Source: Rubrobacter calidifluminis (GTDB taxonomy: Bacteria; Actinomycetota; Rubrobacteria; Rubrobacterales; Rubrobacteraceae). Taken from it: DNA of 64,000 nt. A program made the translations under genes and the position numbers. Positions 1-64,000 of the stretch are shown piece after piece. The stretch lies in contig NZ_JAQKGV010000003.1 in NCBI RefSeq assembly GCF_028617075.1, positions 1-64,000 of the forward strand. Direction: 5' to 3'. The notes beneath the pieces were generated by a model. That model worked only from the letters and a program-made list of their open reading frames with translations, did no database searches and was not told the origin of the DNA. Each line of letters opens with the position of its first letter. Positions within the stretch are counted from its first letter, which is position 1.

Positions 1-120
1 CCCGAGCTCCTCCCCGAGCGCCTCCCCGGCCACAACGTGCCCGCTCCCCACGGCGGCCGTGAGGATGAGGACGCGCCCGGCGGGAGAGCCGCCCGGCCCG
101 GTCTCTCTACCCTTCGCCAA
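1..120 (-). CDS. N-terminus of an MGDG-synthase-like glycosyltransferase (partial)
   Basis: Only the first 40 or so codons are inside the window. From a TTG at 120-118 the frame reads MAKGRETG, then after a short linker VLILTAAVGSGH and VVAGEALGEEL. The hydrophobic strand followed by a G-S-G-H turn and an alpha helix is typical of the N-terminal Rossmann half of monogalactosyldiacylglycerol-synthase and MurG-like glycosyltransferases, which move sugars from UDP-sugars onto diacylglycerol. A G-rich ribosome site lies just upstream, inside the 3' end of the metallophosphoesterase gene; the two genes overlap by 14 bases and probably share a transcript. The call rests on one motif. The start is uncertain and the rest of the gene lies off the left edge. 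Confidence 0.42.
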   Translation of the reverse strand, partial: MAKGRETGPGGSPAGRVLILTAAVGSGHVVAGEALGEELG

Positions 121-1501
121 ACCCCCTCCCCACCGCTCCGACGTCGGCGAAAGTCTCGGCGGCCCCGAGCAGACGCGGTTTCGCCCCCGGAGCGGGCTGG
201 CGGGGCCTCTTGCCGAAGGTGGCCAGCCGCTCCAGCCGGGTGAGCTGCAGGGCGGTGGGCTTGGGATGCTGCCAGAGCTCCACCCTGAGCCTGGTCCCCC
301 GCACGAAGACCCTCACGTGGGTGAGCATGAAGGTGGGAACGAAGACCGGCGGCCCCTTCAGCCAGGCCCGAATCGGGGTGAGCCAGCGCAGCCAGCAGCC
401 GCTGTTCGCGACGATCGTCCGTCGTCCATCGTGCCGGTCGAGCACCCTCAGATCGGGCGTGTGGGTATGACCGGAGACGAAAGCATCGATGTGCGGGACG
501 TCGCGGTCGAGCATCGGAGGGCGTCGGCCCTGGACGACGAGCTCGTCTATCCGCTGCTCCTGGGACGGCCCGACGCCCGAGTCCGTATTCACCTCGTGCA
601 TCGCCGAGACGAACCGGCGCAGCGTGCGCCCGAGCAACAGCACCAGCGCGGCGAACAGGAGAAGCGTTATGCTGACGAAGAAGACGACATCCTTTATGGC
701 CGCATCCACCCTGGGAACCAGCAGGTAGGCTTTGTAGAAGATCCGGGGCGCATCGTCCGAGACCGTGGAGAAGAACGCTGCGGCCCGGTAGAAGAGGTAG
801 AGGAGCATGAAGGGAAGCATGAGCTTCCCGGTTATGCTCCCCAGCACGTTGTAGAAGTACTTGCTCGACATCCACTGCGGGATCGCCGAGAGCGGACGGA
901 CGTCCCGCATCTCCGAGAGGTCGAGGTTGCGTGAGATCCTGCCGAGGGGCACGATCCGGCGCTCGAAATCCCGTACGATGTGGAAGCCGAGCGGGGTGCT
1001 CAACGGTGAAGAGTAGTCGTCCACGCGGTTCGGGGGGTCGAACTGATCCCCGTGCTCGCAGTAGACCGTATACCGCTCCCCGTCCCTCCCCCGCAGCCCC
1101 ACTAGGTAGGAGAGCGCGAACTCGTCCACCCCGATCCCCTCTTCGAGGCTGCCGCGGGCCTTCTCGTTCCACCACACCTCGGCGTCGTGGTTGCCAGGCA
1201 GGTAGACGAGGTGCCGGGCCCTGGACCGGGAGAAACGGCGCAGCGCCTCAAAGAGACGCTCGTACTCGGGACGCCCGAGCACAAACCCGGCGCGATCTCC
1301 GCCTCCGACTGGTTCTCCGACCAGCAGCAGATCAAGGAAATCCCCCGCGAGGACCAGCTCGACCGGCCCCTCGTGGGTGGAGATGTCCTCGACGAGCTGG
1401 GTGAGTTCCTCCGCGGCCTCGAACCCGTCGCACCCGGGGTCCCCGCCTATGTGACAGTCCGAGACGAATACGACGAGCGCGTCTTCTCCGAGGACTCTCA
1501 A
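107..1501 (-). CDS. Membrane-embedded metallophosphoesterase
   Basis: Calcineurin-like phosphoesterase of 464 residues. The metal-binding motifs appear in order: SDCHIGG (res 14-20), GDFLD (53-57), GNHD (103-106), EHGD (149-152) and GHTH (344-347). Two hydrophobic stretches, about 226-243 and 271-291, lie between the EHGD and GHTH motifs, so a helical hairpin interrupts the catalytic domain and should anchor the enzyme. Substrate is unknown; membrane anchoring and the overlapping lipid-glycosyltransferase-like gene suggest a lipid phosphodiester or pyrophosphate. The start is TTG with GGAGG four bases upstream. The C-terminal 45 residues are basic and low in complexity. The family assignment is firm; the substrate is not. 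Confidence 0.85.
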   Translation of the reverse strand: MRVLGEDALVVFVSDCHIGGDPGCDGFEAAEELTQLVEDISTHEGPVELVLAGDFLDLLLVGEPVGGGDRAGFVLGRPEYERLFEALRRFSRSRARHLVYLPGNHDAEVWWNEKARGSLEEGIGVDEFALSYLVGLRGRDGERYTVYCEHGDQFDPPNRVDDYSSPLSTPLGFHIVRDFERRIVPLGRISRNLDLSEMRDVRPLSAIPQWMSSKYFYNVLGSITGKLMLPFMLLYLFYRAAAFFSTVSDDAPRIFYKAYLLVPRVDAAIKDVVFFVSITLLLFAALVLLLGRTLRRFVSAMHEVNTDSGVGPSQEQRIDELVVQGRRPPMLDRDVPHIDAFVSGHTHTPDLRVLDRHDGRRTIVANSGCWLRWLTPIRAWLKGPPVFVPTFMLTHVRVFVRGTRLRVELWQHPKPTALQLTRLERLATFGKRPRQPAPGAKPRLLGAAETFADVGAVGRGFGEG

Positions 1502-1614
1502 CGGCCCTCCGACAGCCTCTCACATTCGGAATCCATCGCCGCCATTCTAGTTTCCCTTTTGAAGAATTCGGTAAGAATCAGATCGAGAACACAGGCAGAA
1601 GAGGAGGTGTTGAG

Positions 1615-1953
1615 ATGTCCGACCTGGCGAGCAGGACGTGCGTGCCCTGCAAGGGCGGGACCCCACCGCTCAAAGGCAGGGAGCTCGAGGAGCTGGCCCG
1701 GCAGGTCCCGGAATGGGAGGTGGTAGATGAGCACCACCTGCGCCGGGAGTTCCGCTTCGAGGATTTCCGGCAGGCGCTCGAGTTCGTCAACCGTGTCGGA
1801 GAGCTGGCCGAGGAGCAGGGGCATCACCCGGACATAAACTTCGGCTGGGGCCGGGTGGAGCTCACCGTCTTCACGCACAAGATCGACGGGCTGACCGAGA
1901 GCGACTTCATCTTCGCCGCCAAGGTGGACCGGCTCCCCGGAGCTTCTTCGTAG
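1615..1953 (+). CDS. 4a-hydroxytetrahydrobiopterin dehydratase (pterin carbinolamine dehydratase)
   Basis: This 112-residue protein dehydrates 4a-hydroxytetrahydropterin, the product of aromatic amino acid hydroxylases, to quinonoid dihydropterin. The length suits the PCD/DCoH family. The signature is present: a helix ending EEQGHHPDI, then an aromatic-rich strand and TVFTHKIDGLTE, giving the family's two adjacent histidines and later histidine. GGAGG sits upstream of the ATG. It stands alone on this strand between a gene reading left and the convergent PfpI gene, with a shared terminator after its stop. No aromatic hydroxylase is in the window, so its partner may be elsewhere, or it may have a moonlighting role as in other bacteria. 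Confidence 0.9.
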   Translation: MSDLASRTCVPCKGGTPPLKGRELEELARQVPEWEVVDEHHLRREFRFEDFRQALEFVNRVGELAEEQGHHPDINFGWGRVELTVFTHKIDGLTESDFIFAAKVDRLPGASS

Positions 1954-1954
1954 C

Positions 1955-1994
1955 AGAGCTGGAGGGGCTCCCGGATGGAAGCCCCTCCAGCTCT
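1955..1994. terminator. Bidirectional terminator hairpin
   Basis: A perfect 15-bp stem (1955-1969 with 1980-1994) closes a 10-base loop. It lies between the stops of two convergent genes, at 1953 and 2012, so it can end transcription from both sides. There is no clean T-run, as is common in high-GC actinobacteria. Confidence 0.8.
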
Positions 1995-2011
1995 CACCGG
2001 CTTTTCGGCCC

Positions 2012-2587
2012 TCAAACGCTCCGCGTCTGAGCCTCGTGCCGTCCCTCGGCGAACTCCTCGATGACCTTGGAGCAGAAGGCCTCGAGATCACCCGGATGGC
2101 GGCTGGTCACGAGCCCGCCGTCGGTGACGACCTCCTCGTCGACCCACTCGCCCCCGGCGTTGCGGATGTCCGTCTTGATACTCCAGTAGGAGGTCAGCCT
2201 CCTGCCACGCACCACGTCGGCCTCGACCAGGGTCCAGGGACCGTGGCAGATCACACCGACCGGCTTGCCCTGCTCGAAGAACGACCGCACGAAGCCGACC
2301 GCCTCCTCGTTTGCGCGCAGCTGGTCGGCGCCGACGCAGCCGCCGGGGACGACGAGACCGTCGTAGTCCTCGGCGGAGACCTCGGAGAACGCCTTCTCGA
2401 CCGTGAAGGTATCTCCGGGCTCGGTGTCGTGGTTCATCGTCTGAACGTCTCCGGTCTCGACCCCGACGACGTCGACGGAAGCCCCGGCCTCCTCTAGTGC
2501 CCTCTTGGGCTCGGTGAACTCGACCTGCTCGGTACCCTTGGGCGCGAGCAGTATCGCGACCTTTTTGCCCCGAAGCTCTCCTGCCAC
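2012..2587 (-). CDS. PfpI/DJ-1 superfamily protein (protease/deglycase-like)
   Basis: 191 residues with the PfpI/YhbO flavodoxin-like fold. KKVAILLAPKGTEQVEF gives the first strand and the conserved catalytic-site Glu region. VVPGG (about 87-91) precedes the nucleophile elbow VICHGPW, in which Cys and His form the expected catalytic dyad. Family members degrade small peptides or repair glycated proteins under stress; the sequence does not decide between these. The start is GTG with an AGGAG-type site upstream. The gene is convergent with the pterin dehydratase and lies 84 bases downstream of an aldo/keto reductase, with which it may be cotranscribed. Confidence 0.88.
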   Translation of the reverse strand: MAGELRGKKVAILLAPKGTEQVEFTEPKRALEEAGASVDVVGVETGDVQTMNHDTEPGDTFTVEKAFSEVSAEDYDGLVVPGGCVGADQLRANEEAVGFVRSFFEQGKPVGVICHGPWTLVEADVVRGRRLTSYWSIKTDIRNAGGEWVDEEVVTDGGLVTSRHPGDLEAFCSKVIEEFAEGRHEAQTRSV

Positions 2588-2671
2588 CCTTATCAGCTCT
2601 CCTTCCGGGTTCGCCCGATCTACCAGAGAGAGCGTTACCCGCAGGGTGCGGCGGCTAAACAGAGACGCAGA

Positions 2672-3676
2672 CTACCAGAGGTGGTGTACCTGCGGCCGGA
2701 TGCTGCGGTCGTAGACCTCGCGGATGCGGTCCATCTCCTCGATGGAGAGCGGCGGCATCTCCGAAGCGGCGAGGTTCTCCTCGAGCTGGTCCGGGCGTTT
2801 GGCACCCGGGATGGCGCAGGAGACCTCGGGGTGCATCAGGATCCAGCGCAGCGCGAGCTGGGCCAGGGTGTATCCCTCGGGCACGAGCCCTTTGAGCTCC
2901 TCGGCGGCGGCGAGCCCGGTCTGGAAGTCCACCCCGGAGAAGGTCTCTCCGCGGTCGAAGGCCTGCCCCTCGCGGTTGAAGTTGCGGTGGTCGTCCGGGG
3001 AGAACTCCCTGTCCGGGCGCATCTTGCCGGAGAGGAGCCCGCTCGCGAGCGGCACGCGCACGATCACACCGACGTTCCGTCCGGAAGCGAGCGGGAAGAA
3101 CTCCCCGGCCGGCTTCTGGCGGAAGATGTTGAAGATGATCTGGACGGTCTTCACGCCAGGGTAGTCGAGGGCGAGCCTGGCTTCCTCGACCTTCTCGACG
3201 CTCACCCCATAGTTCTTCACCATTCCCTGCTCCACCAGGCGATCGAGCGCCTCGAAGGTCTCGTCCTGGGTGTATACGGCGGTCGGCGGGCAGTGCAGCT
3301 GCAGCAGATCGAGGGCCTCGACCCCCAGGTTCTTCAGGCTGCGCTCGGCGAAGCGGGCGAGGTTGTCGTAGGTGTAGCCTCCGGCGGTGTGTGGGTCGAG
3401 GCGCCGCCCGGCCTTGGTGGCGACGAAGATCTCCTCCTCGCGCTCCGCGAGGAGCCTGCCCAGAAGCCGCTCACTCCTGCCGTCGCCGTAGACGTCGGCG
3501 GTGTCGAAGAAGTTCACCCCGAGGTCCACCGCGCGGTTGAGGGTGGCGTAGGACTCCTCGTCGTCCACCTCCCCCCAGTCTCCCCCGAAGGCCCAGGTCC
3601 CGAGGCTCACCTCCGAGACCCGCATTCCGGTCTTTCCAAGCTCTCTGTAGCGCAAGCGCATCCTTTCCGATCTCAT
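2672..3676 (-). CDS. Aldo/keto reductase
   Basis: NADPH-dependent oxidoreductase of 334 residues with the (beta/alpha)8 AKR fold. The catalytic tetrad is visible: Asp in NFFDTADVYG, Tyr in the same motif, Lys in VATKAG and His in LLQLHCP. The C-terminal cofactor motif CAIPGAKRPDQ is also present. It belongs to the bacterial YajO/Tas-like group acting on sugar aldehydes or small carbonyls; the true substrate cannot be read. It starts 53 bases below the GH35 gene stop on the same strand and is probably cotranscribed with it. Two ATGs (3676 and 3661) are possible starts and neither has a well-spaced ribosome site, so the first few residues are uncertain. Confidence 0.88.
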   Translation of the reverse strand: MRSERMRLRYRELGKTGMRVSEVSLGTWAFGGDWGEVDDEESYATLNRAVDLGVNFFDTADVYGDGRSERLLGRLLAEREEEIFVATKAGRRLDPHTAGGYTYDNLARFAERSLKNLGVEALDLLQLHCPPTAVYTQDETFEALDRLVEQGMVKNYGVSVEKVEEARLALDYPGVKTVQIIFNIFRQKPAGEFFPLASGRNVGVIVRVPLASGLLSGKMRPDREFSPDDHRNFNREGQAFDRGETFSGVDFQTGLAAAEELKGLVPEGYTLAQLALRWILMHPEVSCAIPGAKRPDQLEENLAASEMPPLSIEEMDRIREVYDRSIRPQVHHLW

Positions 3677-3729
3677 CCTGCTCTGCCGGTCGTCATGAGG
3701 TTAGCAGGTCGGTGGCAGGTCATGCTCCG

Positions 3730-6700
3730 CTACCCGTAACGCGGGCTTTGCACCGGCCGCACCGGCACGCCACCCCGGTAGGAACCGTAGGGCTCGAGGC
3801 GCACTTCTCCGAGCCCCCCGCCGGAAGCATCCGGGTTCCAGACCGCCAGCGCGAGCGTGTTGTACCCGCGCGGGTCGAGCAGTCCCTCCGGCAGGTAGAA
3901 GAGTCGCTGGGGCCCGAGATCGTTCACGTAGCGCCCGACGAGCCATCCGTTGAGGAACACCAGCACCCGGTAAGGTATTGAGGGGTCGTCTTCGAAGCGC
4001 AGGCCGACCGGCACGTCCTCTCCCTCCGGGAGGTCGAGCCGGAAGACCGTCCTGTACCACGCGACGCCGGGCTCCCCGAAGCGGTGCGGCAGGGAAACCT
4101 CCCTCCAGCTCCCGTCCGGATAGCCGGGAAGATGCCAGCCATTTCTCTCACCGTACAGGCCGCCGTTGTTGAACGGCCCGCGCACCCCATCTCTGATGTC
4201 CTCCCCGCCGCGGTTTCCCTGTATACGCCAGGTGAGGCTGGCACCGGAGCCCTCGAGGCGAGCTTCACGCAGACCTCGGGGTGCCTTGTACTCGTCGCGG
4301 GCGGAATAGTCTTCATCGTGGCCCATGTTCTCGAGCAGCACGGCGAGCACGTTCTCCCGACCCGGCCGCAGGACGCCGTCGGGGAACCGGAAGGTGTTCG
4401 TACCGCTCCCGTGGCTCCCGAGGAAGGTCCCGTTGAGCCAGACGGCGTAGAGACCGTGGTCACCCCCCTCCCCATCCAGGGTGATGCCGGTCTCGCTCCC
4501 GGTCGCGGTGAAGCGACCCCTGAACCACACGTCGCCGTGGTGGAAGCCATAGTCGTCCTCGTAGAGTACCGGCAGGGTGGCGGGTTTGTTGGGGTTGTTG
4601 GTCGTGGTGTGGTCCGCCTTGCCCCACCCCGAATCGTCGAAGTCCGGGGATTTCTCGAAAGTCTCGTATCTGAAGCGCCAGCGCGAGAGGCCGGGCAGGT
4701 CGGTCCGCGATGGCCCCTGCACCCATGCCGTGAGGGTACCAGAGGGGCTGCGGTGGACCGGAATGATCTCCCCGTTCCAGCTCAGCCGGCGTATACCCGG
4801 AGTGCAGAAGACCTCGATCTTGCTCCTTCGGTCCGTATCACCACGCAACTTTAGGATGCCGCCCGAGACCTCCGCGGAGCGCACCAGGTAGGGTCCGCGC
4901 ACCAGTACGGTCCCGCGCCGGGTCTCCTGACACCAGAAGCGGCCGGCTTCCTCGTCGGTGGCGATGAGCAGGAAGAGCGGCCGTCCTCTACCTTCCAGCA
5001 GCACCCTGATGAGCCCCTCGTGGGTGTAGTCGAGGCGGAGGTCGCCGCTCGCGGGATCATGGCGCGTGCGCACCGAGCCCGAGATGACCCGCACGCGCTG
5101 GCGTCCTCCGGGGTGACGCAGCACGGTCTCCCCGTCCTCGCCCCTGCGCCCGTAGAGGAGAAGAACGTCCCGCGGACCGATGCTGGCGTGGGTCATCAAC
5201 TCAGAGGTGGAGTAGACGAGGTGGTGCGTCCCGAAGCGGTAGTTTATGACGAAGAGCTTGGAATCCCGCCCGTTCACCGTTATCGTGGTCCCCGGCTCCT
5301 GCGGAACCTTCGGGTAGTAACGGGCACCGGAGGTCGCCGGGGGAATGTCTATCGCGTCGATTACCACGTAGGAGCCGTTCGAGGCAGGGTTCTTCCTGCC
5401 GGTCACCTCGATCCTCAGGGTGTGCTCCCCGGAAGGGAGCCCGCTCTTCTCGAAGAGCACCTCCTGGTAGAGCTTGGAGGTGGCGTAGGTGTCTACCGTG
5501 GCGGCGAGCTCACCGTCGAGGTAGACGTTCGCGATACCGTGGTTCTGATCCTTCGAGGAGATCCAACGCACCCCCGTGCCGCTGAACGAGACCTCTGCAT
5601 AATCCCCCGTGGTGTCGCTGTAGGTCTCGGTGTCCTGGTAGTCACCGGATGTCCAGCTCTGGTTCGAGGCGTGGGTCCAGCTGCCATGGTAATCAATGGC
5701 GGAATCCATGTCGTCGTAGGTGTAGCCAGCGTGGGCCGCGAGGTTTATGGAGATGTGTGTGGTATCCCGGGCGGTGGAGGTTCCGTCGGCGTGACGCAGA
5801 ACGTAGAACTGGGTCTTGCTCGCGGGATCGATCCTCCCGTCGAGCCTGAGCGAGGGGTTCTCCGGCGCCGGTGGTTTGAAGTACTCCGTCCGCCGCAACG
5901 GCTCCACCGACTGCACCATGTAACCGAGCCTCTTCTGCTCTTCGTACTTGCCGGTGAGCCGACGGGCTTCGTCGATCGCGGCTCCGTAGTCGTAGGAGGA
6001 GTAGACGCCGGGGAACGGCAGCCAGCCCCAGCTCGTCCCGCCGTAGGTCATGTAGAAACTCTGCAGCGTCGCCCCGGAGGCTATGTTGGCCTTGTAGAAG
6101 ACCTTCTCGAAGCTGGCGTTGGTGAGCTCGCGGCACTTATCATATCCGGCGCCTCCCCAGGGATCGAACGAGCCTCCCTGAAACTCGGCGAAGTAGAGCG
6201 GCGTCCCCGGAAGCGTCGCCCGCACCCCACTGTAGTCCGGGACCTGGTTCCAGTGCTCGGGGTTGGAGGCGTCGAACCCCTGCGGGTAGGAGTCGTACCC
6301 GGGGATGTCCACGGCCCCTTTCCCGGAGGAGAAAGTGGCGTTGTGGTTGCCGCTCAGCGGGACCTCGATGCCGTCGGCGCGGACCTTGTCCTCGATCTGC
6401 TGCATGTAGCTGCGGCCCTCGTCCGAACCGTCGTAGAACTCGTTCTCTATCTGGTAGAGGATGATGCTCCCGCCACGGGTGATCTGATGCCGCGCAAGAA
6501 TCGGGTCTATGTGCCCGAGCCACTCCTTATACGCCGCGGTGTAATCGGGAGCGGTGCTCCTGGCGCGCCCCGCTATGGTCGTGAGCCAACCAGGGAAACC
6601 CCCGGAGTCCGTCTCGGCGTTTATGTAAGGCCCCGGACGGGCTATTACCCAGATCCCGACCTCCTCGGTGATCCTCAGAAGCTTCTCAACGTCCCTCACG

Positions 6701-7038
6701 CCGCTGAAGTCGTAGACACCTCGCTTCGGCGAGTGGTAGCCCCAGTGGAAGTAGATCGAGGCAGCGTTGAACCCGGCAGCCTTCATCTTCTCGAGCACGT
6801 CCCGCCAGAGATCAGGGCTCGGAAGCCGCCAGTAGTGAAATTCCCCGGACCATATATACACCCGCCTGCCGCCTATCCGGAGCGAGTAGCGGTCCCAGGT
6901 GACCTTCGCACCGGCAGCAGGTTTCGCCCTCGCAACCGGCCCGATCGTCCCGGTCAGGGCCACCCCCGCAAGCCCGGCCCCGGAGAGCCCGAGAAAGTCC
7001 CTGCGCGTCATGCGCCGTCTCGTAATCTCCACCATCAT
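3730..7038 (-). CDS. Secreted GH35 beta-galactosidase with an inserted binding domain
   Basis: This 1102-residue enzyme should release terminal beta-galactose outside the cell. A Tat signal (TRRDFLGLSGAG, res 11-22) with a following hydrophobic stretch sits at the N-terminus. The GH35 barrel follows: acid/base Glu200 in YQIENEFY and nucleophile Glu285 in YFAEFQGG. A domain resembling BetaGal_dom2 starts near residue 425 and resumes near 590 (NGRDSKLFVINYRFG). Between them, about 455-580, is a Tyr/Trp/Ser-rich beta module that looks like a carbohydrate-binding domain. The C-terminus has jelly-roll domains of the BetaGal 4/5 type. The length matches large fungal-type GH35 enzymes. The start is the first of two adjacent ATGs after a G-rich ribosome site. 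An AKR gene follows 53 bases later. Confidence 0.9.
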   Translation of the reverse strand: MMVEITRRRMTRRDFLGLSGAGLAGVALTGTIGPVARAKPAAGAKVTWDRYSLRIGGRRVYIWSGEFHYWRLPSPDLWRDVLEKMKAAGFNAASIYFHWGYHSPKRGVYDFSGVRDVEKLLRITEEVGIWVIARPGPYINAETDSGGFPGWLTTIAGRARSTAPDYTAAYKEWLGHIDPILARHQITRGGSIILYQIENEFYDGSDEGRSYMQQIEDKVRADGIEVPLSGNHNATFSSGKGAVDIPGYDSYPQGFDASNPEHWNQVPDYSGVRATLPGTPLYFAEFQGGSFDPWGGAGYDKCRELTNASFEKVFYKANIASGATLQSFYMTYGGTSWGWLPFPGVYSSYDYGAAIDEARRLTGKYEEQKRLGYMVQSVEPLRRTEYFKPPAPENPSLRLDGRIDPASKTQFYVLRHADGTSTARDTTHISINLAAHAGYTYDDMDSAIDYHGSWTHASNQSWTSGDYQDTETYSDTTGDYAEVSFSGTGVRWISSKDQNHGIANVYLDGELAATVDTYATSKLYQEVLFEKSGLPSGEHTLRIEVTGRKNPASNGSYVVIDAIDIPPATSGARYYPKVPQEPGTTITVNGRDSKLFVINYRFGTHHLVYSTSELMTHASIGPRDVLLLYGRRGEDGETVLRHPGGRQRVRVISGSVRTRHDPASGDLRLDYTHEGLIRVLLEGRGRPLFLLIATDEEAGRFWCQETRRGTVLVRGPYLVRSAEVSGGILKLRGDTDRRSKIEVFCTPGIRRLSWNGEIIPVHRSPSGTLTAWVQGPSRTDLPGLSRWRFRYETFEKSPDFDDSGWGKADHTTTNNPNKPATLPVLYEDDYGFHHGDVWFRGRFTATGSETGITLDGEGGDHGLYAVWLNGTFLGSHGSGTNTFRFPDGVLRPGRENVLAVLLENMGHDEDYSARDEYKAPRGLREARLEGSGASLTWRIQGNRGGEDIRDGVRGPFNNGGLYGERNGWHLPGYPDGSWREVSLPHRFGEPGVAWYRTVFRLDLPEGEDVPVGLRFEDDPSIPYRVLVFLNGWLVGRYVNDLGPQRLFYLPEGLLDPRGYNTLALAVWNPDASGGGLGEVRLEPYGSYRGGVPVRPVQSPRYG

Positions 7039-7123
7039 CCCCCTTCTCTCCCCACAGATGATGCTACCGCTTCAATATACGCCTCACCCTGCCGCATATC
7101 AACATCATTTGAGTTGTTTTTTG

Positions 7124-7140
7124 TGTGAACAGGTGTGAGA
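7124..7140 (-). promoter_or_regulatory. Candidate operator upstream of GH35
   Basis: The only intergenic space before GH35 (7039-7141) is unusually AT-rich. It holds TGTGAACAGGTGTGA on the plus strand, two TGTGA units 5 bases apart. A related TGTGAACCGGTT lies before the GH51 gene at 37238-37250. Both sit upstream of secreted glycosidases, which suggests one regulator, possibly of the LacI family. No regulator gene is nearby. Confidence 0.35.
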
Positions 7141-7141
7141 C

Positions 7142-8074
7142 TCAGACGTCCAGAGCGACATCGATCTCGGACCAGAGGGCATCGGGGATGGGGGTGGAGA
7201 CGAGCTCAAGGGTGGCCCTGACGTGTTCGGGGCTGCTCACGCCGACGATGGTCGAGGCGATGCGGCTCTCGCGCAGGGAGAACTGGAGGGCTGCCGCGGC
7301 GAGCGGCACGCCAGCCTCGCGGCACACTTCGGCGATGCGCCGGGCGCGCTCGAGCAGCTGTGGCGGGGCTTCGGAGTAGGCGTAGCGGGGGTATTCCTCC
7401 GGGCCGCGGGCGAGGATACCCCCGCCGTAGGGCGCCGCGTTGAGGACGGCCACCCCATGCGAGGCCGCCACGTCCAGCAGAGGAGCCGCGCTCTGGTCGA
7501 GGAGCGTGTAGCGGTTGTGGGTTATGGCCAGCTCGAAGCAACCGGTCTCCACGTAGCGGATCATCATATCCACCGGCCCTCCGGCGACGCCGAGGTGCTC
7601 TATTACGCCTTCGTCCTTGAGTTTCATGAGGGTCTCGACCGGCCCTCCTTTCGCCATCGCCTCCTCGAAGGTGGTGTGCTCGGGGTCGTGGAGGTGGACG
7701 ATCTGCAGCCTGTTCAGGCCGAGGAGGCTGAGGCTGCGCTCGACGGAACGTCGCATCTGCTCGCCCGAGAACTCCCCCGTGGAGAGGTCGCGGTCGGCCT
7801 TGGTCGAGAGGACGAAGCCCTCCGGGAGACCACCGAGCTCCTTCAGGGCGAGCCCGATGCGCCGCTCGCTCTCCCCGTCGCCGTAGGAGGCCGCGGTGTC
7901 GATGAAGTTGACGGGGCCGCGGAAGATCTCGCGCAGCGTGGCGAGCGCCTGCTCTTCGGGTACACCGTATCCGAAGGTCTCGGGCATGCTCCCTAAAGGA
8001 GCGCAGCCGTAACAGAGAGGGGTGACGCGCAGGCCCGTCCGACCCAGCTCGCGCGGCCGCAGGGCGCCGCTCAA
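7142..8074 (-). CDS. Aldo/keto reductase, aldose-dehydrogenase-like
   Basis: 310 residues, closest in style to D-threo-aldose 1-dehydrogenase / L-fucose dehydrogenase members of the AKR superfamily, which oxidise free sugars to lactones. The tetrad is present: Asp and Tyr in NFIDTAASYG, Lys in LSTKADR, His in IVHLHDP. The family's NRYTLLDQ and APYGGGIL segments are also visible. Its ATG overlaps the TGA of the preceding aldo/keto reductase (ATGA), so the two are translationally coupled. It ends the run GH38 - AKR - AKR - AKR and is followed by the separate GH35 promoter. Sugar dehydrogenase activity is inferred from similarity and context. Confidence 0.87.
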   Translation of the reverse strand: MSGALRPRELGRTGLRVTPLCYGCAPLGSMPETFGYGVPEEQALATLREIFRGPVNFIDTAASYGDGESERRIGLALKELGGLPEGFVLSTKADRDLSTGEFSGEQMRRSVERSLSLLGLNRLQIVHLHDPEHTTFEEAMAKGGPVETLMKLKDEGVIEHLGVAGGPVDMMIRYVETGCFELAITHNRYTLLDQSAAPLLDVAASHGVAVLNAAPYGGGILARGPEEYPRYAYSEAPPQLLERARRIAEVCREAGVPLAAAALQFSLRESRIASTIVGVSSPEHVRATLELVSTPIPDALWSEIDVALDV

Positions 8075-9036
8075 GGGTTCTCCTCCAGGAAAGACTCTAT
8101 GCGGGAGAGGTCCCCGTCCGTCAGCGTGAGGTCCGCCGCGCCGACCACGCCGTCGACCTGCTCCGGGCGGCGTCCGCCGACGATGGCCGCCGTGACCGCC
8201 GGGTGGCGCAGCGTCCAGGCGATGGCGACCTCGGCCGGAGAGTACCCCCCATGGTCTGCGCCGATCTCGCGCAGCAGTTCCACCAGCGCCAGGTTGCGCG
8301 AGAGGCGCGGTTCGTTGAAATCGGGGGCGTGCTTGCGCCAGTCGTCGTCGGGCATGTTCTCGACGCGCTCGCGGGTCATTCGGCCCGAGAGGAGACCGCT
8401 CGCCATCGGCGAGTAGACGATCACGCCGATGCCGTGATCGCGACAGTACGGCAGGATCTCATCCTCTATCCCGCGGCGGATGATCGAGTAGGGCGGCTGC
8501 AACGTCTCGATGGGGGCTATCTTCTGGCAGCGCTCCATCTGGGAGACGTCGAAGTTCGAGACCCCGATGTGGAGGACCTTGCCCTCCTCCTTCAGCCCGG
8601 CCATCGCCTCCCAGCCCTCCTCGATGTCCTCTTCGGGCTCGGGCCAGTGGATCTGGTAGAGGTCGATCGCGTCCACCCCGAGACGCCTCAGGCTGTCCTC
8701 GCACTCCCGCTTTATGGAGTTCTTCTTCAGGCTGCCGTAGACGTTGCCCCTCTCGTCCCAGCGCCGCTCGCACTTGGTGAAGACATATGGCCTCTCGGAC
8801 TCGGGGATGTCCTCGAGGGCGCGGGCGACGAGCTCTTCGGAGTGGCCGAGGCCGTAGACGGCGGCGGTGTCGATCCAGTTTATACCCAGCTCGACGGCGC
8901 GCCTTATCGCCCCGATAGCCTCCCTGTCATCCTGCTGCCCCCATGCCCCGCGCCAGCCGCTCCCGCCGATGGCCCAGCTCCCGAAGCCTATGGGGGTTAT
9001 CTGCATACCGGTCCTGCCGAAAGCACGTTTCTCCAA
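8071..9036 (-). CDS. Aldo/keto reductase
   Basis: 321 residues with the AKR barrel. Tetrad: Asp and Tyr in NWIDTAAVYG, Lys in VFTKCERR, His in LYQIHWPEP. IVGGRRPEQVDGVVG is the C-terminal NADP-binding segment. I chose TTG at 9036 because it yields the usual AKR opening (MEKRAFGRTGMQI) and has GGAGG five bases upstream; an in-frame GTG at 9042 is the alternative. It follows the next AKR after 17 bases and overlaps the one below by 4 bases, so the three form one transcription unit. Substrate is unknown; the locus suggests sugars or sugar-derived aldehydes. Confidence 0.86.
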   Translation of the reverse strand: MEKRAFGRTGMQITPIGFGSWAIGGSGWRGAWGQQDDREAIGAIRRAVELGINWIDTAAVYGLGHSEELVARALEDIPESERPYVFTKCERRWDERGNVYGSLKKNSIKRECEDSLRRLGVDAIDLYQIHWPEPEEDIEEGWEAMAGLKEEGKVLHIGVSNFDVSQMERCQKIAPIETLQPPYSIIRRGIEDEILPYCRDHGIGVIVYSPMASGLLSGRMTRERVENMPDDDWRKHAPDFNEPRLSRNLALVELLREIGADHGGYSPAEVAIAWTLRHPAVTAAIVGGRRPEQVDGVVGAADLTLTDGDLSRIESFLEENP

Positions 9037-9053
9037 AACCACCTCCAGAACTC

Positions 9054-9929
9054 CTAGATCGGCATCTCGATGAACGGCGAGGAGTAGTCCGGGGCCCGCA
9101 GAAGGACGTCCTCGGCGTCCATCCGACTCATTCGGTTGCGCTCGGCGGCTATCATCTTCGGTACGAGCCGCACGTCCCCGACCATCGCTATACCCGCGAT
9201 CTCCTCGTGCGAGAGAGACCAGGAGACGGCCGCGTCCACGTGGCACTGCTCGTCGAAGGGTTCGTACCAGGTCGAGTAACGCTGGCCTTCGAGCGGATGG
9301 TCGCTCCGCCAGTTGCGGCGGGAGATCGTCTTTATCGTCATCAGGGCGGCGTCCTGCCGCCTCGCCTCGGACACGAGCGCCTCGAAGTCGTGGCGGAAGG
9401 ATTCGTCGGTGGACAGGATGTAGTTCCAGGGTGTGAGCACCGTCTCGAACGGGAACCGCCTGAGCGCCTCCCGGTGGGTCGCCGGGGCACCGTTGCCGTG
9501 ACCGGTGATGCCGATCGCACCGACGATCCCCTGCTCGCGTGCCTCCACCGCGGCCTCGAGCGCCCCTCCCGAACCGGTGACCCGGTCGAGATCCTCCGGG
9601 TCGCCCACGGCGTGCAGCTGGATCAGGTCTATCCTGTCCGTCCGCAGCCGGTCGAGCGAGGCGTGGATGTCGCGCCAGGCCCCGTCGCGGTCGCGGGCCT
9701 CGATCTTGGTGGAGAGGAAGATGCGGTCGCGGATCTCGGGCATCCAGCGTCCGTAGTGGAGCTCCGAGTCGCCGTAGTCGGGGGCGGTGTCGAAGTGGTT
9801 CACCCCGGACTCGAGGGCGAGCGCGATCGAACGGTCCGCCTCGTCGGGGTCGACGCGTGAGAGCGCCGCTCCCCCGTAGATGAGGACCGAGTTCATCCTG
9901 CCGAGCCTGCCGAGCCTCCGGTACTCCAT
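9054..9929 (-). CDS. Aldo/keto reductase
   Basis: 291 residues, a more distant AKR paralogue. The tetrad is preserved: Asp and Tyr in NHFDTAPDYGD, Lys in LSTKIEAR, His in LIQLHAVGDP. The central part differs from its neighbours, with a GITGHGNGAP loop and a Trp-rich PWNYILSTDE segment, so it probably has another substrate. The ATG at 9929 has a purine-rich AGGGAAGGGG site upstream. The GH38 gene ends 38 bases before it, so the mannosidase and the three reductases likely form one operon. Confidence 0.85.
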   Translation of the reverse strand: MEYRRLGRLGRMNSVLIYGGAALSRVDPDEADRSIALALESGVNHFDTAPDYGDSELHYGRWMPEIRDRIFLSTKIEARDRDGAWRDIHASLDRLRTDRIDLIQLHAVGDPEDLDRVTGSGGALEAAVEAREQGIVGAIGITGHGNGAPATHREALRRFPFETVLTPWNYILSTDESFRHDFEALVSEARRQDAALMTIKTISRRNWRSDHPLEGQRYSTWYEPFDEQCHVDAAVSWSLSHEEIAGIAMVGDVRLVPKMIAAERNRMSRMDAEDVLLRAPDYSSPFIEMPI

Positions 9930-9967
9930 CCTGAAAACCCCTTCCCTCGCGTGGTCCGCGGGGTATC

Positions 9968-12900
9968 TTACTCCTTCGACAGCCCGATGCGCAGCGTCAC
10001 CACCTCGAAAGGCCGGACAGAGAAGCGCACCGCATCCCCTCTCACATCCAGCTCCTCCCCGGGCTCCTCGAGCAGGTTCGCCCGCCGCACCCTCTCGACC
10101 GGGACCCCGAAGCGCAGAGCGCACTCCCCCCTCGCCCCGTGCGGCTCGTAGAGCCTCAAGATCAGCCCCTCCCCGTCCCCGGCGAGCTTCAGGCTCCCCA
10201 GGGCGAGCTCCACGCCCTCGACGCCGCAAAACGAGAAAGCATCCGGCAACCCCCCACCACCGGAGACGACGAAAGAAGGGCTGTTGAGCCAGAGCGCCTC
10301 CCGCACCACCCCGGACTCCGTCCAATCTCCCCGGTGCGGCAGGAGAGAGAAGGTGAAGCGGTGGCGGCCCTCGTCCGCGAGCGGGTCGGGGAACACGGGG
10401 CCGCGCAGCAGGCTGATCCCGAGCACGTTACCCTCGGCGCTGTGGCCGTAGCGCCCGTCGTTGAGCAGCGCCACCCCGTAGCCTGGCTCGGAGAGGTCCG
10501 CGAAGCGGTGCGCCGGGACCTCGAAGCGCGCCTCGTCCCACGAGGTGTTGCGGTGGGTCGGACGGTGGTGCGCGCCGAACATCGTCTCGAAGGTCGCCTC
10601 GTGGCTGCGGACCCTCAACGGGAAGAGCGAGCGCAGCAGCACCCGCCGCTCGTGCCACTCGACCTCCGTCACGACGTCGAGACGCCGCGATCCCGCGAGG
10701 AGCCGGTAGGTCTGCGCGACGCGTGAGCTCCGGAAGCGGCGCCGCACCCACACCGAACCCCGCAGGGGCCCCTCCTCGACGACCTCGATCCCCTCGACCC
10801 CGCCGACCTCCTCCCCCTCGCGTCCGTAGTCCTCGTCTACGTCCCACGCCTCCCACTCGCGCGGCTCGTCGGTGTAGGCCCAGAGCTGGTTGCCCCGCCC
10901 GTCGAGCACCTCCCGCCCTACCTTTCGGTCGAAGACCCGCCAGAGCGTGCCGTCTGTCCCTACCTCGGCCCGGATGATCTCGTTCTCGAGCACGAACCGC
11001 CCGTCCTCCTCCGAGGCCCGGACGGTCGTAGAGGGCTTTCGAGAACCCGCCCCGCCGCGGCGCAGCGTGACCCATCCGAGCGGCGGCACGAGCCGCTCCG
11101 GGTCGCAGACCAGCACCCCCTCCTCCACCCGCTGGGTGGGCAGGGGCTCCCCTTCCAGCTCGACGCCCTCGTCGAGATCCGGGACCACGACCGAGAGAGG
11201 ACGGGGCCACACCGAGGCGTTCACGACCCTCGAGGTCCCGTCCCCCGCCGGACCGCCGAGCGCATCGTCGCGTACCTCCTTTGCGGCCGTCACCACCCCC
11301 TCGAGCTGCGGCACGGCCTCATCGTAGACCTCGTGGATCGAAGAACCCGGCAGGATGTCGTGGAACTGGTTGAGCAGGAGGGTCTTCCAGGCCCGCTCCA
11401 GCTCTCGCGCGGGGTACTTCTCCCGCCCCAGCGCGTGTGCCACGGCGCGCAGAGCCTCGGCCTCCACGAGCCGGTGCTCGGCCTCGCGGTTGAGCTTCTT
11501 GATCCGACCCTGCGTGGTGAGCGTCCCCCGGTGCAGCTCCAGGTAGAGCTCCCCGACCCATCTCGGGAGCCCCTCGCGCGGCAGCGAGGCGAAGAAATCC
11601 TCCACGCGGGTCATCCTCAGGCGTGGAAGGGCGGGGAATTCCTTCAGGCGGGCGTAGTTCTCGAGCATCTCCTCGCTCGGCCCCCCGCCGCCGTCGCCCC
11701 ATCCGAACGAGAAGAGGCTCTCCGGATGGTACCGCTTGCCCCGGAAGTTGCGCCAGGTCCCGAGCAGATCGTGCGGGGTGACGTTCCCGTTGTAGTCCTG
11801 GCCGGGATTGTCGAAGTGGTGGGCGAGGACCGTCGTTCCGTCGAGCCCTTCCCAGAGGAAGAGGTCGTGCGGGAAGCGATCGGCCTCGTTCCAGTTGAGC
11901 TTGTAGGTGAAGAAGCCCTCGATGCCGGCACCTTTAAGGATCTGGGGCAGCGCGGGGGAAAACCCGAAGGCATCGGGGAGCCAGGCCACCTTCGAGCGCA
12001 CGCCGAACCTCTCCTCGAAGTAGCGCTGCCCGTAGAGGAGCTGGCGCACCATCGACTCGCCGCCCGGTATCTGGCAGTCGTTCTCCACCCACGAGCCGCC
12101 GACCGGCTCCCAGCGTCCCTCCGCGACCCGCTCCCTGACCCGCTCGAAGAGCTCGGGGTCGTCCTCCTCTATCCAGGCGTAGAGCTGCGCCGAGGACTGG
12201 TTGAAGGTGAACTCCGGGTAGCGATCCATCAGCGAGAGGACGCTCGCGAACGTCCGGCGCCCCTTGCGCCGCGCCTCCGCCACCGGCCAGAGCCAGGCCA
12301 GGTCCAGGTGAGCGTGTCCCGTCAGCGCCAGGCGCCCGGCCGGCGGGTACCCGGCCTCGATCTCTTCGATCCTCTTCGCCAGGAGCCTCCGCGCCCGGCG
12401 TACGGCCTGCCGCGCCTCCGGCGAGAGCGGGGTGATCCTCCCTGGATCCTCTGGCAGGCTCCACGGGAGCCTCTCCCCGGCAGAGGAGTACCTCCTGAGG
12501 TGGCGCGGAAGGAAGACGTCTGTCGCCGTGGGCCAGCTCCCGGCGAGAGAGGCGAACGCCTCCTCCGCCGCGTCCAGAAGCAGCGGCACCGCGTCGTGCT
12601 CCCCGAGCTGCCTCGCCGCTTCCAGCAAGACCCAGAGGTCCCGCTCGAGGCCCCGCACCTCCCTCTCGGGCACCACGAGCGCGGCGCGTTCGATCCTGGG
12701 CTCCGGGACCATCTCGCCCCAGACACCGTGCGGGACGACCTCGGCCTCGATCTCTATCCTCTCTCCGCCGCGAGCTTCATCGGTCACCCGGAAGCTCGTG
12801 TGGTACGGGTTCAGGCCACCGCTCGCGCCGGTCGAGAGCCGCACGAACCCCTCTCCCCCGAGCCACAGCTCGACCTCGACCGGCTCCCCGGCCCACTCCA

Positions 12901-13102
12901 GCGGCACCTCCACCTCGGCCGAGAGGCTTACCGGAAGCGCGACCTCCGGCCAGAAATCCCCGAGGCTCACCTTCTCGATCCTGCCGTTCCCGGTAGAAAA
13001 ACGCCAGACCTCGATGTCCCGCTCCCTCGCGTTGTGCCAGCGGCGAAGTTCCCCCGCGCGGCGGTGCAGCCTCCCGAGCTGGCGCTCGTCCTCTTCTCTC
13101 AA
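9968..13102 (-). CDS. GH38 alpha-mannosidase
   Basis: Large zinc-dependent exo-alpha-mannosidase of about 1044 residues, a usual length for bacterial GH38. The zinc site HAHLDLAW gives His263, His265 and Asp267. The nucleophile Asp377 lies in WLPDAFGF, and LLNQFHDILPGSS supplies the last conserved His-Asp. The N-terminal 180 residues are the accessory beta domain and the C-terminal 400 the beta-sandwich. There is no signal peptide, so it should work in the cytoplasm on imported oligosaccharides. The open frame extends further upstream, but that part does not look coding; I chose TTG at 13102, where LREEDERQLGRLHRR begins after a GGAGGAAAGG site. It is divergent from an acyl-CoA synthetase and leads the AKR operon. 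Confidence 0.88.
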   Translation of the reverse strand: MREEDERQLGRLHRRAGELRRWHNARERDIEVWRFSTGNGRIEKVSLGDFWPEVALPVSLSAEVEVPLEWAGEPVEVELWLGGEGFVRLSTGASGGLNPYHTSFRVTDEARGGERIEIEAEVVPHGVWGEMVPEPRIERAALVVPEREVRGLERDLWVLLEAARQLGEHDAVPLLLDAAEEAFASLAGSWPTATDVFLPRHLRRYSSAGERLPWSLPEDPGRITPLSPEARQAVRRARRLLAKRIEEIEAGYPPAGRLALTGHAHLDLAWLWPVAEARRKGRRTFASVLSLMDRYPEFTFNQSSAQLYAWIEEDDPELFERVRERVAEGRWEPVGGSWVENDCQIPGGESMVRQLLYGQRYFEERFGVRSKVAWLPDAFGFSPALPQILKGAGIEGFFTYKLNWNEADRFPHDLFLWEGLDGTTVLAHHFDNPGQDYNGNVTPHDLLGTWRNFRGKRYHPESLFSFGWGDGGGGPSEEMLENYARLKEFPALPRLRMTRVEDFFASLPREGLPRWVGELYLELHRGTLTTQGRIKKLNREAEHRLVEAEALRAVAHALGREKYPARELERAWKTLLLNQFHDILPGSSIHEVYDEAVPQLEGVVTAAKEVRDDALGGPAGDGTSRVVNASVWPRPLSVVVPDLDEGVELEGEPLPTQRVEEGVLVCDPERLVPPLGWVTLRRGGAGSRKPSTTVRASEEDGRFVLENEIIRAEVGTDGTLWRVFDRKVGREVLDGRGNQLWAYTDEPREWEAWDVDEDYGREGEEVGGVEGIEVVEEGPLRGSVWVRRRFRSSRVAQTYRLLAGSRRLDVVTEVEWHERRVLLRSLFPLRVRSHEATFETMFGAHHRPTHRNTSWDEARFEVPAHRFADLSEPGYGVALLNDGRYGHSAEGNVLGISLLRGPVFPDPLADEGRHRFTFSLLPHRGDWTESGVVREALWLNSPSFVVSGGGGLPDAFSFCGVEGVELALGSLKLAGDGEGLILRLYEPHGARGECALRFGVPVERVRRANLLEEPGEELDVRGDAVRFSVRPFEVVTLRIGLSKE

Positions 13103-13231
13103 GACCTCACCCTTTCCTCCGGTAACGCACACCAGGACAAGATAACCCACGAGATAGAGATCCGCGGAGTGCGGATGAATTCGGGCGAGCATATACTGTG
13201 AGCCGAGAAGAGTTGGGGAAAGGAAACGTTC

Positions 13232-14806
13232 ATGCCTCAGGAGAAGGTCTACCGCAGCGAGCTCACCCCGGTGAGCTTCCTCAGGAGGAGCGCCGCCCTG
13301 TTCCCGGAGAAGACCGCCGTGGTGCACGGAGAGCGCCGGTACACCTACCGCGAGTTCGGGGAGAGGGTAGACAGGCTCGCCTCCCGGCTGCGCCGGGAGC
13401 TCTCCAGGGGCGACCGGGTCGCCTTCCTGTGCCCGAACATCCCCGCGCTGCTCGAGGCGCATTTCGCCGTGCCGCTCTCGGGGTGCGTGCTGGTCGCGAT
13501 AAACACCCGCCTCTCCAAGGGTGAGGTCGGCTACATCCTGGAACACTCGGGAGCGAGGGTCGTCTTCTACGACGCGGAGCTGGAGGGGCTACTGGAAGGA
13601 GCGCCGGGGATCGGGAAGGTCCGCATCGAGGACACCGGAGGGCCAGAGGACCCCTACGAGGAGTACCTCTCGGCGGGCTCGCCGGAGCCCCTGCAGCCGG
13701 TGCTGGAGGACGAGGAAGAGACGATCTCCATAAACTACACCTCCGGTACCACCGGGAGGCCCAAGGGAGTGATGTACACCCACCGCGGGGCGTACCTGTG
13801 TGCTCTGGGGAACGTCATCGAAGCCGGGATGGGCTACGATACCCGCTACCTCTGGACGCTCCCGATGTTCCACTGCAACGGCTGGACCTTTCCCTGGGCC
13901 GTCACGGCGGCGGGAGGCATCCACGTGTGCCTGCGGAGGGTCGACCCCGAGAAGATCTGGGACCTCTTCGACGAGGAGGGGATAACCCACTACTGCGGCG
14001 CGCCGACCGTCCAGATAGGGATAGCCAACCACGAGAAGGCCCACCGCCTCGATAAGCCGGTCCGGACGGTCGTCGCGGGAGCCCCGCCCTCTCCGACCCT
14101 CATAGAGAGCCTGGAGAACATCAACATCCAGCCGCTGCACGTCTACGGCCTCACCGAGACCTACGGTCCGATCACGGCGTGCGTACGGCAGGATGGGTGG
14201 GAAGATCTCACCACCGAAGAGCGGGCCCGTCTCGTCGCCCGTCAGGGGCAGGGATACGTGACCTCCGAGGAGGTGCGGGTCGTCGACGAGAAGATGAACG
14301 ACGTCCCGCGCGACGGGGAGACGATGGGCGAGGTCGTGATGCGCGGCAACATGGTCATGAAAGGCTACTTCAGGGACGCGGCGGCCACCGGAGAAGCCTT
14401 CCGGGGCGGGTGGTTCCACTCCGGGGACGTGGCGGTGTGGCACCCGGACGGCTACGTCGAGATAAGGGACAGGAGCAAGGATGTGATCATCTCCGGCGGC
14501 GAGAACATCTCGACGATCGAGGTCGAGCAGGCCGTCGTGAGCCACCCGGCCGTGCTCGAGTGCGCGGTCGTCGCGATCCCGGACGAGAAGTGGGGCGAGC
14601 GACCGAAGGCGTTCGTGACGCTCAAGAAAGGCAGAGAGGCCACACAAGAGGAGATCATCGAGCACTGCCGGGGGCGTATCGCCCGCTTCAAGGCTCCCGC
14701 GAAGGTCGAGTTCGTCGAGGAGCTGCCGAAGACGTCCACCGGCAAGGTGCAGAAGTTCGTCCTGCGCGAGAAGGAGTGGGCCGGCAGGGAGAAGCTCGTC
14801 AACTAG
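13232..14806 (+). CDS. Acyl-CoA synthetase (AMP-forming), medium-chain type
   Basis: 524-residue adenylate-forming enzyme that activates a carboxylic acid with ATP and CoA. Motifs: the P-loop-like YTSGTTGRPKGV (res about 169-180), YGLTETYGP, the GGWFHSGDVAVW hinge region, and the catalytic lysine in LPKTSTGKVQKF near the C-terminus. Overall layout matches the FadD3/AlkK-like medium-chain ligases with the conserved LPMFHCNGWTFPW segment. GGAAAGGA precedes the ATG. An enoyl-CoA hydratase starts 13 bases after its stop, so the pair likely activates and hydrates one acyl substrate. The exact acid is unknown. Confidence 0.92.
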   Translation: MPQEKVYRSELTPVSFLRRSAALFPEKTAVVHGERRYTYREFGERVDRLASRLRRELSRGDRVAFLCPNIPALLEAHFAVPLSGCVLVAINTRLSKGEVGYILEHSGARVVFYDAELEGLLEGAPGIGKVRIEDTGGPEDPYEEYLSAGSPEPLQPVLEDEEETISINYTSGTTGRPKGVMYTHRGAYLCALGNVIEAGMGYDTRYLWTLPMFHCNGWTFPWAVTAAGGIHVCLRRVDPEKIWDLFDEEGITHYCGAPTVQIGIANHEKAHRLDKPVRTVVAGAPPSPTLIESLENINIQPLHVYGLTETYGPITACVRQDGWEDLTTEERARLVARQGQGYVTSEEVRVVDEKMNDVPRDGETMGEVVMRGNMVMKGYFRDAAATGEAFRGGWFHSGDVAVWHPDGYVEIRDRSKDVIISGGENISTIEVEQAVVSHPAVLECAVVAIPDEKWGERPKAFVTLKKGREATQEEIIEHCRGRIARFKAPAKVEFVEELPKTSTGKVQKFVLREKEWAGREKLVN

Positions 14807-14819
14807 AGGAGGCAGAGAG

Positions 14820-15608
14820 ATGCTCGGCGAGAGGACCTACGAGAACATCCTGTACGAGCGCGAGGGAGACATCGCCCTCGTCACGATGAACCGCCCCGAG
14901 AAGCGCAACGCCCTCTCCATGGCGCACATGCGCGAGCTCACCGACTGCTTCCGCAGGATAGGCGAGGAGCGCGAGGCGCAGATCGTCATCCTCGCGGCCA
15001 ACGGCCCGGCGTTCTGCTCCGGTCACGACCTCTCAGAGATGATCGGACGCACCCCGGAAGACTACCGGCGCATCTTCGAAGTCTGCACCGAGCTGATGAT
15101 GACGATCCGCTCCATCCCCCAGCCGGTCGTGGCCCGGGTACACGCGACCGCGACCGCCGCCGGCTGCCAGCTCGTCGCGACCTGCGACCTGGTCGTCGCC
15201 TCCGAGGAGGCCCGCTTCGCCACCCCGGGGGTGAAGATAGGGCTCTTCTGCTCGACCCCGATGGTCGCGCTCTCCCGCTCCGTAGGGCAGAAGAAGGCGA
15301 TGGAGATGCTGCTCACGGGAGATTTCGTCCCGGCCGAGGAGGCGAGAGAAGCCGGGCTCGTGAGCAGGGTCGTCCCGGCGGAGAGGCTCGAGGAGGAGAC
15401 CCGCGCGCTGGCGGAGAGGATCATCGAGGCGAGCCCGCTCGTCGTGGGGCTCGGCAAGCAGGCGTTCTACCGGCAGCTCGAGATGCCAACCGGGCAGGCC
15501 TACGCCTACACGAAGGAGGTGATGTCCTTCAACGCCACCTTCGAGGACGCCCAGGAGGGTATGTGCGCCTTCCTTCAGAAGCGCCGTCCGGAGTGGAAGG
15601 GCCGCTAG
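14820..15608 (+). CDS. Enoyl-CoA hydratase/isomerase family protein
   Basis: 262 residues with the crotonase fold. The oxyanion-hole strand ANGPAFCSGHDLSEM and the second oxyanion region with ATAAGCQLVATCDL are both clear. The stretch FATPGVKIGLFCSTP follows as in typical hydratases. A catalytic Glu in the position of E. coli-type hydratases is not obvious, so it may be an ECHDC3-like member or isomerase. It begins 13 bases after the ligase stop with AGGAGG upstream. The next gene (ClpS-like) is 92 bases away. Confidence 0.9.
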   Translation: MLGERTYENILYEREGDIALVTMNRPEKRNALSMAHMRELTDCFRRIGEEREAQIVILAANGPAFCSGHDLSEMIGRTPEDYRRIFEVCTELMMTIRSIPQPVVARVHATATAAGCQLVATCDLVVASEEARFATPGVKIGLFCSTPMVALSRSVGQKKAMEMLLTGDFVPAEEAREAGLVSRVVPAERLEEETRALAERIIEASPLVVGLGKQAFYRQLEMPTGQAYAYTKEVMSFNATFEDAQEGMCAFLQKRRPEWKGR

Positions 15609-15700
15609 AGCCAGCCCTGCACGGACGCCCCTGGCCAGAGCGCCTGAAGGGCATTAAGATACGTCGCTGGAGTCGTAAACCACGCAAAGCATGGTGCGCG

Positions 15701-16024
15701 ATGACGGATGCGACCACGAAACCGGCAGAGAAGGAGCAGAGCAAGACCCGCGGGATGCCCCCGTACAACGTGGTCCTGCTGGATGACGACGAGCACAGCT
15801 ACGAGTACGTGATCACGATGCTCGGAGCCATCTTCGGCTACCCGCCGCAAAAGGGGTACGAGCTCGCCAGAAAGGTCGATACCGCCGGGCGGGTCGTGGT
15901 GGCGACGACGAACCTCGAGCAGGCGGAGCTGAGGCGGGATCAGATCCAGAGTTTCGGCCCCGACCCGCGCATCCCGCGCTGCAAAGGCTCGATGTCCGCG
16001 GTGGTGGAGCCCGCCACGCGGTAG
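15701..16024 (+). CDS. ClpS-like protease adaptor
   Basis: 107 residues matching the ClpS fold: an unstructured basic/acidic N-terminus, then PYNVVLLDDDEHSYEYV, a helix, and TTNLEQAELRRDQI. Classical ClpS delivers N-degron substrates to ClpAP or ClpCP. In E. coli ClpS the N-degron pocket uses Asn-Asp-Asp and a His in a V-H-x-x-G motif; here the first is Asp-Asp-Asp and the second reads KVDTAG, with Asp replacing His. The tail GPDPRIPRCKGSMSAVVE also differs from E. coli ClpS. This looks like the paralogous adaptor known in several non-proteobacterial phyla. No clp protease gene is near. The ATG at 15701 lacks a strong ribosome site. Confidence 0.75.
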   Translation: MTDATTKPAEKEQSKTRGMPPYNVVLLDDDEHSYEYVITMLGAIFGYPPQKGYELARKVDTAGRVVVATTNLEQAELRRDQIQSFGPDPRIPRCKGSMSAVVEPATR

Positions 16025-16028
16025 TCCC

Positions 16029-19000
16029 TCACCAGCGGGGATCCGAGCGCAGGAGCTTCTCTGCCTCCCTCTCGGAGAGCAGGCCGGCGAAGTAGTCGCC
16101 GCGGGCGAGGTCGCACCCGACCCCGCGCAACAACCCGAAGATCTGCGCGTCGTCCACTCCCTCGGCCAGAACCCGGATGCCGAGCATGTGGGCCACCTCC
16201 ACGATCGAGGAGAGCATCCTCTCCCTCACGCCGTCACCCTCCCCGAGCAACACCCCGCCCACCTTCAACTGGTCAGGAGAGAGCGAGGAAGGGGCGCAGA
16301 AGTCAAAACCATCCGCCGAGAACGTTGCGCCGCCGTCGCGCAGCCGCCCGAGCGCTTCGAGGGTCTCGGGTTCTGAATGGAGCGCCGCTGCACCTCCCAC
16401 CTCCAGCACGAGCCGGGAGCGCAGGACACGCAGGAGATCCAGGGCCTCCCGGACGAGCCTGCTCTGCCGCAGAAACCGCGCCGGGAAGCTGAGGTGGAAA
16501 TCCGGTACCCGGTCGCTCCCGCCCCAGCGGCCGGTGAGGCGCCGGATCTCCGCCAGCACCCTGTGCCCCAGCTCTCCGATGATGCCGCTCTCTTCGGCGA
16601 GCTGCAGGAAGCCGCGAGGCTCGACAAGCCCCTCGCGCGGGTGTTCCCAGCAGAGCACCATGTACAATCCGCTCGCCCGCCCGTCCTTGAGGTCGACTAC
16701 CGGCCTGTAACGGAACGTGAACTCTCCCCGCTCGAGCGCCCACCACAACCTGCGCTCCATCTCGATCCGCTTCATACCGTCCTCTTCGAGCCCATCCTCG
16801 AAGAGCTCATATCCGCCTTTGCCCCGGGATTTCGCCTGATACATCGCCAGGTCGGCCCGCCGCAGAAGCTCCCGCGGGTCGTCCTTCCCCCCGCCCACCG
16901 CTATCCCGATGCTCAGCGTGATCTGCCAGCGGCGGCCGCCGAGCGTTATCGGTTCCGCAAAGCCGCGCTGGACGCGCTGCGCTATGGTGCGGGCCTCCAG
17001 CTCACCCGCCCCCTCCAGGAGCACGGCGAACTCGTCGCCGCCGACTCTGGCCACCAGGTCGCGCTCCCTCACCTTCGCCTGCAGCCGCCAGGCTATTATC
17101 CTGAGAGCCCGATCCCCCCAGTCGTGGCCCAGAGCGTCGTTTATGAGCTTGAACTCGTCGAAATCCACGAAGAGCACCGCGACGCTTTCTCCCGTGCTCC
17201 TGGTCCGCGAGATGGCCTGCGAGAGACGCTCGGTGAACAGCGTCCGGTTGGGCAAACCGGTCAGCGAGTCGTGGAATGCCTGGTACCTCAGGCGCTGTTC
17301 GAGCCTCCGGCGGTCGCTGATGTCCTTGACCACTCCGAGCATGCCGACGATCTTACCGGAGGGGTCGCGGTAAGGGCTGGCGCTCACCTCGACCCACACG
17401 TAAGAGCCATCCCTGCGCCGCAGCCTCATCTCGTAGCGCTCGGACATCCCCCGCATCCGCTGGCGATTGCGCCGGAGCATGACCTCATCCTGCCCGGGGT
17501 CGAACAGGAGTTCGTAGGCTTTGCGGCCGATGATCTCCTCCTGTTCATAGCCGCTCAGCTCGGAGAGGCGCGGGTTGGTGTAGAGGACCACGTCTTCGGT
17601 GTCGGTGATGAGGAGGCCCTCCCCCATCCCCTCGACGACGGCCCGGAAGCGCTGCTCGCTCTCCCGGAGAGCCTCCTCGGCCCGCTTGCGATCGGTTATG
17701 TCGAGCAGGATGCCCTGCCAGAGACGACCGCCCCTGCCGTCGTCCTCAAGCCGCGCCGCCTTGTCCAGGACCCAGACCACCGACCCGTCCCTTGCGACGA
17801 GTCGGTACTCCTCGCTGAATGGCTCACCGGTCCTCTTCGAGTGGTCGTCGGCGGCGAGCACCCGCTCCCGGTCCTCAGGATGCAGGCTCTCCCGCCAGAG
17901 GTCCCTGTTCGGGTCGAGCCATTCCTCGAGGGTGTAGCCCGTAAGCTCCTGTATCTGCGGGCTCGTATACTCGGCGATGTTGGCGGAGGAGCGCACCTCC
18001 TGGTCGCGGTCTATGTAGGTGACCGCCGGGATCTGCTCCACGAGCGTGCGGTAGCGGTGCTCTGCCTCCCTCAGACGGCGCTCGCTCTCGCGAAGCTCCT
18101 CTTCCATCCGCTTCCGGGCGGTCACGTCGTGAAACTGGGTGACGAAGTACATCGGCTCCCCGTCCTCGCCGCGCACGAGCGCGGCGTCCGAGATCGCCCA
18201 GACCACCCCACCGTCCTTGCGGACGTAGCGTTTCTCGAGGAGCACCCGCTCCGGCCCGCCTTCCTCCAGCATACTGCGGGCACGCCGCCGGCTCTCCTCC
18301 AGGTCGTCTGGGTGGGTGAACTCGAAGGACTTCCTGCCGACGATCTCCTCCTCCTCATACCCGAGCATCTGGCAGAAAGCCCGGTTGACGCTGAGATAGC
18401 GGTTGTCCAGCCCGACTATGGCCATCCCGCTGGAGGCGTTCTCGAACGCCCCCCGGAAGCGCGCCTTCCCCTCGTAGATCATGGCCTCGACACGCTTGCG
18501 CCCGGTGATGTCCCTCACGATGCCCGTGAAGGTGAGCTCCTCGCCGTCGTCGGCCACCCCGAGGGTGAGGCTCATCGGGAACTCCTCACCGCCCCTGCGC
18601 AACCCGGCGAGCTCGAAGGTACCCTTGCCGACCATGCGCGGCTCTCTGGTCTTCAGATAGCGCTCGAAGCCCCTCCTGTGCGCCTCGCGGAAGCGTTCGG
18701 GCATGAGTACCTCGAGGGGCCGCCCCACGACCTCCGCGGCCTCGTAACCGAAGATACCCTCCGCAGCCCGGTTGAAACGGCGGATCACGCCGGCTTCATC
18801 GGCCACGATCACGGCATTGGGCGTGGTACCGAGCAGGGTGCTGGTGAGCGCCTCGCTCTTCCTGAGAGCACGCTCCAGGCTCCCTGCAGTACAGCGCAGC
18901 GCTACGCTCACCTCCCCGGCCTCACCGCGCAGGATGTCCGTCAGAGCCTCGAAATCCCGCCAGGAGCCGTCCGCATGCCGCAGCCGGACCTTCCGGCGGA

Positions 19001-19238
19001 CCCCCTCCCACCTCTCGGGATCTTCGACCACCCGGCGCAGGACCTCCGAATCCCCGGGGGCGAAAAACCCGCTCAGATCCCGTCCTACGACCTCTTCCAG
19101 CCTCCAGCCGAGCAGATCCCGGGCCGACCGGCTCAGGGAGATTATCTCCCCTTCAGGGGAGAAGACGATTAAAACATCCGCAGCATCAGGCACGTGCGAA
19201 CCATGCCCCGCCGCTCCCAGCCCGCTGTGATCCACCAA
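16029..19238 (-). CDS. Multi-PAS sensor diguanylate cyclase with degenerate EAL domain
   Basis: 1069-residue soluble signalling protein. Five PAS/PAC units run from about 20 to 655, each ending near motifs such as DITGRKR, DVTARKR and DITDRKR. A GGDEF domain follows, about 670-820, with intact catalytic ARVGGDEFAVLL and an upstream RERD inhibitory site five residues before it, so it should make c-di-GMP and be feedback-inhibited. The final EAL-type domain (about 830-1065) has lost catalytic residues: the EAL position reads YMVLCW, and the later metal-binding DDFG-type motif reads ADGFDF. It is probably a binding or regulatory module. The start is GTG with AGGAG five bases upstream. It converges with the ClpS-like gene, stops 4 bases apart. 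Confidence 0.9.
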   Translation of the reverse strand: MVDHSGLGAAGHGSHVPDAADVLIVFSPEGEIISLSRSARDLLGWRLEEVVGRDLSGFFAPGDSEVLRRVVEDPERWEGVRRKVRLRHADGSWRDFEALTDILRGEAGEVSVALRCTAGSLERALRKSEALTSTLLGTTPNAVIVADEAGVIRRFNRAAEGIFGYEAAEVVGRPLEVLMPERFREAHRRGFERYLKTREPRMVGKGTFELAGLRRGGEEFPMSLTLGVADDGEELTFTGIVRDITGRKRVEAMIYEGKARFRGAFENASSGMAIVGLDNRYLSVNRAFCQMLGYEEEEIVGRKSFEFTHPDDLEESRRRARSMLEEGGPERVLLEKRYVRKDGGVVWAISDAALVRGEDGEPMYFVTQFHDVTARKRMEEELRESERRLREAEHRYRTLVEQIPAVTYIDRDQEVRSSANIAEYTSPQIQELTGYTLEEWLDPNRDLWRESLHPEDRERVLAADDHSKRTGEPFSEEYRLVARDGSVVWVLDKAARLEDDGRGGRLWQGILLDITDRKRAEEALRESEQRFRAVVEGMGEGLLITDTEDVVLYTNPRLSELSGYEQEEIIGRKAYELLFDPGQDEVMLRRNRQRMRGMSERYEMRLRRRDGSYVWVEVSASPYRDPSGKIVGMLGVVKDISDRRRLEQRLRYQAFHDSLTGLPNRTLFTERLSQAISRTRSTGESVAVLFVDFDEFKLINDALGHDWGDRALRIIAWRLQAKVRERDLVARVGGDEFAVLLEGAGELEARTIAQRVQRGFAEPITLGGRRWQITLSIGIAVGGGKDDPRELLRRADLAMYQAKSRGKGGYELFEDGLEEDGMKRIEMERRLWWALERGEFTFRYRPVVDLKDGRASGLYMVLCWEHPREGLVEPRGFLQLAEESGIIGELGHRVLAEIRRLTGRWGGSDRVPDFHLSFPARFLRQSRLVREALDLLRVLRSRLVLEVGGAAALHSEPETLEALGRLRDGGATFSADGFDFCAPSSLSPDQLKVGGVLLGEGDGVRERMLSSIVEVAHMLGIRVLAEGVDDAQIFGLLRGVGCDLARGDYFAGLLSEREAEKLLRSDPRW

Positions 19239-19398
19239 AACTCCTGATCGTCAAGCTCCATGGTAGGGGCATCCCCCTCCCATGCCTCATCACATGCTTT
19301 GCGGCAACAATTCAAGCCGCCTGCAGGCATTTTAGATGACCCCGGCTCCCGTCGCGACTCCGGAGGCCATCGAGGGGTCTCCCAGGGTGCAGAAGGGC

Positions 19399-19430
19399 AT
19401 AAAAAGCGGGGAGGGTGGCTCCCTCCCCGC
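19399..19430 (-). terminator. Intrinsic terminator of the fad operon
   Basis: On the minus strand, 23 bases after the thiolase stop, a perfect 10-bp GC stem (19430-19421 with 19415-19406, 5-base loop) is followed by a run of five T. This is a standard rho-independent terminator for the thiolase end of the operon. Confidence 0.9.
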
Positions 19431-19452
19431 CGGGGCGTGCCTGGGAGGCGGG

Positions 19453-20634
19453 CTAGCTCTGCAGGTTCTCGAAGATACCTGCGGCGCCCATCCCGCCGCC
19501 GATGCACATCGTGACCATCCCGTAGCGTGAGCCCCGCCGCCTCATCTCGTGGATGAGCTGGATGGTGAGCTTGGTGCCGGTCGCACCCATCGGGTGGCCG
19601 AGCGCTATCGCCCCGCCGTTGACGTTGGTCTTCTCCAGATCCAGGCCGACCTCCCGGATGACGGCGAGCGCCTGCGCCGCGAAGGCCTCGTTGAACTCGA
19701 TGAGGTCTATCTGATCGAGCGAGAGCCCGACCTGTTTCAATACCTTCGGGATCGCGACCGTGGGGCCTACGCCCATCACCTCGGGCCTCACCCCGCCGAC
19801 AGCGAACCCGAGGAAGCGCGCCAGGGGCTCGAGGCCCCGCCGCTCGGCCTCCTCCCGCTCCATGACGACGACCGCCGCCGCGCCATCGCTCCGCTGCGAG
19901 GAGTTCCCGGCCGTGACGGTCCCGCCCTGCTGGAAGACGGGCTTCAGCTTCGCGAGCGCCTCGGCGGAGGTGTCCCGGCGCGGCCCCTCGTCACGCCTGA
20001 AGGTCGTCTTGTGGTGGCGCACCTCCCCGTCGTCGTCGACCCAGCCGAAGGAGACCTCGAGCGGTACGATCTCCTCGTCGAAGAGCCCGGAGTCGACGGC
20101 CTTCGCGGCGAGCGTGTGGCTCCTGAGGGCGAACTCGTCCTGATCCTCCCGGGAGACGCCGAACTCCCTGGCGACCTGCTCGGCGGTGAGGCCCATCCCC
20201 ATGTAGACGGCCGGGTTCGTCTCGACCAGCGCCGGGTTGGGGGCGAAGTTCGGCATCTCCAGCGTCGAGGACATGTGCTCGACCCCGCCCGCGACGATCG
20301 TCGTGGCATGTCCGACCATGATCCTCTCGGCCGCGATCGCGATGGTCTGCAGCCCCGAGGAGCAGAAGCGGTTGACGGTCTGCGCCGGCACGCTCTCCGG
20401 CAGGCCGGCGCGCATCGCCGCGAGCCGCGCGATGTTGTACCCCTGCGTCCCCTCGGGCATCGCGCAGCCGTAGATCACGTCCTCTATCTCCTGCGGGTCG
20501 AGCCCCTCCGCCCGGTCCACGGCCGCGCGTATCGGCGCGGCCGCGAGATCGACCGGGTGCATCTCCCTGAGCGTCCCCCGCGGCGCCCGGCCGACCGCCG
20601 TGCGCGCCCCGGAGACGATGACCGCTTCCTTCAT
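19453..20634 (-). CDS. fadA: Acetyl-CoA acetyltransferase / 3-ketoacyl-CoA thiolase
   Basis: 393-residue thiolase that cleaves 3-ketoacyl-CoA with CoA in the last step of beta-oxidation. The acyl-accepting cysteine lies in NRFCSSGLQ. The C-terminal catalytic His and Cys motifs are [14 protein letters not shown] and [12 protein letters not shown]. The length is typical. It begins 10 bases after the stop of the FadN-type multifunctional gene, and the pair would form the usual trifunctional set. A strong terminator follows. Thiolases of this class can be degradative or biosynthetic; the operon argues for beta-oxidation. Confidence 0.94.
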
Positions 20635-20644
20635 CCTCCACCTC

Positions 20645-23011
20645 CTAGTTTCGGACCGGCTTCCCGGTCTTCAGCAACCCCGCTATCCGCTCCTGCGTCT
20701 TCTCGTTCCCGAGCAGATCGAGGAAGGCCTCTTTCTCCAGCGAGAGTATGTACTCCTCGGTGACCCACTGCGGGCCGGTGATGTCCCCGCCGGTCATCAC
20801 CCACGCGAGCCTGGAGGCTATGACGCCGTCGTACTCGGTCGCGTAGCGGCCCCACTGCATGGTGCGCACCGCGAGCTCGAGCGCGGCGCGGGCGGCGGGC
20901 CCGGCGGCGTAGACGCTCTTCTCGCGAACGGGAGGAACGTATCCGTCGGCGAGCTCGAGCGCCTCCCTTTTGGCCGCGTGGACGAGATGGTCCGCGTTCA
21001 TCACGACGCGGTCGTCTTCATCGAGGAAGCCGAGCTCGCGCGCCTCGAGCGCGCTGGTCGAGGCCTTCGCCGTCGCCATCGTCTCGAACGCCCGCTGCAG
21101 ATAAGGCAGCGGCGGCACGGAGGACGAGGTGATCTCGCGCGAGACGAGCCTCCTGACCATCTCTTTGGTCCCGCCCCCGGCCGGGATGAGGCCGACCCCG
21201 GCCTCCACCAGGCCCATGTACGTCTCGCCCGCGGCGACCACACGGTCGGAGTGCAGGCAGATCTCGGCCCCCCCGCCGAGCGTCTGCCCGTGCGGGGCGG
21301 CGACGACGGGCTTCGGGGCGAAGCGGAAGCCCATGAGCAGCCCGTGCAGTGCGTCGATACTCCGCCCCACCTCCTCCAGCGCGCCGTTCTTCACGGCGTG
21401 GGCGATCTCGCCCAGGTTCGCCCCGACGCAGAAGTTGCGCGCCTCGCTGGCGATGACGAGCGCCTCCCAGCGCCCGCTCTCGAGCTCCTCGAGCGCCCGG
21501 CAGCCCATCTCCACCACCTTCTGATCGATGGCGCTCGCCCGGGAGTGGATCTCGTAGCAGAGCACCCCGTCCCCGAGGTCGAGCAGGCTCGCCGAGTCGT
21601 TGCGCGCAACCTCTTTACCCTCCTCGCGCAGGGCATCGAGCGATATCTTCAGCGGGTCCTCGCGCACCGGCTCGTAGCGCTTCGAGAGCGGGCTGTACTG
21701 CAGCTCCTTCGTGCCCTCCTTCCTGTAGAAGCTCTCGTTGCCGGAGGAGAGCATCTCCTCGACCCAGCCCGCGACCTCGATGCCGAGCGATCGCATCCGC
21801 TCTGCGGTCTCCCTGACGCCGAGGAGGTCCCACGTCCGGAAGGGCCCGGCCTCGTGCCCGAAGCCCCACTCCATCGCGTGGTCCACGTCCTCGAGGGTGT
21901 CCGAGATCTCCGGCACCCGCCGCGAGGCGTAGGCGAGGTCGGGAAGGATCGTGTCGCGCAGCATGCGGGCGTGGCGATCCTCGTCGGCTTTGTGCATGAT
22001 GAAGCGCAGCCTCGCCCCGAGATCCCCCTGCTTCCACGCCTCCTCCGCGAGCGGCACCTCCGGGTTCTCCGGCGGTTCGTACTCGAAGGTCTCGAGGTTC
22101 AGGACGTCGAAGACGGTCCTCCCGTCGCGCTTCGTCCTCCTGTAGAACCCCCCGCCGGTCTTGATGCCGAGCAGGCCCCTCTCCTGCATCTCCTTGAGAA
22201 GCGGCGGGACTTTGAGCTGCTCGCGCGACTCGTCCTCCGGGACGAGCTCGTAGAGGTTCTCCGCTACCCCGACCGCGATGTCCAGCCCCACCTGGTCCAT
22301 CAGCCGGAAGGTCGCGGTCCTGGGGCGTCCGATCAGGGGACCGGTCAGCGCGTCGACCTCCTCGATCCCGAAGCCGTTCTCGAGGAAGTAGCGGATCGAA
22401 TTCATCCCCGAGAAGCTGCCGAGCCGGTTGCCGATGAAGTTGGGGGTGTCCTTGGCGATCACACCGCCCTTGCCGAGAACGCGCTCCCCGAAGGTGCGCA
22501 CCTCCTCGACGAGCGCGGGGTCGGTGTCTCTGGTCGGGATGATCTCGAGCAGCTTCAGGTAGCGCGGCGGGTTGAAGAAGTGGGTCCCGAGGAAGCGCCT
22601 CCTGAAGCCCTCGCTGCGGCCCTCGGCGATCTTGTGCAACGGTATCCCGGAGGTGTTCGAGGAGAGGACGGCCCTCTCCGGCGCCAGCTTCTCGACCCTC
22701 GCCCACAGCTTTTGCTTGGGCTCGAGCCTCTCCACTATCGCCTCGACCACCCAGTCGGCCTCGGAGAGGCGCCCGAGGTCGTCCTCGAAGTTCCCGAGGC
22801 GGATGCGCTCCGCGACCCGCCCGCTCATGAGCGCCGCGGGCCGCGCCTTCCTCATCCGCTCGAAGCCGGCCTTCACGACAGCGTTCCTGTCCTCGCCTTC
22901 CGCGGCGATGTCGAGCAGGTCGACCTCGAGCCCGGCGTTCGCGCAGTGGGCGGCGATCGCCGCGCCCATCGTCCCGGCCCCGAGTACCGCTACCCTGCGT
23001 ATGTGTCTCAT
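20645..23011 (-). CDS. fadN: 3-hydroxyacyl-CoA dehydrogenase / enoyl-CoA hydratase fusion (FadN type)
   Basis: 788-residue bifunctional beta-oxidation enzyme. The dehydrogenase comes first: VAVLGAGTMGAAIA is the NAD-binding motif and SSNTSGIP and GTHFFNPP are family marks (about 1-400). The crotonase-like hydratase follows (about 480-700), with FCVGANLGEI and GLIPAGGGTKEM. This order is the reverse of E. coli FadB but matches the B. subtilis FadN type, as does the length. It oxidises 3-hydroxyacyl-CoA and hydrates 2-enoyl-CoA. The ATG at 23011 follows AGGAGGAGG and overlaps the thioesterase stop (ATGA). Thiolase follows 10 bases downstream. Confidence 0.92.
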   Translation of the reverse strand: MRHIRRVAVLGAGTMGAAIAAHCANAGLEVDLLDIAAEGEDRNAVVKAGFERMRKARPAALMSGRVAERIRLGNFEDDLGRLSEADWVVEAIVERLEPKQKLWARVEKLAPERAVLSSNTSGIPLHKIAEGRSEGFRRRFLGTHFFNPPRYLKLLEIIPTRDTDPALVEEVRTFGERVLGKGGVIAKDTPNFIGNRLGSFSGMNSIRYFLENGFGIEEVDALTGPLIGRPRTATFRLMDQVGLDIAVGVAENLYELVPEDESREQLKVPPLLKEMQERGLLGIKTGGGFYRRTKRDGRTVFDVLNLETFEYEPPENPEVPLAEEAWKQGDLGARLRFIMHKADEDRHARMLRDTILPDLAYASRRVPEISDTLEDVDHAMEWGFGHEAGPFRTWDLLGVRETAERMRSLGIEVAGWVEEMLSSGNESFYRKEGTKELQYSPLSKRYEPVREDPLKISLDALREEGKEVARNDSASLLDLGDGVLCYEIHSRASAIDQKVVEMGCRALEELESGRWEALVIASEARNFCVGANLGEIAHAVKNGALEEVGRSIDALHGLLMGFRFAPKPVVAAPHGQTLGGGAEICLHSDRVVAAGETYMGLVEAGVGLIPAGGGTKEMVRRLVSREITSSSVPPLPYLQRAFETMATAKASTSALEARELGFLDEDDRVVMNADHLVHAAKREALELADGYVPPVREKSVYAAGPAARAALELAVRTMQWGRYATEYDGVIASRLAWVMTGGDITGPQWVTEEYILSLEKEAFLDLLGNEKTQERIAGLLKTGKPVRN

Positions 23012-23514
23012 CTGCCTCCTCCTGACTGGTCCTGCGACCGATCCCCTGCGGAGACCGGCTTCCTCCTCACGTAGACGGTCTTCTCCACCCGGGCGTGCAC
23101 CACCCCGGCGGCATCCCTCAGCTCCACGGGGTACGTCCGCTCCACCGGCGCCCCGCCCTCCGCGGCCCTCCGGACGGCTTCGACCTCCTCCCCGCTCAGC
23201 CGGAAGCGGGCGTAGAGCGTCTCCCGGCCGGGCTTCTCGTAGAGGACCTTCGCCGCCCGGTCCCAGACTATGTACCCGCTGCCGAGGTTTTTGATGAGCA
23301 TCAGCGCGTAGAAGGGGTCCACCGCGGCGTAGATGCTGCCGCCGAAGATCGTGCCGAAGTAGTTGCGCGTGCGCCATCCGAGCGGCAGCCGGATCTCGAC
23401 CTCCCGCCAGTCGCCGGAGATGCGCATGACCCTGCCTCCCGTCCCCCGGTAGGCGGGGTAGAAGTTCATCCCGATCCTGAAGAGCCGGCTCGCGAGCGAC
23501 TCCGGTTCAGCCAT
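23008..23514 (-). CDS. Hotdog-fold thioesterase-like protein (DUF4442 type)
   Basis: 168 residues with a single hotdog domain. The stretch NYFGTIFGGSIYAAVDPF followed by a helix is the central hotdog helix, and the family resembles DUF4442 proteins, some annotated as acyl-CoA thioesterases. It would release free acid and CoA from an acyl-CoA or bind acyl-CoA. The gene is embedded in the fad operon: its 5' end overlaps the PadR gene by 8 bases and its stop overlaps the FadN start. The C-terminal 20 residues are polar. Function beyond the fold is inferred from context. Confidence 0.75.
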   Translation of the reverse strand: MAEPESLASRLFRIGMNFYPAYRGTGGRVMRISGDWREVEIRLPLGWRTRNYFGTIFGGSIYAAVDPFYALMLIKNLGSGYIVWDRAAKVLYEKPGRETLYARFRLSGEEVEAVRRAAEGGAPVERTYPVELRDAAGVVHARVEKTVYVRRKPVSAGDRSQDQSGGGR

Positions 23515-23917
23515 AGATCTCCTCGTGCAGCCGCTGCGCCACCTCTATGACCCGCAGCAGATGCTCCTCGAAGCGCTCTTTTATCTCGGCGTACTTCTGC
23601 TCCCCCCTCGGCGTGATCGTGTAGAAGCGCCGGCTGCGGGTCTCGGGTTTCTCCCACTCCCCGACGATGTACCCCTTCTCCTCCAGCCGCCGCAGGAGCG
23701 GGTAGACGGTGTTCGGCGAGACGCTCATCGACCCACCGGAGAGCTCCTTTATCTGCTGGATGATGCTGTTGCCGTACTCGGGCTTCCTGCGGACGAAGTG
23801 CAGGATGAGAAGCGGGAAGATGCTGCGGGTCTTGACCTCGCTGAGCAGTATGTCCCGCGGGCTCGCCGGGGCTTTCCCGGCTCTCTTCCCGCTCCCCGTG
23901 GTGGTCGTATCGGGCAT
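23507..23917 (-). CDS. PadR-family transcriptional regulator
   Basis: 136 residues with the PadR winged helix: FPLLILHFVRRKPEYGNSI, then MSVSPNTVYPLLRRLEEKG as the recognition helix and wing, and a C-terminal dimerisation helix. PadR proteins are usually repressors released by a small ligand. Its place between fadD and the thioesterase, overlapping the latter by 8 bases, suggests it controls this fatty-acid operon, with an acyl-CoA or fatty acid as the likely signal. A candidate operator lies at the fadD / acyl-CoA dehydrogenase divergent promoters. The basic N-terminal 20 residues may assist DNA binding. Confidence 0.88.
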   Translation of the reverse strand: MPDTTTTGSGKRAGKAPASPRDILLSEVKTRSIFPLLILHFVRRKPEYGNSIIQQIKELSGGSMSVSPNTVYPLLRRLEEKGYIVGEWEKPETRSRRFYTITPRGEQKYAEIKERFEEHLLRVIEVAQRLHEEIYG

Positions 23918-23936
23918 CCTCCCCCTTCCTCGGAGC

Positions 23937-25733
23937 CTACGACTGGTAGAGGCTCTCTATCTCCCTCGCGTAGCGCTCGCGCACCACGTGCATCCTGACC
24001 TTGAGCGTCGGGGTGAGCTCCCCCTCCTCGACCGAGAGCTCGCGCGGCAACAGCGCGAACTTCTTGGGCCGCTCGTAGGGGGCGAACCGGCGGCAGGCCT
24101 CCTCGATCTCCCGCCCGACGATCTCCCGGCAGCGCTCGTCCCGCGCGAGTCTTTCCCCGCCGTCGTCCACGCCGAGCGTCCGTCGCACGGCGTCGTAGTC
24201 GGGGACGACGAGCGCCGCGACGTACTTCCTCCCGTCCCCGACGAGCACGGCCTGCAAAACGTGGGGCTGCGCGGCGATCGCCGCCTCGACCGGCTCCGGC
24301 GCGACGTTCTTCCCCGTGGAGAGCACGAGGATGTTCTTGAGACGTCCGGTGACCCGGAGGCACCCATCCTCGTCGAGCTCTCCCATGTCTCCGGTGCAGA
24401 ACCACCCGTCTTCGGTGAACGCCTCGCGGGTGGCCTCCTCGTCGTCGAGGTAGCCGCCCGTAACCCCGGGACCTTTCACCTGTATCTCCCCCTCCTCCGA
24501 GATCCTGACGGAGGTGCCGAAGATCGGCGGCCCGACGGCCCCGAAGCGCGGGACCGGAAGCCGGTTGCAGCAGATGACGGGCGAGGTCTCGGTGAGACCG
24601 TACCCCTCTATTATCCTTATCCCGCAGGCGTAGAAGAACTCGCCGACCTCCTGCTCGAGCTTGGCCCCGCCGGAGACGAAGCAGCGCACCCTGCCACCGG
24701 TGGCCTCGCGCACCCGGCGGTAGACGAGCTTATCGTAGAGCGCGAGCCGGGCCCTGAGCAGGGCCCCCGGCTCCCGCCCCTCCCTCTCGAGGCGGTACTT
24801 CTCCCTGCCGGCCTCGACCGCCCGCTCGAAGAGGGCCCTGCGCAGCGGCCCGCCCGATTCTCCCTGCTCGCGCACCCGCTCGTACATCTTCTCGTAGAGC
24901 CGGGGCACGCAGAGCATAAGGGTGGGCCTCACCTCGCGCAGGTTCTCCGGGATCTTCTCCATCGACTCGGCGTAGTAGGTGGTCGCGCCGACGTACAGCG
25001 AGAGGAACTGGCTGCAGGTGCGCTCGAAGACGTGCGAGAGCGGCAGAAACGATAGGAAGACGTCCTCGCGCACGACCGGGAGCGCATCCCGGATCCCCTC
25101 CAGGTTGGAGAGGATGTTGCCGTGGGTGAGAACGGCCCCCTTCTGCCGCCCGGTGGTCCCGGAGGTGTAGATCACCGTCGCCACGTCCTCCCGCCGCAGA
25201 GAGCGCCAGCCCTCCTCCCAGGCATCCCCGAGCGGCTCCTCTTCCCCGAGCGCCTCGACCTCCCCGAAGGAGAGCACCCCAGTACCCCCCTCCATCGAGA
25301 CGAGGTGCGAAAGGCCCTCCCCGGCCTCCCTCACCTTGCGCAGCAGCTCCTCCCCCTCGACGATCGCCACGCCCGCACCCGAATGCCCGAGGATGTACCC
25401 GATCTGCTCTTCCTCCAGCGTCGGGTAGACCGGCACCACGACGCCCCCGAGGCTCTGCACGGCGAGGTCACCGATCGGCCACTCCGGACGGTTGCCCGAG
25501 ACGATCGCGACCCTCGACCCCCTCCCGACCCCGAGCCGGGCGAGACCCGAGGCGAAGCGCTCCACCCGCCGCCAGAAATCCCCGTAGCTCAGAGGACGCC
25601 ACTCTCCCCCCTCCCTGCGCACGAACGCAGCCTTCTCCGGATCCGCCACCGTCCTCTCGTACAGCGTCTCGACCAGCGCCGGTCTCTTCTCGCCCCCGAC
25701 GTAGGTCGTGCCAGCCTCCTGCTCCTTCTGCAT
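23937..25733 (-). CDS. fadD: Long-chain acyl-CoA synthetase
   Basis: 598-residue AMP-forming ligase of the long-chain type (FadD15/FACL-like). YTSGTTGRQKGAVLTH is the ATP-binding motif, FLPLSHVFERTC is the long-chain family segment, GYGLTETSP lies mid-protein, and WFCTGDMGELDEDG with RLKNILVLSTGKNV forms the hinge. It activates fatty acids for the beta-oxidation genes downstream, beginning a five-gene operon with PadR 19 bases away. Its ATG lies directly against the left arm of a 9-bp inverted repeat, so translation or transcription may be controlled there. A TTGAAA-N16-TATCAT promoter is just upstream. Confidence 0.92.
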   Translation of the reverse strand: MQKEQEAGTTYVGGEKRPALVETLYERTVADPEKAAFVRREGGEWRPLSYGDFWRRVERFASGLARLGVGRGSRVAIVSGNRPEWPIGDLAVQSLGGVVVPVYPTLEEEQIGYILGHSGAGVAIVEGEELLRKVREAGEGLSHLVSMEGGTGVLSFGEVEALGEEEPLGDAWEEGWRSLRREDVATVIYTSGTTGRQKGAVLTHGNILSNLEGIRDALPVVREDVFLSFLPLSHVFERTCSQFLSLYVGATTYYAESMEKIPENLREVRPTLMLCVPRLYEKMYERVREQGESGGPLRRALFERAVEAGREKYRLEREGREPGALLRARLALYDKLVYRRVREATGGRVRCFVSGGAKLEQEVGEFFYACGIRIIEGYGLTETSPVICCNRLPVPRFGAVGPPIFGTSVRISEEGEIQVKGPGVTGGYLDDEEATREAFTEDGWFCTGDMGELDEDGCLRVTGRLKNILVLSTGKNVAPEPVEAAIAAQPHVLQAVLVGDGRKYVAALVVPDYDAVRRTLGVDDGGERLARDERCREIVGREIEEACRRFAPYERPKKFALLPRELSVEEGELTPTLKVRMHVVRERYAREIESLYQS

Positions 25734-25800
25734 GTGACAACCTCTCCCTGACCCTGTAGAATGTTGTCACAGATGATAATAACACGTATGATAGTTTCAA
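25733..25800. promoter_or_regulatory. Overlapping divergent fad promoters with inverted-repeat operator
   Basis: Minus-strand promoter: TTGAAA at 25800-25795, 16 bases, TATCAT at 25778-25773, reading into fadD. Plus-strand promoter: TTGTCA at 25764-25769, 17 bases, TATGAT at 25787-25792, reading into the acyl-CoA dehydrogenase. A perfect 9-bp inverted repeat TGTGACAAC / GTTGTCACA occupies 25733-25741 and 25763-25771. One arm covers the plus -35 box and the minus start site; the other abuts the fadD ATG. The PadR protein of the operon is the obvious candidate binder. Confidence 0.65.
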
Positions 25801-25875
25801 GGAACCCTGCTGGTCTGCGGGGGCGTGGTAGAGTGATCTGTCGACGAGAGAGGATCGCGAAGGAGGAGAGTTCTG

Positions 25876-27078
25876 GTGATTGCTGACGTATCGAGCTCGT
25901 TGGGGACCGATTTCTACCTTCTGGACGAGTTGCTCACGGACGAGGAGCGGCAGGTCCGGCAGAAGGTCAGGGACTTCTGTGACCGGGAGGTCATCCCGGT
26001 CATAAACGAGTACTGGGACAAGGCAGAGTTTCCGTTCCAGTTCGTGGAGAAGTTCGCCGAGCTCGGGATCGCGGGCACCAGCATAAAAGGCTACGGGTGT
26101 CCGGGGATGAGCCACGTGGCCGAGGGGCTCGTGGGAGCGGAACTCGCGCGGGGGGACGGGAGCCTCAACACCTTCTTCGGGGTCCACTCCGGGCTCGCCA
26201 TGGGTTCCATCGCCATCCTCGGCAGTGAGGAGCAGAAGCAGCACTGGCTGCCGCAGATGGCGCGGATGGAGAAGATCGGGGCGTTCGCGCTCACCGAGCC
26301 CGAGCACGGCTCCGACGCGGTCGCGCTCGAGTCGAGCGCCGTGCGCGACGGCGATCACTACGTCCTCAACGGGCACAAGAAGTGGATCGGGAACGCCTCC
26401 TTCGCCGACGTGATCGTCTTCTGGGCCCGCGACGCGGAGGACGGGCAGGTCAAGGGTTTCCTGGTCGAGAAGGGAACCGAGGGGCTCTCGACGAGGGTCC
26501 AGACCGGCAAGACCGGCAAGAGGGCCGTCTGGCAGGCGGAGGTCGAGCTGAAAGACGCCCGGGTTCCGGCCGAGAACAAACTCGAGCACGCAAACTCCTT
26601 CAAGGACACCTCTAAGGTGCTCACCGCGACCCGCTACGGCGTCGCCTGGGAGGGCGTCGGGCATGCCCTCGCCTGTTACGAGGCCGCGCTGCAGTACGCT
26701 AAGGAGCGCAAAGTCTTCTACCGGCCCCTCACCAACTACCAGCTCATCCAGAACCGCCTGGCGAACATGCTCGCCGAGCTCACCCACATCCAGCTGATGT
26801 GCCTCAGGCTCGGCCAGCTCTTCGACCAGGGCAAGATGACCGAGGGGATGGCCTCGCTCGCCAAGATGAGCGTCGCCAGGAAGGCCAAGCAGATCTGCGC
26901 CGACGCCCGCGACATCCTCGGCGGCAACGGCGTCCTCCTTGAATACCTGGTAGGCAAGCACCTGGCCGACATGGAGATCGTCTACACCTACGAGGGCACC
27001 GACATCGTGCAGTCCCTGATCGTCGGGCGCGAGATAACCGGTGTGCAGGCCATAGCGCCGAGCCGCAGGGGTCAGTAA
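25876..27078 (+). CDS. Acyl-CoA dehydrogenase
   Basis: 400-residue FAD-dependent dehydrogenase catalysing the first step of beta-oxidation. GAFALTEPEHGSDA is the FAD/substrate signature, GHKKWIGNASFAD follows, and the catalytic base is the Glu in VYTYEGTDIVQS, with IVGREITG after it. The overall style resembles glutaryl-CoA dehydrogenase / acyl-CoA oxidase-4-like proteins, so the substrate could be a dicarboxylic or short acyl-CoA. The start is GTG after AAGGAGGAG. It faces the fad operon across 142 bases of shared control DNA and supplies the one enzyme that operon lacks. A hairpin terminator follows. Confidence 0.92.
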   Translation: MIADVSSSLGTDFYLLDELLTDEERQVRQKVRDFCDREVIPVINEYWDKAEFPFQFVEKFAELGIAGTSIKGYGCPGMSHVAEGLVGAELARGDGSLNTFFGVHSGLAMGSIAILGSEEQKQHWLPQMARMEKIGAFALTEPEHGSDAVALESSAVRDGDHYVLNGHKKWIGNASFADVIVFWARDAEDGQVKGFLVEKGTEGLSTRVQTGKTGKRAVWQAEVELKDARVPAENKLEHANSFKDTSKVLTATRYGVAWEGVGHALACYEAALQYAKERKVFYRPLTNYQLIQNRLANMLAELTHIQLMCLRLGQLFDQGKMTEGMASLAKMSVARKAKQICADARDILGGNGVLLEYLVGKHLADMEIVYTYEGTDIVQSLIVGREITGVQAIAPSRRGQ

Positions 27079-27094
27079 GGCTTTGCTCTTCCGG

Positions 27095-27124
27095 CGCCGG
27101 GGCGTCTTTCGGGGCGCCCCGGCG
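27095..27124 (+). terminator. Terminator hairpin after the acyl-CoA dehydrogenase
   Basis: A 10-bp GC stem (27095-27104 with 27115-27124) with a 10-base loop lies 16 bases after the stop. No strong T-run follows, so the call is moderate. Confidence 0.55.
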
Positions 27125-27189
27125 GTTACTCTTCTCCTGCCTCCGGGCAATAATGTGTGGCGTGACCTTTCCACGAAGAGGGAGGATGC

Positions 27190-28212
27190 ATGAAAGCAGT
27201 GATCCTGCGCGAGCTCGGAGGCCCGGAGAGCCTCGCCTACGAAGAAGCCCCCGACCCCGAACCCGGCCCCGGAGAGACGCTCGTCCGGCTGCGCGCGGCA
27301 GCTTTGAACCGCCGCGACGTGTTCGTGACGCGCGGGCTCTACCCCGGCGCGAGGTCCGAGGCCCTGCCGGTCATACCCGGCTCCGACGGCTCGGGCGAAG
27401 TCGTGGCGCACGGAAGCGACGGCGCCGGCGGGCTCCCGCCGGAGGGGAGCGAGGTAGTGATAAACCCCGCACTCTACTGGGGAGATGACGAGCGCATACC
27501 CGGCAGGGACTACCGCATCCTGGGTCTCCCCGACGATGGCACCTTCGCCCAGCTCGTAAAGGTGCCCTCGGAGAACGTCTTCGAGAAACCCGCCCACCTC
27601 ACCCACGAGCAGGCGGCGGCGGTTCCGCTCGCCGCGCTGACCGCGTACCGGGCGCTCGTGACCCGGGGCAACCTCCAGCCGGGCGAGACCGTCGTCATCC
27701 CCGGCGTCGGGGGCGGCGTCGCCACCTTCCTCGTGCAGCTTGCCTCCGCCCTCGGCGGGCGCGTCTTCGTCACCTCCTCGAGCGCAGAGAAGGTCGAGAA
27801 GGCGAAAGAGCTCGGCGCCGAGGGCGGGGTCACCTACGAGGACGAGAACTGGTCGCGCACGCTGCGCGAGATGACCGGGGGAGTGGACCTCTCGGTCGAC
27901 TCGGTCGGGGGGGAGATCTTCGACGCGCTGCTCGCGCTGGCCAGACCGGGGAGTCGGATCGTCACGTTCGGGGCGACCGCGAGCCCCAAGGTCTCGCTCA
28001 CGATGCCCCGCGTCTTCCTAAAACAGCTCGACGTGCTCGGCACCGCCATGGGCACGAACCGCGAGTTCGAGGCGATGCTGAAGCTCTACTCCGAAAAGGG
28101 TCTCGAGCCGCTGCTGGACCGCACCTTCCCGCTGGAGGAGACGACCGCCGCCATGAACCACATGGAAGAGGGAAGCGGGATGGGAAAGATCGTGCTCGAA
28201 ATTCCCTCCTGA
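27190..28212 (+). CDS. Zinc-type MDR oxidoreductase, quinone-oxidoreductase-like
   Basis: 340-residue medium-chain dehydrogenase/reductase. The N-terminal catalytic domain contains LNRRDVFVTRGLYPG and VIPGSDGSGEVVAHG. The Rossmann domain has the NADP motif VVIPGVGGGVATFLVQLA at about 163-180. The usual structural zinc cysteines are absent, as in quinone oxidoreductase (QOR)-like and enoyl reductase-like members. It reduces an activated C=C or quinone with NADPH; the substrate is unknown. The ATG follows GGGAGG. It lies alone between the acyl-CoA dehydrogenase and a strong bidirectional terminator, and converges with the sigma factor gene. Confidence 0.88.
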   Translation: MKAVILRELGGPESLAYEEAPDPEPGPGETLVRLRAAALNRRDVFVTRGLYPGARSEALPVIPGSDGSGEVVAHGSDGAGGLPPEGSEVVINPALYWGDDERIPGRDYRILGLPDDGTFAQLVKVPSENVFEKPAHLTHEQAAAVPLAALTAYRALVTRGNLQPGETVVIPGVGGGVATFLVQLASALGGRVFVTSSSAEKVEKAKELGAEGGVTYEDENWSRTLREMTGGVDLSVDSVGGEIFDALLALARPGSRIVTFGATASPKVSLTMPRVFLKQLDVLGTAMGTNREFEAMLKLYSEKGLEPLLDRTFPLEETTAAMNHMEEGSGMGKIVLEIPS

Positions 28213-28240
28213 TCTCCTGGAAGCGTAAAAGCCGCAGCAC

Positions 28241-28274
28241 GAAGAGAGGGGCCCCTGGCGGGGCCCCTCTCTTC
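28241..28274. terminator. Strong bidirectional terminator
   Basis: A perfect 15-bp stem (28241-28255 with 28260-28274) with a TGGC tetraloop lies between the convergent MDR gene (stop 28212) and sigma factor gene (stop 28294). It serves both strands. Confidence 0.9.
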
Positions 28275-28293
28275 GTCCCTGTTGGATCGGCGC

Positions 28294-29175
28294 TCAGGCC
28301 GCGGCGCTGCTCGAGCGCTTCGTACCGTTGCCGCCGAACTCGCCGGCCCGCAGCATCTGCTCGGCCTCACGCTGCAGCTGCCGCACCCGCTCGCGCGAGA
28401 CCCCGAGCTCGTCCGAGAGCTCGGCGAGCGTGGCCGCCTTCCTGTCGTCGAGGCCGTAGCGACGGATCAGGACGTAGCGGTTGCGCTCGGGCAGGCGCCG
28501 GATCATCTCACCGATGCGCGCGGCCTCCATGCCCTGCACGACCCTCTCCGGGGTGTTCGAGGCGGCCTCGTCCTCGATGAACTCCCCGATCTCGGAGGCG
28601 TCCTTCTCCTGGCTCAAGGGCTGGTTGAGGCTCGTGGCGTCGGGCATCGCGCTCTTCACGTCCCGCACCTCTTCCGGCGTCCAGCCGACCCTCTCAGCCA
28701 CCTCCTCGTCGGTGGGTTCCCGCTCGAGCTCGGCGGAGAGCTCGTTGTACGCCCGGGCCATCTTCCTTATCTTCTCGGTCATGTGCACCGGTACCCGGAT
28801 GGTGCGCCCCTTGTCCGCAACCGCCCGCTGCACGGCCTGGCGGACCCACCAGGTGGCGTACGTCGAGAAGCGGTAGCCCCGCTCGGGGTCGAACTTCTCC
28901 ACCGCCTTCATCAGCCCGATGTTGCCCTCCTGGATGAGATCCTCGAAGGGCAGCCCCATCCCCCGGTACTTCTTCGCCACCGAGACCACAAGCCTGAGGT
29001 TCTTCTCTATCAGCCTCTGGCGGGCCCTCCTGTCACCCTTCTTGGCCCTCCTGGAGAGTTCTATCTCCTCCTGGTGGGTCAGGAGAGGACCGGTGTCTAT
29101 GTGCGCGAAGTAGCTCGGGAGCAGCCCCGGAGCCTCCTCCCTGTTTACCGTCCGCCGCTCGCTGGTCTTTTCCAT
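28294..29175 (-). CDS. Primary-type sigma-70 factor (SigA/SigB-like)
   Basis: 293-residue sigma factor with regions 1.2 to 4 of the primary class but without the long acidic region 1.1. Region 1.2 is near 25-45. Region 2 includes [33 protein letters not shown] split by the usual core-binding helix, then [17 protein letters not shown] for -10 recognition. Region 3 includes [12 protein letters not shown]. Region 4 is [17 protein letters not shown], the -35 helix-turn-helix. It may be the housekeeping factor or a close group 2 relative; length alone cannot decide. GAGGAGG precedes the ATG. Transcription starts from a near-perfect promoter about 200 bases upstream, leaving a long leader. Confidence 0.92.
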
Positions 29176-29369
29176 CTTCCCTCCTCGTGGTATAAAATCT
29201 GTGTTCGGGTTGCAGTTCTCTTTTTACCCGCGGGAGCCTCCCGCGCAATCCTTTTTGCGCCTCCAGAAGAGAAGGAGATCACATCCGGCAACGAGCCGGC
29301 TTACGCGGGTTTCCATCCGAGCCGTTTTCCCGAGAGATCGGTAGGGCTTTCAGCTCCCCAGAGCCAGAT
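29176..29369 (-). other. Long 5' leader of the sigma factor mRNA
   Basis: About 190 bases separate the promoter -10 from the sigma ATG and hold no gene. Near the ATG end is a small hairpin (CGCGGGA, loop GGC, TCCCGCG, around 29229-29245) followed by A-rich sequence and the ribosome site. I do not recognise a known riboswitch. Such a leader could host post-transcriptional control. Confidence 0.4.
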
Positions 29370-29397
29370 ATTATATCTATTTGAACCCGTTTGTCAA
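29370..29397 (-). promoter_or_regulatory. Near-consensus sigma-70 promoter for the sigma factor gene
   Basis: On the minus strand TTGACA (29397-29392) is separated by 16 bases from TATAAT (29375-29370). Both hexamers are perfect consensus, rare in DNA this GC-rich, and the local sequence is markedly AT-rich. Nothing else on the minus strand lies between it and the sigma factor gene. Confidence 0.85.
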
Positions 29398-29410
29398 ATC
29401 AAGCAACGCC

Positions 29411-29440
29411 CCTGGGCCATCGGGCTCCCGATGGCCCAGG
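29411..29440 (-). terminator. Transketolase terminator hairpin
   Basis: A 13-14-bp perfect GC-rich stem (29411-29424 with 29427-29440) sits 31 bases past the transketolase stop on the minus strand and just before the sigma promoter. It should insulate that promoter from transketolase transcription. Confidence 0.75.
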
Positions 29441-29471
29441 ATTTAGGGTTGGCGCCGGGCCGGGAGAGAGC

Positions 29472-31349
29472 CTACCCGGAGAGCACGGCGAGTTCACGGA
29501 CGGCCGCGGCGATGCCCTCGGCGTCTATACCGGCCTCGTGGAGTAGTTCGTCCGGGGTACCGGAGCCCGGCATGTTCCTGACGGCGAGATGCCGGAACTG
29601 CAGGGCGTCACCGTCCTCAGCGAGAGCCGAGAGTACGGCCTCGCCGAGCCCGCCTTCGGGGTGATGGTCCTCGGCGACCACCAGCCTGCCACCGGTGACG
29701 CGGGCGGCTTCGCGCAGGGTGTCGGCGTCGATCGGCTTCACCGAGTATGCGTCTATGACCCTGACGTGGATGCCGCTCTTCTCGAGCTCGTCGGCGGCCT
29801 CAAGGGCCTCGTGCACCGTTATTCCGGCGGCCACCACCGCGACGGCGTCTTCGTCGGAGGACCGCAGGACCCTGGAGCCGCCAACCGGGAACTCTTCATC
29901 CGGGGAGTAGATCACCGGGGTATTGCCGCGGGTGGTCCTTATGAAGCTGATGCCCTTCGTGTCGGCCATCTCGGCGACGAGCTTCGCGGTCTGGTTGGCG
30001 TCGCAGGGATAGAGGACGGTCGAGCCGTGCACCGCGCGCATCATCGCGATGTCCTCGAGCCCCATCTGCGAGGGGCCGTCCTGACCGATCGAAACACCCG
30101 CGTGCGAGCCGCAGAGCCTGATGTCCCCCTCGGAGATGGAGGCCATCCTGATGAAGTCGTAGGCCCGGGTCAGGAAGGCCGCGAACGTGGAGGCGAAGGG
30201 CGCGTATCCACGCACGTTGAGCCCGAGGGCCGCCGCGATCATCTGCTGCTCGGCGATGAACATCTCGAAGTAGCGGTCGGGATGGGCATCGGCGAACTCC
30301 TCGGAGTGGGTCGAGTTGGAGACCTCGCCGTCGAGTGCGACGACCTCGGGACGGGCGGCACCGAGCGCCTTCAGCGCCTCGCCGTACGCCTTGCGGGTCG
30401 CCACGGAAGAGCCGACTTCGTAGGTGGGCAGTTCCAGGGCGCCCGAAGGAGCCGCGCCGCCGTTCGTCGGAGCCGTCTCCGGTTTGTTCACCTCGACGAC
30501 GATATTCCCCTGGCTGCCTATCTCCCGCAGTGCCTCCTCTTCCCGCTCGGGGTCGAGCGGCTTGCCGTGGAAGCCGTTCTTGTCCTCGACGAAGGAAACG
30601 CCGCGCCCTTTCCTGGTCCTGGCGATGATGAAGGTCGGCTTCTCATCCTGTTCCAGAGCTTCGGCGTAGGCGCGGTCTATCTGCTCGACGTCGTGGCCGT
30701 CTATGGTGATCGTATGGCAGCCGAAGGCGCGGGCGCGGGCCTCGTAGTGCTCGCCGTGCCAGCCGTCCATGGTCTCGCGGGTCTGCCCGAGACGGTTCAT
30801 GTCCAGGATGGCGATCAGGTTGGAGAGCCTGTAGTAGGAGGCGTGCTGCAAGGCCTCCCACATCGAGCCCTCGGCCATCTCCGAGTCGCCGCAGAGCACC
30901 CACACGTGGTAGGGACGCTTCTCGAGGTATCTGCCCGCGAGAGCGACCCCGACGCCTATCGGGAGGCCCTGTCCGAGCGAGCCGGTCGCCACGTCCACCC
31001 AGGGGATCGCCGGAGTGGGGTGCCCCTGCAGACGGCTCCCGAACCTGCGGAAGGTGAGAAGCTCCTCGTCGGTGATCGCGCCGGCGGCCTTGTACATAGA
31101 GTAGAGCAGCGGCGAGGCGTGGCCCTTGGAGAAGATCAGGTGATCGTTGCCCGGGTTGTCCGGATCGTCGAAGTCGTAGACGAGGTACTTCTCGAGCAGC
31201 ACCGCCATGAGATCCGCCGCCGACATCGACGACGTCGGGTGCCCGGAGCCCGCCGCGTGGCTCGCCCGCACGGAGTCCGCCCGCAGCTGCTGCGCCAGGG
31301 CGTGCCAGCGCTCGGCTCTTACGGCCGGCGTGCCCGTCTGAGATGTCAC
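29472..31349 (-). CDS. tkt: Transketolase
   Basis: 625-residue thiamine-diphosphate enzyme moving two-carbon units in the pentose phosphate pathway. The N-terminal half has HPTSSMSAADL, FSKGHASPLLY and the ThDP/Mg motif CGDSEMAEGSMWEA. The pyrimidine domain has MFIAEQQM, with the catalytic Glu, and SHAGVSIGQDGPSQM. The single chain contains both halves but is shorter than E. coli TktA, resembling the compact animal-type transketolases. It is monocistronic: a hairpin follows it and a divergent GFA gene lies upstream. Its role could include processing pentoses released by the arabinofuranosidase locus next door. Confidence 0.93.
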   Translation of the reverse strand: MTSQTGTPAVRAERWHALAQQLRADSVRASHAAGSGHPTSSMSAADLMAVLLEKYLVYDFDDPDNPGNDHLIFSKGHASPLLYSMYKAAGAITDEELLTFRRFGSRLQGHPTPAIPWVDVATGSLGQGLPIGVGVALAGRYLEKRPYHVWVLCGDSEMAEGSMWEALQHASYYRLSNLIAILDMNRLGQTRETMDGWHGEHYEARARAFGCHTITIDGHDVEQIDRAYAEALEQDEKPTFIIARTRKGRGVSFVEDKNGFHGKPLDPEREEEALREIGSQGNIVVEVNKPETAPTNGGAAPSGALELPTYEVGSSVATRKAYGEALKALGAARPEVVALDGEVSNSTHSEEFADAHPDRYFEMFIAEQQMIAAALGLNVRGYAPFASTFAAFLTRAYDFIRMASISEGDIRLCGSHAGVSIGQDGPSQMGLEDIAMMRAVHGSTVLYPCDANQTAKLVAEMADTKGISFIRTTRGNTPVIYSPDEEFPVGGSRVLRSSDEDAVAVVAAGITVHEALEAADELEKSGIHVRVIDAYSVKPIDADTLREAARVTGGRLVVAEDHHPEGGLGEAVLSALAEDGDALQFRHLAVRNMPGSGTPDELLHEAGIDAEGIAAAVRELAVLSG

Positions 31350-31488
31350 GTTATCGCACCTCCCGCTTCTGGTTTTGATATCCGCACCGTATGTTTAACG
31401 GTTTATCTACCCGCCGGGACGGCCAGCGAAAACCCGTCGGTTACAGGCTACCATCAAAGCGAGGTACGGTCCGGACGAGAGGAGGAAC

Positions 31489-31983
31489 ATGAGGCTCACG
31501 GGTTCATGCCACTGCGGGGCGGTACGGTTCACCGTCGAATCGCAGAGTCCATACCCGTATCAGGCGTGCTACTGCAGCATCTGCCGCAAGACGGCCGGTG
31601 GCGGCGGCTTCGCGATAAACCTCGGCGCGGACTACCGTACGCTCGAGGTCGAGGGCAGGGAGAACGTCACCGCCTTCCACGCCAAACTCTACGATCCGGA
31701 AGACCCGGAGAACTACGAGGAGAGCCCGGCCTGGCGACACTTCTGCGGCCGCTGTGGCAGCGCCCTGTGGCTCTACGACCCGCGCTGGCCGGAGCTGGTG
31801 CACCCCTTCGCCTCGGCGATCGACACGCCGCTCCCGAAGCCCCCGGAGCGCTACCACATCATGCTCGACTTCAAGGCCCCGTGGGTCGAGGTGCCGGAAG
31901 GAGAGGGGGAGCGGCACTTCGAGAGGTACCCGGACTCCTCGCTCGAGGAGTGGCACCGGCGCCACGGCCTCTACGACGCCTGA
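31489..31983 (+). CDS. GFA/CENP-V-family zinc protein
   Basis: 164 residues of the glutathione-dependent formaldehyde-activating enzyme family. The zinc ligands are complete: GSCHCGAVRF (res 6-15), CYCSICRKT (27-35) and FCGRCGS. The family name comes from an enzyme reported to promote formaldehyde-glutathione adducts. Actinobacteria usually lack glutathione, so that activity should not be assumed; other thiols or roles are possible. GAGGAGG precedes the ATG. It is divergent from transketolase, and its stop lies one base from the convergent GH2 stop, with no terminator between. Confidence 0.88.
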   Translation: MRLTGSCHCGAVRFTVESQSPYPYQACYCSICRKTAGGGGFAINLGADYRTLEVEGRENVTAFHAKLYDPEDPENYEESPAWRHFCGRCGSALWLYDPRWPELVHPFASAIDTPLPKPPERYHIMLDFKAPWVEVPEGEGERHFERYPDSSLEEWHRRHGLYDA

Positions 31984-31984
31984 G

Positions 31985-34561
<2,577 letters not shown>

Positions 34562-34573
34562 CTTCCCCCCTTC

Positions 34574-37207
34574 CTAGCGGGCCTCTATCCGGAAGACCGT
34601 CACCGAGATGGGCGGGAACTCGTGATGGAAGGTCCTGCCCACCCGGATCTTCCTCCTGACCGGCGCGACCTTGTCCGGGTCGGAGAGTGTGTTCTGGTCG
34701 CTCCCGCTCGCCGAGGTGAGGACGGTGGCAACGGCCTCCGGCCGCACCCTCTTCACGCCGTCGAGCACGACGCGCATCGTTCGCGGTGAGCCTGAAGCGT
34801 TGACCACCTTCAGGTAGATCGTCCCGCGCCGTTCGTCGCGGCTCGCGACGTACTGCAGGTCGGACGCCCTCCCGGCCGAGGCGTAGACGACGTCCGAGTT
34901 GGCCTGCGGGTCGTCGGCCGGGAGGCGGGAGAAGGCGAAGGTGCCGGTATCGTCCCGCTTTTGCAGGTAGAAGGCGCTCACCTGATCCCCGTCGATGCTG
35001 ACGAAGGTCTGGTAGCCGCCGGTGGAGGCAAGGTTGACCCACGCGGCGACCGTGAAGCTCCGGCTGGTGTCCACCACCGGGGCCGGCACGTCCACGTACT
35101 GCCCGGAGCCATTCAACGAGAGCGAGCAGGACCCGACCCTCCCCGCCGCCCAGCCGGCGCCGTTCTCGAGCGTCCCGTCGTGGCCGTCCGCCGAGTCGCG
35201 GGCGACCGTGCCGCTCCCCTCGTCGAACTTCCACCATCCGGCGAGCCCGCTCCCTGAGAGCTTCCTCACCTCTTCGTCCCCGAGCGCCCGGGCGTAGAGG
35301 CGCACGTCGTCTATCCGGCCGTCGACGAAGTCGACCTGGTTGCCGGAGAACTTCCCCCGCCCGATCGCGGTGTGCCCCCGTCCACTCCAGGCTCCGGAAC
35401 CCGAGTAGGGGACCGAATCGTAGAGCGTGCCGTCCACGTAGAGCCGCAGGTTCTCCGCCTCCCCGTCGTAGACCCCGGCGAGGTGGTACCACCGGCCGGC
35501 CTCGGGACTCGATATCACCGGCTTCTCCGGCCCTTCCACCGGCAGCACGACGTCCCCGGTGTTGTTCGAGAACATCCTCTGCACGTGGTAGGAGGGGGAG
35601 CCATAGCTGGATAAGGCGTCGTAGCCGATCAGGTTCGTCGGCCACTGGTTGTGCCCGACGCGGACGAAGAGTGGTGCGTAGGAAGCCATCACGACGAGGT
35701 CGGAGTTGCGCTCGAGCCCGGTCATGAACGCGGCCTCCCCCACCGCCGCCTCGAGCGTCCCGGTCGGGCTCCCCTCCGTCGCGGCGTACTCGCCGACGAA
35801 GATCTTCGTGCCGTCGCGCGGCGCCTCGTCGTAGCGGCGGGCGTTGTCCACGAAGAACCGCGGCGAGTTGTAGTAGTGCTCGTCGAGTACGTCCATCGGC
35901 CGGCTCTTCACCGGCGTCGTGGCGATCACCTGTATGTGCGGATATCTGGCCTTGATCGCGTCGTAGAACATCGGGTATCGGTACTCGTCGTAGCTGCCCG
36001 AGGTGTCGAAGAAGTCTTCGTTCCCGACCTCGACGTACCTGAGGTCGAAGGGCTCGGGGTGCCCGTCCGCAGCCCGCCGGGCCCCCCACCTGCTGCTGGT
36101 GGGCCCGGTGGCGTACTCTATCTCGTCCAGCGCACTCTGCACGTAGGGCCCGAGTTCCTCGCGCGGCACGACCGTGTGATCGAGCGTGTACCCCGCCCAC
36201 ACGCAGAGGACCGGCGTGGCCCCGAGATCCTCGGCGAGCTGCAGATACTCAAGCAGCCCGAGCCCGTCGTCGGACCAGTATCCCCAGGCGGTGTTCTGGT
36301 GCCCGGGACGCTCCCAGGGGGGCCCGATGCTCTTCTCCCAGTCGAAGCGGCTCTCGATCGTCTGTCCTTCGAGATAGTTCCCGCCGGGAAACCGCAGGAA
36401 ACCCGGGCTCAGGGCCTCGAGCCTGTGCATCAGGTCCACCCGGTTGCCGTTCTCTTCTCGCCGGTAGATGGGCGGGAAGAGCGATACATACCCGAGCCAG
36501 AAAGATTGCCCCGCCGGATTTTCTCCTCCCCGGCCCCCGGCATATACGACGAGCCTCGCCCCCGAGGTCGGCCGCGGCGCCCCCCGCACACCCATCCTCA
36601 CGGTGTGCATGCTCCAGTTCTCCCCCAACCGTCCGGTCGTCCCGCGCGCGTAGACGACCCCGCCATCCGGACTCTCCACCGCAACTTCTAGCGGCCCGCG
36701 GAAACCGGCCGTGGCCCGCGCGAAGATGCGCGCGGTGTAGGTCATGCCCCGCCTGACCGGCACGCCCCAGTAACCCTCGTTCGCAACCCCAAGTCTGCCC
36801 CGCCGACCGAGATCCCGCACGTCCACCCTGAGCGAACGCCGGTGCGCCTCGTTGAGCGGCTCGTCGGGATCGAGCGCCATCCCTCCCCGCGCACCCCCGT
36901 CCCTCACCAGCGACCAGTGGACCGGCTCGTCCGGATCCTCGTCGAAGCTCCGGTTGCGAATCAGCTCCCCGTACAGCCCCCCGTCACCGGCGAAGTTGAT
37001 CTCCTCGAAGAACACCCCATACAGCGTCCGCGGGATGCGCGGCCCCTTCCTCGACGCCTCGACCCGCAGAACATCACCCGTGGTAGCCGCCCCGGCCCTT
37101 CCAGCTCCCCCGAACAGAGCCATCCCGGTGATCCCGGCACCACCGAGCTTGAGAAAACCCCTCCTGCTGAACCTCCTCCTCCACAACCCACCCTCAACGC
37201 TCATCAT
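34574..37207 (-). CDS. Secreted GH51 alpha-L-arabinofuranosidase with an internal permuted LamG domain
   Basis: 877-residue enzyme releasing arabinofuranose from plant polysaccharides. A canonical Tat signal (FSRRGFLKLGGAG) starts it. The GH51 barrel carries acid/base Glu397 in EVGNEDFF and nucleophile Glu473 in FVGEYAATEG. The C-terminal GH51 beta domain begins after VLPVEGPEKP, is interrupted at about 563-769 by LamG sequence, and resumes with DVVYASAGR and GTIYLKVVN. Within the insert the LamG C-half (GRWYHLAGVYDG to RIDDVRLYARAL) precedes the N-half (GWWKFDEGSG to TFAFSRL), a swapped order. The start is the first ATG of a pair after AAGGAAGGGGGAG. GH2 follows 12 bases later. Confidence 0.9.
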   Translation of the reverse strand: MMSVEGGLWRRRFSRRGFLKLGGAGITGMALFGGAGRAGAATTGDVLRVEASRKGPRIPRTLYGVFFEEINFAGDGGLYGELIRNRSFDEDPDEPVHWSLVRDGGARGGMALDPDEPLNEAHRRSLRVDVRDLGRRGRLGVANEGYWGVPVRRGMTYTARIFARATAGFRGPLEVAVESPDGGVVYARGTTGRLGENWSMHTVRMGVRGAPRPTSGARLVVYAGGRGGENPAGQSFWLGYVSLFPPIYRREENGNRVDLMHRLEALSPGFLRFPGGNYLEGQTIESRFDWEKSIGPPWERPGHQNTAWGYWSDDGLGLLEYLQLAEDLGATPVLCVWAGYTLDHTVVPREELGPYVQSALDEIEYATGPTSSRWGARRAADGHPEPFDLRYVEVGNEDFFDTSGSYDEYRYPMFYDAIKARYPHIQVIATTPVKSRPMDVLDEHYYNSPRFFVDNARRYDEAPRDGTKIFVGEYAATEGSPTGTLEAAVGEAAFMTGLERNSDLVVMASYAPLFVRVGHNQWPTNLIGYDALSSYGSPSYHVQRMFSNNTGDVVLPVEGPEKPVISSPEAGRWYHLAGVYDGEAENLRLYVDGTLYDSVPYSGSGAWSGRGHTAIGRGKFSGNQVDFVDGRIDDVRLYARALGDEEVRKLSGSGLAGWWKFDEGSGTVARDSADGHDGTLENGAGWAAGRVGSCSLSLNGSGQYVDVPAPVVDTSRSFTVAAWVNLASTGGYQTFVSIDGDQVSAFYLQKRDDTGTFAFSRLPADDPQANSDVVYASAGRASDLQYVASRDERRGTIYLKVVNASGSPRTMRVVLDGVKRVRPEAVATVLTSASGSDQNTLSDPDKVAPVRRKIRVGRTFHHEFPPISVTVFRIEAR

Positions 37208-37233
37208 CTCCCCCTTCCTTCGTTCCCCCATCG

Positions 37234-37250
37234 GTGAGAACCGGTTCACA
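37234..37250 (-). promoter_or_regulatory. Candidate LacI-type operator upstream of GH51
   Basis: GAACCGGTTC at 37238-37247 is a perfect palindrome with central CG, inside TGTGAACCGGTTCTCAC on the minus strand. This is the shape of LacI-family operators. It lies 31 bases above the GH51 ATG in an AT-rich gap shared with the divergent epimerase, and resembles the motif before GH35 at 7124-7140. Confidence 0.45.
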
Positions 37251-37372
37251 TTGAATCACATCTTTCAACAAAAAACAACACCATATGCCCTTTAACAGCA
37301 CTCACTCCCTCAAAATACGCCCTGCTGGCGGGGGTTCGCGGGTGCGGGGCTGAGGAGTCTGTTGTGTATTGT

Positions 37373-37401
37373 TTGATTCGCGGAGTTCACTGTGTTCTAA
37401 T
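37373..37401 (+). promoter_or_regulatory. Candidate promoter of the aldose epimerase
   Basis: TTGATT (37373-37378), 17-base spacer, TCTAAT (37396-37401), followed 35 bases later by the epimerase ATG. Two mismatches to consensus in each box at most. It sits in the divergent gap with GH51. Confidence 0.5.
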
Positions 37402-37436
37402 GTTGCATGGCAGGAGATCAGGGGAAAGGAGAAGAG

Positions 37437-38729
37437 ATGGAGAGCGGCAGCGGGTCTGGACCGTCCGGCATGAGCCGGGGTGAGTTTCTCAAGGCTGGAA
37501 GCGTGGGGCTCGCCGGTGCGGCGTTTCTCGCGGCCGGCACCCCGGCGGAGGCGGCGCGCAAGGGATCGGCTGCGCCCCGGCACGGAGGCGGGCACCATCA
37601 CGGGGGGAGCCTCGGCGTAAGCCGGGAGCTCTGGGGGAGCGCGCACGGCGAGGACGTCTATCTGTACACGCTCACCAGCGGTCGGCGGATGACGGTCAGG
37701 ATCTCGAACTACGGCGGGGTGGTACAGTCCATCTGGGTGCCGGACCGGGCGGGGAGGGTCGAGAACGTGGCTTTGGGCTTTCCGAAGCTCGAGGACTACG
37801 TCAACGACTTCGAGAACCAGCCCTGGCCGGCCGAGGGAGGTTCGGGGGACACGTACTTCGGGGCGATCATCGGTCAGTATGCCAACAGGATCGCCAATGG
37901 GCGGTTCACCCTGAACGGCAAGACCTACCACCTGCCGCAGAACGACGGCTCCAACACGCTGCACGGCGGGCCCGACTCCTGGAACACCAAGGTGTGGGAC
38001 GCAAGCACCGGGAAGGGGAAGGATTACGTGGAGCTGGCCCTGAGCCACACCTTCCCTCCCGACTTCAACGGGTTTCCCGGTCAGATCCGGGCGACGGTGA
38101 CCTACAGGCTCACCCGGGAGAACGCGCTCTACATAAACTACGAGGCAAAGAACATCTCGGAGACCGACACGGTCATAAACCTGACCAACCACACCTACTT
38201 CAACCTGGCTGGGGAAGGCTCAGGGGACGTCTACGACCAGCTGCTCAGGATCAACGCCGACCGCTACACGCCGATAGACGAGAACCTTATCCCGACGGGG
38301 GAGCTCGCTCCCGTCGCCGGCACCCCGTTCGACTTCCGCAGGATGAAGCCCATCGGGCGCGACATCCGCGACGGTGACCCCCAGATAACCATAGCCCACG
38401 GCTTCGACCACAACTTCGTGCTGAACGGCTCGGGAATGCGGTTGATCGCTGTCGCCGAAGATCCGCGCAGCGGGAGGGTCCTCCTCACCTACACCGACCA
38501 GCCCGGCGTGCAGTTCTACACGGGGAACTTCCTCGTCGGGGATCTGGTGGGCACCGGCGGCAGGACCTACCGGCAGACCGACGGGTTCACGCTCGAGACC
38601 CAGCACTTCCCCGACTCACCGAACCAACCGGGCTTCCCCTCGACGGTGCTGCGGGCCGGGGACACCTTCACCTCGACGACCGTCTACAGGTTCGAGACCG
38701 CGGGGCGCGGGCTTTCGCACCACCGCTAG
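37437..38729 (+). CDS. Secreted aldose 1-epimerase (galactose mutarotase)
   Basis: 430-residue GalM-type enzyme interconverting the alpha and beta anomers of free sugars. Motifs: ISNYGGVVQSIWVPD, YANRIANGRF, the catalytic His in NLTNHTYFNLAG, and GFDHNFVLN. The catalytic Glu is likely in DGFTLETQHFPD. The N-terminus has a Tat-like signal, SRGEFLKAGSVG, with one arginine missing from the pair, then a hydrophobic stretch and AEAA. A His-rich linker follows. I chose ATG 37437, which has AGGAG five bases upstream, over the ATG 30 bases earlier. The gene is divergent from GH51-GH2 and would process sugars those enzymes release. Confidence 0.9.
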   Translation: MESGSGSGPSGMSRGEFLKAGSVGLAGAAFLAAGTPAEAARKGSAAPRHGGGHHHGGSLGVSRELWGSAHGEDVYLYTLTSGRRMTVRISNYGGVVQSIWVPDRAGRVENVALGFPKLEDYVNDFENQPWPAEGGSGDTYFGAIIGQYANRIANGRFTLNGKTYHLPQNDGSNTLHGGPDSWNTKVWDASTGKGKDYVELALSHTFPPDFNGFPGQIRATVTYRLTRENALYINYEAKNISETDTVINLTNHTYFNLAGEGSGDVYDQLLRINADRYTPIDENLIPTGELAPVAGTPFDFRRMKPIGRDIRDGDPQITIAHGFDHNFVLNGSGMRLIAVAEDPRSGRVLLTYTDQPGVQFYTGNFLVGDLVGTGGRTYRQTDGFTLETQHFPDSPNQPGFPSTVLRAGDTFTSTTVYRFETAGRGLSHHR

Positions 38730-38765
38730 GCTCCACCCGCGCCGGGCTACGCCTGGGGCCCGTGA

Positions 38766-40187
38766 TCATCCCTTCACCACGATCATGGGCCTCAGGCGGG
38801 CCACCTTCTTCCCGATGCCCGCCGCGTCGGTGACCTCCACCACCTCGGCCGCGTCCTTGTAGGCCTCGGACATCTCCTCGTCGACGGTGGCGCGTCCCGC
38901 CGCACGCACCAGGATGCCGCGTCTCTCCAGCTCCCCTATGAGATCACGGCCCCGCGCCGCCTTTTTGGCCCGGCGGCGGCTCATCCTGCGCCCGGCCCCG
39001 TGCGCGCTCGACCCGAAAGTCTCGCGCATCGCACCCTCGGTCCCGGCGAGCACGAAAGAGTAGCGCCCCATGTCGCCGGGCACGAGAACGGGCTGCCCAT
39101 AGGAGCGGTAGCGCTCCGGGAGCTCGGGGTTTCCCGGGCCGAAAGCCCGGGTCGCGCCCTTGCGGTGCACCAGAACCCTCCTTCCCCCGTGCTTCTCGAA
39201 CTTCGCGTTGTTGTGCGCCAGGTCGTAGAGGACGCGCAGGGACCCGCCGAAGCCGGTCCTCTCGAAAGCCCGGCGTACGTGGTGGGTTATGAGCTGGCGA
39301 TTCGCGAAGGCGAAGTTGGCCGCGGCCGCCATGGCCCCCAGGTAGGAGCGCCCCTCCGGGCTGTCTATGGGCGCCGCCGCGAGCTGCCTGTCGACCAGTT
39401 CGATGCCGTACTTCGGGGCCACATCGAGGAAGCGCTCCACGTAGTCCTGGCAGACCTGGTGCCCGAGCCCGCGCGACCCGGAGTGGATGAGGACCGTCAC
39501 CCTCCCCTCCTGCAGGCCGAACGCCGGGGCCGCCTCCCGGTCGTAGACCTCGTCGACGTACTGTACCTCGAGGAAGTGGTTCCCCGAGCCCAGCGTCCCG
39601 AGCTGGGAAGCCCCGCGTTTGTAGGCCCGCTCCGAGACCGCCTCAGGATCCGCCCCCGGCAGCATGCCCCGGGACTCGACGTTCTCGAGGTCGGCCGGAT
39701 CCGTGTAGCCGCGGTCCACCAGAGCCCGCGGCCCCTCGTGCAGGATGGCGGAGTGCTCCCTGCGGCCGAGCCCCAGGTCTCTCCTGCCCCTCCCCACGCC
39801 GGAGGGCACGGCCGCAAAGAGGGCGTCCGCCAGCTCGCGGGCCCGGGGCACGAGATCCTCGCGCTCGAGGTCCGAGACCAGGAGCCTCACCCCGCAGTTG
39901 ATGTCGAAGCCGACCCCGCCGGGGCTCACCACGCCCTCTCCCCCCGTTTCGAAGGCCGCGACCCCACCGATGGGGAAGCCGTACCCCCAGTGGACGTCCG
40001 GCATCGCCAGCGCCGGCCCGACGATCCCCGGGAGCGTGGCCACGTTCTCGAGCTGCTTCAGGGAAGCGTAGTCTTCGGCGGCGAGATCCGAGAGGATACT
40101 CTCCGAAGCGTAGAAGACGGCTTCGACCCGCATCGCGCCCTCGCGCGGTATCCGGTACCTGTTCTCGGAGAGCCGCTCGAAGTTCAT
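38766..40187 (-). CDS. rtcB: RNA 3'-phosphate ligase RtcB
   Basis: 473-residue GTP- and metal-dependent RNA ligase joining 2',3'-cyclic phosphate or 3'-phosphate ends to 5'-OH ends, used in tRNA splicing or RNA repair. The metal-binding motifs are intact: MPDVHWGYGFPIGGV, SPGGVGFDINCGVRL with its Cys ligand, GSGNHFLEVQ, and HSGSRGLGHQ. The guanylylated His lies in SSAHGAGRRMSR. The length matches the family. Archease, its activating partner, lies 10 bases upstream on the same strand. No RtcA or RtcR-like activator is present. Confidence 0.95.
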   Translation of the reverse strand: MNFERLSENRYRIPREGAMRVEAVFYASESILSDLAAEDYASLKQLENVATLPGIVGPALAMPDVHWGYGFPIGGVAAFETGGEGVVSPGGVGFDINCGVRLLVSDLEREDLVPRARELADALFAAVPSGVGRGRRDLGLGRREHSAILHEGPRALVDRGYTDPADLENVESRGMLPGADPEAVSERAYKRGASQLGTLGSGNHFLEVQYVDEVYDREAAPAFGLQEGRVTVLIHSGSRGLGHQVCQDYVERFLDVAPKYGIELVDRQLAAAPIDSPEGRSYLGAMAAAANFAFANRQLITHHVRRAFERTGFGGSLRVLYDLAHNNAKFEKHGGRRVLVHRKGATRAFGPGNPELPERYRSYGQPVLVPGDMGRYSFVLAGTEGAMRETFGSSAHGAGRRMSRRRAKKAARGRDLIGELERRGILVRAAGRATVDEEMSEAYKDAAEVVEVTDAAGIGKKVARLRPMIVVKG

Positions 40188-40197
40188 CGCAACCTCC

Positions 40198-40611
40198 TCA
40201 AACGTCGAATATCACCCGACAGCTCCAGGTGTCACCCTCCTGCCTGATCTCGAGCCCGTGGAAGGTGACGCTCTTGATCTCACCGATCCAGCCCTGCTCC
40301 TCGACGTCCAGCGCGCTCCCGCGAAGCCGGGCCCGGAGAGAGCAATCCTCCATGTCGAGCCGGAGGGAACCGTCGGCGGGGACGAAACCCTCCTCCTGGA
40401 CCAGGTACAACAGCTCGCTCAGCCACCGCACGAGCAGCACCTCGAGGTCCGGCCCCTCCAGCTCGACGGTGCGCAGGCATCCGCCGCCCTGTGGAGGCCG
40501 CTCGAACATCAGGAGCAACACACCCCGCATGGCCTCGAGGAACAGCCCCTCAAGGCTCTCGGCCGCGGCCTCGAAGCCCACGTCCGCCGTGTGGTCGAGA
40601 ATCCTGATCAC
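40198..40611 (-). CDS. Archease (RtcB activator)
   Basis: 137-residue archease. It opens IRILDHTADVGFEAAAES, the hallmark with the metal-binding Asp-His-x-Ala-Asp segment, and ends in CRVIFDV, close to the usual archease C-terminus. Archease speeds RtcB guanylylation and allows multiple turnover. Gene order archease then rtcB, 10 bases apart, supports a two-gene operon. The start is ATG at 40611. Confidence 0.93.
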   Translation of the reverse strand: MIRILDHTADVGFEAAAESLEGLFLEAMRGVLLLMFERPPQGGGCLRTVELEGPDLEVLLVRWLSELLYLVQEEGFVPADGSLRLDMEDCSLRARLRGSALDVEEQGWIGEIKSVTFHGLEIRQEGDTWSCRVIFDV

Positions 40612-40654
40612 GTGAACCCGCCAGTATTCCTACCACAGCCCAGCGGATCCGGCC

Positions 40655-41194
40655 CTAACGGCGGATCACGTTCGGGTCCGGCGGTTCACCTAGCTTGCCG
40701 CCCACGTACCCCCCAAACAGGTCGGCCAGGAAGAGGCCGAAAGCCGAGATGAGCTCCCTCGAGGAGAGGCCGAAGCTGACCGGAGGGAGAGCAACGGCAC
40801 CCATGAAAAACCGCCCGAACCCCGAGAGGATGACCGCCAGGATCACCCCGAGTACGAGCCCCAACACGGCGCACAGGGCGCCATTGAGCCCGCCCCGGTG
40901 CGGCGCCAGCCTGCTGGCCGCAAAGCCACCGGCCAGATAGGCCAGAAAGCCCGCCACCAGCGCGACCACGACGACGGTAGCGGAGAAACCGCCGGAGGTC
41001 GGGGCCACGCCGGTCACCCCGACATAGAGGGCACGCAGCAGCCACTCGAGCACACCGCCGCAGACCGCGGCCACGACCCAGCCCAGCAGTATCGCCGGGA
41101 GACTGATACCCCTCCTACTCAACTTCTCACACCCGCTTCTGCGTCCAAGACCCTCTCCGGAGAGCCGCCCGGCAAGGTCCCCCTTCAGGGCCAT
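40655..41194 (-). CDS. Membrane protein of unknown function
   Basis: 179 residues, not recognised as a named family. Four hydrophobic segments are visible: about 33-55, 72-95, 103-127 and 147-167, with small residues (Gly, Ala) abundant. The short positive N-terminus before the first helix suggests an N-in topology. The true start may be later than 41194. It precedes the archease-rtcB pair by 43 bases, but nothing shows a shared role. Confidence 0.6.
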   Translation of the reverse strand: MALKGDLAGRLSGEGLGRRSGCEKLSRRGISLPAILLGWVVAAVCGGVLEWLLRALYVGVTGVAPTSGGFSATVVVVALVAGFLAYLAGGFAASRLAPHRGGLNGALCAVLGLVLGVILAVILSGFGRFFMGAVALPPVSFGLSSRELISAFGLFLADLFGGYVGGKLGEPPDPNVIRR

Positions 41195-41230
41195 TCTCCT
41201 CCGTAGCCCTTAATCTTCCGTAAGGAAGGG

Positions 41231-41294
41231 TTAGCATTCTGTAAAGGTTCGGTTAAAGAAGGGCGCGCGGAGCACCGCGCAATTCCGTTAAAAT
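41231..41294 (+). promoter_or_regulatory. Candidate activated promoter of the two-component operon
   Basis: TGTAAAG and GTTAAAG units lie 11 bases apart at 41240-41258, the spacing of OmpR/PhoB-family direct repeats. TAAAAT at 41289-41294 is a plausible -10, seven bases before the kinase ATG; no good -35 is visible, as expected of an activator-dependent promoter. A closely related CTGTAAAG block occurs at 55302-55320. Confidence 0.45.
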
Positions 41295-41300
41295 CGTTCC

Positions 41301-43019
41301 ATGCGGCTCGGGTTCAGGATCTCCCTCACGCTCCTGGTCTCTCTGGCAGTGGTGCTCTCGGTCGGTATACTGCTGCTCTACGGGCTACCCACCGTCCAGC
41401 GCCGCATCGAGGAGCACGCCAGGAAGGTCACGCTGGCGCAGGCCGCCGCCACCGCGGATGCCATCACCTCCGGGAGGGGAGGCGGCTGGCGGGCCATGCT
41501 CGGCGGCTCCGGCACCCCAGGGAGCTCCGGACAGCTTTTGCAGAGAACGCTCAACCTCTACGCGCGGCCGGGCGAAACCCGGGTGATCGTCGTAAACCGC
41601 CGGGGGAAGATCCTGGCCAGCGAGGGAGAGGCAGACTTCAGGGCCGAAAGGCCCCTGATACAAGCGGCGGCGGATGGCAAACGCTCCTTCCGGCAGTCCG
41701 GCGGATACGACGTCGCCGTGGCCCCGATCTTCTACAGGGAGAAGCTCGCGGGAGGCGTGATACTCGCCACTGGCGGGTTCGAGAATACCTTCTATCGCAT
41801 CTTCATGCGGAGCTCCCTGGAGGCGGCGCTAATCTCGCTCATCGCGAGCGGCGGCGTGGCCCTGCTCCTGGCCACGGTCATGGGCAGGAGAGTAGAACGA
41901 CTTGCGCTCGGTGCCCGTTCGATCGCCGACGGGGACCTCTCCTATCGCCTGGTTCCCGACCACGGCGACGAGCTGGGCGAGCTGGCCCGGGCCTTCAACG
42001 AGATGGCCGACAGGCTCGAGGGGTCCTTCGAGGAGCTCAAGCGGGGAGAACGGAACCTCAGGACCATACTCGACAATCTGAACGAGGGTGTCCTCGCCGC
42101 CGCAGCGGACGGGAGCATACTGTTTGCCAACCGCGCGGCCCGCAGGGTGGTTGGTAGCGACTCAGGGAGCGTGCCGGATCTCTGGGAGGAGTTCGACCTC
42201 AGGGAGGCGATAGCCCGATGCGTCGGGAGCAGGGAACGCATCGAGGCCATGGTGCAGGACGGCAGGATCTTCATGCGCGTCAACGTCGTACACCTTACCA
42301 GCGGCTCCGCGGACCACGGCGGGGCCCTGGTGGTGATGCAGGATCTCTCGGAAGGACGCAGGCTCGAAGTCAACCAGCAGCGGTTTATAGCCAACGCCGC
42401 CCACACGTTGAAGACCCCGATCACCACGATAGTCGGCGCCGCCGAGCTGCTGCTCTCGGGCGACGACGAGGATCCGGCGGTCCGGCGGCGCCTGCTGAAG
42501 CACATCTTCAACGAGAGCAACAAGATGCAACAGCTCTCGGATACCCTGCTGAGAATGGCGCGAACCGGCTTCGAGGCCAGCCGGCCGGAGCTGCGGGAGA
42601 TAGACCTCAGGCAGGCCGCTGCCTCGGCTCTCTCACAGATGTCCCCGCTCGCGGAGCGCATGGGCGTCGGACTCTCCCTCACCGGCGACGCAGATCCGGC
42701 GCTCGCCGACGGCGAGCGCCTCGAGCATTCGCTGCTCATCCTGCTGCAGAACGCGATCAAACACTCCAGCAGAGGAGACGTCGTCACACTGCGGCTGAGA
42801 GGACGCTCGGTGAGCGTCGAGGACGAGGGCGAGGGCATAAGCGAACGTGATCTCCCACACGTCTTCGAGCGGTTCTACCGGGGCTCGGGAAAAGCCGAGG
42901 GGTTCGGACTCGGGCTTTCGATCTGCAAGGAGAACGTGGAGGCGATGGGCGGCGGGATAGAGATCTCCTCCGAGAGAGGATGCGGGACGACCGTCACCCT
43001 CACCCTGCTCTCGCCGTAG
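41301..43019 (+). CDS. Membrane sensor histidine kinase
   Basis: 572-residue kinase. Helix one is about 7-28, an extracytoplasmic sensor follows, and helix two is about 172-194. HAMP spans about 195-250 (RSIADGDLSYRL), a PAS-like domain about 255-350, and the HisKA box FIANAAHTLKTPITT carries the phosphorylated His. The ATPase domain has the N box ILLQNAIKHS, the G boxes DEGEGISERD and GFGLGLSICKENV. The response regulator begins 68 bases after its stop. There is no clear ribosome site before the ATG, and the -10 lies seven bases away, so the mRNA may be leaderless. Confidence 0.92.
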   Translation: MRLGFRISLTLLVSLAVVLSVGILLLYGLPTVQRRIEEHARKVTLAQAAATADAITSGRGGGWRAMLGGSGTPGSSGQLLQRTLNLYARPGETRVIVVNRRGKILASEGEADFRAERPLIQAAADGKRSFRQSGGYDVAVAPIFYREKLAGGVILATGGFENTFYRIFMRSSLEAALISLIASGGVALLLATVMGRRVERLALGARSIADGDLSYRLVPDHGDELGELARAFNEMADRLEGSFEELKRGERNLRTILDNLNEGVLAAAADGSILFANRAARRVVGSDSGSVPDLWEEFDLREAIARCVGSRERIEAMVQDGRIFMRVNVVHLTSGSADHGGALVVMQDLSEGRRLEVNQQRFIANAAHTLKTPITTIVGAAELLLSGDDEDPAVRRRLLKHIFNESNKMQQLSDTLLRMARTGFEASRPELREIDLRQAAASALSQMSPLAERMGVGLSLTGDADPALADGERLEHSLLILLQNAIKHSSRGDVVTLRLRGRSVSVEDEGEGISERDLPHVFERFYRGSGKAEGFGLGLSICKENVEAMGGGIEISSERGCGTTVTLTLLSP

Positions 43020-43087
43020 TGAAAGAGAAATTTTCCGTCTACAATCCCCAGAATCGCATGCTGCACCAGAGACCAGCGGGACAGGGG

Positions 43088-43789
43088 ATGCACAGGGTTC
43101 TGATAGTCGAGGACGATACGGCGGTCAGAGACGTGGTGGCCCGGGCCCTGCAGCGGGAGCACCTCGAAACCCGGGAGGCCGAAGACGCCGAGTCGGCACT
43201 CGAGTACCTGCGTGGCGGCGGGCGGTGCGACCTGATCATCCTGGACATCATGCTGCCGGGGATGGACGGGATCGAGCTCTGCCGGCGGGTGCGCGCCTCG
43301 AGCGAGGTGCCGATCATCATACTCTCCGTACGCGACGACGAGACGAGCGTCGTGGTCGGGCTCGAGGTCGGAGCCGACGACTACGTCACAAAACCTTTCT
43401 CGCCACGCCAGCTCGTAAGCCGGGTCAGGGCACAGCTCAGGCGCAGGGAGATGGACCTGCAGAGCGTCGGCCCGCAGGACGACACACACAGGCTCGTCTT
43501 CCCCGGCCTGGAGATAGACCTCTCCCGCCGGCTGGTCACCGCAGGCGGAAGGCCGGTCGAACTCACGGCGAAGGAGTTCGACCTCCTCTCTCTGCTCGCC
43601 TCCCACCCCGGCAGGGTCTACACCCGCGAGCAGATCATGCGCCACCTGTGGGGCGGAGAGTTCTTCGGCGAGGCCCGGGCCGCGGACGTTCACATCCAGC
43701 ACATCCGACACAAGATAGAGCCCGATCCCAAAAACCCCCGCTACGTCCAGACGGTGCGCGGGGCGGGCTACAGATTCACCGAGGGCTGA
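43088..43789 (+). CDS. OmpR/PhoB-family response regulator
   Basis: 233 residues. The receiver domain has VLIVEDDTAVR, the phosphorylated Asp in LIILDIMLPGMDG, and Lys in YVTKPFSPRQL. The winged-helix output domain includes PVELTAKEFDLLSLLASHPG and TVRGAGYRFTEG, standard OmpR ends. It is the evident partner of the kinase just upstream and probably binds the 11-bp repeats before that gene. I start at 43088, where the receiver begins (MHRVLIVEDD); an in-frame ATG at 43058 would add 10 residues. A weak hairpin follows at 43827. Confidence 0.93.
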   Translation: MHRVLIVEDDTAVRDVVARALQREHLETREAEDAESALEYLRGGGRCDLIILDIMLPGMDGIELCRRVRASSEVPIIILSVRDDETSVVVGLEVGADDYVTKPFSPRQLVSRVRAQLRRREMDLQSVGPQDDTHRLVFPGLEIDLSRRLVTAGGRPVELTAKEFDLLSLLASHPGRVYTREQIMRHLWGGEFFGEARAADVHIQHIRHKIEPDPKNPRYVQTVRGAGYRFTEG

Positions 43790-43826
43790 GCGGGAAAAAC
43801 GCTCCCACGCCCCCACCCCGTTCTCT

Positions 43827-43848
43827 CCCCCGCCCTACAGGACGGGGG
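43827..43848 (+). terminator. Possible terminator after the response regulator
   Basis: CCCCCG at 43827-43832 pairs with CGGGGG at 43843-43848, with two more pairs after a bulge; TTAT follows. The hairpin is 38 bases after the stop. Confidence 0.35.
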
Positions 43849-44055
43849 TTATCATGCGCTGTATGTATCGACCCCAGGCATCCGTCGGCTTCCGGGTGCG
43901 CCCTGGCGCGGTGACCTCCAAGGGGATCGTGATGCCACGCGCCCTGTACCTCGTCGCCGGGATATACGGCCCGGGGTGGCGTGAGTGACGCAGAAGGGTG
44001 CGCGGTGCTTAAGTTCGTCGGGCTCTGTAACTCCCGCAGGCGGCGGGCGGCGAAC
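43849..44055. other. Degraded stretch without a recognisable gene
   Basis: No frame here reads like a protein with recognisable motifs. If the ABC ATPase remnant to the right was once complete, this is where its Walker A half should be, but no GxxGxGKS/T is present in any plus frame. Confidence 0.4.
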
Positions 44056-44595
44056 GTCTCAGGGGGATGCAGCGGAGGCTTCAGCTCACCGCCACTCCGG
44101 TGCACCGGCCGCAGCTGATGTTCGTGGACTAGCCCACCGCGAACCTGGACCCCATCCTGCGCAACGAGCTCTGGGAACGCCTCGAGGCCCTGTGCGACGA
44201 GGGGAGGGCGATCATCGTGAGCACCCGGTACGTCGAGGAGGCCGGCCGCTGCGACCGGATCTGGCTGCTCTCGGGTGGAAGGATGATCGCCGCGAGAACT
44301 GCCGCGCGAGGCCTTCGGTGGCGAGATAGTCGCCTGGAGCTCGGAGGGGACATCGGTCGGGCCGGGGGTACCTGCAGGCGCCCGAACGTCTCGGCCACCT
44401 CCCGGACATAAACGGGCTCTCCGCCGGCGGCAGGACGGAGGCGATAGTACGCCTCGTCGTCGACGAGGCGGACCGGTGCTGACGGAGGTCTTCCGGGCCC
44501 TGCAAGGGGCGGAGATACTCGCCGCCGACGTGCATACCCCCTCCTTCGACGAGGTCTTCGTCAGGCTCGAGGAGAGGGGCACAGAAGCAGGCTAG
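44056..44595 (+). pseudogene. Remnant of an ABC transporter ATPase
   Basis: The pieces, read in order, are a decayed signature MQRRLQLTAT (frame from 44067), VHRPQLMFVD then stop then PTANLDP (Walker B, with TAG at 44131-44133 where the catalytic Glu codon should be), a D-loop and helical part through LSGGRMIA, and a C-terminal stretch PSFDEVFVRLEERG ending at the TAG at 44593. There is at least one frameshift near 44097, one nonsense codon and a further break after 44300. Walker A is missing. It resembles drug or lipid ABC-2 ATPases. Its tail overlaps the cydB stop by a few bases. It cannot make an active ATPase. Confidence 0.8.
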
Positions 44596-45623
44596 ACCTC
44601 GACCCTCCCGCGGAACATCCGGTAGATGATCGCGAAGTAGGCACAGGCGAGGAGCAGCCCGAGCCCCCAGGCGATCAGGCCTACCACCAGGCTGTGGTGC
44701 GGGGCGGAGGCGTTGTAGATCGTCAGGCTGCGGGAGGGGTCGACCGCGGGCAGCACCTTCGGGTAGATCGCGAAGGCCGTCGAGGACATCATCCCCACGA
44801 TGTACGCGCACGAGCCGCCGAAGGAGAGCCCGTCACGCCCCTTCATCAGGGCGTACCCCACCGTCAGGATGCCCCCGATCGCGACCGCGGGGAACACGAA
44901 CCCCCACGGAGCGCTCTCGAAGTGGGAGAGGCGCTGCGGCAGCAGGTAGAAGGTCAGCGGCGTCGCGAGCGCGGTGAGCCCGACGGTGGCCACCCAGAAG
45001 GCCCCGGCGAAGATCCTGCTGCTGTTGCGAAGCCCTCCGGTGGTCTTCATCGTCAGGTAGGTGGTTCCGTGCAGAATCACCGCGCAGAGCGCGAGGAGCC
45101 CGATCATTACCGTGTACCAGTCCAGGATGCCGGGGTTCTTACTCAGGGGGTGCAGCGGGTCGGTCCAGAGCGCCTGGAAGAAATAGGAGCCGTCCTGCCC
45201 TATCGGCACGCCGCGCATCACGTTCGCGAGCGCCACCCCGAAGAAGAAAGGCAGCGGCAGACTCCCGATGAAGAAGACCCCATCCCAGAAAGAGCGCCAT
45301 AGGTCGTTGTCGAGGAGGCCGCGCATCTCAAGCCCGATCCCGCGCAGGATCAGGAGCCACAACACCACGAAGACGGCGAGGTAGAATCCGCTCAGGCTCA
45401 CCGAGTAGAGCAGCGGGAACGAGAGGAACAGCCCGCCCCCGGCTGCGACCAGCCAGGTCTCGTTCCCGTCCCACAGCGGCAGGATGGCCCGCTGCACCGC
45501 CCGGCGCTCCCGGTCGTCCTTGGTGACGAACGGGTAGATGGCCCCGGCCCCCAGGTCGAACCCGTCGAGCAGGACATACATGGTGAGGATGAAGGCTATG
45601 AAGATGAACCAGACCGTCTGCAT
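44592..45623 (-). CDS. cydB: Cytochrome bd ubiquinol oxidase subunit II
   Basis: 343-residue membrane subunit with about eight or nine hydrophobic helices and no heme ligands of its own, forming the heterodimer with CydA. It opens VWFIFIAFILTMYVLLDGFDLG, the family start, and contains GNETWLVAAGG and YPFVTKDDRERRA. Its ATG begins 3 bases after the cydA stop, so the two are coupled. It transfers quinol electrons to oxygen without pumping protons and has high oxygen affinity. Confidence 0.95.
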   Translation of the reverse strand: MQTVWFIFIAFILTMYVLLDGFDLGAGAIYPFVTKDDRERRAVQRAILPLWDGNETWLVAAGGGLFLSFPLLYSVSLSGFYLAVFVVLWLLILRGIGLEMRGLLDNDLWRSFWDGVFFIGSLPLPFFFGVALANVMRGVPIGQDGSYFFQALWTDPLHPLSKNPGILDWYTVMIGLLALCAVILHGTTYLTMKTTGGLRNSSRIFAGAFWVATVGLTALATPLTFYLLPQRLSHFESAPWGFVFPAVAIGGILTVGYALMKGRDGLSFGGSCAYIVGMMSSTAFAIYPKVLPAVDPSRSLTIYNASAPHHSLVVGLIAWGLGLLLACAYFAIIYRMFRGRVEV

Positions 45624-45626
45624 CTC

Positions 45627-47084
45627 CTACCTCCTCTCCCTCACCACGTCTCGGGCCGGCCGCTGACCGGGGAGTATCCCCTGGATCTCAGCCTCGAGCT
45701 TCTCCAGGTCCTCGTCCACGGGCCCTTCGGGACCCTCGTACACCTCCTTGAGCACCACGATCACGTAGAGCACGCTCAGGAGCAGGAACAACCCCGCGAG
45801 CCCGACGATCGTGAAGTAGACGTTGCCGGCGTTTACCAGATGGGAGGCGCCCTCGGAGGTCTTCATCACCCCGTAGACGATCCAGGGCTGCCGGCCGACC
45901 TCGGTGACGATCCAGCCGACCGTGTTGGTGATGAACGGGAAGGGCATTATGAGCAAAAGGAGCCAGAGCATCCTGCGCGAGCGGAACAGCCACCCGCGCC
46001 AGAGCATCAGCGCCGCGAGCAGCATGACCGCGGCGAAGATGGTCCCCAGCCCCACCATGATGTGGTAGCTGTAGTAGGTGAGCGGCACGTTGGGCCAGAG
46101 GCTGCGCGGAAACGCCTCGAGCCCCTTCACCGTCGCCTCGAACGAGCGGTAGGAGAGGAAGCTCAGGATCTTGGGCAGCTCGATCGGGTTGTCTATCTGC
46201 ATGGTCTGCAGGTTGGGCTGCCCGATGAACGTGAGCGAGGCGCCCTTCTCGGTGTGGAAGAGGCCTTCGGCGGCGGCTAGCTTTATGGGCTGCTTCTCCG
46301 CCAGGGCTGCGGACTCCATGTCCCCGCTCGGGTAGATCATCCACAGCGAGGAGGCGAGCCCGAAGATCACCCCGACAGTCACGAAGAGCCTGCCGAACTG
46401 CACCTCGCGTCGTGTGAGCAGATAGAAGGCCCCGATTCCGGCCATCGCGAACGATCCGGTGACGACAGCCCCGCCCATCACATGGATGTACTGGTGGAAG
46501 ACCCAGGGGTTCAAGAGCAGCTTCCAGAAGTGCACGATCGCGAGGTTGCCGTCGGGGAGGGTGCGGTAGCTCACCGGGTTCTGCATCCAGGCGTTGACCG
46601 TGAGGATGAAGTAGCCCGAGGCCCAGCTCCCGAGGAAGACCATGAAGGCCGAGAACCACCTCACCCTCTTGCCGAACGCGTCCCCGCCGTAGAGGTAGAG
46701 CCCGAGGAAGGCCGACTCGACGAAGAAGGCGAAGACCCCCTCGAGCGCGACGGTCTGCCCTATGACCCCGCCCGAGACCGTCGAGAAGACCGCCCAGTTG
46801 GTCCCGAAGCCGAACTCGAGCGGGATGCCCGTCACCGCCCCGATGACGAACGCCGGGGCGAAGATCCTGACCCAGAAATCCGCCGCCTTCTTGTAGAACT
46901 CGTGCCCACGCCTGAGGTAGAGCGTCTCGAGCACCACGATGAGCAGGACGAGCCCCATCGTGAGCTGCGGGTAGAGGTAGTGGTAGATCAGGTTGAACCC
47001 GAACTGCCAGCGGTGCAGGAGCACCGTGTTGCCGGCGTCCTGCAGGGCGAGGACCGGTTGCAGACCCATCAGCACAGCGTTCAC
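45627..47084 (-). CDS. cydA: Cytochrome bd ubiquinol oxidase subunit I
   Basis: 485-residue heme-bearing subunit. LHRWQFGFN and NLIYHYLYPQLTMG carry family-typical His residues, EFGFGTNW and the Trp-Met-rich WMIYPSGDM region follow, and the Q-loop has the KQP motif (EKQPIKLAA). GRQPWIVYG is conserved near the C-terminus. The Q-loop is short, the common bacterial form. It starts at GTG with AGGAGGT upstream. Order cydD - cydC - membrane protein - cydA - cydB on one strand, with 173 bases before cydA, suggests one locus but possibly a separate promoter. Confidence 0.95.
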   Translation of the reverse strand: MNAVLMGLQPVLALQDAGNTVLLHRWQFGFNLIYHYLYPQLTMGLVLLIVVLETLYLRRGHEFYKKAADFWVRIFAPAFVIGAVTGIPLEFGFGTNWAVFSTVSGGVIGQTVALEGVFAFFVESAFLGLYLYGGDAFGKRVRWFSAFMVFLGSWASGYFILTVNAWMQNPVSYRTLPDGNLAIVHFWKLLLNPWVFHQYIHVMGGAVVTGSFAMAGIGAFYLLTRREVQFGRLFVTVGVIFGLASSLWMIYPSGDMESAALAEKQPIKLAAAEGLFHTEKGASLTFIGQPNLQTMQIDNPIELPKILSFLSYRSFEATVKGLEAFPRSLWPNVPLTYYSYHIMVGLGTIFAAVMLLAALMLWRGWLFRSRRMLWLLLLIMPFPFITNTVGWIVTEVGRQPWIVYGVMKTSEGASHLVNAGNVYFTIVGLAGLFLLLSVLYVIVVLKEVYEGPEGPVDEDLEKLEAEIQGILPGQRPARDVVRERR

Positions 47085-47257
47085 CTCAAGACCTCCTGTA
47101 GGGCTCAGGCGGGAGCTCCGGTTTCCTCTCAGGGCCTCTCTCTGTCATCCTCTTCTCTTCGGTCCTGGATTTTTCCATCCCGCAACCCGAGTATACGCGG
47201 CGCTGGATACGCCCGGGTGAGCACGCTTACTCCTCCTCCCGCCGCTCGTGAACTTCA

Positions 47258-48037
47258 TCACGATGGGGTGTTCTCCACCCCGGTGCGGGAGGAGCCCCGC
47301 CTCTCACCACCGAGCACGGAGAAGCCGACGAGCATGAGGCCGATGCAGATGTGGAAGACCTCGGGGAGGATGTTGTACCGGCCGTGCACCGCGTTGTACT
47401 GCATGAAGAAGGGCGAGATGAACACCCACGCCCCGGCGACGGCCTCGAAGAGGCGCAACCGCCCGAGGGAGGGCCAGAGCGCGAGGAACGAGACGGCGGC
47501 GAGGATGGTCCCCGTGATCGTGTCACTCACCCCGGCGGGCATCCCGGCGTACCCGACGACGTAGGGGGACATCGCGAACCACACCCCGAAGAGGACCGCA
47601 GCGAGCCGGGGCAGGCGGGCGAGCGCCGGGCGGGTGTCCGGTTCCATTTCCAGAGCACCTTCCGCCGAGAGACCGCTCAGCGCGAGCGCGAGCGCCGCGG
47701 AGAGCAGGCAAAAGAACGACCAGCCTCCGGCGACGAGCGGCTGCAGGATCGCGAAGACAACCCCGGCGGCCGAGTAGAGGGCGGAGATGGCGAAGAGGAG
47801 CCTTCCTGCGCCCCGGCGCCCGAGGAACGCGGAGAAGAGGACGCCCGCCGCGAAGACGACGACCCCGGCGGCCGAGTAGGGCAGCGTCGGAGGGTAATCC
47901 GTAACGGCGCTGGCGTACCGGGAGAAGACCGGATCCTGGATCCCGGAGAGCACCCCGGTGAGATGGAGCAGCACGTACAGGGAAGAGCCAACCCCCGCGA
48001 GTGAGACGAGCACCCCGGCAATCTGGCGCTCTCTCAT
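47258..48037 (-). CDS. Membrane protein with SPW-repeat-like C-terminal half
   Basis: 259 residues, no named family recognised with confidence. About seven hydrophobic helices. The C-terminal half reads GVWFAMSPYVVGY and later GAWVFISPFFMQY, two repeats of the SPW type found in actinobacterial membrane proteins. The N-terminal half is a four-helix block with SLYVLLHLTGV. It has only two cysteines, so the vitamin-K-epoxide-reductase resemblance of the first helix is not supported. Its ATG overlaps the cydC TGA (ATGA) and cydA follows, so it may be tied to cytochrome bd assembly or regulation; this is inference from position. Confidence 0.7.
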   Translation of the reverse strand: MRERQIAGVLVSLAGVGSSLYVLLHLTGVLSGIQDPVFSRYASAVTDYPPTLPYSAAGVVVFAAGVLFSAFLGRRGAGRLLFAISALYSAAGVVFAILQPLVAGGWSFFCLLSAALALALSGLSAEGALEMEPDTRPALARLPRLAAVLFGVWFAMSPYVVGYAGMPAGVSDTITGTILAAVSFLALWPSLGRLRLFEAVAGAWVFISPFFMQYNAVHGRYNILPEVFHICIGLMLVGFSVLGGERRGSSRTGVENTPS

Positions 48038-49782
48038 CGTATACCACCTCCCGTCGACAGCATCGTGCTCTGCAGCGCGTACATCCTGCCGTACAGCCCT
48101 CCGGAGCGGAGCAGTTCCGCGTGGGTCCCCCGCTCGACGATACGCCCGGAGTCGAGGACCAGGATCTCGTCCATCCGCTCCATCCCGACGAGCCGGTGGG
48201 TGATCATGAGCACGCTCCTGCCCTCCATCGCCTCGCGCAACGCCTCCAGGAACTCGGCCTCGGTCACGGTGTCGAGGTTCGCTGTGGGCTCGTCGAGTAC
48301 GAGCACGGGGGCGTCCCTTATCAGGGCGCGCGCCACGGCGAGCCGCTGTCGCTCCCCGCCGGAGAGCCGGAGTCCCTGCTCCCCGACCCAGCTGTCCAGC
48401 CCGTCCGGCAGTCGCCGGACGAGCCCGTCGAGCCTGGCCACGGCGAGCGCCTGCCAGATCTCCTCGTCGGTGGCCTCCGGGGCAGCCAGAAGCAGGTTGC
48501 GCCTGAAGGTACCGTTGAACAGGTGGGTGTCCTGCGAGATAAGGGAGATCCTCGACCTGAGGTCTTCCTGCGCCAGCTCGCGCACGTCCTGGCCGCCGAA
48601 GCGGACCTCCCCGGCCTCGGGGTCCCACAGGCGCAGGGCGAGATGGGCCACGGTGCTCTTCCCCGCCCCGCTCGGCCCGACGATCGCGACCCTCCCGCCG
48701 GGGGGGAGCTCGAAGGAGAGGTCGTGCAACACCTGGGGCTCGCCCTGCGCGTACCGGAAGCTCACGCCGCGAAACTCGAGCGAGGTGTCCTCCGGCATCG
48801 GGGATGGGGGGGCGGGGTCCACGACCCGCGGCTCCTCGTCCGCGACCTCGAAGATGCGCTCCGCCGCCTCGCGCGAGCGGCCGAGGAGCCAGAAGGCCTC
48901 CCCGAGCGGGTTTATCGCCTCGAAGGCACCGAGGATTACGAGCGCGAGGAACGCCAGGTAGACCCCGCGTACCGCGCCGGAGGTGACGAGCGGGATCGCA
49001 AGTACGAGCAAAACGAGCACGGCCAGGTTGGAGAGGAGCTCGCCCAGGGCGCCCTGCAGCCCGCCGACGAAGGCCATCCTGCGCTGGACGCGCGAGAGCG
49101 CCCCGTTCACGGCCGCCAGCCTGCGCCCCTGCTCATCCTCCGCGCCGAAGGCCAGGATATCCTGCACGCCCTGTACCCCATCGACGATGACGGCCTCCAA
49201 CTCGCCACGCAACCTCACCTCTTCCCGCCCCAGCCGTGAGGAGAGCGCGTTCGCCAGAACCGGAACCCCAACGCCCGCGGCGAGCAGGAAGGCGAGCGCG
49301 GCGAGCGCCAGGGTCGGGGAGAAAGTCCACAGCAGGGCGACCGTCCCCAGGGTCGTGGCCGCCGCGACCAGCATCGGCGAGAAGACGCGCAGGTAGACGT
49401 TCTGCAGTTCGTCGACGTCCTTCACGAGCCGGTCGAGCAAATCCCCGCTGCGGTGCCCCTGCAACCCGGCCGGGACGAGCGGCTCCAGGCGCGAGTAGAA
49501 CCAGGTGCGCAGCCCGGAGAGAAGGCGGAAGGTCACGTCGTGCGAGACGAGCCGCTCGGCGTAGCGGGCGAACCCGCGCGAGACGCCGAACAGCCGGACC
49601 AGGTAGATCGGTACGCTCAGCGCCGCGAGCTCCGGCTTAAGGGCCGCTGCTGCGATGAGGAAGGCGGCGAGCGCCAGGAGGCCGACGTTGCTCGCGATGG
49701 TGGCCACACCGAGCGCGACCGCGAGTGCGGCCCGCCGCCCGAAGGGGCGCAGAAAACCCGCCAGGCGCAGCATCATCCTCAC
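48034..49782 (-). CDS. cydC: ABC transporter CydC (cytochrome bd assembly)
   Basis: 582-residue half-transporter. A six-helix membrane domain covers about 1-320, followed by the ATPase domain: Walker A GPSGAGKST, signature LSGGERQRLAV, Walker B VLVLDEPTANLD, and His in MITHRLVGME. CydDC exports thiol compounds (glutathione or cysteine in E. coli) and heme-related ligands needed for bd oxidase maturation; the substrate here is unknown. GTG 49782 overlaps the cydD TGA (GTGA), so the two chains are made together. ATG 49776 is the alternative start. Confidence 0.9.
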   Translation of the reverse strand: MRMMLRLAGFLRPFGRRAALAVALGVATIASNVGLLALAAFLIAAAALKPELAALSVPIYLVRLFGVSRGFARYAERLVSHDVTFRLLSGLRTWFYSRLEPLVPAGLQGHRSGDLLDRLVKDVDELQNVYLRVFSPMLVAAATTLGTVALLWTFSPTLALAALAFLLAAGVGVPVLANALSSRLGREEVRLRGELEAVIVDGVQGVQDILAFGAEDEQGRRLAAVNGALSRVQRRMAFVGGLQGALGELLSNLAVLVLLVLAIPLVTSGAVRGVYLAFLALVILGAFEAINPLGEAFWLLGRSREAAERIFEVADEEPRVVDPAPPSPMPEDTSLEFRGVSFRYAQGEPQVLHDLSFELPPGGRVAIVGPSGAGKSTVAHLALRLWDPEAGEVRFGGQDVRELAQEDLRSRISLISQDTHLFNGTFRRNLLLAAPEATDEEIWQALAVARLDGLVRRLPDGLDSWVGEQGLRLSGGERQRLAVARALIRDAPVLVLDEPTANLDTVTEAEFLEALREAMEGRSVLMITHRLVGMERMDEILVLDSGRIVERGTHAELLRSGGLYGRMYALQSTMLSTGGGIR

Positions 49783-51509
49783 GGCCGGACCCCCTCCGGC
49801 GCGCAGACGAGCTCCGCGTAGAGCCCACCCCGGCGCACGAGCTCCTCGTGCGTGCCCTGTTCGACCAGACACCCGCCATCCAGCACGGCGATGTTGTCCG
49901 CCCGGTAGACGGTGTTGAGGCGGTGGGCGATGACGAGCGTGGTCCTCCCCGCCCTCAGGCGCTCGACGGCCTGCCTTATCGCCGTCTCGCTCTCCGGGTC
50001 GAGGCTCGAGGTCGGCTCGTCCAAAATCAGGACGGGAGCGTCCTTGAGGAAGGCGCGGGCTATCGCGATCCGCTGCGCCTCCCCGCCCGAGAGCCGCGCC
50101 CCCCGCTCGCCGAGCTGCGTGTCGTACCCATCGGGGAGCGCCCGGATGAAGCCGTCCGCTCCGGCGAGCTCGGCGGCCCGCTCGACCTCCTCGCGGCTCG
50201 CCCGCGGGCGGGCGAGCCGGATGTTCTCCAGCACGCTGCCGTAGAAGAGGTACGGTCGCTGCGGGACGAGCGAGACGTGCTCGCGCCAGCGCGCGGGCGG
50301 GATCTCCGAGATCGGGGCGCCGCAGGCGAGGATCTCGCCCTCCTCGGGATCGAGGAAACGCAAAAGCAGGCTGGCGAGCGTGCTCTTGCCCGCGCCGCTG
50401 CGCCCGACGAGCGCCGTCGTCGTCCCGGGCTCCAGGGTGAGGTTCACCTTATCGAGCGCCGGCCGCCGGGCGTCCGGGAACGAGAAGCTCACGTCCTTCA
50501 ACTCTATGCGGGGAGCGCCGGCCGGTGGCTCCCACCCCGCTTCGCCTCCGCTCCGCTCCGGGAGCGGGGTGTCCAGGATCTCGAAGATGCGCTCCGCCGC
50601 GGCCTTGCCCTCCATCCCGGCGTGGCGGCTCGTCCCGAGCTCGCGCAGCGGGCGGTAGAACTCCGGGGCGAGCAGGAGCACGAGGAAGGCCGGCTGGAAG
50701 GCTATGTCCCCCCGCAACAGGCGCACGCCGAGCTCGACCGCTATGACCGCGATGGCGATCGAGACCATGAACTCCAGCACCAGCCCGGAGGCGAACGCGT
50801 AACGCAGCACCTTCATCGTCCTGCGCCGGAAGACCTCCCCGACCCGCCCGACAACCCTCCCCTCCTCCCTGCTGCGCCCGAGCGCCTTCAGCGTGGGGAG
50901 CCCCTGCAGGACGTCGAGGAAGTAGGCGCTCATGCGGGAGAGCGCCTCCCACTGGCGCTGGATGTGCCTCTCGGAGTACTTCCCGACGGCGACCATCAGG
51001 ATCGGGATTATGGGGGCGGTCGCGAGCAGCAGGGCGGCGCTGATCCAGTCGACCGTGAAGAGATACCCGGCTATCGTGAGGGGGACGAGGGCGCTCAGCG
51101 CGGCCTGAGGCAGGTAGCTCCCGAAGTAGGCGTCCAGCCGCTCTATACCCTCCACGGCCGTCGAAGCCAGTTCGCCGCTGCTCTCGTCTCTGGTGTAGGC
51201 CGGACCGAGGCGCATAAGGTGCGAGAAGAGCCTCTCCCTGAGGGCGCCCTTCACCAGTATCGCCCCGTGCCTGCCCGCGACCTCCCGGCCCCACGTGAAA
51301 GCTGCCCGCCCCATCACCGCGCACAGCAGGAGGACGAGAAGCACGGACACCCTCCCCAGCGTCCCGCCGCCGAGGAAGACCCGCGAGACCACCTCGCTCA
51401 AAAACCGCATCTGCAGGATCGTAGCGCCGGTCCCCGTGAGCCCGAACAGGACGGCGAGCACGAGAAAGACGCGAGCCCGCCTCACCTCTCTGAAGAGCCT
51501 GGTATCCAT
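49779..51509 (-). CDS. cydD: ABC transporter CydD (cytochrome bd assembly)
   Basis: 576-residue half-transporter paired with CydC. Membrane domain to about 320; the ATPase has Walker A GRSGAGKST, signature LSGGEAQRIAIA, Walker B VLILDEPTSSLDP, and IAHRLNT. The order cydD, cydC, extra membrane gene, cydA, cydB is consistent with other actinobacteria except for the extra gene. It starts 69 bases after the GH15 stop on the same strand. Confidence 0.9.
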   Translation of the reverse strand: MDTRLFREVRRARVFLVLAVLFGLTGTGATILQMRFLSEVVSRVFLGGGTLGRVSVLLVLLLCAVMGRAAFTWGREVAGRHGAILVKGALRERLFSHLMRLGPAYTRDESSGELASTAVEGIERLDAYFGSYLPQAALSALVPLTIAGYLFTVDWISAALLLATAPIIPILMVAVGKYSERHIQRQWEALSRMSAYFLDVLQGLPTLKALGRSREEGRVVGRVGEVFRRRTMKVLRYAFASGLVLEFMVSIAIAVIAVELGVRLLRGDIAFQPAFLVLLLAPEFYRPLRELGTSRHAGMEGKAAAERIFEILDTPLPERSGGEAGWEPPAGAPRIELKDVSFSFPDARRPALDKVNLTLEPGTTTALVGRSGAGKSTLASLLLRFLDPEEGEILACGAPISEIPPARWREHVSLVPQRPYLFYGSVLENIRLARPRASREEVERAAELAGADGFIRALPDGYDTQLGERGARLSGGEAQRIAIARAFLKDAPVLILDEPTSSLDPESETAIRQAVERLRAGRTTLVIAHRLNTVYRADNIAVLDGGCLVEQGTHEELVRRGGLYAELVCAPEGVRP

Positions 51510-51578
51510 ACGTACTGAGACTTATACCCCTCCCGTCGCCCCTTCCGGGTGAAAGCTTTCCCGCAGGATGTGCTTTTT

Positions 51579-53363
51579 CTAACCAGCAGGGAGGGCTACC
51601 GCGGCCGAGATGTGGGCCAGGTGGGTCAGAACCTGCGGGAAGTTGCCCAGCAGCTCGCCGCTTTCGGTGTCGTACTCCTCGGAGAAGAGACCCAGGTCGT
51701 TGCCCGTGGCGAGGGCCCGGTCGAAGACCCGTTGCGCTTCGGCGAACCTCCTCTGGCGGGCCAGGCACTCGGCGAGCCAGAAAGAGCAGGCCAGAAACGC
51801 CCCCTCCTGCGGATTCCCCGGGAAGCGTCTTATGAGCCCGTCGTCGTCGAGCTCCTCCCGGATGGCGTCGGCGGTACGAACCATTCGCTCGTCGTCGTAG
51901 TCGACGAAGCCGGTCTCGGGCAGAAGGAGCAGCGCCCCGTCGAGGTCCTTGGAGCCGAACGACCGGACGAAGACGCCACGATCCGCGTCGTAGCCCTCTC
52001 TCTCTATGGCCTCCCGGATCTCTTCGCGCACCTTCCGCCAGCGGGTGGTCGGCGCCCGCCGCATGCACTCCTCGGAGAGCTTTATTCCCCTGTCGAGCGC
52101 GCACCAGCAACCGGCCTTGGAGTAGACGAAGTGCTCGGGATCCCCGCGCTTCTCCCAGATCCCGGCGTCGGGCTCGCCCCAGAGCTCGGCGGCGGTGTCC
52201 ACCAGGTCCACTATGAAGCGCCAGTAGTCGTCGTCGGGGGAGTTGCTCCTCTTGTACCAGCGCCAGGAGAGCTCCAGCAGCTGCCCGAAGACGCCGAGCT
52301 GCATCTGTCCGGCGGCGAGGTTGCCCACCCGCACGGGTCTGGCTCCCCGGTATCCCTCCAGGTGCCCGAGCTCGCGCTCGACGAGCGTCCTCTCGCCCCC
52401 GACGCCGTACATTATCTGCAGCTTGCGGGCGTTGCCGGCGGCGCTGCGTTCGATGAAGCGCCGGAAGGCGTCCGCCTCTTCTTCGAACCCGACCTCGGCC
52501 AGGGAGCGCACCGAGAAGAAGGAGTCCCGGATCCAGCTGTACCGGTAGTCCCAGTTGGCCTCACCCCCGGGGATCTCGGGCAGCGAGGTGGTAGCGGCGG
52601 CGGCCACGGCGCCGGTCATCTCGTTCATCAAAGCCTTTATGGTGATCGCCGAGCGCAACACCCCGGGCCGGTAGCGGCCCTTGAAACGCATGCCTGAGGC
52701 CCACCCACGCCACCACTCCACCGTCTCCTCCAGACGCCGGTCGAGCTCCTCTGCATCCGGCGGCTCAGGGAGATCACGGTCGAGCCGGGCCGGGGGGACG
52801 GAGAGGATCGAGAGATGCACCCGCTCCCCGGCGTGAACGTCGACCTTCGCCGAGATCTCGTCCGTATCGGAGATCCCTACGTCGGCGTCGGAGTGGATGA
52901 GCAGACCATCGTTGCCGCCTATCGCGGAGAAGAGCCGGGCTCCTTCCTGCCGGATCCAAGGGTCTATCTCCCCGTAGTCGAAGCGGGGGGCGACCCGGAT
53001 CTCGAGCTGCACGTGCCCGCGCACCCCCTCGATAATCCGTACGATCTGGCGGTGTCCCTCCCCGCTCGCGGGCATGGCGAAGAAGTCGTAGAGGCGCACC
53101 TCCCCGCCGCCGGTGGTGAAGGTGGTCTCGAGGACGAGCGTCTCGTCCAGATAGCGCCGGGAGACGTCCCAATCGCCCCCCGTGGGGCTTACGGAGCAGA
53201 ACCCTCCCCTCTTCCAGTCGAGGATCCTCCCGAAGCAGCTCCCGGCGTCCACGCGCTGGATGCAGCACCAGTCTATCGAACCCGAGCGCGAGACGAGCGC
53301 CGCGGAGTTGCTGTCGGCGATGAGGGCGTAGTCGCCTATCGGCGGGTATCCTCCATCAGGCAT
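51579..53363 (-). CDS. GH15-family glycosidase (glucoamylase/trehalase-like)
   Basis: 594-residue cytoplasmic inverting hydrolase of the (alpha/alpha)6 family. The N-terminal beta domain has IGDYALIADSNSAALVS and SIDWCC. NWDYRYSWIRD holds substrate-binding residues. The catalytic acid is likely the Glu in DAGIWEKRGDPEHFVYSK and the base the second Glu in LFSEEYDTESGELLGN. Actinobacterial members of this exact architecture include GH15 trehalases, and trehalose is a plausible substrate, but glucoamylase-like activity is not excluded. The ATG follows GGGAGGT and overlaps the upstream gene by 8 bases; it ends a four-gene operon. Confidence 0.9.
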   Translation of the reverse strand: MPDGGYPPIGDYALIADSNSAALVSRSGSIDWCCIQRVDAGSCFGRILDWKRGGFCSVSPTGGDWDVSRRYLDETLVLETTFTTGGGEVRLYDFFAMPASGEGHRQIVRIIEGVRGHVQLEIRVAPRFDYGEIDPWIRQEGARLFSAIGGNDGLLIHSDADVGISDTDEISAKVDVHAGERVHLSILSVPPARLDRDLPEPPDAEELDRRLEETVEWWRGWASGMRFKGRYRPGVLRSAITIKALMNEMTGAVAAAATTSLPEIPGGEANWDYRYSWIRDSFFSVRSLAEVGFEEEADAFRRFIERSAAGNARKLQIMYGVGGERTLVERELGHLEGYRGARPVRVGNLAAGQMQLGVFGQLLELSWRWYKRSNSPDDDYWRFIVDLVDTAAELWGEPDAGIWEKRGDPEHFVYSKAGCWCALDRGIKLSEECMRRAPTTRWRKVREEIREAIEREGYDADRGVFVRSFGSKDLDGALLLLPETGFVDYDDERMVRTADAIREELDDDGLIRRFPGNPQEGAFLACSFWLAECLARQRRFAEAQRVFDRALATGNDLGLFSEEYDTESGELLGNFPQVLTHLAHISAAVALPAG

Positions 53364-53721
53364 CGCGCACCTCCCGAAGCCCCTCCGCCGCGAAGAGCGC
53401 GGCCACGACCGCGTCGGTCGCGGCGATCCTGCGGTGTCCGCTGTCGAAGGTCGCCAGCGCGACCATGCTCAGCGCGTGCAGCGCGTCGGTGGCCGCGCCG
53501 GCAGCGAGCAGCGGTCGGCCTCCGCCCCTCCCGACGACCGCGGCCTGCACCAGGTGGCGTGCGCCCAGGATGCGGGCCCCGAACCTGGCGGGGCGGTCCG
53601 CCTTCCCTCCGGAGACCCTCCGGACCAGCGCCCCGGGGAACACGAGCAGCGCGGCCCCGTAGGCGATCCTCCCCACCTCTGCGGTCCGCGAGGCTCCGCT
53701 CAACCTGCAACGGTATCTCAA
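53356..53721 (-). CDS. Small membrane-associated protein of unknown function
   Basis: 121 residues, no known family recognised. Hydrophobic stretches at about 18-35, 65-90 and 98-115, separated by basic loops; Gly/Ala rich. It starts at TTG overlapping the previous stop (TTGA) and overlaps the GH15 gene by 8 bases, so it is translated as part of that operon. Confidence 0.6.
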   Translation of the reverse strand: MRYRCRLSGASRTAEVGRIAYGAALLVFPGALVRRVSGGKADRPARFGARILGARHLVQAAVVGRGGGRPLLAAGAATDALHALSMVALATFDSGHRRIAATDAVVAALFAAEGLREVRDA

Positions 53722-54218
53722 CCCTCTTCCTCCTCTCCGGGACGATCCCCTCGCTCCCTTGCCGATGCTCCGTCCTCACCGCGGTCCCGCAACGTCTCCG
53801 CCACGCTCATCTCCAGCGCGAACGCGAGCAGGTACCCCACGGTCGCCAGAAACGTCCCCACGGGCCACGCAAGCGACCGGTGCTCCAGGAAGCGCCCCGC
53901 GGCGAGCGCCGCCGTGAGCCCGAGCCCCACCGAGAAGACGCTTATCGAGCTGCCGAGAGCCTTCACCTGGCTCGGCTCGTCCTCGAGCCCGTGCCGAAAC
54001 AGCCCGGAGACGGCGGCCTCCACGAGGGCGAACCCCATCACGGCCCCGCCCCCGAACCCGAAGACGTCCGCCGCTCCCGGAGATCCCCAGGCCGCGCTCA
54101 GGATTCCGAAAGACCCCGTTATCGTCACCGAGTAACCGTAAGCGGAGGCGTTGTTGCGGGCGGAGGCACGCAGACCACGCCGGTAGCGCCTCCCGAACTC
54201 CCCGCCGTCCAGGCTCAC
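53718..54218 (-). CDS. Membrane protein of unknown function
   Basis: 166 residues, no known family recognised. Four hydrophobic segments at about 33-50, 55-75, 92-112 and 120-140 follow a basic N-terminus (GRRYRRGLRASARNN). The C-terminal 25 residues are highly charged (RDRGEDGASARER and Glu-rich). GTG 54218 overlaps the SDR stop (GTGA), so translation is coupled. It lies between an SDR and a GH15 enzyme; no role is evident. Confidence 0.62.
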   Translation of the reverse strand: MSLDGGEFGRRYRRGLRASARNNASAYGYSVTITGSFGILSAAWGSPGAADVFGFGGGAVMGFALVEAAVSGLFRHGLEDEPSQVKALGSSISVFSVGLGLTAALAAGRFLEHRSLAWPVGTFLATVGYLLAFALEMSVAETLRDRGEDGASARERGDRPGEEEEG

Positions 54219-55210
54219 CGCGACCGCAGCAACGCGTAGAGTCCTGCGAGGCCCGCAACCCCCGCGGCGAGGAGCGCGCCACGATGGGTCGTTGCCCACA
54301 GCTGCGGGCTCCTCCCGTGCGCCATCCCGTCGAAGCGGCCGTGGGCGCCGGCGTCGCCCGGAACCGGCTCGAAGAGGTTGGAGGGCCGGTCCGGGTCGGC
54401 GGGCTCGTCGGTCTGCTGCGAGTCGTACCCGGTCCTGGCCAGGTACCAGTCGCCGAAGCCGGGGAGGAACTTGTTGCCCTCGATGGTGAGCACGGCCGAG
54501 ATCCCGACGTACAACTCGCGCCTTCTGTGATGGGCGGCCCAGTAGACGCCCCGGGCCGCCACTTCGGGCTGGTAGATCGGGGGTACGGGCTGGGGTTTGT
54601 TGGGCATCTTCGACTCACAGTGGTCGAACTGCGGGGTGTTGAGCCCCGGCAGTTGCACCATCGTCACGTGCACGTTGCTGCCGTCGTGTTTGAGCTCGAC
54701 CCTGAGCGAGTCGGTGAACCCCTTCATCGCGTGCTTGGCCCCGCAGTAAGGGGCCTGCAGGGGTATGGAGCGGTAAGCCATCGCAGAGCCCACCTGCACG
54801 ATGGTCCCCCTATCGCGCGGGAGCATCCTCTCAAGCGCCACCTTCGTCCCGTAGACCGCCCCCAGGTAGGTAACCTCCGTCGCCCGTCTGAACTCCCGCG
54901 GGGTGATCTCCTTGAACGGCGCGAAGACGGTGGTCATCGCGTCGTTGACCCACACGTCTATCGGGCCGAGCTCCCGCTCGACCCTCGAGGCCGCCTCCTC
55001 CACCTGCTCGTAATCGGCGACGTCGGTCGGGATGGCGAGTGCCTCACCCCCGGCCGCCTCAACGTCCCGCACGGCTCCCTCGAGGCCGTCCGTGCCGCGG
55101 GCGAGAAGCCCGACCTTCGCCCCGTGCCGGGCGAACTCGCGGGCCACCGCCCGGCCGATCCCGGCGGAAGCCCCGGTGACGACGACAACCTCCGAACCAT
55201 CGCGCTCCAT
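54215..55210 (-). CDS. Short-chain dehydrogenase/reductase with membrane tail
   Basis: 331 residues. The classical SDR core is TGASAGIGRAVA (cofactor), the Asn region WVNDAMTT, Ser in VQVGSAMAY, and the YCGAK active site with Tyr and Lys. After the core (about 250 residues) the chain continues through a charged stretch to a C-terminal hydrophobic helix (LLAAGVAGLAGLYALL), which could anchor it. The substrate is unknown. ATG 55210 has GAGGAG six bases upstream. It leads an operon SDR - membrane - membrane - GH15 joined by 4- to 8-base overlaps. Confidence 0.88.
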   Translation of the reverse strand: MERDGSEVVVVTGASAGIGRAVAREFARHGAKVGLLARGTDGLEGAVRDVEAAGGEALAIPTDVADYEQVEEAASRVERELGPIDVWVNDAMTTVFAPFKEITPREFRRATEVTYLGAVYGTKVALERMLPRDRGTIVQVGSAMAYRSIPLQAPYCGAKHAMKGFTDSLRVELKHDGSNVHVTMVQLPGLNTPQFDHCESKMPNKPQPVPPIYQPEVAARGVYWAAHHRRRELYVGISAVLTIEGNKFLPGFGDWYLARTGYDSQQTDEPADPDRPSNLFEPVPGDAGAHGRFDGMAHGRSPQLWATTHRGALLAAGVAGLAGLYALLRSR

Positions 55211-55301
55211 CCTCATCTCCTCTTGCAGACGACACCCCAGCACACCCGGGCTCAGGAGATCCCGTAAGACCGGGTGCTCCCTGCGAGTCTTCCCGTCGCG
55301 C

Positions 55302-55339
55302 GTAAGCATCCTGTAAAGTTTTGTGGCAGATTCATAAAG
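55302..55339 (+). promoter_or_regulatory. CTGTAAAG-type motif upstream of a lipoprotein gene
   Basis: GTAAGCATCCTGTAAAGTTT at 55302-55321 matches 17 of 20 bases of the block at 41230-41249 before the kinase gene. A second unit TCATAAAG follows at 55332-55339, about two helical turns on. It may be a site for the same OmpR-family regulator, acting on the gene at 55443. Confidence 0.4.
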
Positions 55340-55442
55340 ATGGTGCAAAACACGCCGCACAGCCGGTTCTGTCGGGTTCCGCCCCCCGTCGCAGAGGGTA
55401 AGCTGGAGTTGTCCGAGCGGGCGTCGATTCTGGCGGGAGGCG

Positions 55443-56555
55443 ATGACGAAACGGAAGGACCGGGGAGTAACCCGGCACACCCGGAGCGAGTTTCTGAAGA
55501 TGGCCGCCGCATCGGCGGCCCTGGTGTCCGCCGGAGGCTGCGCGGCGGCGCGGGGCGAGAGCACGGGCCAGGGCAGGGTACGGACCCTGCGCGTGGCCGC
55601 CCCGCTCGAGGAACCCGTGTGGGTGCCGGGGAAGATGGTCCTCATCGCGAAGGTCGGGGGGGAACCCCGGTTAGCGAGGATCCAGCCGGCCGCGCGCCGG
55701 GCGCGCACGCTGCTCTCGGGAGCCATCGCAGGCATGGGCAGCAACGCGGACGTGGACCCTGAATCCGGTGGCGATGTCTACGTGCCGCAGACCCCCCGCG
55801 ACCGTATCCTCGTGCTGAGCACGGACGATCTCAGGGAGCGGGACGCGATCGAAGACGTACCCTCGCCCGCCAAGATCTCCGTGCACCCCGGCTCCAAGAC
55901 CATCTTCACGCTCAACCCGGCCGGAACGCGGCTGACGCCGGTCGATCTCTACACCTCGGATATCACGCCGGGGGTGGGCAAACCGGCGATCCGCCGTACC
56001 GTGGAGGCCATGGGTGGGGGAGCCGGGGCGGACATCCGGGCCCCGGCCAGGAACATAGACCCCACCGTATGGGTCGGGGGCAAGGCCGGGCTCGGCTACT
56101 ATCAGGGCAAGCCCTACCCGGTCGAGAAGGAGAGCGCCGTCTCGAGAAGAGCCAGGACCTTCGCCGTGGACATGGTCAAGGACACCCGGGCCTACGTGGG
56201 CCCCTCCGGCTCCAGCGAGCTGCTACGGATCGAGCTGAACCCGGCGACCCGGCAGCTGCAGGTCACGGCCAGGATGAAGACCGGTTCGCCGGTGGAATAC
56301 ATAGCCGTGGACGAGAACAGGGTCTACGCGGCGACGGGGCGGGAGCTCATCGCGCTGCGCGCCGACAACTTCCTCGGGGTCGCCGGGTTCAAAGAGATCG
56401 AGACGATCCCGTTTCGCAGGAACCTGGGGAAGGGCCCGCTCGCCAGCGCCCCACTCTCCGGCCTCGCCACCGGGAACGACACCCACGAAGTGTACCTGAC
56501 TTTCCGGGACAGGCCCTATGTGGCCGCCATCCTGAAGCCCAACGATTCTCTATAG
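55443..56555 (+). CDS. Exported protein of unknown function, likely lipoprotein
   Basis: 370 residues. The N-terminus reads RHTRSEFLKMAAAS then LVSAGGCAAA: a Tat-like signal with a lipobox cysteine (SAGGC), so a membrane-anchored exported protein is likely. The pair of arginines is not canonical. The rest is repetitive beta structure (VYVPQTPRDRILVLS, YIAVDENRVYAATG), compatible with a propeller. No catalytic motif is recognised. It is convergent with the YciE-like gene, stops 13 bases apart. Confidence 0.7.
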   Translation: MTKRKDRGVTRHTRSEFLKMAAASAALVSAGGCAAARGESTGQGRVRTLRVAAPLEEPVWVPGKMVLIAKVGGEPRLARIQPAARRARTLLSGAIAGMGSNADVDPESGGDVYVPQTPRDRILVLSTDDLRERDAIEDVPSPAKISVHPGSKTIFTLNPAGTRLTPVDLYTSDITPGVGKPAIRRTVEAMGGGAGADIRAPARNIDPTVWVGGKAGLGYYQGKPYPVEKESAVSRRARTFAVDMVKDTRAYVGPSGSSELLRIELNPATRQLQVTARMKTGSPVEYIAVDENRVYAATGRELIALRADNFLGVAGFKEIETIPFRRNLGKGPLASAPLSGLATGNDTHEVYLTFRDRPYVAAILKPNDSL

Positions 56556-56568
56556 CCAGAAGGAAGCT

Positions 56569-57168
56569 TCAACGCGAGAGGGTGTCGGTATCGTCCTCGG
56601 GGACTGTGTAGTCCTGCCCGGTGAGCCTCTGTATGAAGCCGGGATGCTCGGTCTGCCGGATCTTTTCCGACAGGTGATGCAGGCTCTCACGCGCCGCCCG
56701 CACCTCCTCCGTCGCGCCGACATCCCCGAGGATGAGCTCCGCGACCTCGTAGCCCGCCGGTCGGGCCGCGAGGCGCAAAGCCGAGAAAAAGAGCTCTTCG
56801 AAGCTCTGGATCTCCAGCAGGGAGCGGTTGATCAGATAGTCCCTCACCGCACCGAGCCGGGAGCCCTCGACGTTCGAGCGGGCCCCAAGCAGTATGCCCC
56901 GGGCCGGCTCGCAGATGCTCCCCTCTGGCTCGCCGCCCAGGACCTCCCGGAAGAGCCTCTCCAGCAGCCCCAGGTTGCGCCCGGTCCTCGCGAGCTGCGC
57001 GTCGAGCGCTCCCTGCAGCCTCACGTCCGCCGCGTGGCGCAGCATCTCCTCCAGCCCGAGCGAGAAGCGGCGCTCGGCATCGTAGAACTCGCGCAGCAGG
57101 TGGGAGAAGAGCTCCCGCGAGTGCCTCACCCGGATCTTCCGGGCCCCGAAGTTCCATCCGCCCGACAT
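56569..57168 (-). CDS. YciE/DUF892-like ferritin-fold protein
   Basis: 199 residues, mostly helical, resembling YciE-type DUF892 proteins: LLREFYDAERRFSLGLEEM with a Glu-rich first helix, and later IQSFEELFFSALRLA and ELILGDVGATEEV. The fold is a four-helix bundle of the ferritin type that may bind a diiron centre; the role is unknown, though relatives respond to stress. ATG 57168 overlaps the zinc-ribbon stop by one base (TGATG). It is the last gene of the formate dehydrogenase transcription unit. Confidence 0.65.
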   Translation of the reverse strand: MSGGWNFGARKIRVRHSRELFSHLLREFYDAERRFSLGLEEMLRHAADVRLQGALDAQLARTGRNLGLLERLFREVLGGEPEGSICEPARGILLGARSNVEGSRLGAVRDYLINRSLLEIQSFEELFFSALRLAARPAGYEVAELILGDVGATEEVRAARESLHHLSEKIRQTEHPGFIQRLTGQDYTVPEDDTDTLSR

Positions 57169-57422
57169 CAGACCTCCCCGAGAAAGTCGGAGCCGGCAAG
57201 CCTGAGGCCGGTCCTGTTGCCGCACCCTCTCCGGGTGCACCGTAGGGCCACCATGTACGTCCCGATCTCCTCGTTGAACCATATGTGCCCCAGCTCCATC
57301 GCCTCCCCGACCTCGAACTCCTCCGAGCCGCAGACGCCACACCTGAAACGCCGGCGTCCGGCCTCGTCGAGCACCCGGCGCTTCTGCTCCTCGTCGAGCC
57401 TGCGATAGGGGTTCACCGGCAA
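57168..57422 (-). CDS. Small zinc-ribbon protein
   Basis: 84 residues. Two cysteine pairs, RCGVCGS (about 28-34) and RCTRRGCGN (about 62-70), form a probable zinc ribbon. The remainder is charged, with no other motif. TTG 57422 is the likely start; GTG 57416 is an alternative. It lies 28 bases after the cytochrome b fusion and overlaps the YciE-like gene by one base, so it belongs to the same operon; function unknown. Confidence 0.65.
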   Translation of the reverse strand: MPVNPYRRLDEEQKRRVLDEAGRRRFRCGVCGSEEFEVGEAMELGHIWFNEEIGTYMVALRCTRRGCGNRTGLRLAGSDFLGEV

Positions 57423-57450
57423 AAGAGACGCCCCCTCTCACCCCTGGCGC

Positions 57451-58944
57451 TCAGATCTCGCCCTCCTTGTCGTAGTAGACGTTGTCTTCGCGGTAGCCGC
57501 CCATCCCGTAGCCGATGTCGCGGTACTCGTCTATGAACTCGATGCGGTCTATCCACTTGACCATCTTGAACCCGACGCTGGTCTCTATCCTGAGGCGGAG
57601 AGGCGCCCCGTGCTCGATGGGCAGCGGCTCGCCGTTCATCTCGTAGGCGAGGATGGTCTGCGGGTGCCGGGCCAGTTCGAGGTCTATGACCTCGTAGAAG
57701 TAACCCGGGTTGTACATCTTGGCCGGCTCGTCGCGCCCCACGTCCTGCATCGAGTGGAAGTACACGTAGCGCGCCTCCGGGTGAGGCCTGACCAGCTCGA
57801 CGATCTGCCGCATCGGGACACCGGTCCATTCGGCGATGCTCGTCCAGCCCTGGATGCAGTTGTGCATCACCCTCTGGCTCTGCCTGGTCGGGAAGGTCTT
57901 CAAGTCCTCGAGCGTGAAGGTCATGGGGTTCTCCACCAGCCCGCCTATCTCGAGCCTCCAGCCGGCGAAGCGGTGGGCGGCGAGGATCTTGTACGAGTCG
58001 TCGGAGGGCGGCTTGCCGTTCACGCGATGCTGCGGGGTGATCTCGGCCTTCGAATACTCCTGGTGCGAGGTGAGACGGTGCAGCAGGAGCCTGCGCGCGT
58101 TGTTGACGACGAAGCCGAGTATCTGCTGCGTCCTGCGCGGGTAGGCGAGCGAGAGCTTTGTCGCCGCGATGTGCATCAGCACTATGCAGAAGATGGCGAA
58201 GAGTACGATGACGGTCGACCACGCCTGATGCTCGACGCTCCCCCAGATCATGAGCGAGGTGAGCTCGCCGAAGCCCCAGATCGAGATCATCGTCAGGTGG
58301 ATGATTATGAACACGACGAACGCCAGAAGCCCGAAGAAGTGGAGGCTCCTCGCCCACTGCCTGCCGCCCCACAGCCTGACGTACCAGGGGAAGCGTGCCT
58401 CTATCGCCGGGGACTGGGCGGCTCCGGTGGCTATCTGGAACGGGGCGAGGATGAAGACGACCGAGCCGTAGGCGAGCTTCTGGATCGCGTCGTAGGTCTC
58501 GCCGGGCATCAAGGGCGGCAGGTTGAAGCTCATGTAGGTGAGGATGTCGTTCCAGGCCTCGGGGAAGATCTCCCAGGAGTAGGGCACGAAGCGGTGGTAC
58601 TGCCCGGTGACGAAGAGCATCAGGACGTAGAAGACGCCGGTTAAGATCCAGGCGATCACGCTGATGAAGTGCCAGTGTCTCCCGAGACCGAGGTTCTCGT
58701 GCCCCGGCAGCGCCACGAGCGAGGAGTAGTCCTCCTCCTCGTCGAGGGCATCCCAGAGCCTGTCGCGGGGCATCACCTTGCGGGTGAAGCGGGACCACTC
58801 GCTGCCGGGCTTCGAGTCGTCGTTCCAGTATAGCTTGGGATGGGTGGCCAGGATCTCCATCCCGCTCCGTATGAGGAACGTGATGAGGATGAGGTTCACC
58901 AGGTGGGTGATCCTGATCCAGCCGGGAAAGTCCAGTCCGGTCAA
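57451..58944 (-). CDS. Cytochrome b fused to an MsrP/YedY-like molybdopterin domain
   Basis: 497-residue fusion. The first 270 residues have about five helices with histidines in or near them (His14, His90, His92, His202, His216, His258), like cytochrome b561 / formate-dehydrogenase or hydrogenase gamma subunits that bind b hemes and reduce quinone. From about 320 the chain is a sulfite-oxidase-family molybdopterin domain: Cys363 in HNCIQGWTS takes the place of the molybdenum-ligating Cys in the MsrP motif. It ends YYDKEGEI. It follows the small membrane gene by 9 bases inside the formate dehydrogenase operon. The two parts may work in one electron path; partner and substrate are inferred. 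Confidence 0.85.
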   Translation of the reverse strand: MTGLDFPGWIRITHLVNLILITFLIRSGMEILATHPKLYWNDDSKPGSEWSRFTRKVMPRDRLWDALDEEEDYSSLVALPGHENLGLGRHWHFISVIAWILTGVFYVLMLFVTGQYHRFVPYSWEIFPEAWNDILTYMSFNLPPLMPGETYDAIQKLAYGSVVFILAPFQIATGAAQSPAIEARFPWYVRLWGGRQWARSLHFFGLLAFVVFIIIHLTMISIWGFGELTSLMIWGSVEHQAWSTVIVLFAIFCIVLMHIAATKLSLAYPRRTQQILGFVVNNARRLLLHRLTSHQEYSKAEITPQHRVNGKPPSDDSYKILAAHRFAGWRLEIGGLVENPMTFTLEDLKTFPTRQSQRVMHNCIQGWTSIAEWTGVPMRQIVELVRPHPEARYVYFHSMQDVGRDEPAKMYNPGYFYEVIDLELARHPQTILAYEMNGEPLPIEHGAPLRLRIETSVGFKMVKWIDRIEFIDEYRDIGYGMGGYREDNVYYDKEGEI

Positions 58945-58953
58945 GCGTCTCTC

Positions 58954-59418
58954 CTAGTCGTGCCAGTCTCGTCTGTCGGGGTAGGCTACGGCGAGCCCGG
59001 TCGCGATCGCGAAGGTGATGGCTATGAACGCGAGCTCGAAAGCCACGGCGAAGCTCCCGGCCGGCGTATCCCACGCTCCCCGGGCCTCCGGGTAGCCGGG
59101 GAACCCGAAGAGCCGGCTCAGCACGTAGGCCACGATGGCCACGACGCACAGCGCCGCCCCGAAACCCCATCCCCATCTGAAGGAGCCCCGCGCTATGTTG
59201 CCCGCGGCGAAGAGCGTACCGGCGAAGAGCGCCGCGAAGGAGAGCCCCAGGTAGGGGGCGACGCCGAAGATGTCCGGGAAGGCGTACATGTGCGTCAGCC
59301 CGACCATCAGGATGAGGCCCAACCCCGTGAGCGTGGTAAGCACGGGCTGGTTTATGTAGATGTAGCGGTAGAAGGTGACCAGCGCCCTCACCCCCGGCAA
59401 CCTGAGCAGCGCGTTCAT
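58954..59418 (-). CDS. Small membrane protein of the formate dehydrogenase operon
   Basis: 154 residues with four predicted helices (about 29-48, 57-75, 82-105 and 124-146). No heme-ligand pattern is clear and no family is recognised. Its ATG overlaps the NrfD-like stop (ATGA), and the cytochrome b fusion follows 9 bases after its stop. It probably forms part of the membrane complex. Confidence 0.7.
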   Translation of the reverse strand: MNALLRLPGVRALVTFYRYIYINQPVLTTLTGLGLILMVGLTHMYAFPDIFGVAPYLGLSFAALFAGTLFAAGNIARGSFRWGWGFGAALCVVAIVAYVLSRLFGFPGYPEARGAWDTPAGSFAVAFELAFIAITFAIATGLAVAYPDRRDWHD

Positions 59419-60323
59419 CCCGCCCTCTCCTGGCGCCGCTCCCGCTGGTGCTCTACGGTGTACCTCGGGTCGCGCGCGGACTGGAACCCGGCCCTGTACA
59501 CCGACCACCGCTCGCAGACGGCGCCGGCGAGGATCATCGCCCCACCCGCCACGGCCGCCGCCCGGTTCTTCCCGCCCGCGAGCCCGAGCACCGCCGCTCC
59601 CACCCCGGAGAGCGCGGTGGCTAGCTTCGAGTAGCGCCCGGCCTCCTCCTTCTCGTAGGGTTCGGCCAGGAGCTTCCCGAGGCGGCGCTTCATAAGCTCC
59701 GCGGCCCCTATCTCTGCGAGCGCGCCCCCGACGGCGAGCCTGCGGGCCGGGGCGGCCTCCTCCACCGGCGTGAAGACCACCGCGCACGCCCCGGCGCTCG
59801 CCGCCGCACCCGAGGCGAAGACGAGCGGAAGCTCCTCTCTCGCTTCGTGCCAGACCGGGACCGAGGTGTCCGCGAAGAGGACTGCGGTGTAGGTCGCGAG
59901 CGGGAGCCCGAGCAGGGCCGCGGCACCCTCGAAAAGGGTGCGGGCACGCGGGAAGACGCCGAACACGTCCGAGGTCGCCGCGATCCCGGAGGAGAGCCCG
60001 AACGAGGAGAGCACCCAGGTACCGATGGACATCGGGGAGGTGGGCTTCACGACCCGGAGCATGTTGAGGAAGCGCTCCGGGCGTCCGAGGTCGGAGATGA
60101 GGAGCACCGGGCTCACCATCGCCCCGCCCAGGGCGGCGAGGCGGGCGCTCCTGGCGAGCCTCTGGTTGCCGGAGAGGTCGGCGGCCAGCGCCAGCGGCGC
60201 CGAGGCCCCGGCGAGCCCCCCGGTGAAGAAGTACCAGGGGATCTCCCAGGTCCACACCGGCTCCTTTATGACCGGACGTCCGTAGTAGGAGCCCGTGCGC
60301 CGGCCGTTGCGTTCCTCGCTCAT
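59415..60323 (-). CDS. NrfD/PsrC-like membrane quinone-interacting subunit
   Basis: 302 residues with about eight helices. The opening VWTWEIPWYFFTGGLAGAS and LISDLGRPERFLNMLRVVKP are characteristic of NrfD/PsrC-family integral membrane subunits, which pass electrons between an iron-sulfur partner and quinone without heme. ATG 60323 overlaps the FdhB stop (ATGA), and the C-terminus overlaps the next start, so translation is coupled. It replaces the usual cytochrome b gamma subunit as anchor for FdhAB; a b-type cytochrome is also encoded two genes down. Confidence 0.88.
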   Translation of the reverse strand: MSEERNGRRTGSYYGRPVIKEPVWTWEIPWYFFTGGLAGASAPLALAADLSGNQRLARSARLAALGGAMVSPVLLISDLGRPERFLNMLRVVKPTSPMSIGTWVLSSFGLSSGIAATSDVFGVFPRARTLFEGAAALLGLPLATYTAVLFADTSVPVWHEAREELPLVFASGAAASAGACAVVFTPVEEAAPARRLAVGGALAEIGAAELMKRRLGKLLAEPYEKEEAGRYSKLATALSGVGAAVLGLAGGKNRAAAVAGGAMILAGAVCERWSVYRAGFQSARDPRYTVEHQRERRQERAG

Positions 60324-61225
60324 CTTCCACCCCCCACGAACGCGGCGACGACTCCGGCGGCGAGCGCCCCGGCGGCGAGCGCCGCCGCACCCCACAGGCT
60401 CCCGAGCTTGCGGGTCACGACCTCCGGGTCGGGCGGTAGCCCGTAGACCTCGGGCTCGTCCAGCAGGAGGAAGAAGGCCCCCATCCCGTACTCCTCTTCG
60501 TTCGCCCCGTAGAGGCGGGCCTCCTCCACGCCCGCCTCGTGCAGCATCTCCAGGCGCCCGTTGGCCTTCTCGCGCAGCTCGTCGAGGGGGCCGAACTGGA
60601 TCGAGTCCGTCGGGCAGGCCTGGGCGCAGGCGGGCTCCATCCCGCCCTTGAGGCGATCGTAGCAGAGCGTGCACTTCCAGGCCCGCCCGTCATCCTCCCT
60701 CCGGTCGAGCACCCCGAAGGGGCAGGCCGGGATGCAGTAGCCGCAGCCGTTGCACACGTCCTCCTGCACGACCACGGTGCCGAACTCGGTGCGGAAAAGG
60801 GCCCCGGTCGGGCACACGTCGAGGCAGGGCGCCTCGGTGCAGTGCTTGCAGACGTCCGAGGACATCAGCCACCGGACGTCGCCGTCGGCGTCCGGGACCC
60901 CGGCGGGGGTGCGCTGCTCGATGAAGGCCACGTGCCGCCAGGTGTTCGCCCCGAGCGAGCTGGTGTTGTCGTAGGACTCCCCGGTGAGCTCCCCGATGAC
61001 GTCGGGGACGTCGTTCCACTCCTTGCAGGCGACCTCGCAGGCCTTGCACCCGATGCACACGCTGGTGTCGGTGAAGAAGCCCATCCGGGGCCTCTCCTCC
61101 TCGTAGTAGCGCTGCCCGAGCGGGATCAGGGGGCGGGTCTCGGGGGTCTCGTGCCCCTCGATGTTGTAGGCGTCGGAGACGCCGGGCCTCCCGGACCCGG
61201 GGATTATGTGGCTGGAATCGCTCAA
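60320..61225 (-). CDS. fdhB: Formate dehydrogenase iron-sulfur subunit
   Basis: 301-residue electron-transfer subunit with four [4Fe-4S] clusters: CIGCKACEVAC, CKHCTEAPCLDVCP, CNGCGYCIPACP and CTLCYDRLKGGMEPACAQACP. A single hydrophobic helix near the C-terminus (AALAAGALAAGVVAAFV) could anchor it, as in FdnH. It passes electrons from the molybdopterin subunit to the membrane partners. The start is TTG at 61225, overlapping the FdhA stop in TTGA, with GGAGGAGG upstream. FdhA is before it and NrfD-like after it, both overlapping. Confidence 0.93.
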   Translation of the reverse strand: MSDSSHIIPGSGRPGVSDAYNIEGHETPETRPLIPLGQRYYEEERPRMGFFTDTSVCIGCKACEVACKEWNDVPDVIGELTGESYDNTSSLGANTWRHVAFIEQRTPAGVPDADGDVRWLMSSDVCKHCTEAPCLDVCPTGALFRTEFGTVVVQEDVCNGCGYCIPACPFGVLDRREDDGRAWKCTLCYDRLKGGMEPACAQACPTDSIQFGPLDELREKANGRLEMLHEAGVEEARLYGANEEEYGMGAFFLLLDEPEVYGLPPDPEVVTRKLGSLWGAAALAAGALAAGVVAAFVGGGR

Positions 61226-64000
61226 CGTCTGCCTCCTCCGTCGTGGCTCTCCGCGCGGCGCCGGTAGTCCTCGACGAGCTCGACGAGCGCGCGGCCCCGA
61301 GGCTTCCGGCCGGGCCGGATGTCGCAGGTCGCGGCCTTGTACTCGCCGATGTGGACGTTGGGGTCGAGCGCCAGGGCGAGCAGGTCGTTGGCCGGGTCCC
61401 CCGTCACGAGCCCCTTGCTGCCCCAGTGGTAGGGCAGACCGATCTGGTGCACCATCCTCCCCTGCACCTTCATCGGCTTGATGCGGTCGGTGACGAGCAC
61501 CCGCGCCTCTATGGCGGTGCGCGCGGTGACGATCGTCGCCCAGCCGCCGTTCTCGAGCCCGACCTCGCGCGCGAGCTGCGGGGAGACCTCGCAGAACATC
61601 TCCGGCTGCAGCTCGGAGAGGTGCCCGATGGTACGGGTCATCCCGCCGGCGGTGTGGTGTTCGGTGAGCCGGTAGGTGGTGAAGACGTACGGGAAGACCC
61701 GCGACCCCGAAGGGTTGTAGGGGTTGTCCGGGCGCGGGAACTGCTGGCGCACCGGGTTCGACTGCTGGGAGTAGAGCGCGTTCTCGAACGGGGACTCGTG
61801 CGGCTCGTAGTGGGTGGGGAGCGGCCCGTCGGTGAGCCCGGCGGGCACGTAGATCCAGCCGCGCCCGTCGGCTTGCATGATGAACGGCTTGTCGCCGCGG
61901 ATGGCGTCCTCGGCGACGGCCCCCTCCTCGGGGACGTAGTCGGGGCGCTTGGTCTCGGCGATGTCCGGCACGTCGTAGCCGGTCCACCTCCCCTTCTCCT
62001 CGTCCCACCAGACGTACTTCTTACGCTCCGACCAGGGTCTGCCCTCGGGGTCGGCCGAGGCACGGTTGTAGATGATCCTGCGGTTCATCGGCCACGCCCA
62101 CGCCCACTCGGGGGCGACGTAGCTCTCCTGCTCCCAGTAGGGCTTCTTGCGCGCGGCCTGGTTCACCTCGTCGGCGTAGACGCCGGCGTAGATCCAGCAG
62201 CCGCACGCGGTCGAGCCGTCGTCCTTGAGCGGCAGGTAGCCCGGCAGGGCGTCCCCGTTCTCGTCCCAGCCGCCGATCTCGCGCAGCACGGCCTCCGCGT
62301 CGGGCTCCTCGTGCGGCCCTTTGGTCGGGTAGTCCCAGGTGAGGTCGAGCACCGGGCGGTCTTTGGGGTCGTCGGAGCCGGCGAGCTTCTCGCGGATCTT
62401 CCGGCCGAGATGGTACATGAACCACAGCTCCGAGCGGCAGTCGCCCTCGGGATCGACGGCCTTGAAGCGCCACTGCAGAAGGCGCTGGGTGTTGGTGAAG
62501 GTCCCCTCCTTCTCGGTGTGGGCCGCCGCCGGCAGGAAGAAGACCTCGGTCTTTATCTCCTCGGTCTTGAGCTCCCCGGTCTCGAGCTCGGGGGCGTCGT
62601 ACCAGAAGGAGGCCGTCTCGACCTCGGTCATGTCGCGCACGACGAGCCAGTCGAGGTTCGCGAGCGCCAGCCGCTGCAGCTTGCCGTTGGCCGCACCTAC
62701 GGCCGGGTTCTCGCCCATCACGAAGAAGCCCTTGCACCAGCCGTCGATCATGCCCATGAGCGCCGGGTAGATCGAGTGATCCCCCGTGAGGCGCGGCAGA
62801 TAATCGAAGCAGAAGTCGTTCTCGGCCGTCGCGGCGTCGCCCCAGTAGGCCTTGAGCAGGCTCACCATGTAGGCGCGCATGTTCCCCCAGTAGCCGCTCT
62901 TTGCGGCGTTGCGCTCGACGTAGGTGTCGAGGTCCTGGTGCGCGTGGGCGTGGGGCATCGGCAGGTAGCCGGGGAGGATGTTGTAGAGGGTGGGGATGTC
63001 GGTCGAGCCCTGTATGGAGGCGTGCCCCCGCAGGGCCAGTATCCCCCCGCCCGGACGCCCGATGTTGCCGAGGAGCAGCTGGATGATCGAGGCCGCCCGG
63101 ATGTTCTGCACCCCGTGGGTGTGCTGGGTCCAGCCGACCGCGTAGCAGAACGCCGAGGTCCTCTCGCGCCCGGAGTTCTCGCAGAGGGTCTCGGCGACCT
63201 CCAGGAATCGCTCCTTCGGGCAGCCGCAGATCTCCTCGACCTTCTCCGGGGTGTAGCGGCTGAAGTGTTTCTTCAGGATCTGGAAGACGCAGCGGGGATG
63301 TTCGAGCGTGGGATCCAGCTCCGGCGGCTCCCCCTCGACCCCCAGCTCTCCGGCCTGCGCGTAGTGCGCCTGCTCGCCGGTCACCCCGCCCTGCTCGCGC
63401 TGACCGGCGGCGCCGTGCACGGTAGTTCTGGCGTACTGCCAGGTCTCGGTGTCGTAGGCGCCCTTCTCGGGGTCCCATCCGGAGAAGAGCCCGTCGAGGT
63501 CTTCGGTGTCGGCGAACTCTTCGTTCACGATCACCGGCGCGTTGGTGTAGTGGACGACGTAGTCCCTGAAGTAGCGCTCGTTCTCGAGGATGTAGTTGAT
63601 GATCCCGCCGAGGAACGCGATGTCGGTGCCGGCACGGATGGGGACGTGCAGGTCGGCGACCGCGCTCGTACGGGTGAAGCGGGGGTCGACGTGCATTATC
63701 TTCGCACCCCGCAGCTTGGCCTCCATCACCCACTGGAAGCCCACGGGGTGGTTCTCGGCCATGTTGGACCCCATGATCAGGATGGAGTCCGCGTTGGCGA
63801 GGTCCTGCTGAAAGGTGGTCGCCCCGCCCCTACCAAACGAGGTCCCGAGACCCGGGACCGTGGAGGAGTGTCATATGCGGGCCTGGTTCTCGATCTGTAT
63901 GGCGCCGAGCGCGGTGAAGAGCTTCTTTATCAGGTAGTTCTCTTCGTTGTCCAGCGTCGCCCCGCCGAGGTGGGCGAACCCCAGCGTGCGGTGCAGGGGG
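61222..64000 (-). CDS. fdhA: Formate dehydrogenase alpha subunit, selenocysteine type (partial, 5' end off window)
   Basis: The frame is continuous from the right edge to 61222 (about 926 codons visible) provided the TGA at 63873-63871 is read as an amino acid. Upstream of it the frame gives ATLDNEENYLIKKL and IENQARI, then the TGA, then HSSTVPGLGTSFGRG and MGSNMAENHPVG, the exact context of the Sec residue in FDH-N/O. The rest is a molybdopterin guanine dinucleotide protein (SAFCYAVGWTQHTHG, NIGRPGGGILALRGH). It oxidises formate to CO2. About 170 residues, with the signal peptide and a [4Fe-4S] site, should lie outside. A conventional gene caller would start it at ATG 63774 and lose the active site. 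Confidence 0.9.
63841..63873 (-). promoter_or_regulatory. Bacterial SECIS element after the selenocysteine TGA
   Basis: Counting T of TGA as 1 on the minus strand, GGTCCCG (15-21) pairs perfectly with CGGGACC (27-33), closing the pentaloop GGTCT (22-26). From memory, E. coli fdhF has the same GGTCT loop at the same distance, the part SelB recognises. The stem occupies 63859-63841; the TGA is 63873-63871. Confidence 0.9.

Follow-up and report, generated by a model that had tools for sequence, protein, structure and literature searches.

How does an enzyme gene come to encode, in one continuous frame, a domain whose two halves stand in exchanged order? The question is raised by P0001, a GH51 gene in the window – the whole 64,000-nucleotide stretch of Rubrobacter calidifluminis DNA that was analyzed. 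A sequence-only reading of this DNA had described swapped LamG halves spliced into the GH51 C-terminal beta domain and had proposed a circular permutation. P0001, its parts and its neighbors are laid out as follows:

34574–37249, minus strand: P0001, GH51 alpha-L-arabinofuranosidase gene by Pfam and a solved relative, 891 amino acids (aa), GTG start as listed
37088–37249, minus strand: N-terminal stretch with a twin-arginine-like signal, RRRFSRRGFLKLGG, read from the sequence (aa 1–54)
35534–37087, minus strand: GH51 core preceding the insert, a CBM4-like domain plus TIM barrel, from the MgGH51 comparison and structural searches (aa 55–572)
34859–35533, minus strand: entire insert of 225 aa, between FSNNTGDVVLP and LQYVASRDERRG, limits from insert-free relatives (aa 573–797)
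35249–35515, minus strand: LamG back half, first in order, GRWYHLAGV...RIDDVRLYARALGDEEVRKLSGS (aa 579–667; hmm columns 124–206)
35240–35281, minus strand: junction of old C-terminus and old N-terminus, GDEEVRKLSGSGLA; array relatives align straight through it (aa 657–670)
34871–35248, minus strand: LamG front half, second in order, GLAGWWKFDEGSG...TFAFSRL...VVYASAG (aa 668–793; hmm columns 1–130)
34577–34858, minus strand: remainder of the GH51 C-terminal beta domain (aa 798–891), from the PF06964 span 486–882
31985–34561, minus strand: neighboring GH2 gene, bearing a normal-order LamG at its C-terminus
32003–32593, minus strand: this GH2 LamG, the normal-order reference (single match, hmm 2–206; PF13385 1–150)
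37407–38729, plus strand: neighboring aldose 1-epimerase with a Tat-like N-terminus (PF01263, 4e-90)

The host protein has a frame that is open and stop-free across all 891 aa. It matches PF22848 (9e-36) and PF06964 (2e-27), scoring 124 bits for the ASD1 catalytic domain (cut-off 22.2) and 96.7 bits for Alpha-L-AF_C (cut-off 27), and PF06964 covers aa 486–882, its entire profile, on both sides of the insert. The best solved relative is MgGH51 (PDB 6zps, E 8.6e-116), against which the P0001 model reached a TM of 0.91 on the target in a structural search. The predicted catalytic pair, acid/base E411 (GNEDFF) and nucleophile E487 (VGEYA), aligns to the corresponding MgGH51 motifs. By its domains and both catalytic glutamates, P0001 is a GH51 arabinofuranosidase with predicted activity. 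MgGH51 shares with it the GH51 core with an N-terminal CBM4-like inserted domain, but is insert-free at the C-terminal site and lacks LamG (PMC7604909). The region N-terminal to the P0001 core (aa 1–54) contains no LamG, and its TIGR01409 match is weak (E 0.99, under the cut-off).

Set against insert-free relatives, where the corresponding linker is 4–11 aa, the insert lies where the earlier span of 34901–35521 had placed it, but its limits shift to 34859–35533, with the front half extending to about 34871. Pfam Laminin_G_3 (PF13385) matches P0001 in two crossed stretches within PF06964 (whole-protein E 2.1e-27) and scores the insert at 98.8 bits as found and 106.5 bits once rotated (cut-off 27.6). 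A 207-column LamG HMM, built from GH51 and GH2 LamGs with P0001 left out, behaves in the same way: as found, the insert matches hmm 124–206 at aa 580–664 and then hmm 1–130 at aa 669–794 (103+158 bits), whereas rotation yields a single match to hmm 1–206 at 276 bits. By BLASTP against the GH2 LamG – the sole other Laminin_G_3 match in the genome – the two crossed pieces (back half 52.9%, E 2e-25; front half 42.6%, E 1e-23) become one piece at E 9e-50. The gain on rotation against this domain is far beyond chance: when every third offset was scored, the local score was 221 as found and peaked at 412 at offset 90 (junction at 89). Rotation also lets a solved LamG-like domain (PDB 4qvs) align with the insert from one end to the other (4–213 to 7–220); without it, only the front half aligns.

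Each part of the LamG is present once, with nothing absent or doubled except a few loop residues, and the two parts have traded places, the old ends now being joined. The insert fails the collinear strand order of Laminin_G_3 and is classed as a permuted LamG, not a normal member. Judged by these matches, the insert amounts to a single LamG (Laminin_G_3, concanavalin-A-like) domain, complete and circularly permuted. Pfam, HMM, BLASTP and 4qvs all bear out the swapped halves first noted by eye, and the check proposed alongside them, rotation before alignment, returned one collinear LamG match, with the junction as the best rotation. The same Pfam and HMM matches, the rotation scan, the 4qvs alignments and the models described below support the proposed permutation.

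Two AlphaFold2 models of P0001 were built. In the first, misalignment spoiled the core and the insert part alone was used; its alignment contained array stretches in swapped register, and the insert was mostly at pLDDT 92–98, with dips of 79–88. The clean full model (mean pLDDT 88.3, pTM 0.79), whose alignment also contained array stretches in swapped register, has a strand-rich insert, mostly at pLDDT 83–94 with dips of 69–75 and lower values at the two attachment points. The insert is thus predicted to be a mostly confident single domain. Structural searches with the P0001 model returned only rows for the GH51 and CBM4 parts and have no bearing on the insert fold.

The sequence-only reading had also offered a cause, that permutation brings the ends of the insert together. 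In LamG and other ConA-like sandwiches, however, the strands at the two native ends lie side by side. Because of this, an unpermuted insert would have adjacent ends as well, and this cause is not supported.

We looked for GH51 relatives in ~1,650 genomes of Actinomycetota, Armatimonadota, Paenibacillaceae, Pseudonocardiaceae and Planctomycetota, plus the genome_contigs collection, parsing the best matches in a survey that was not exhaustive. Three states of the site were found: (a) insert-free, often with 1–3 normal N-terminal LamG domains; (b) occupied by another ConA-like insert of ~175–190 aa; and (c) occupied by the swapped LamG. In a set of 113 ORFs, where a few entries are duplicate fragments of a single gene, state (a) comprised 22 with an N-terminal LamG, 13 without LamG and 3 with a C-terminal LamG, and state (b) 68 without LamG and 3 with an N-terminal LamG; the remaining 4 were in state (c), and each of these came from either the window gene or its twin in a second assembly. 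Among the surveyed GH51s, state (c) was seen only in the genus of the window, and within the class (39 genomes in total) the swapped-LamG GH51 was absent beyond the window genome and the twin. The unpermuted LamG that the sequence-only reading had suggested seeking at this site did not turn up: no other parsed relative had a LamG there, normal or duplicated, or an intermediate with a LamG array. Four genomes of other phyla had no such GH51 at E 1e-30, and the sole full-coverage match in a plasmid collection, from Nonomuraea, bears a PF06439-like insert and not a LamG. A literature search mostly outside subscription journals found no published description of a GH51 with a permuted LamG.

The nearest insert-free GH51s are from Paenibacillaceae (G450, 57% over query 61–571), Armatimonadota (G786, 55%), actinomycetes (G1295 and G1312, 52–54%) and Amycolatopsis (50%), and all have normal-order LamG domains at the N-terminus – three in G450 and in Amycolatopsis, one in Armatimonadota and two further actinomycetes. 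An N-terminal LamG also occurs in the GH51 of Paenibacillus sp. P25, among the closest insert-free relatives; separately, this tandem LamG-GH51 gene (L057, L084, L088) is broken over several frames, through sequencing error or as a pseudogene. The LamG domains of the Amycolatopsis and Paenibacillaceae GH51s form tandem arrays, and the insert, in its swapped order, matches the back of LamG1 plus the front of LamG2 in single HSPs that cross the junction at 51–53% identity:

G398, 7600171–7600806: array match to query 578–795
G396, 207014–207601: array match to query 580–780
G450, 23345–23956: array match to query 579–786

A source array of this kind is therefore known in GH51 relatives, and the insert is collinear with its out-of-phase period. 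The junction itself (aa 657–670) resembles the linker between two tandem LamG domains. Both halves have their highest identity to GH51 N-terminal LamGs and share the same nearest relatives, the single LamG of Armatimonadota G786 and Amycolatopsis LamG1, and so do not point clearly to a LamG1 back and a LamG2 front; half-domain trees give no resolution between a one-copy and a two-copy source. In a tree of the GH51 core, the window gene falls with insert-free genes and one set of state (b) genes at a support of 0.75; the tree resolves no sister for it. We also considered the neighboring GH2 LamG as a source and regard it as less likely: its back half alone is 51% identical to that of the insert, but it falls outside the 14 LamGs nearest to the insert, and across the full domain GH51 N-terminal LamGs come closer, with up to 57% identity.

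We consider it probable that the insert originated as one period of a tandem array excised out of phase, with halves that fold together as one sandwich. An ancestral GH51 would have had a tandem row of LamG domains like those at the N-termini of relatives, and one out-of-phase period – a back half together with the front half of the copy that follows – would have been copied or moved to the C-terminal loop, the N-terminal array being lost. A short linker would then join the old LamG ends. The new ends would fall in the loop that links strand TFAFSRL of the front half to strand GRWYHLAGV of the back half, and each would be fused to one flank of a permissive loop where the GH51 C-terminal beta domain begins; the two halves would pair as one beta sandwich. 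No separate permutation step would be needed, because a tandem-array period taken at any phase is a whole permuted domain. We infer this route, and with it a two-copy origin of the halves; what is observed is the order, completeness and open frame of the insert, its presence in two assemblies and the site states of relatives.

The other ConA-like domain at this site may bear on why a permuted form is found there. This PF06439-like domain of ~180 aa is widespread across several phyla within the GH51 C-terminal beta domain:

L007 (actinomycete), L082 (Armatimonadota), L083 (Planctomycetota), L034–L037, L141–L175, L255–L275 and others: GH51 loci carrying the PF06439-like insert

It is itself permuted, with its last strand first. 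The L082 and L007 inserts open with GAIGLGTWATQAEYRDVTV or GAVGLSTWATSAAYDDVKV; as found, they match profile positions 11–155 (L082) and 10–157 (L007) of the 187 columns of PF06439, and moving the first stretch to the end extends the match to 11–186 (+8 bits) and 10–186 (+7 bits), a relocated strand that collinear profiles miss. On the Laminin_G_3 profile the window insert begins at ~75 and the PF06439-like insert ends at 106–108, so that the two cut points flank one hairpin, GRWYDIRIEVQG..CYLDGKLI, that of the window just before it and that of the PF06439-like insert just after. Because rotation lengthens the PF06439 match in L082 and L007, the alignments indicate that the same GH51 loop took two different ConA-like domains, both permuted, and not in one insertion event. 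Paenibacillaceae GH51s of ~800 aa (L125, L115–L119, L126, L131) have a strongly diverged PF06439-like insert.

Other histories would give the same or a similar arrangement. An identical product, with a junction like a tandem-LamG linker, would arise if a normal LamG had been inserted at the C-terminal site, duplicated in tandem and trimmed of its outer halves; we think this unlikely, as the site was free of normal or duplicated LamGs in every GH51 surveyed, whereas N-terminal arrays exist in close relatives. It is very improbable that the halves are decaying remnants of two broken LamGs that do not fold together. They could stem from neighboring array copies, but they jointly cover the LamG profile once, gap-free and without excess, the AlphaFold2 model of the insert is confident, and neither assembly has a break in the frame; between the two, the insert differs at 2 bases (1 synonymous and 1 non-synonymous codon, too few to gauge selection). 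Half-domains from different LamG copies, which the sequence-only reading had set against permutation, are no true alternative, as halves of neighboring copies could still form one sandwich. An order exchanged through mis-joined repeats is barely conceivable: the genome assembly consists of 54 contigs, and the nearby GH2 LamG could serve as a repeat, yet the halves are only 43–53% identical to it, too diverged to mislead an assembler, and host sequence matches flank the insert on both sides. The metagenome-assembled genome HOT.MB2.74 (L041, Rubrobacteraceae) has the same gene with the same half order (proteins 99% identical; locus 99.17% identical over 8.67 kb, 68 mismatches). Because this second assembly agrees, we rejected an assembly artefact, and the rearrangement raised earlier as a possible refutation is ruled out.

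A further proposal addresses why the permuted form was kept and is compatible with an array-period origin. The cut points on either side of one hairpin (Laminin_G_3 profile 75 and 106–108) suggest that the two kinds of insert may share an orientation on the GH51 host, hung by the same hairpin with the same face outward, and permutation might have been retained for this positioning. With two events only, the loops beside the hairpin may merely be tolerant ones, and we hold the proposal to be doubtful. Equally tentative is its extension, that ConA-like domains are taken up by the GH51 C-terminal loop again and again but in permuted form only, hairpin-hung and with the binding face beside the active site; if true, it would amount to convergent, site-imposed circular permutation in two different domain families.

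Permuted inserted domains are already known in kind. A very close precedent is swaposin, the plant-specific insert of plant aspartic proteases, for which an out-of-phase tandem array has been proposed as the source (PMC3320104). Like the window insert, it is a circularly permuted domain inside an enzyme; its source domain is known as a tandem array, and joining halves of two successive copies explains the order. The fold and host differ: swaposin is an all-helical saposin in a plant protease, the window insert a LamG beta sandwich in a GH51 of a bacterium. Here, moreover, the arrays occur in relatives of the same enzyme. ConA-like folds are a textbook case of circular permutation, and the concanavalin A/favin pair illustrates that this sandwich class tolerates it (PMC3320104), although the permutation of concanavalin A is post-translational, by cutting and joining, whereas that of the window insert is encoded in the gene. 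GH51s with N-terminal LamG (Amycolatopsis L042–L056, Paenibacillaceae L196, Armatimonadota L197, actinomycete L251) provide the closest LamG sequences and insert-free GH51 genes but differ from P0001 in their normal-order LamG and insert-free C-terminal domain. GH51s with the PF06439-like insert share a permuted ConA-like domain at the same loop but differ in family, cut point and insertion event. The gain here is that likely source arrays and an alternative insert are visible in relatives. With the product and close relatives of its putative source both in view, the out-of-phase-array route to circular permutation becomes testable, and a common GH51 insertion site is seen to host two kinds of permuted ConA-like domains. 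Such domains are split or cut short when annotated with collinear profiles.

The insert is most likely, by analogy, an accessory sugar-binding module that would keep a secreted enzyme on arabinose-bearing polysaccharide, a role we likewise infer; MgGH51 demonstrates that a sandwich inserted in this way can be without an evident binding site (PMC7604909). Because the GH51 core has both catalytic glutamates and the N-termini of its neighbors are similarly twin-arginine-like, the GH2, GH51 and aldose 1-epimerase probably form an exported set that releases and processes plant-wall sugars. Their twin-arginine-like starts (SRGDFLKG in GH2, SRRGFLKLGG in GH51, SRGEFLKAG in aldose 1-epimerase) are clustered in the window, which also encodes a GH15/trehalase-like gene at 51579–53363 (PF00723, PF19291).
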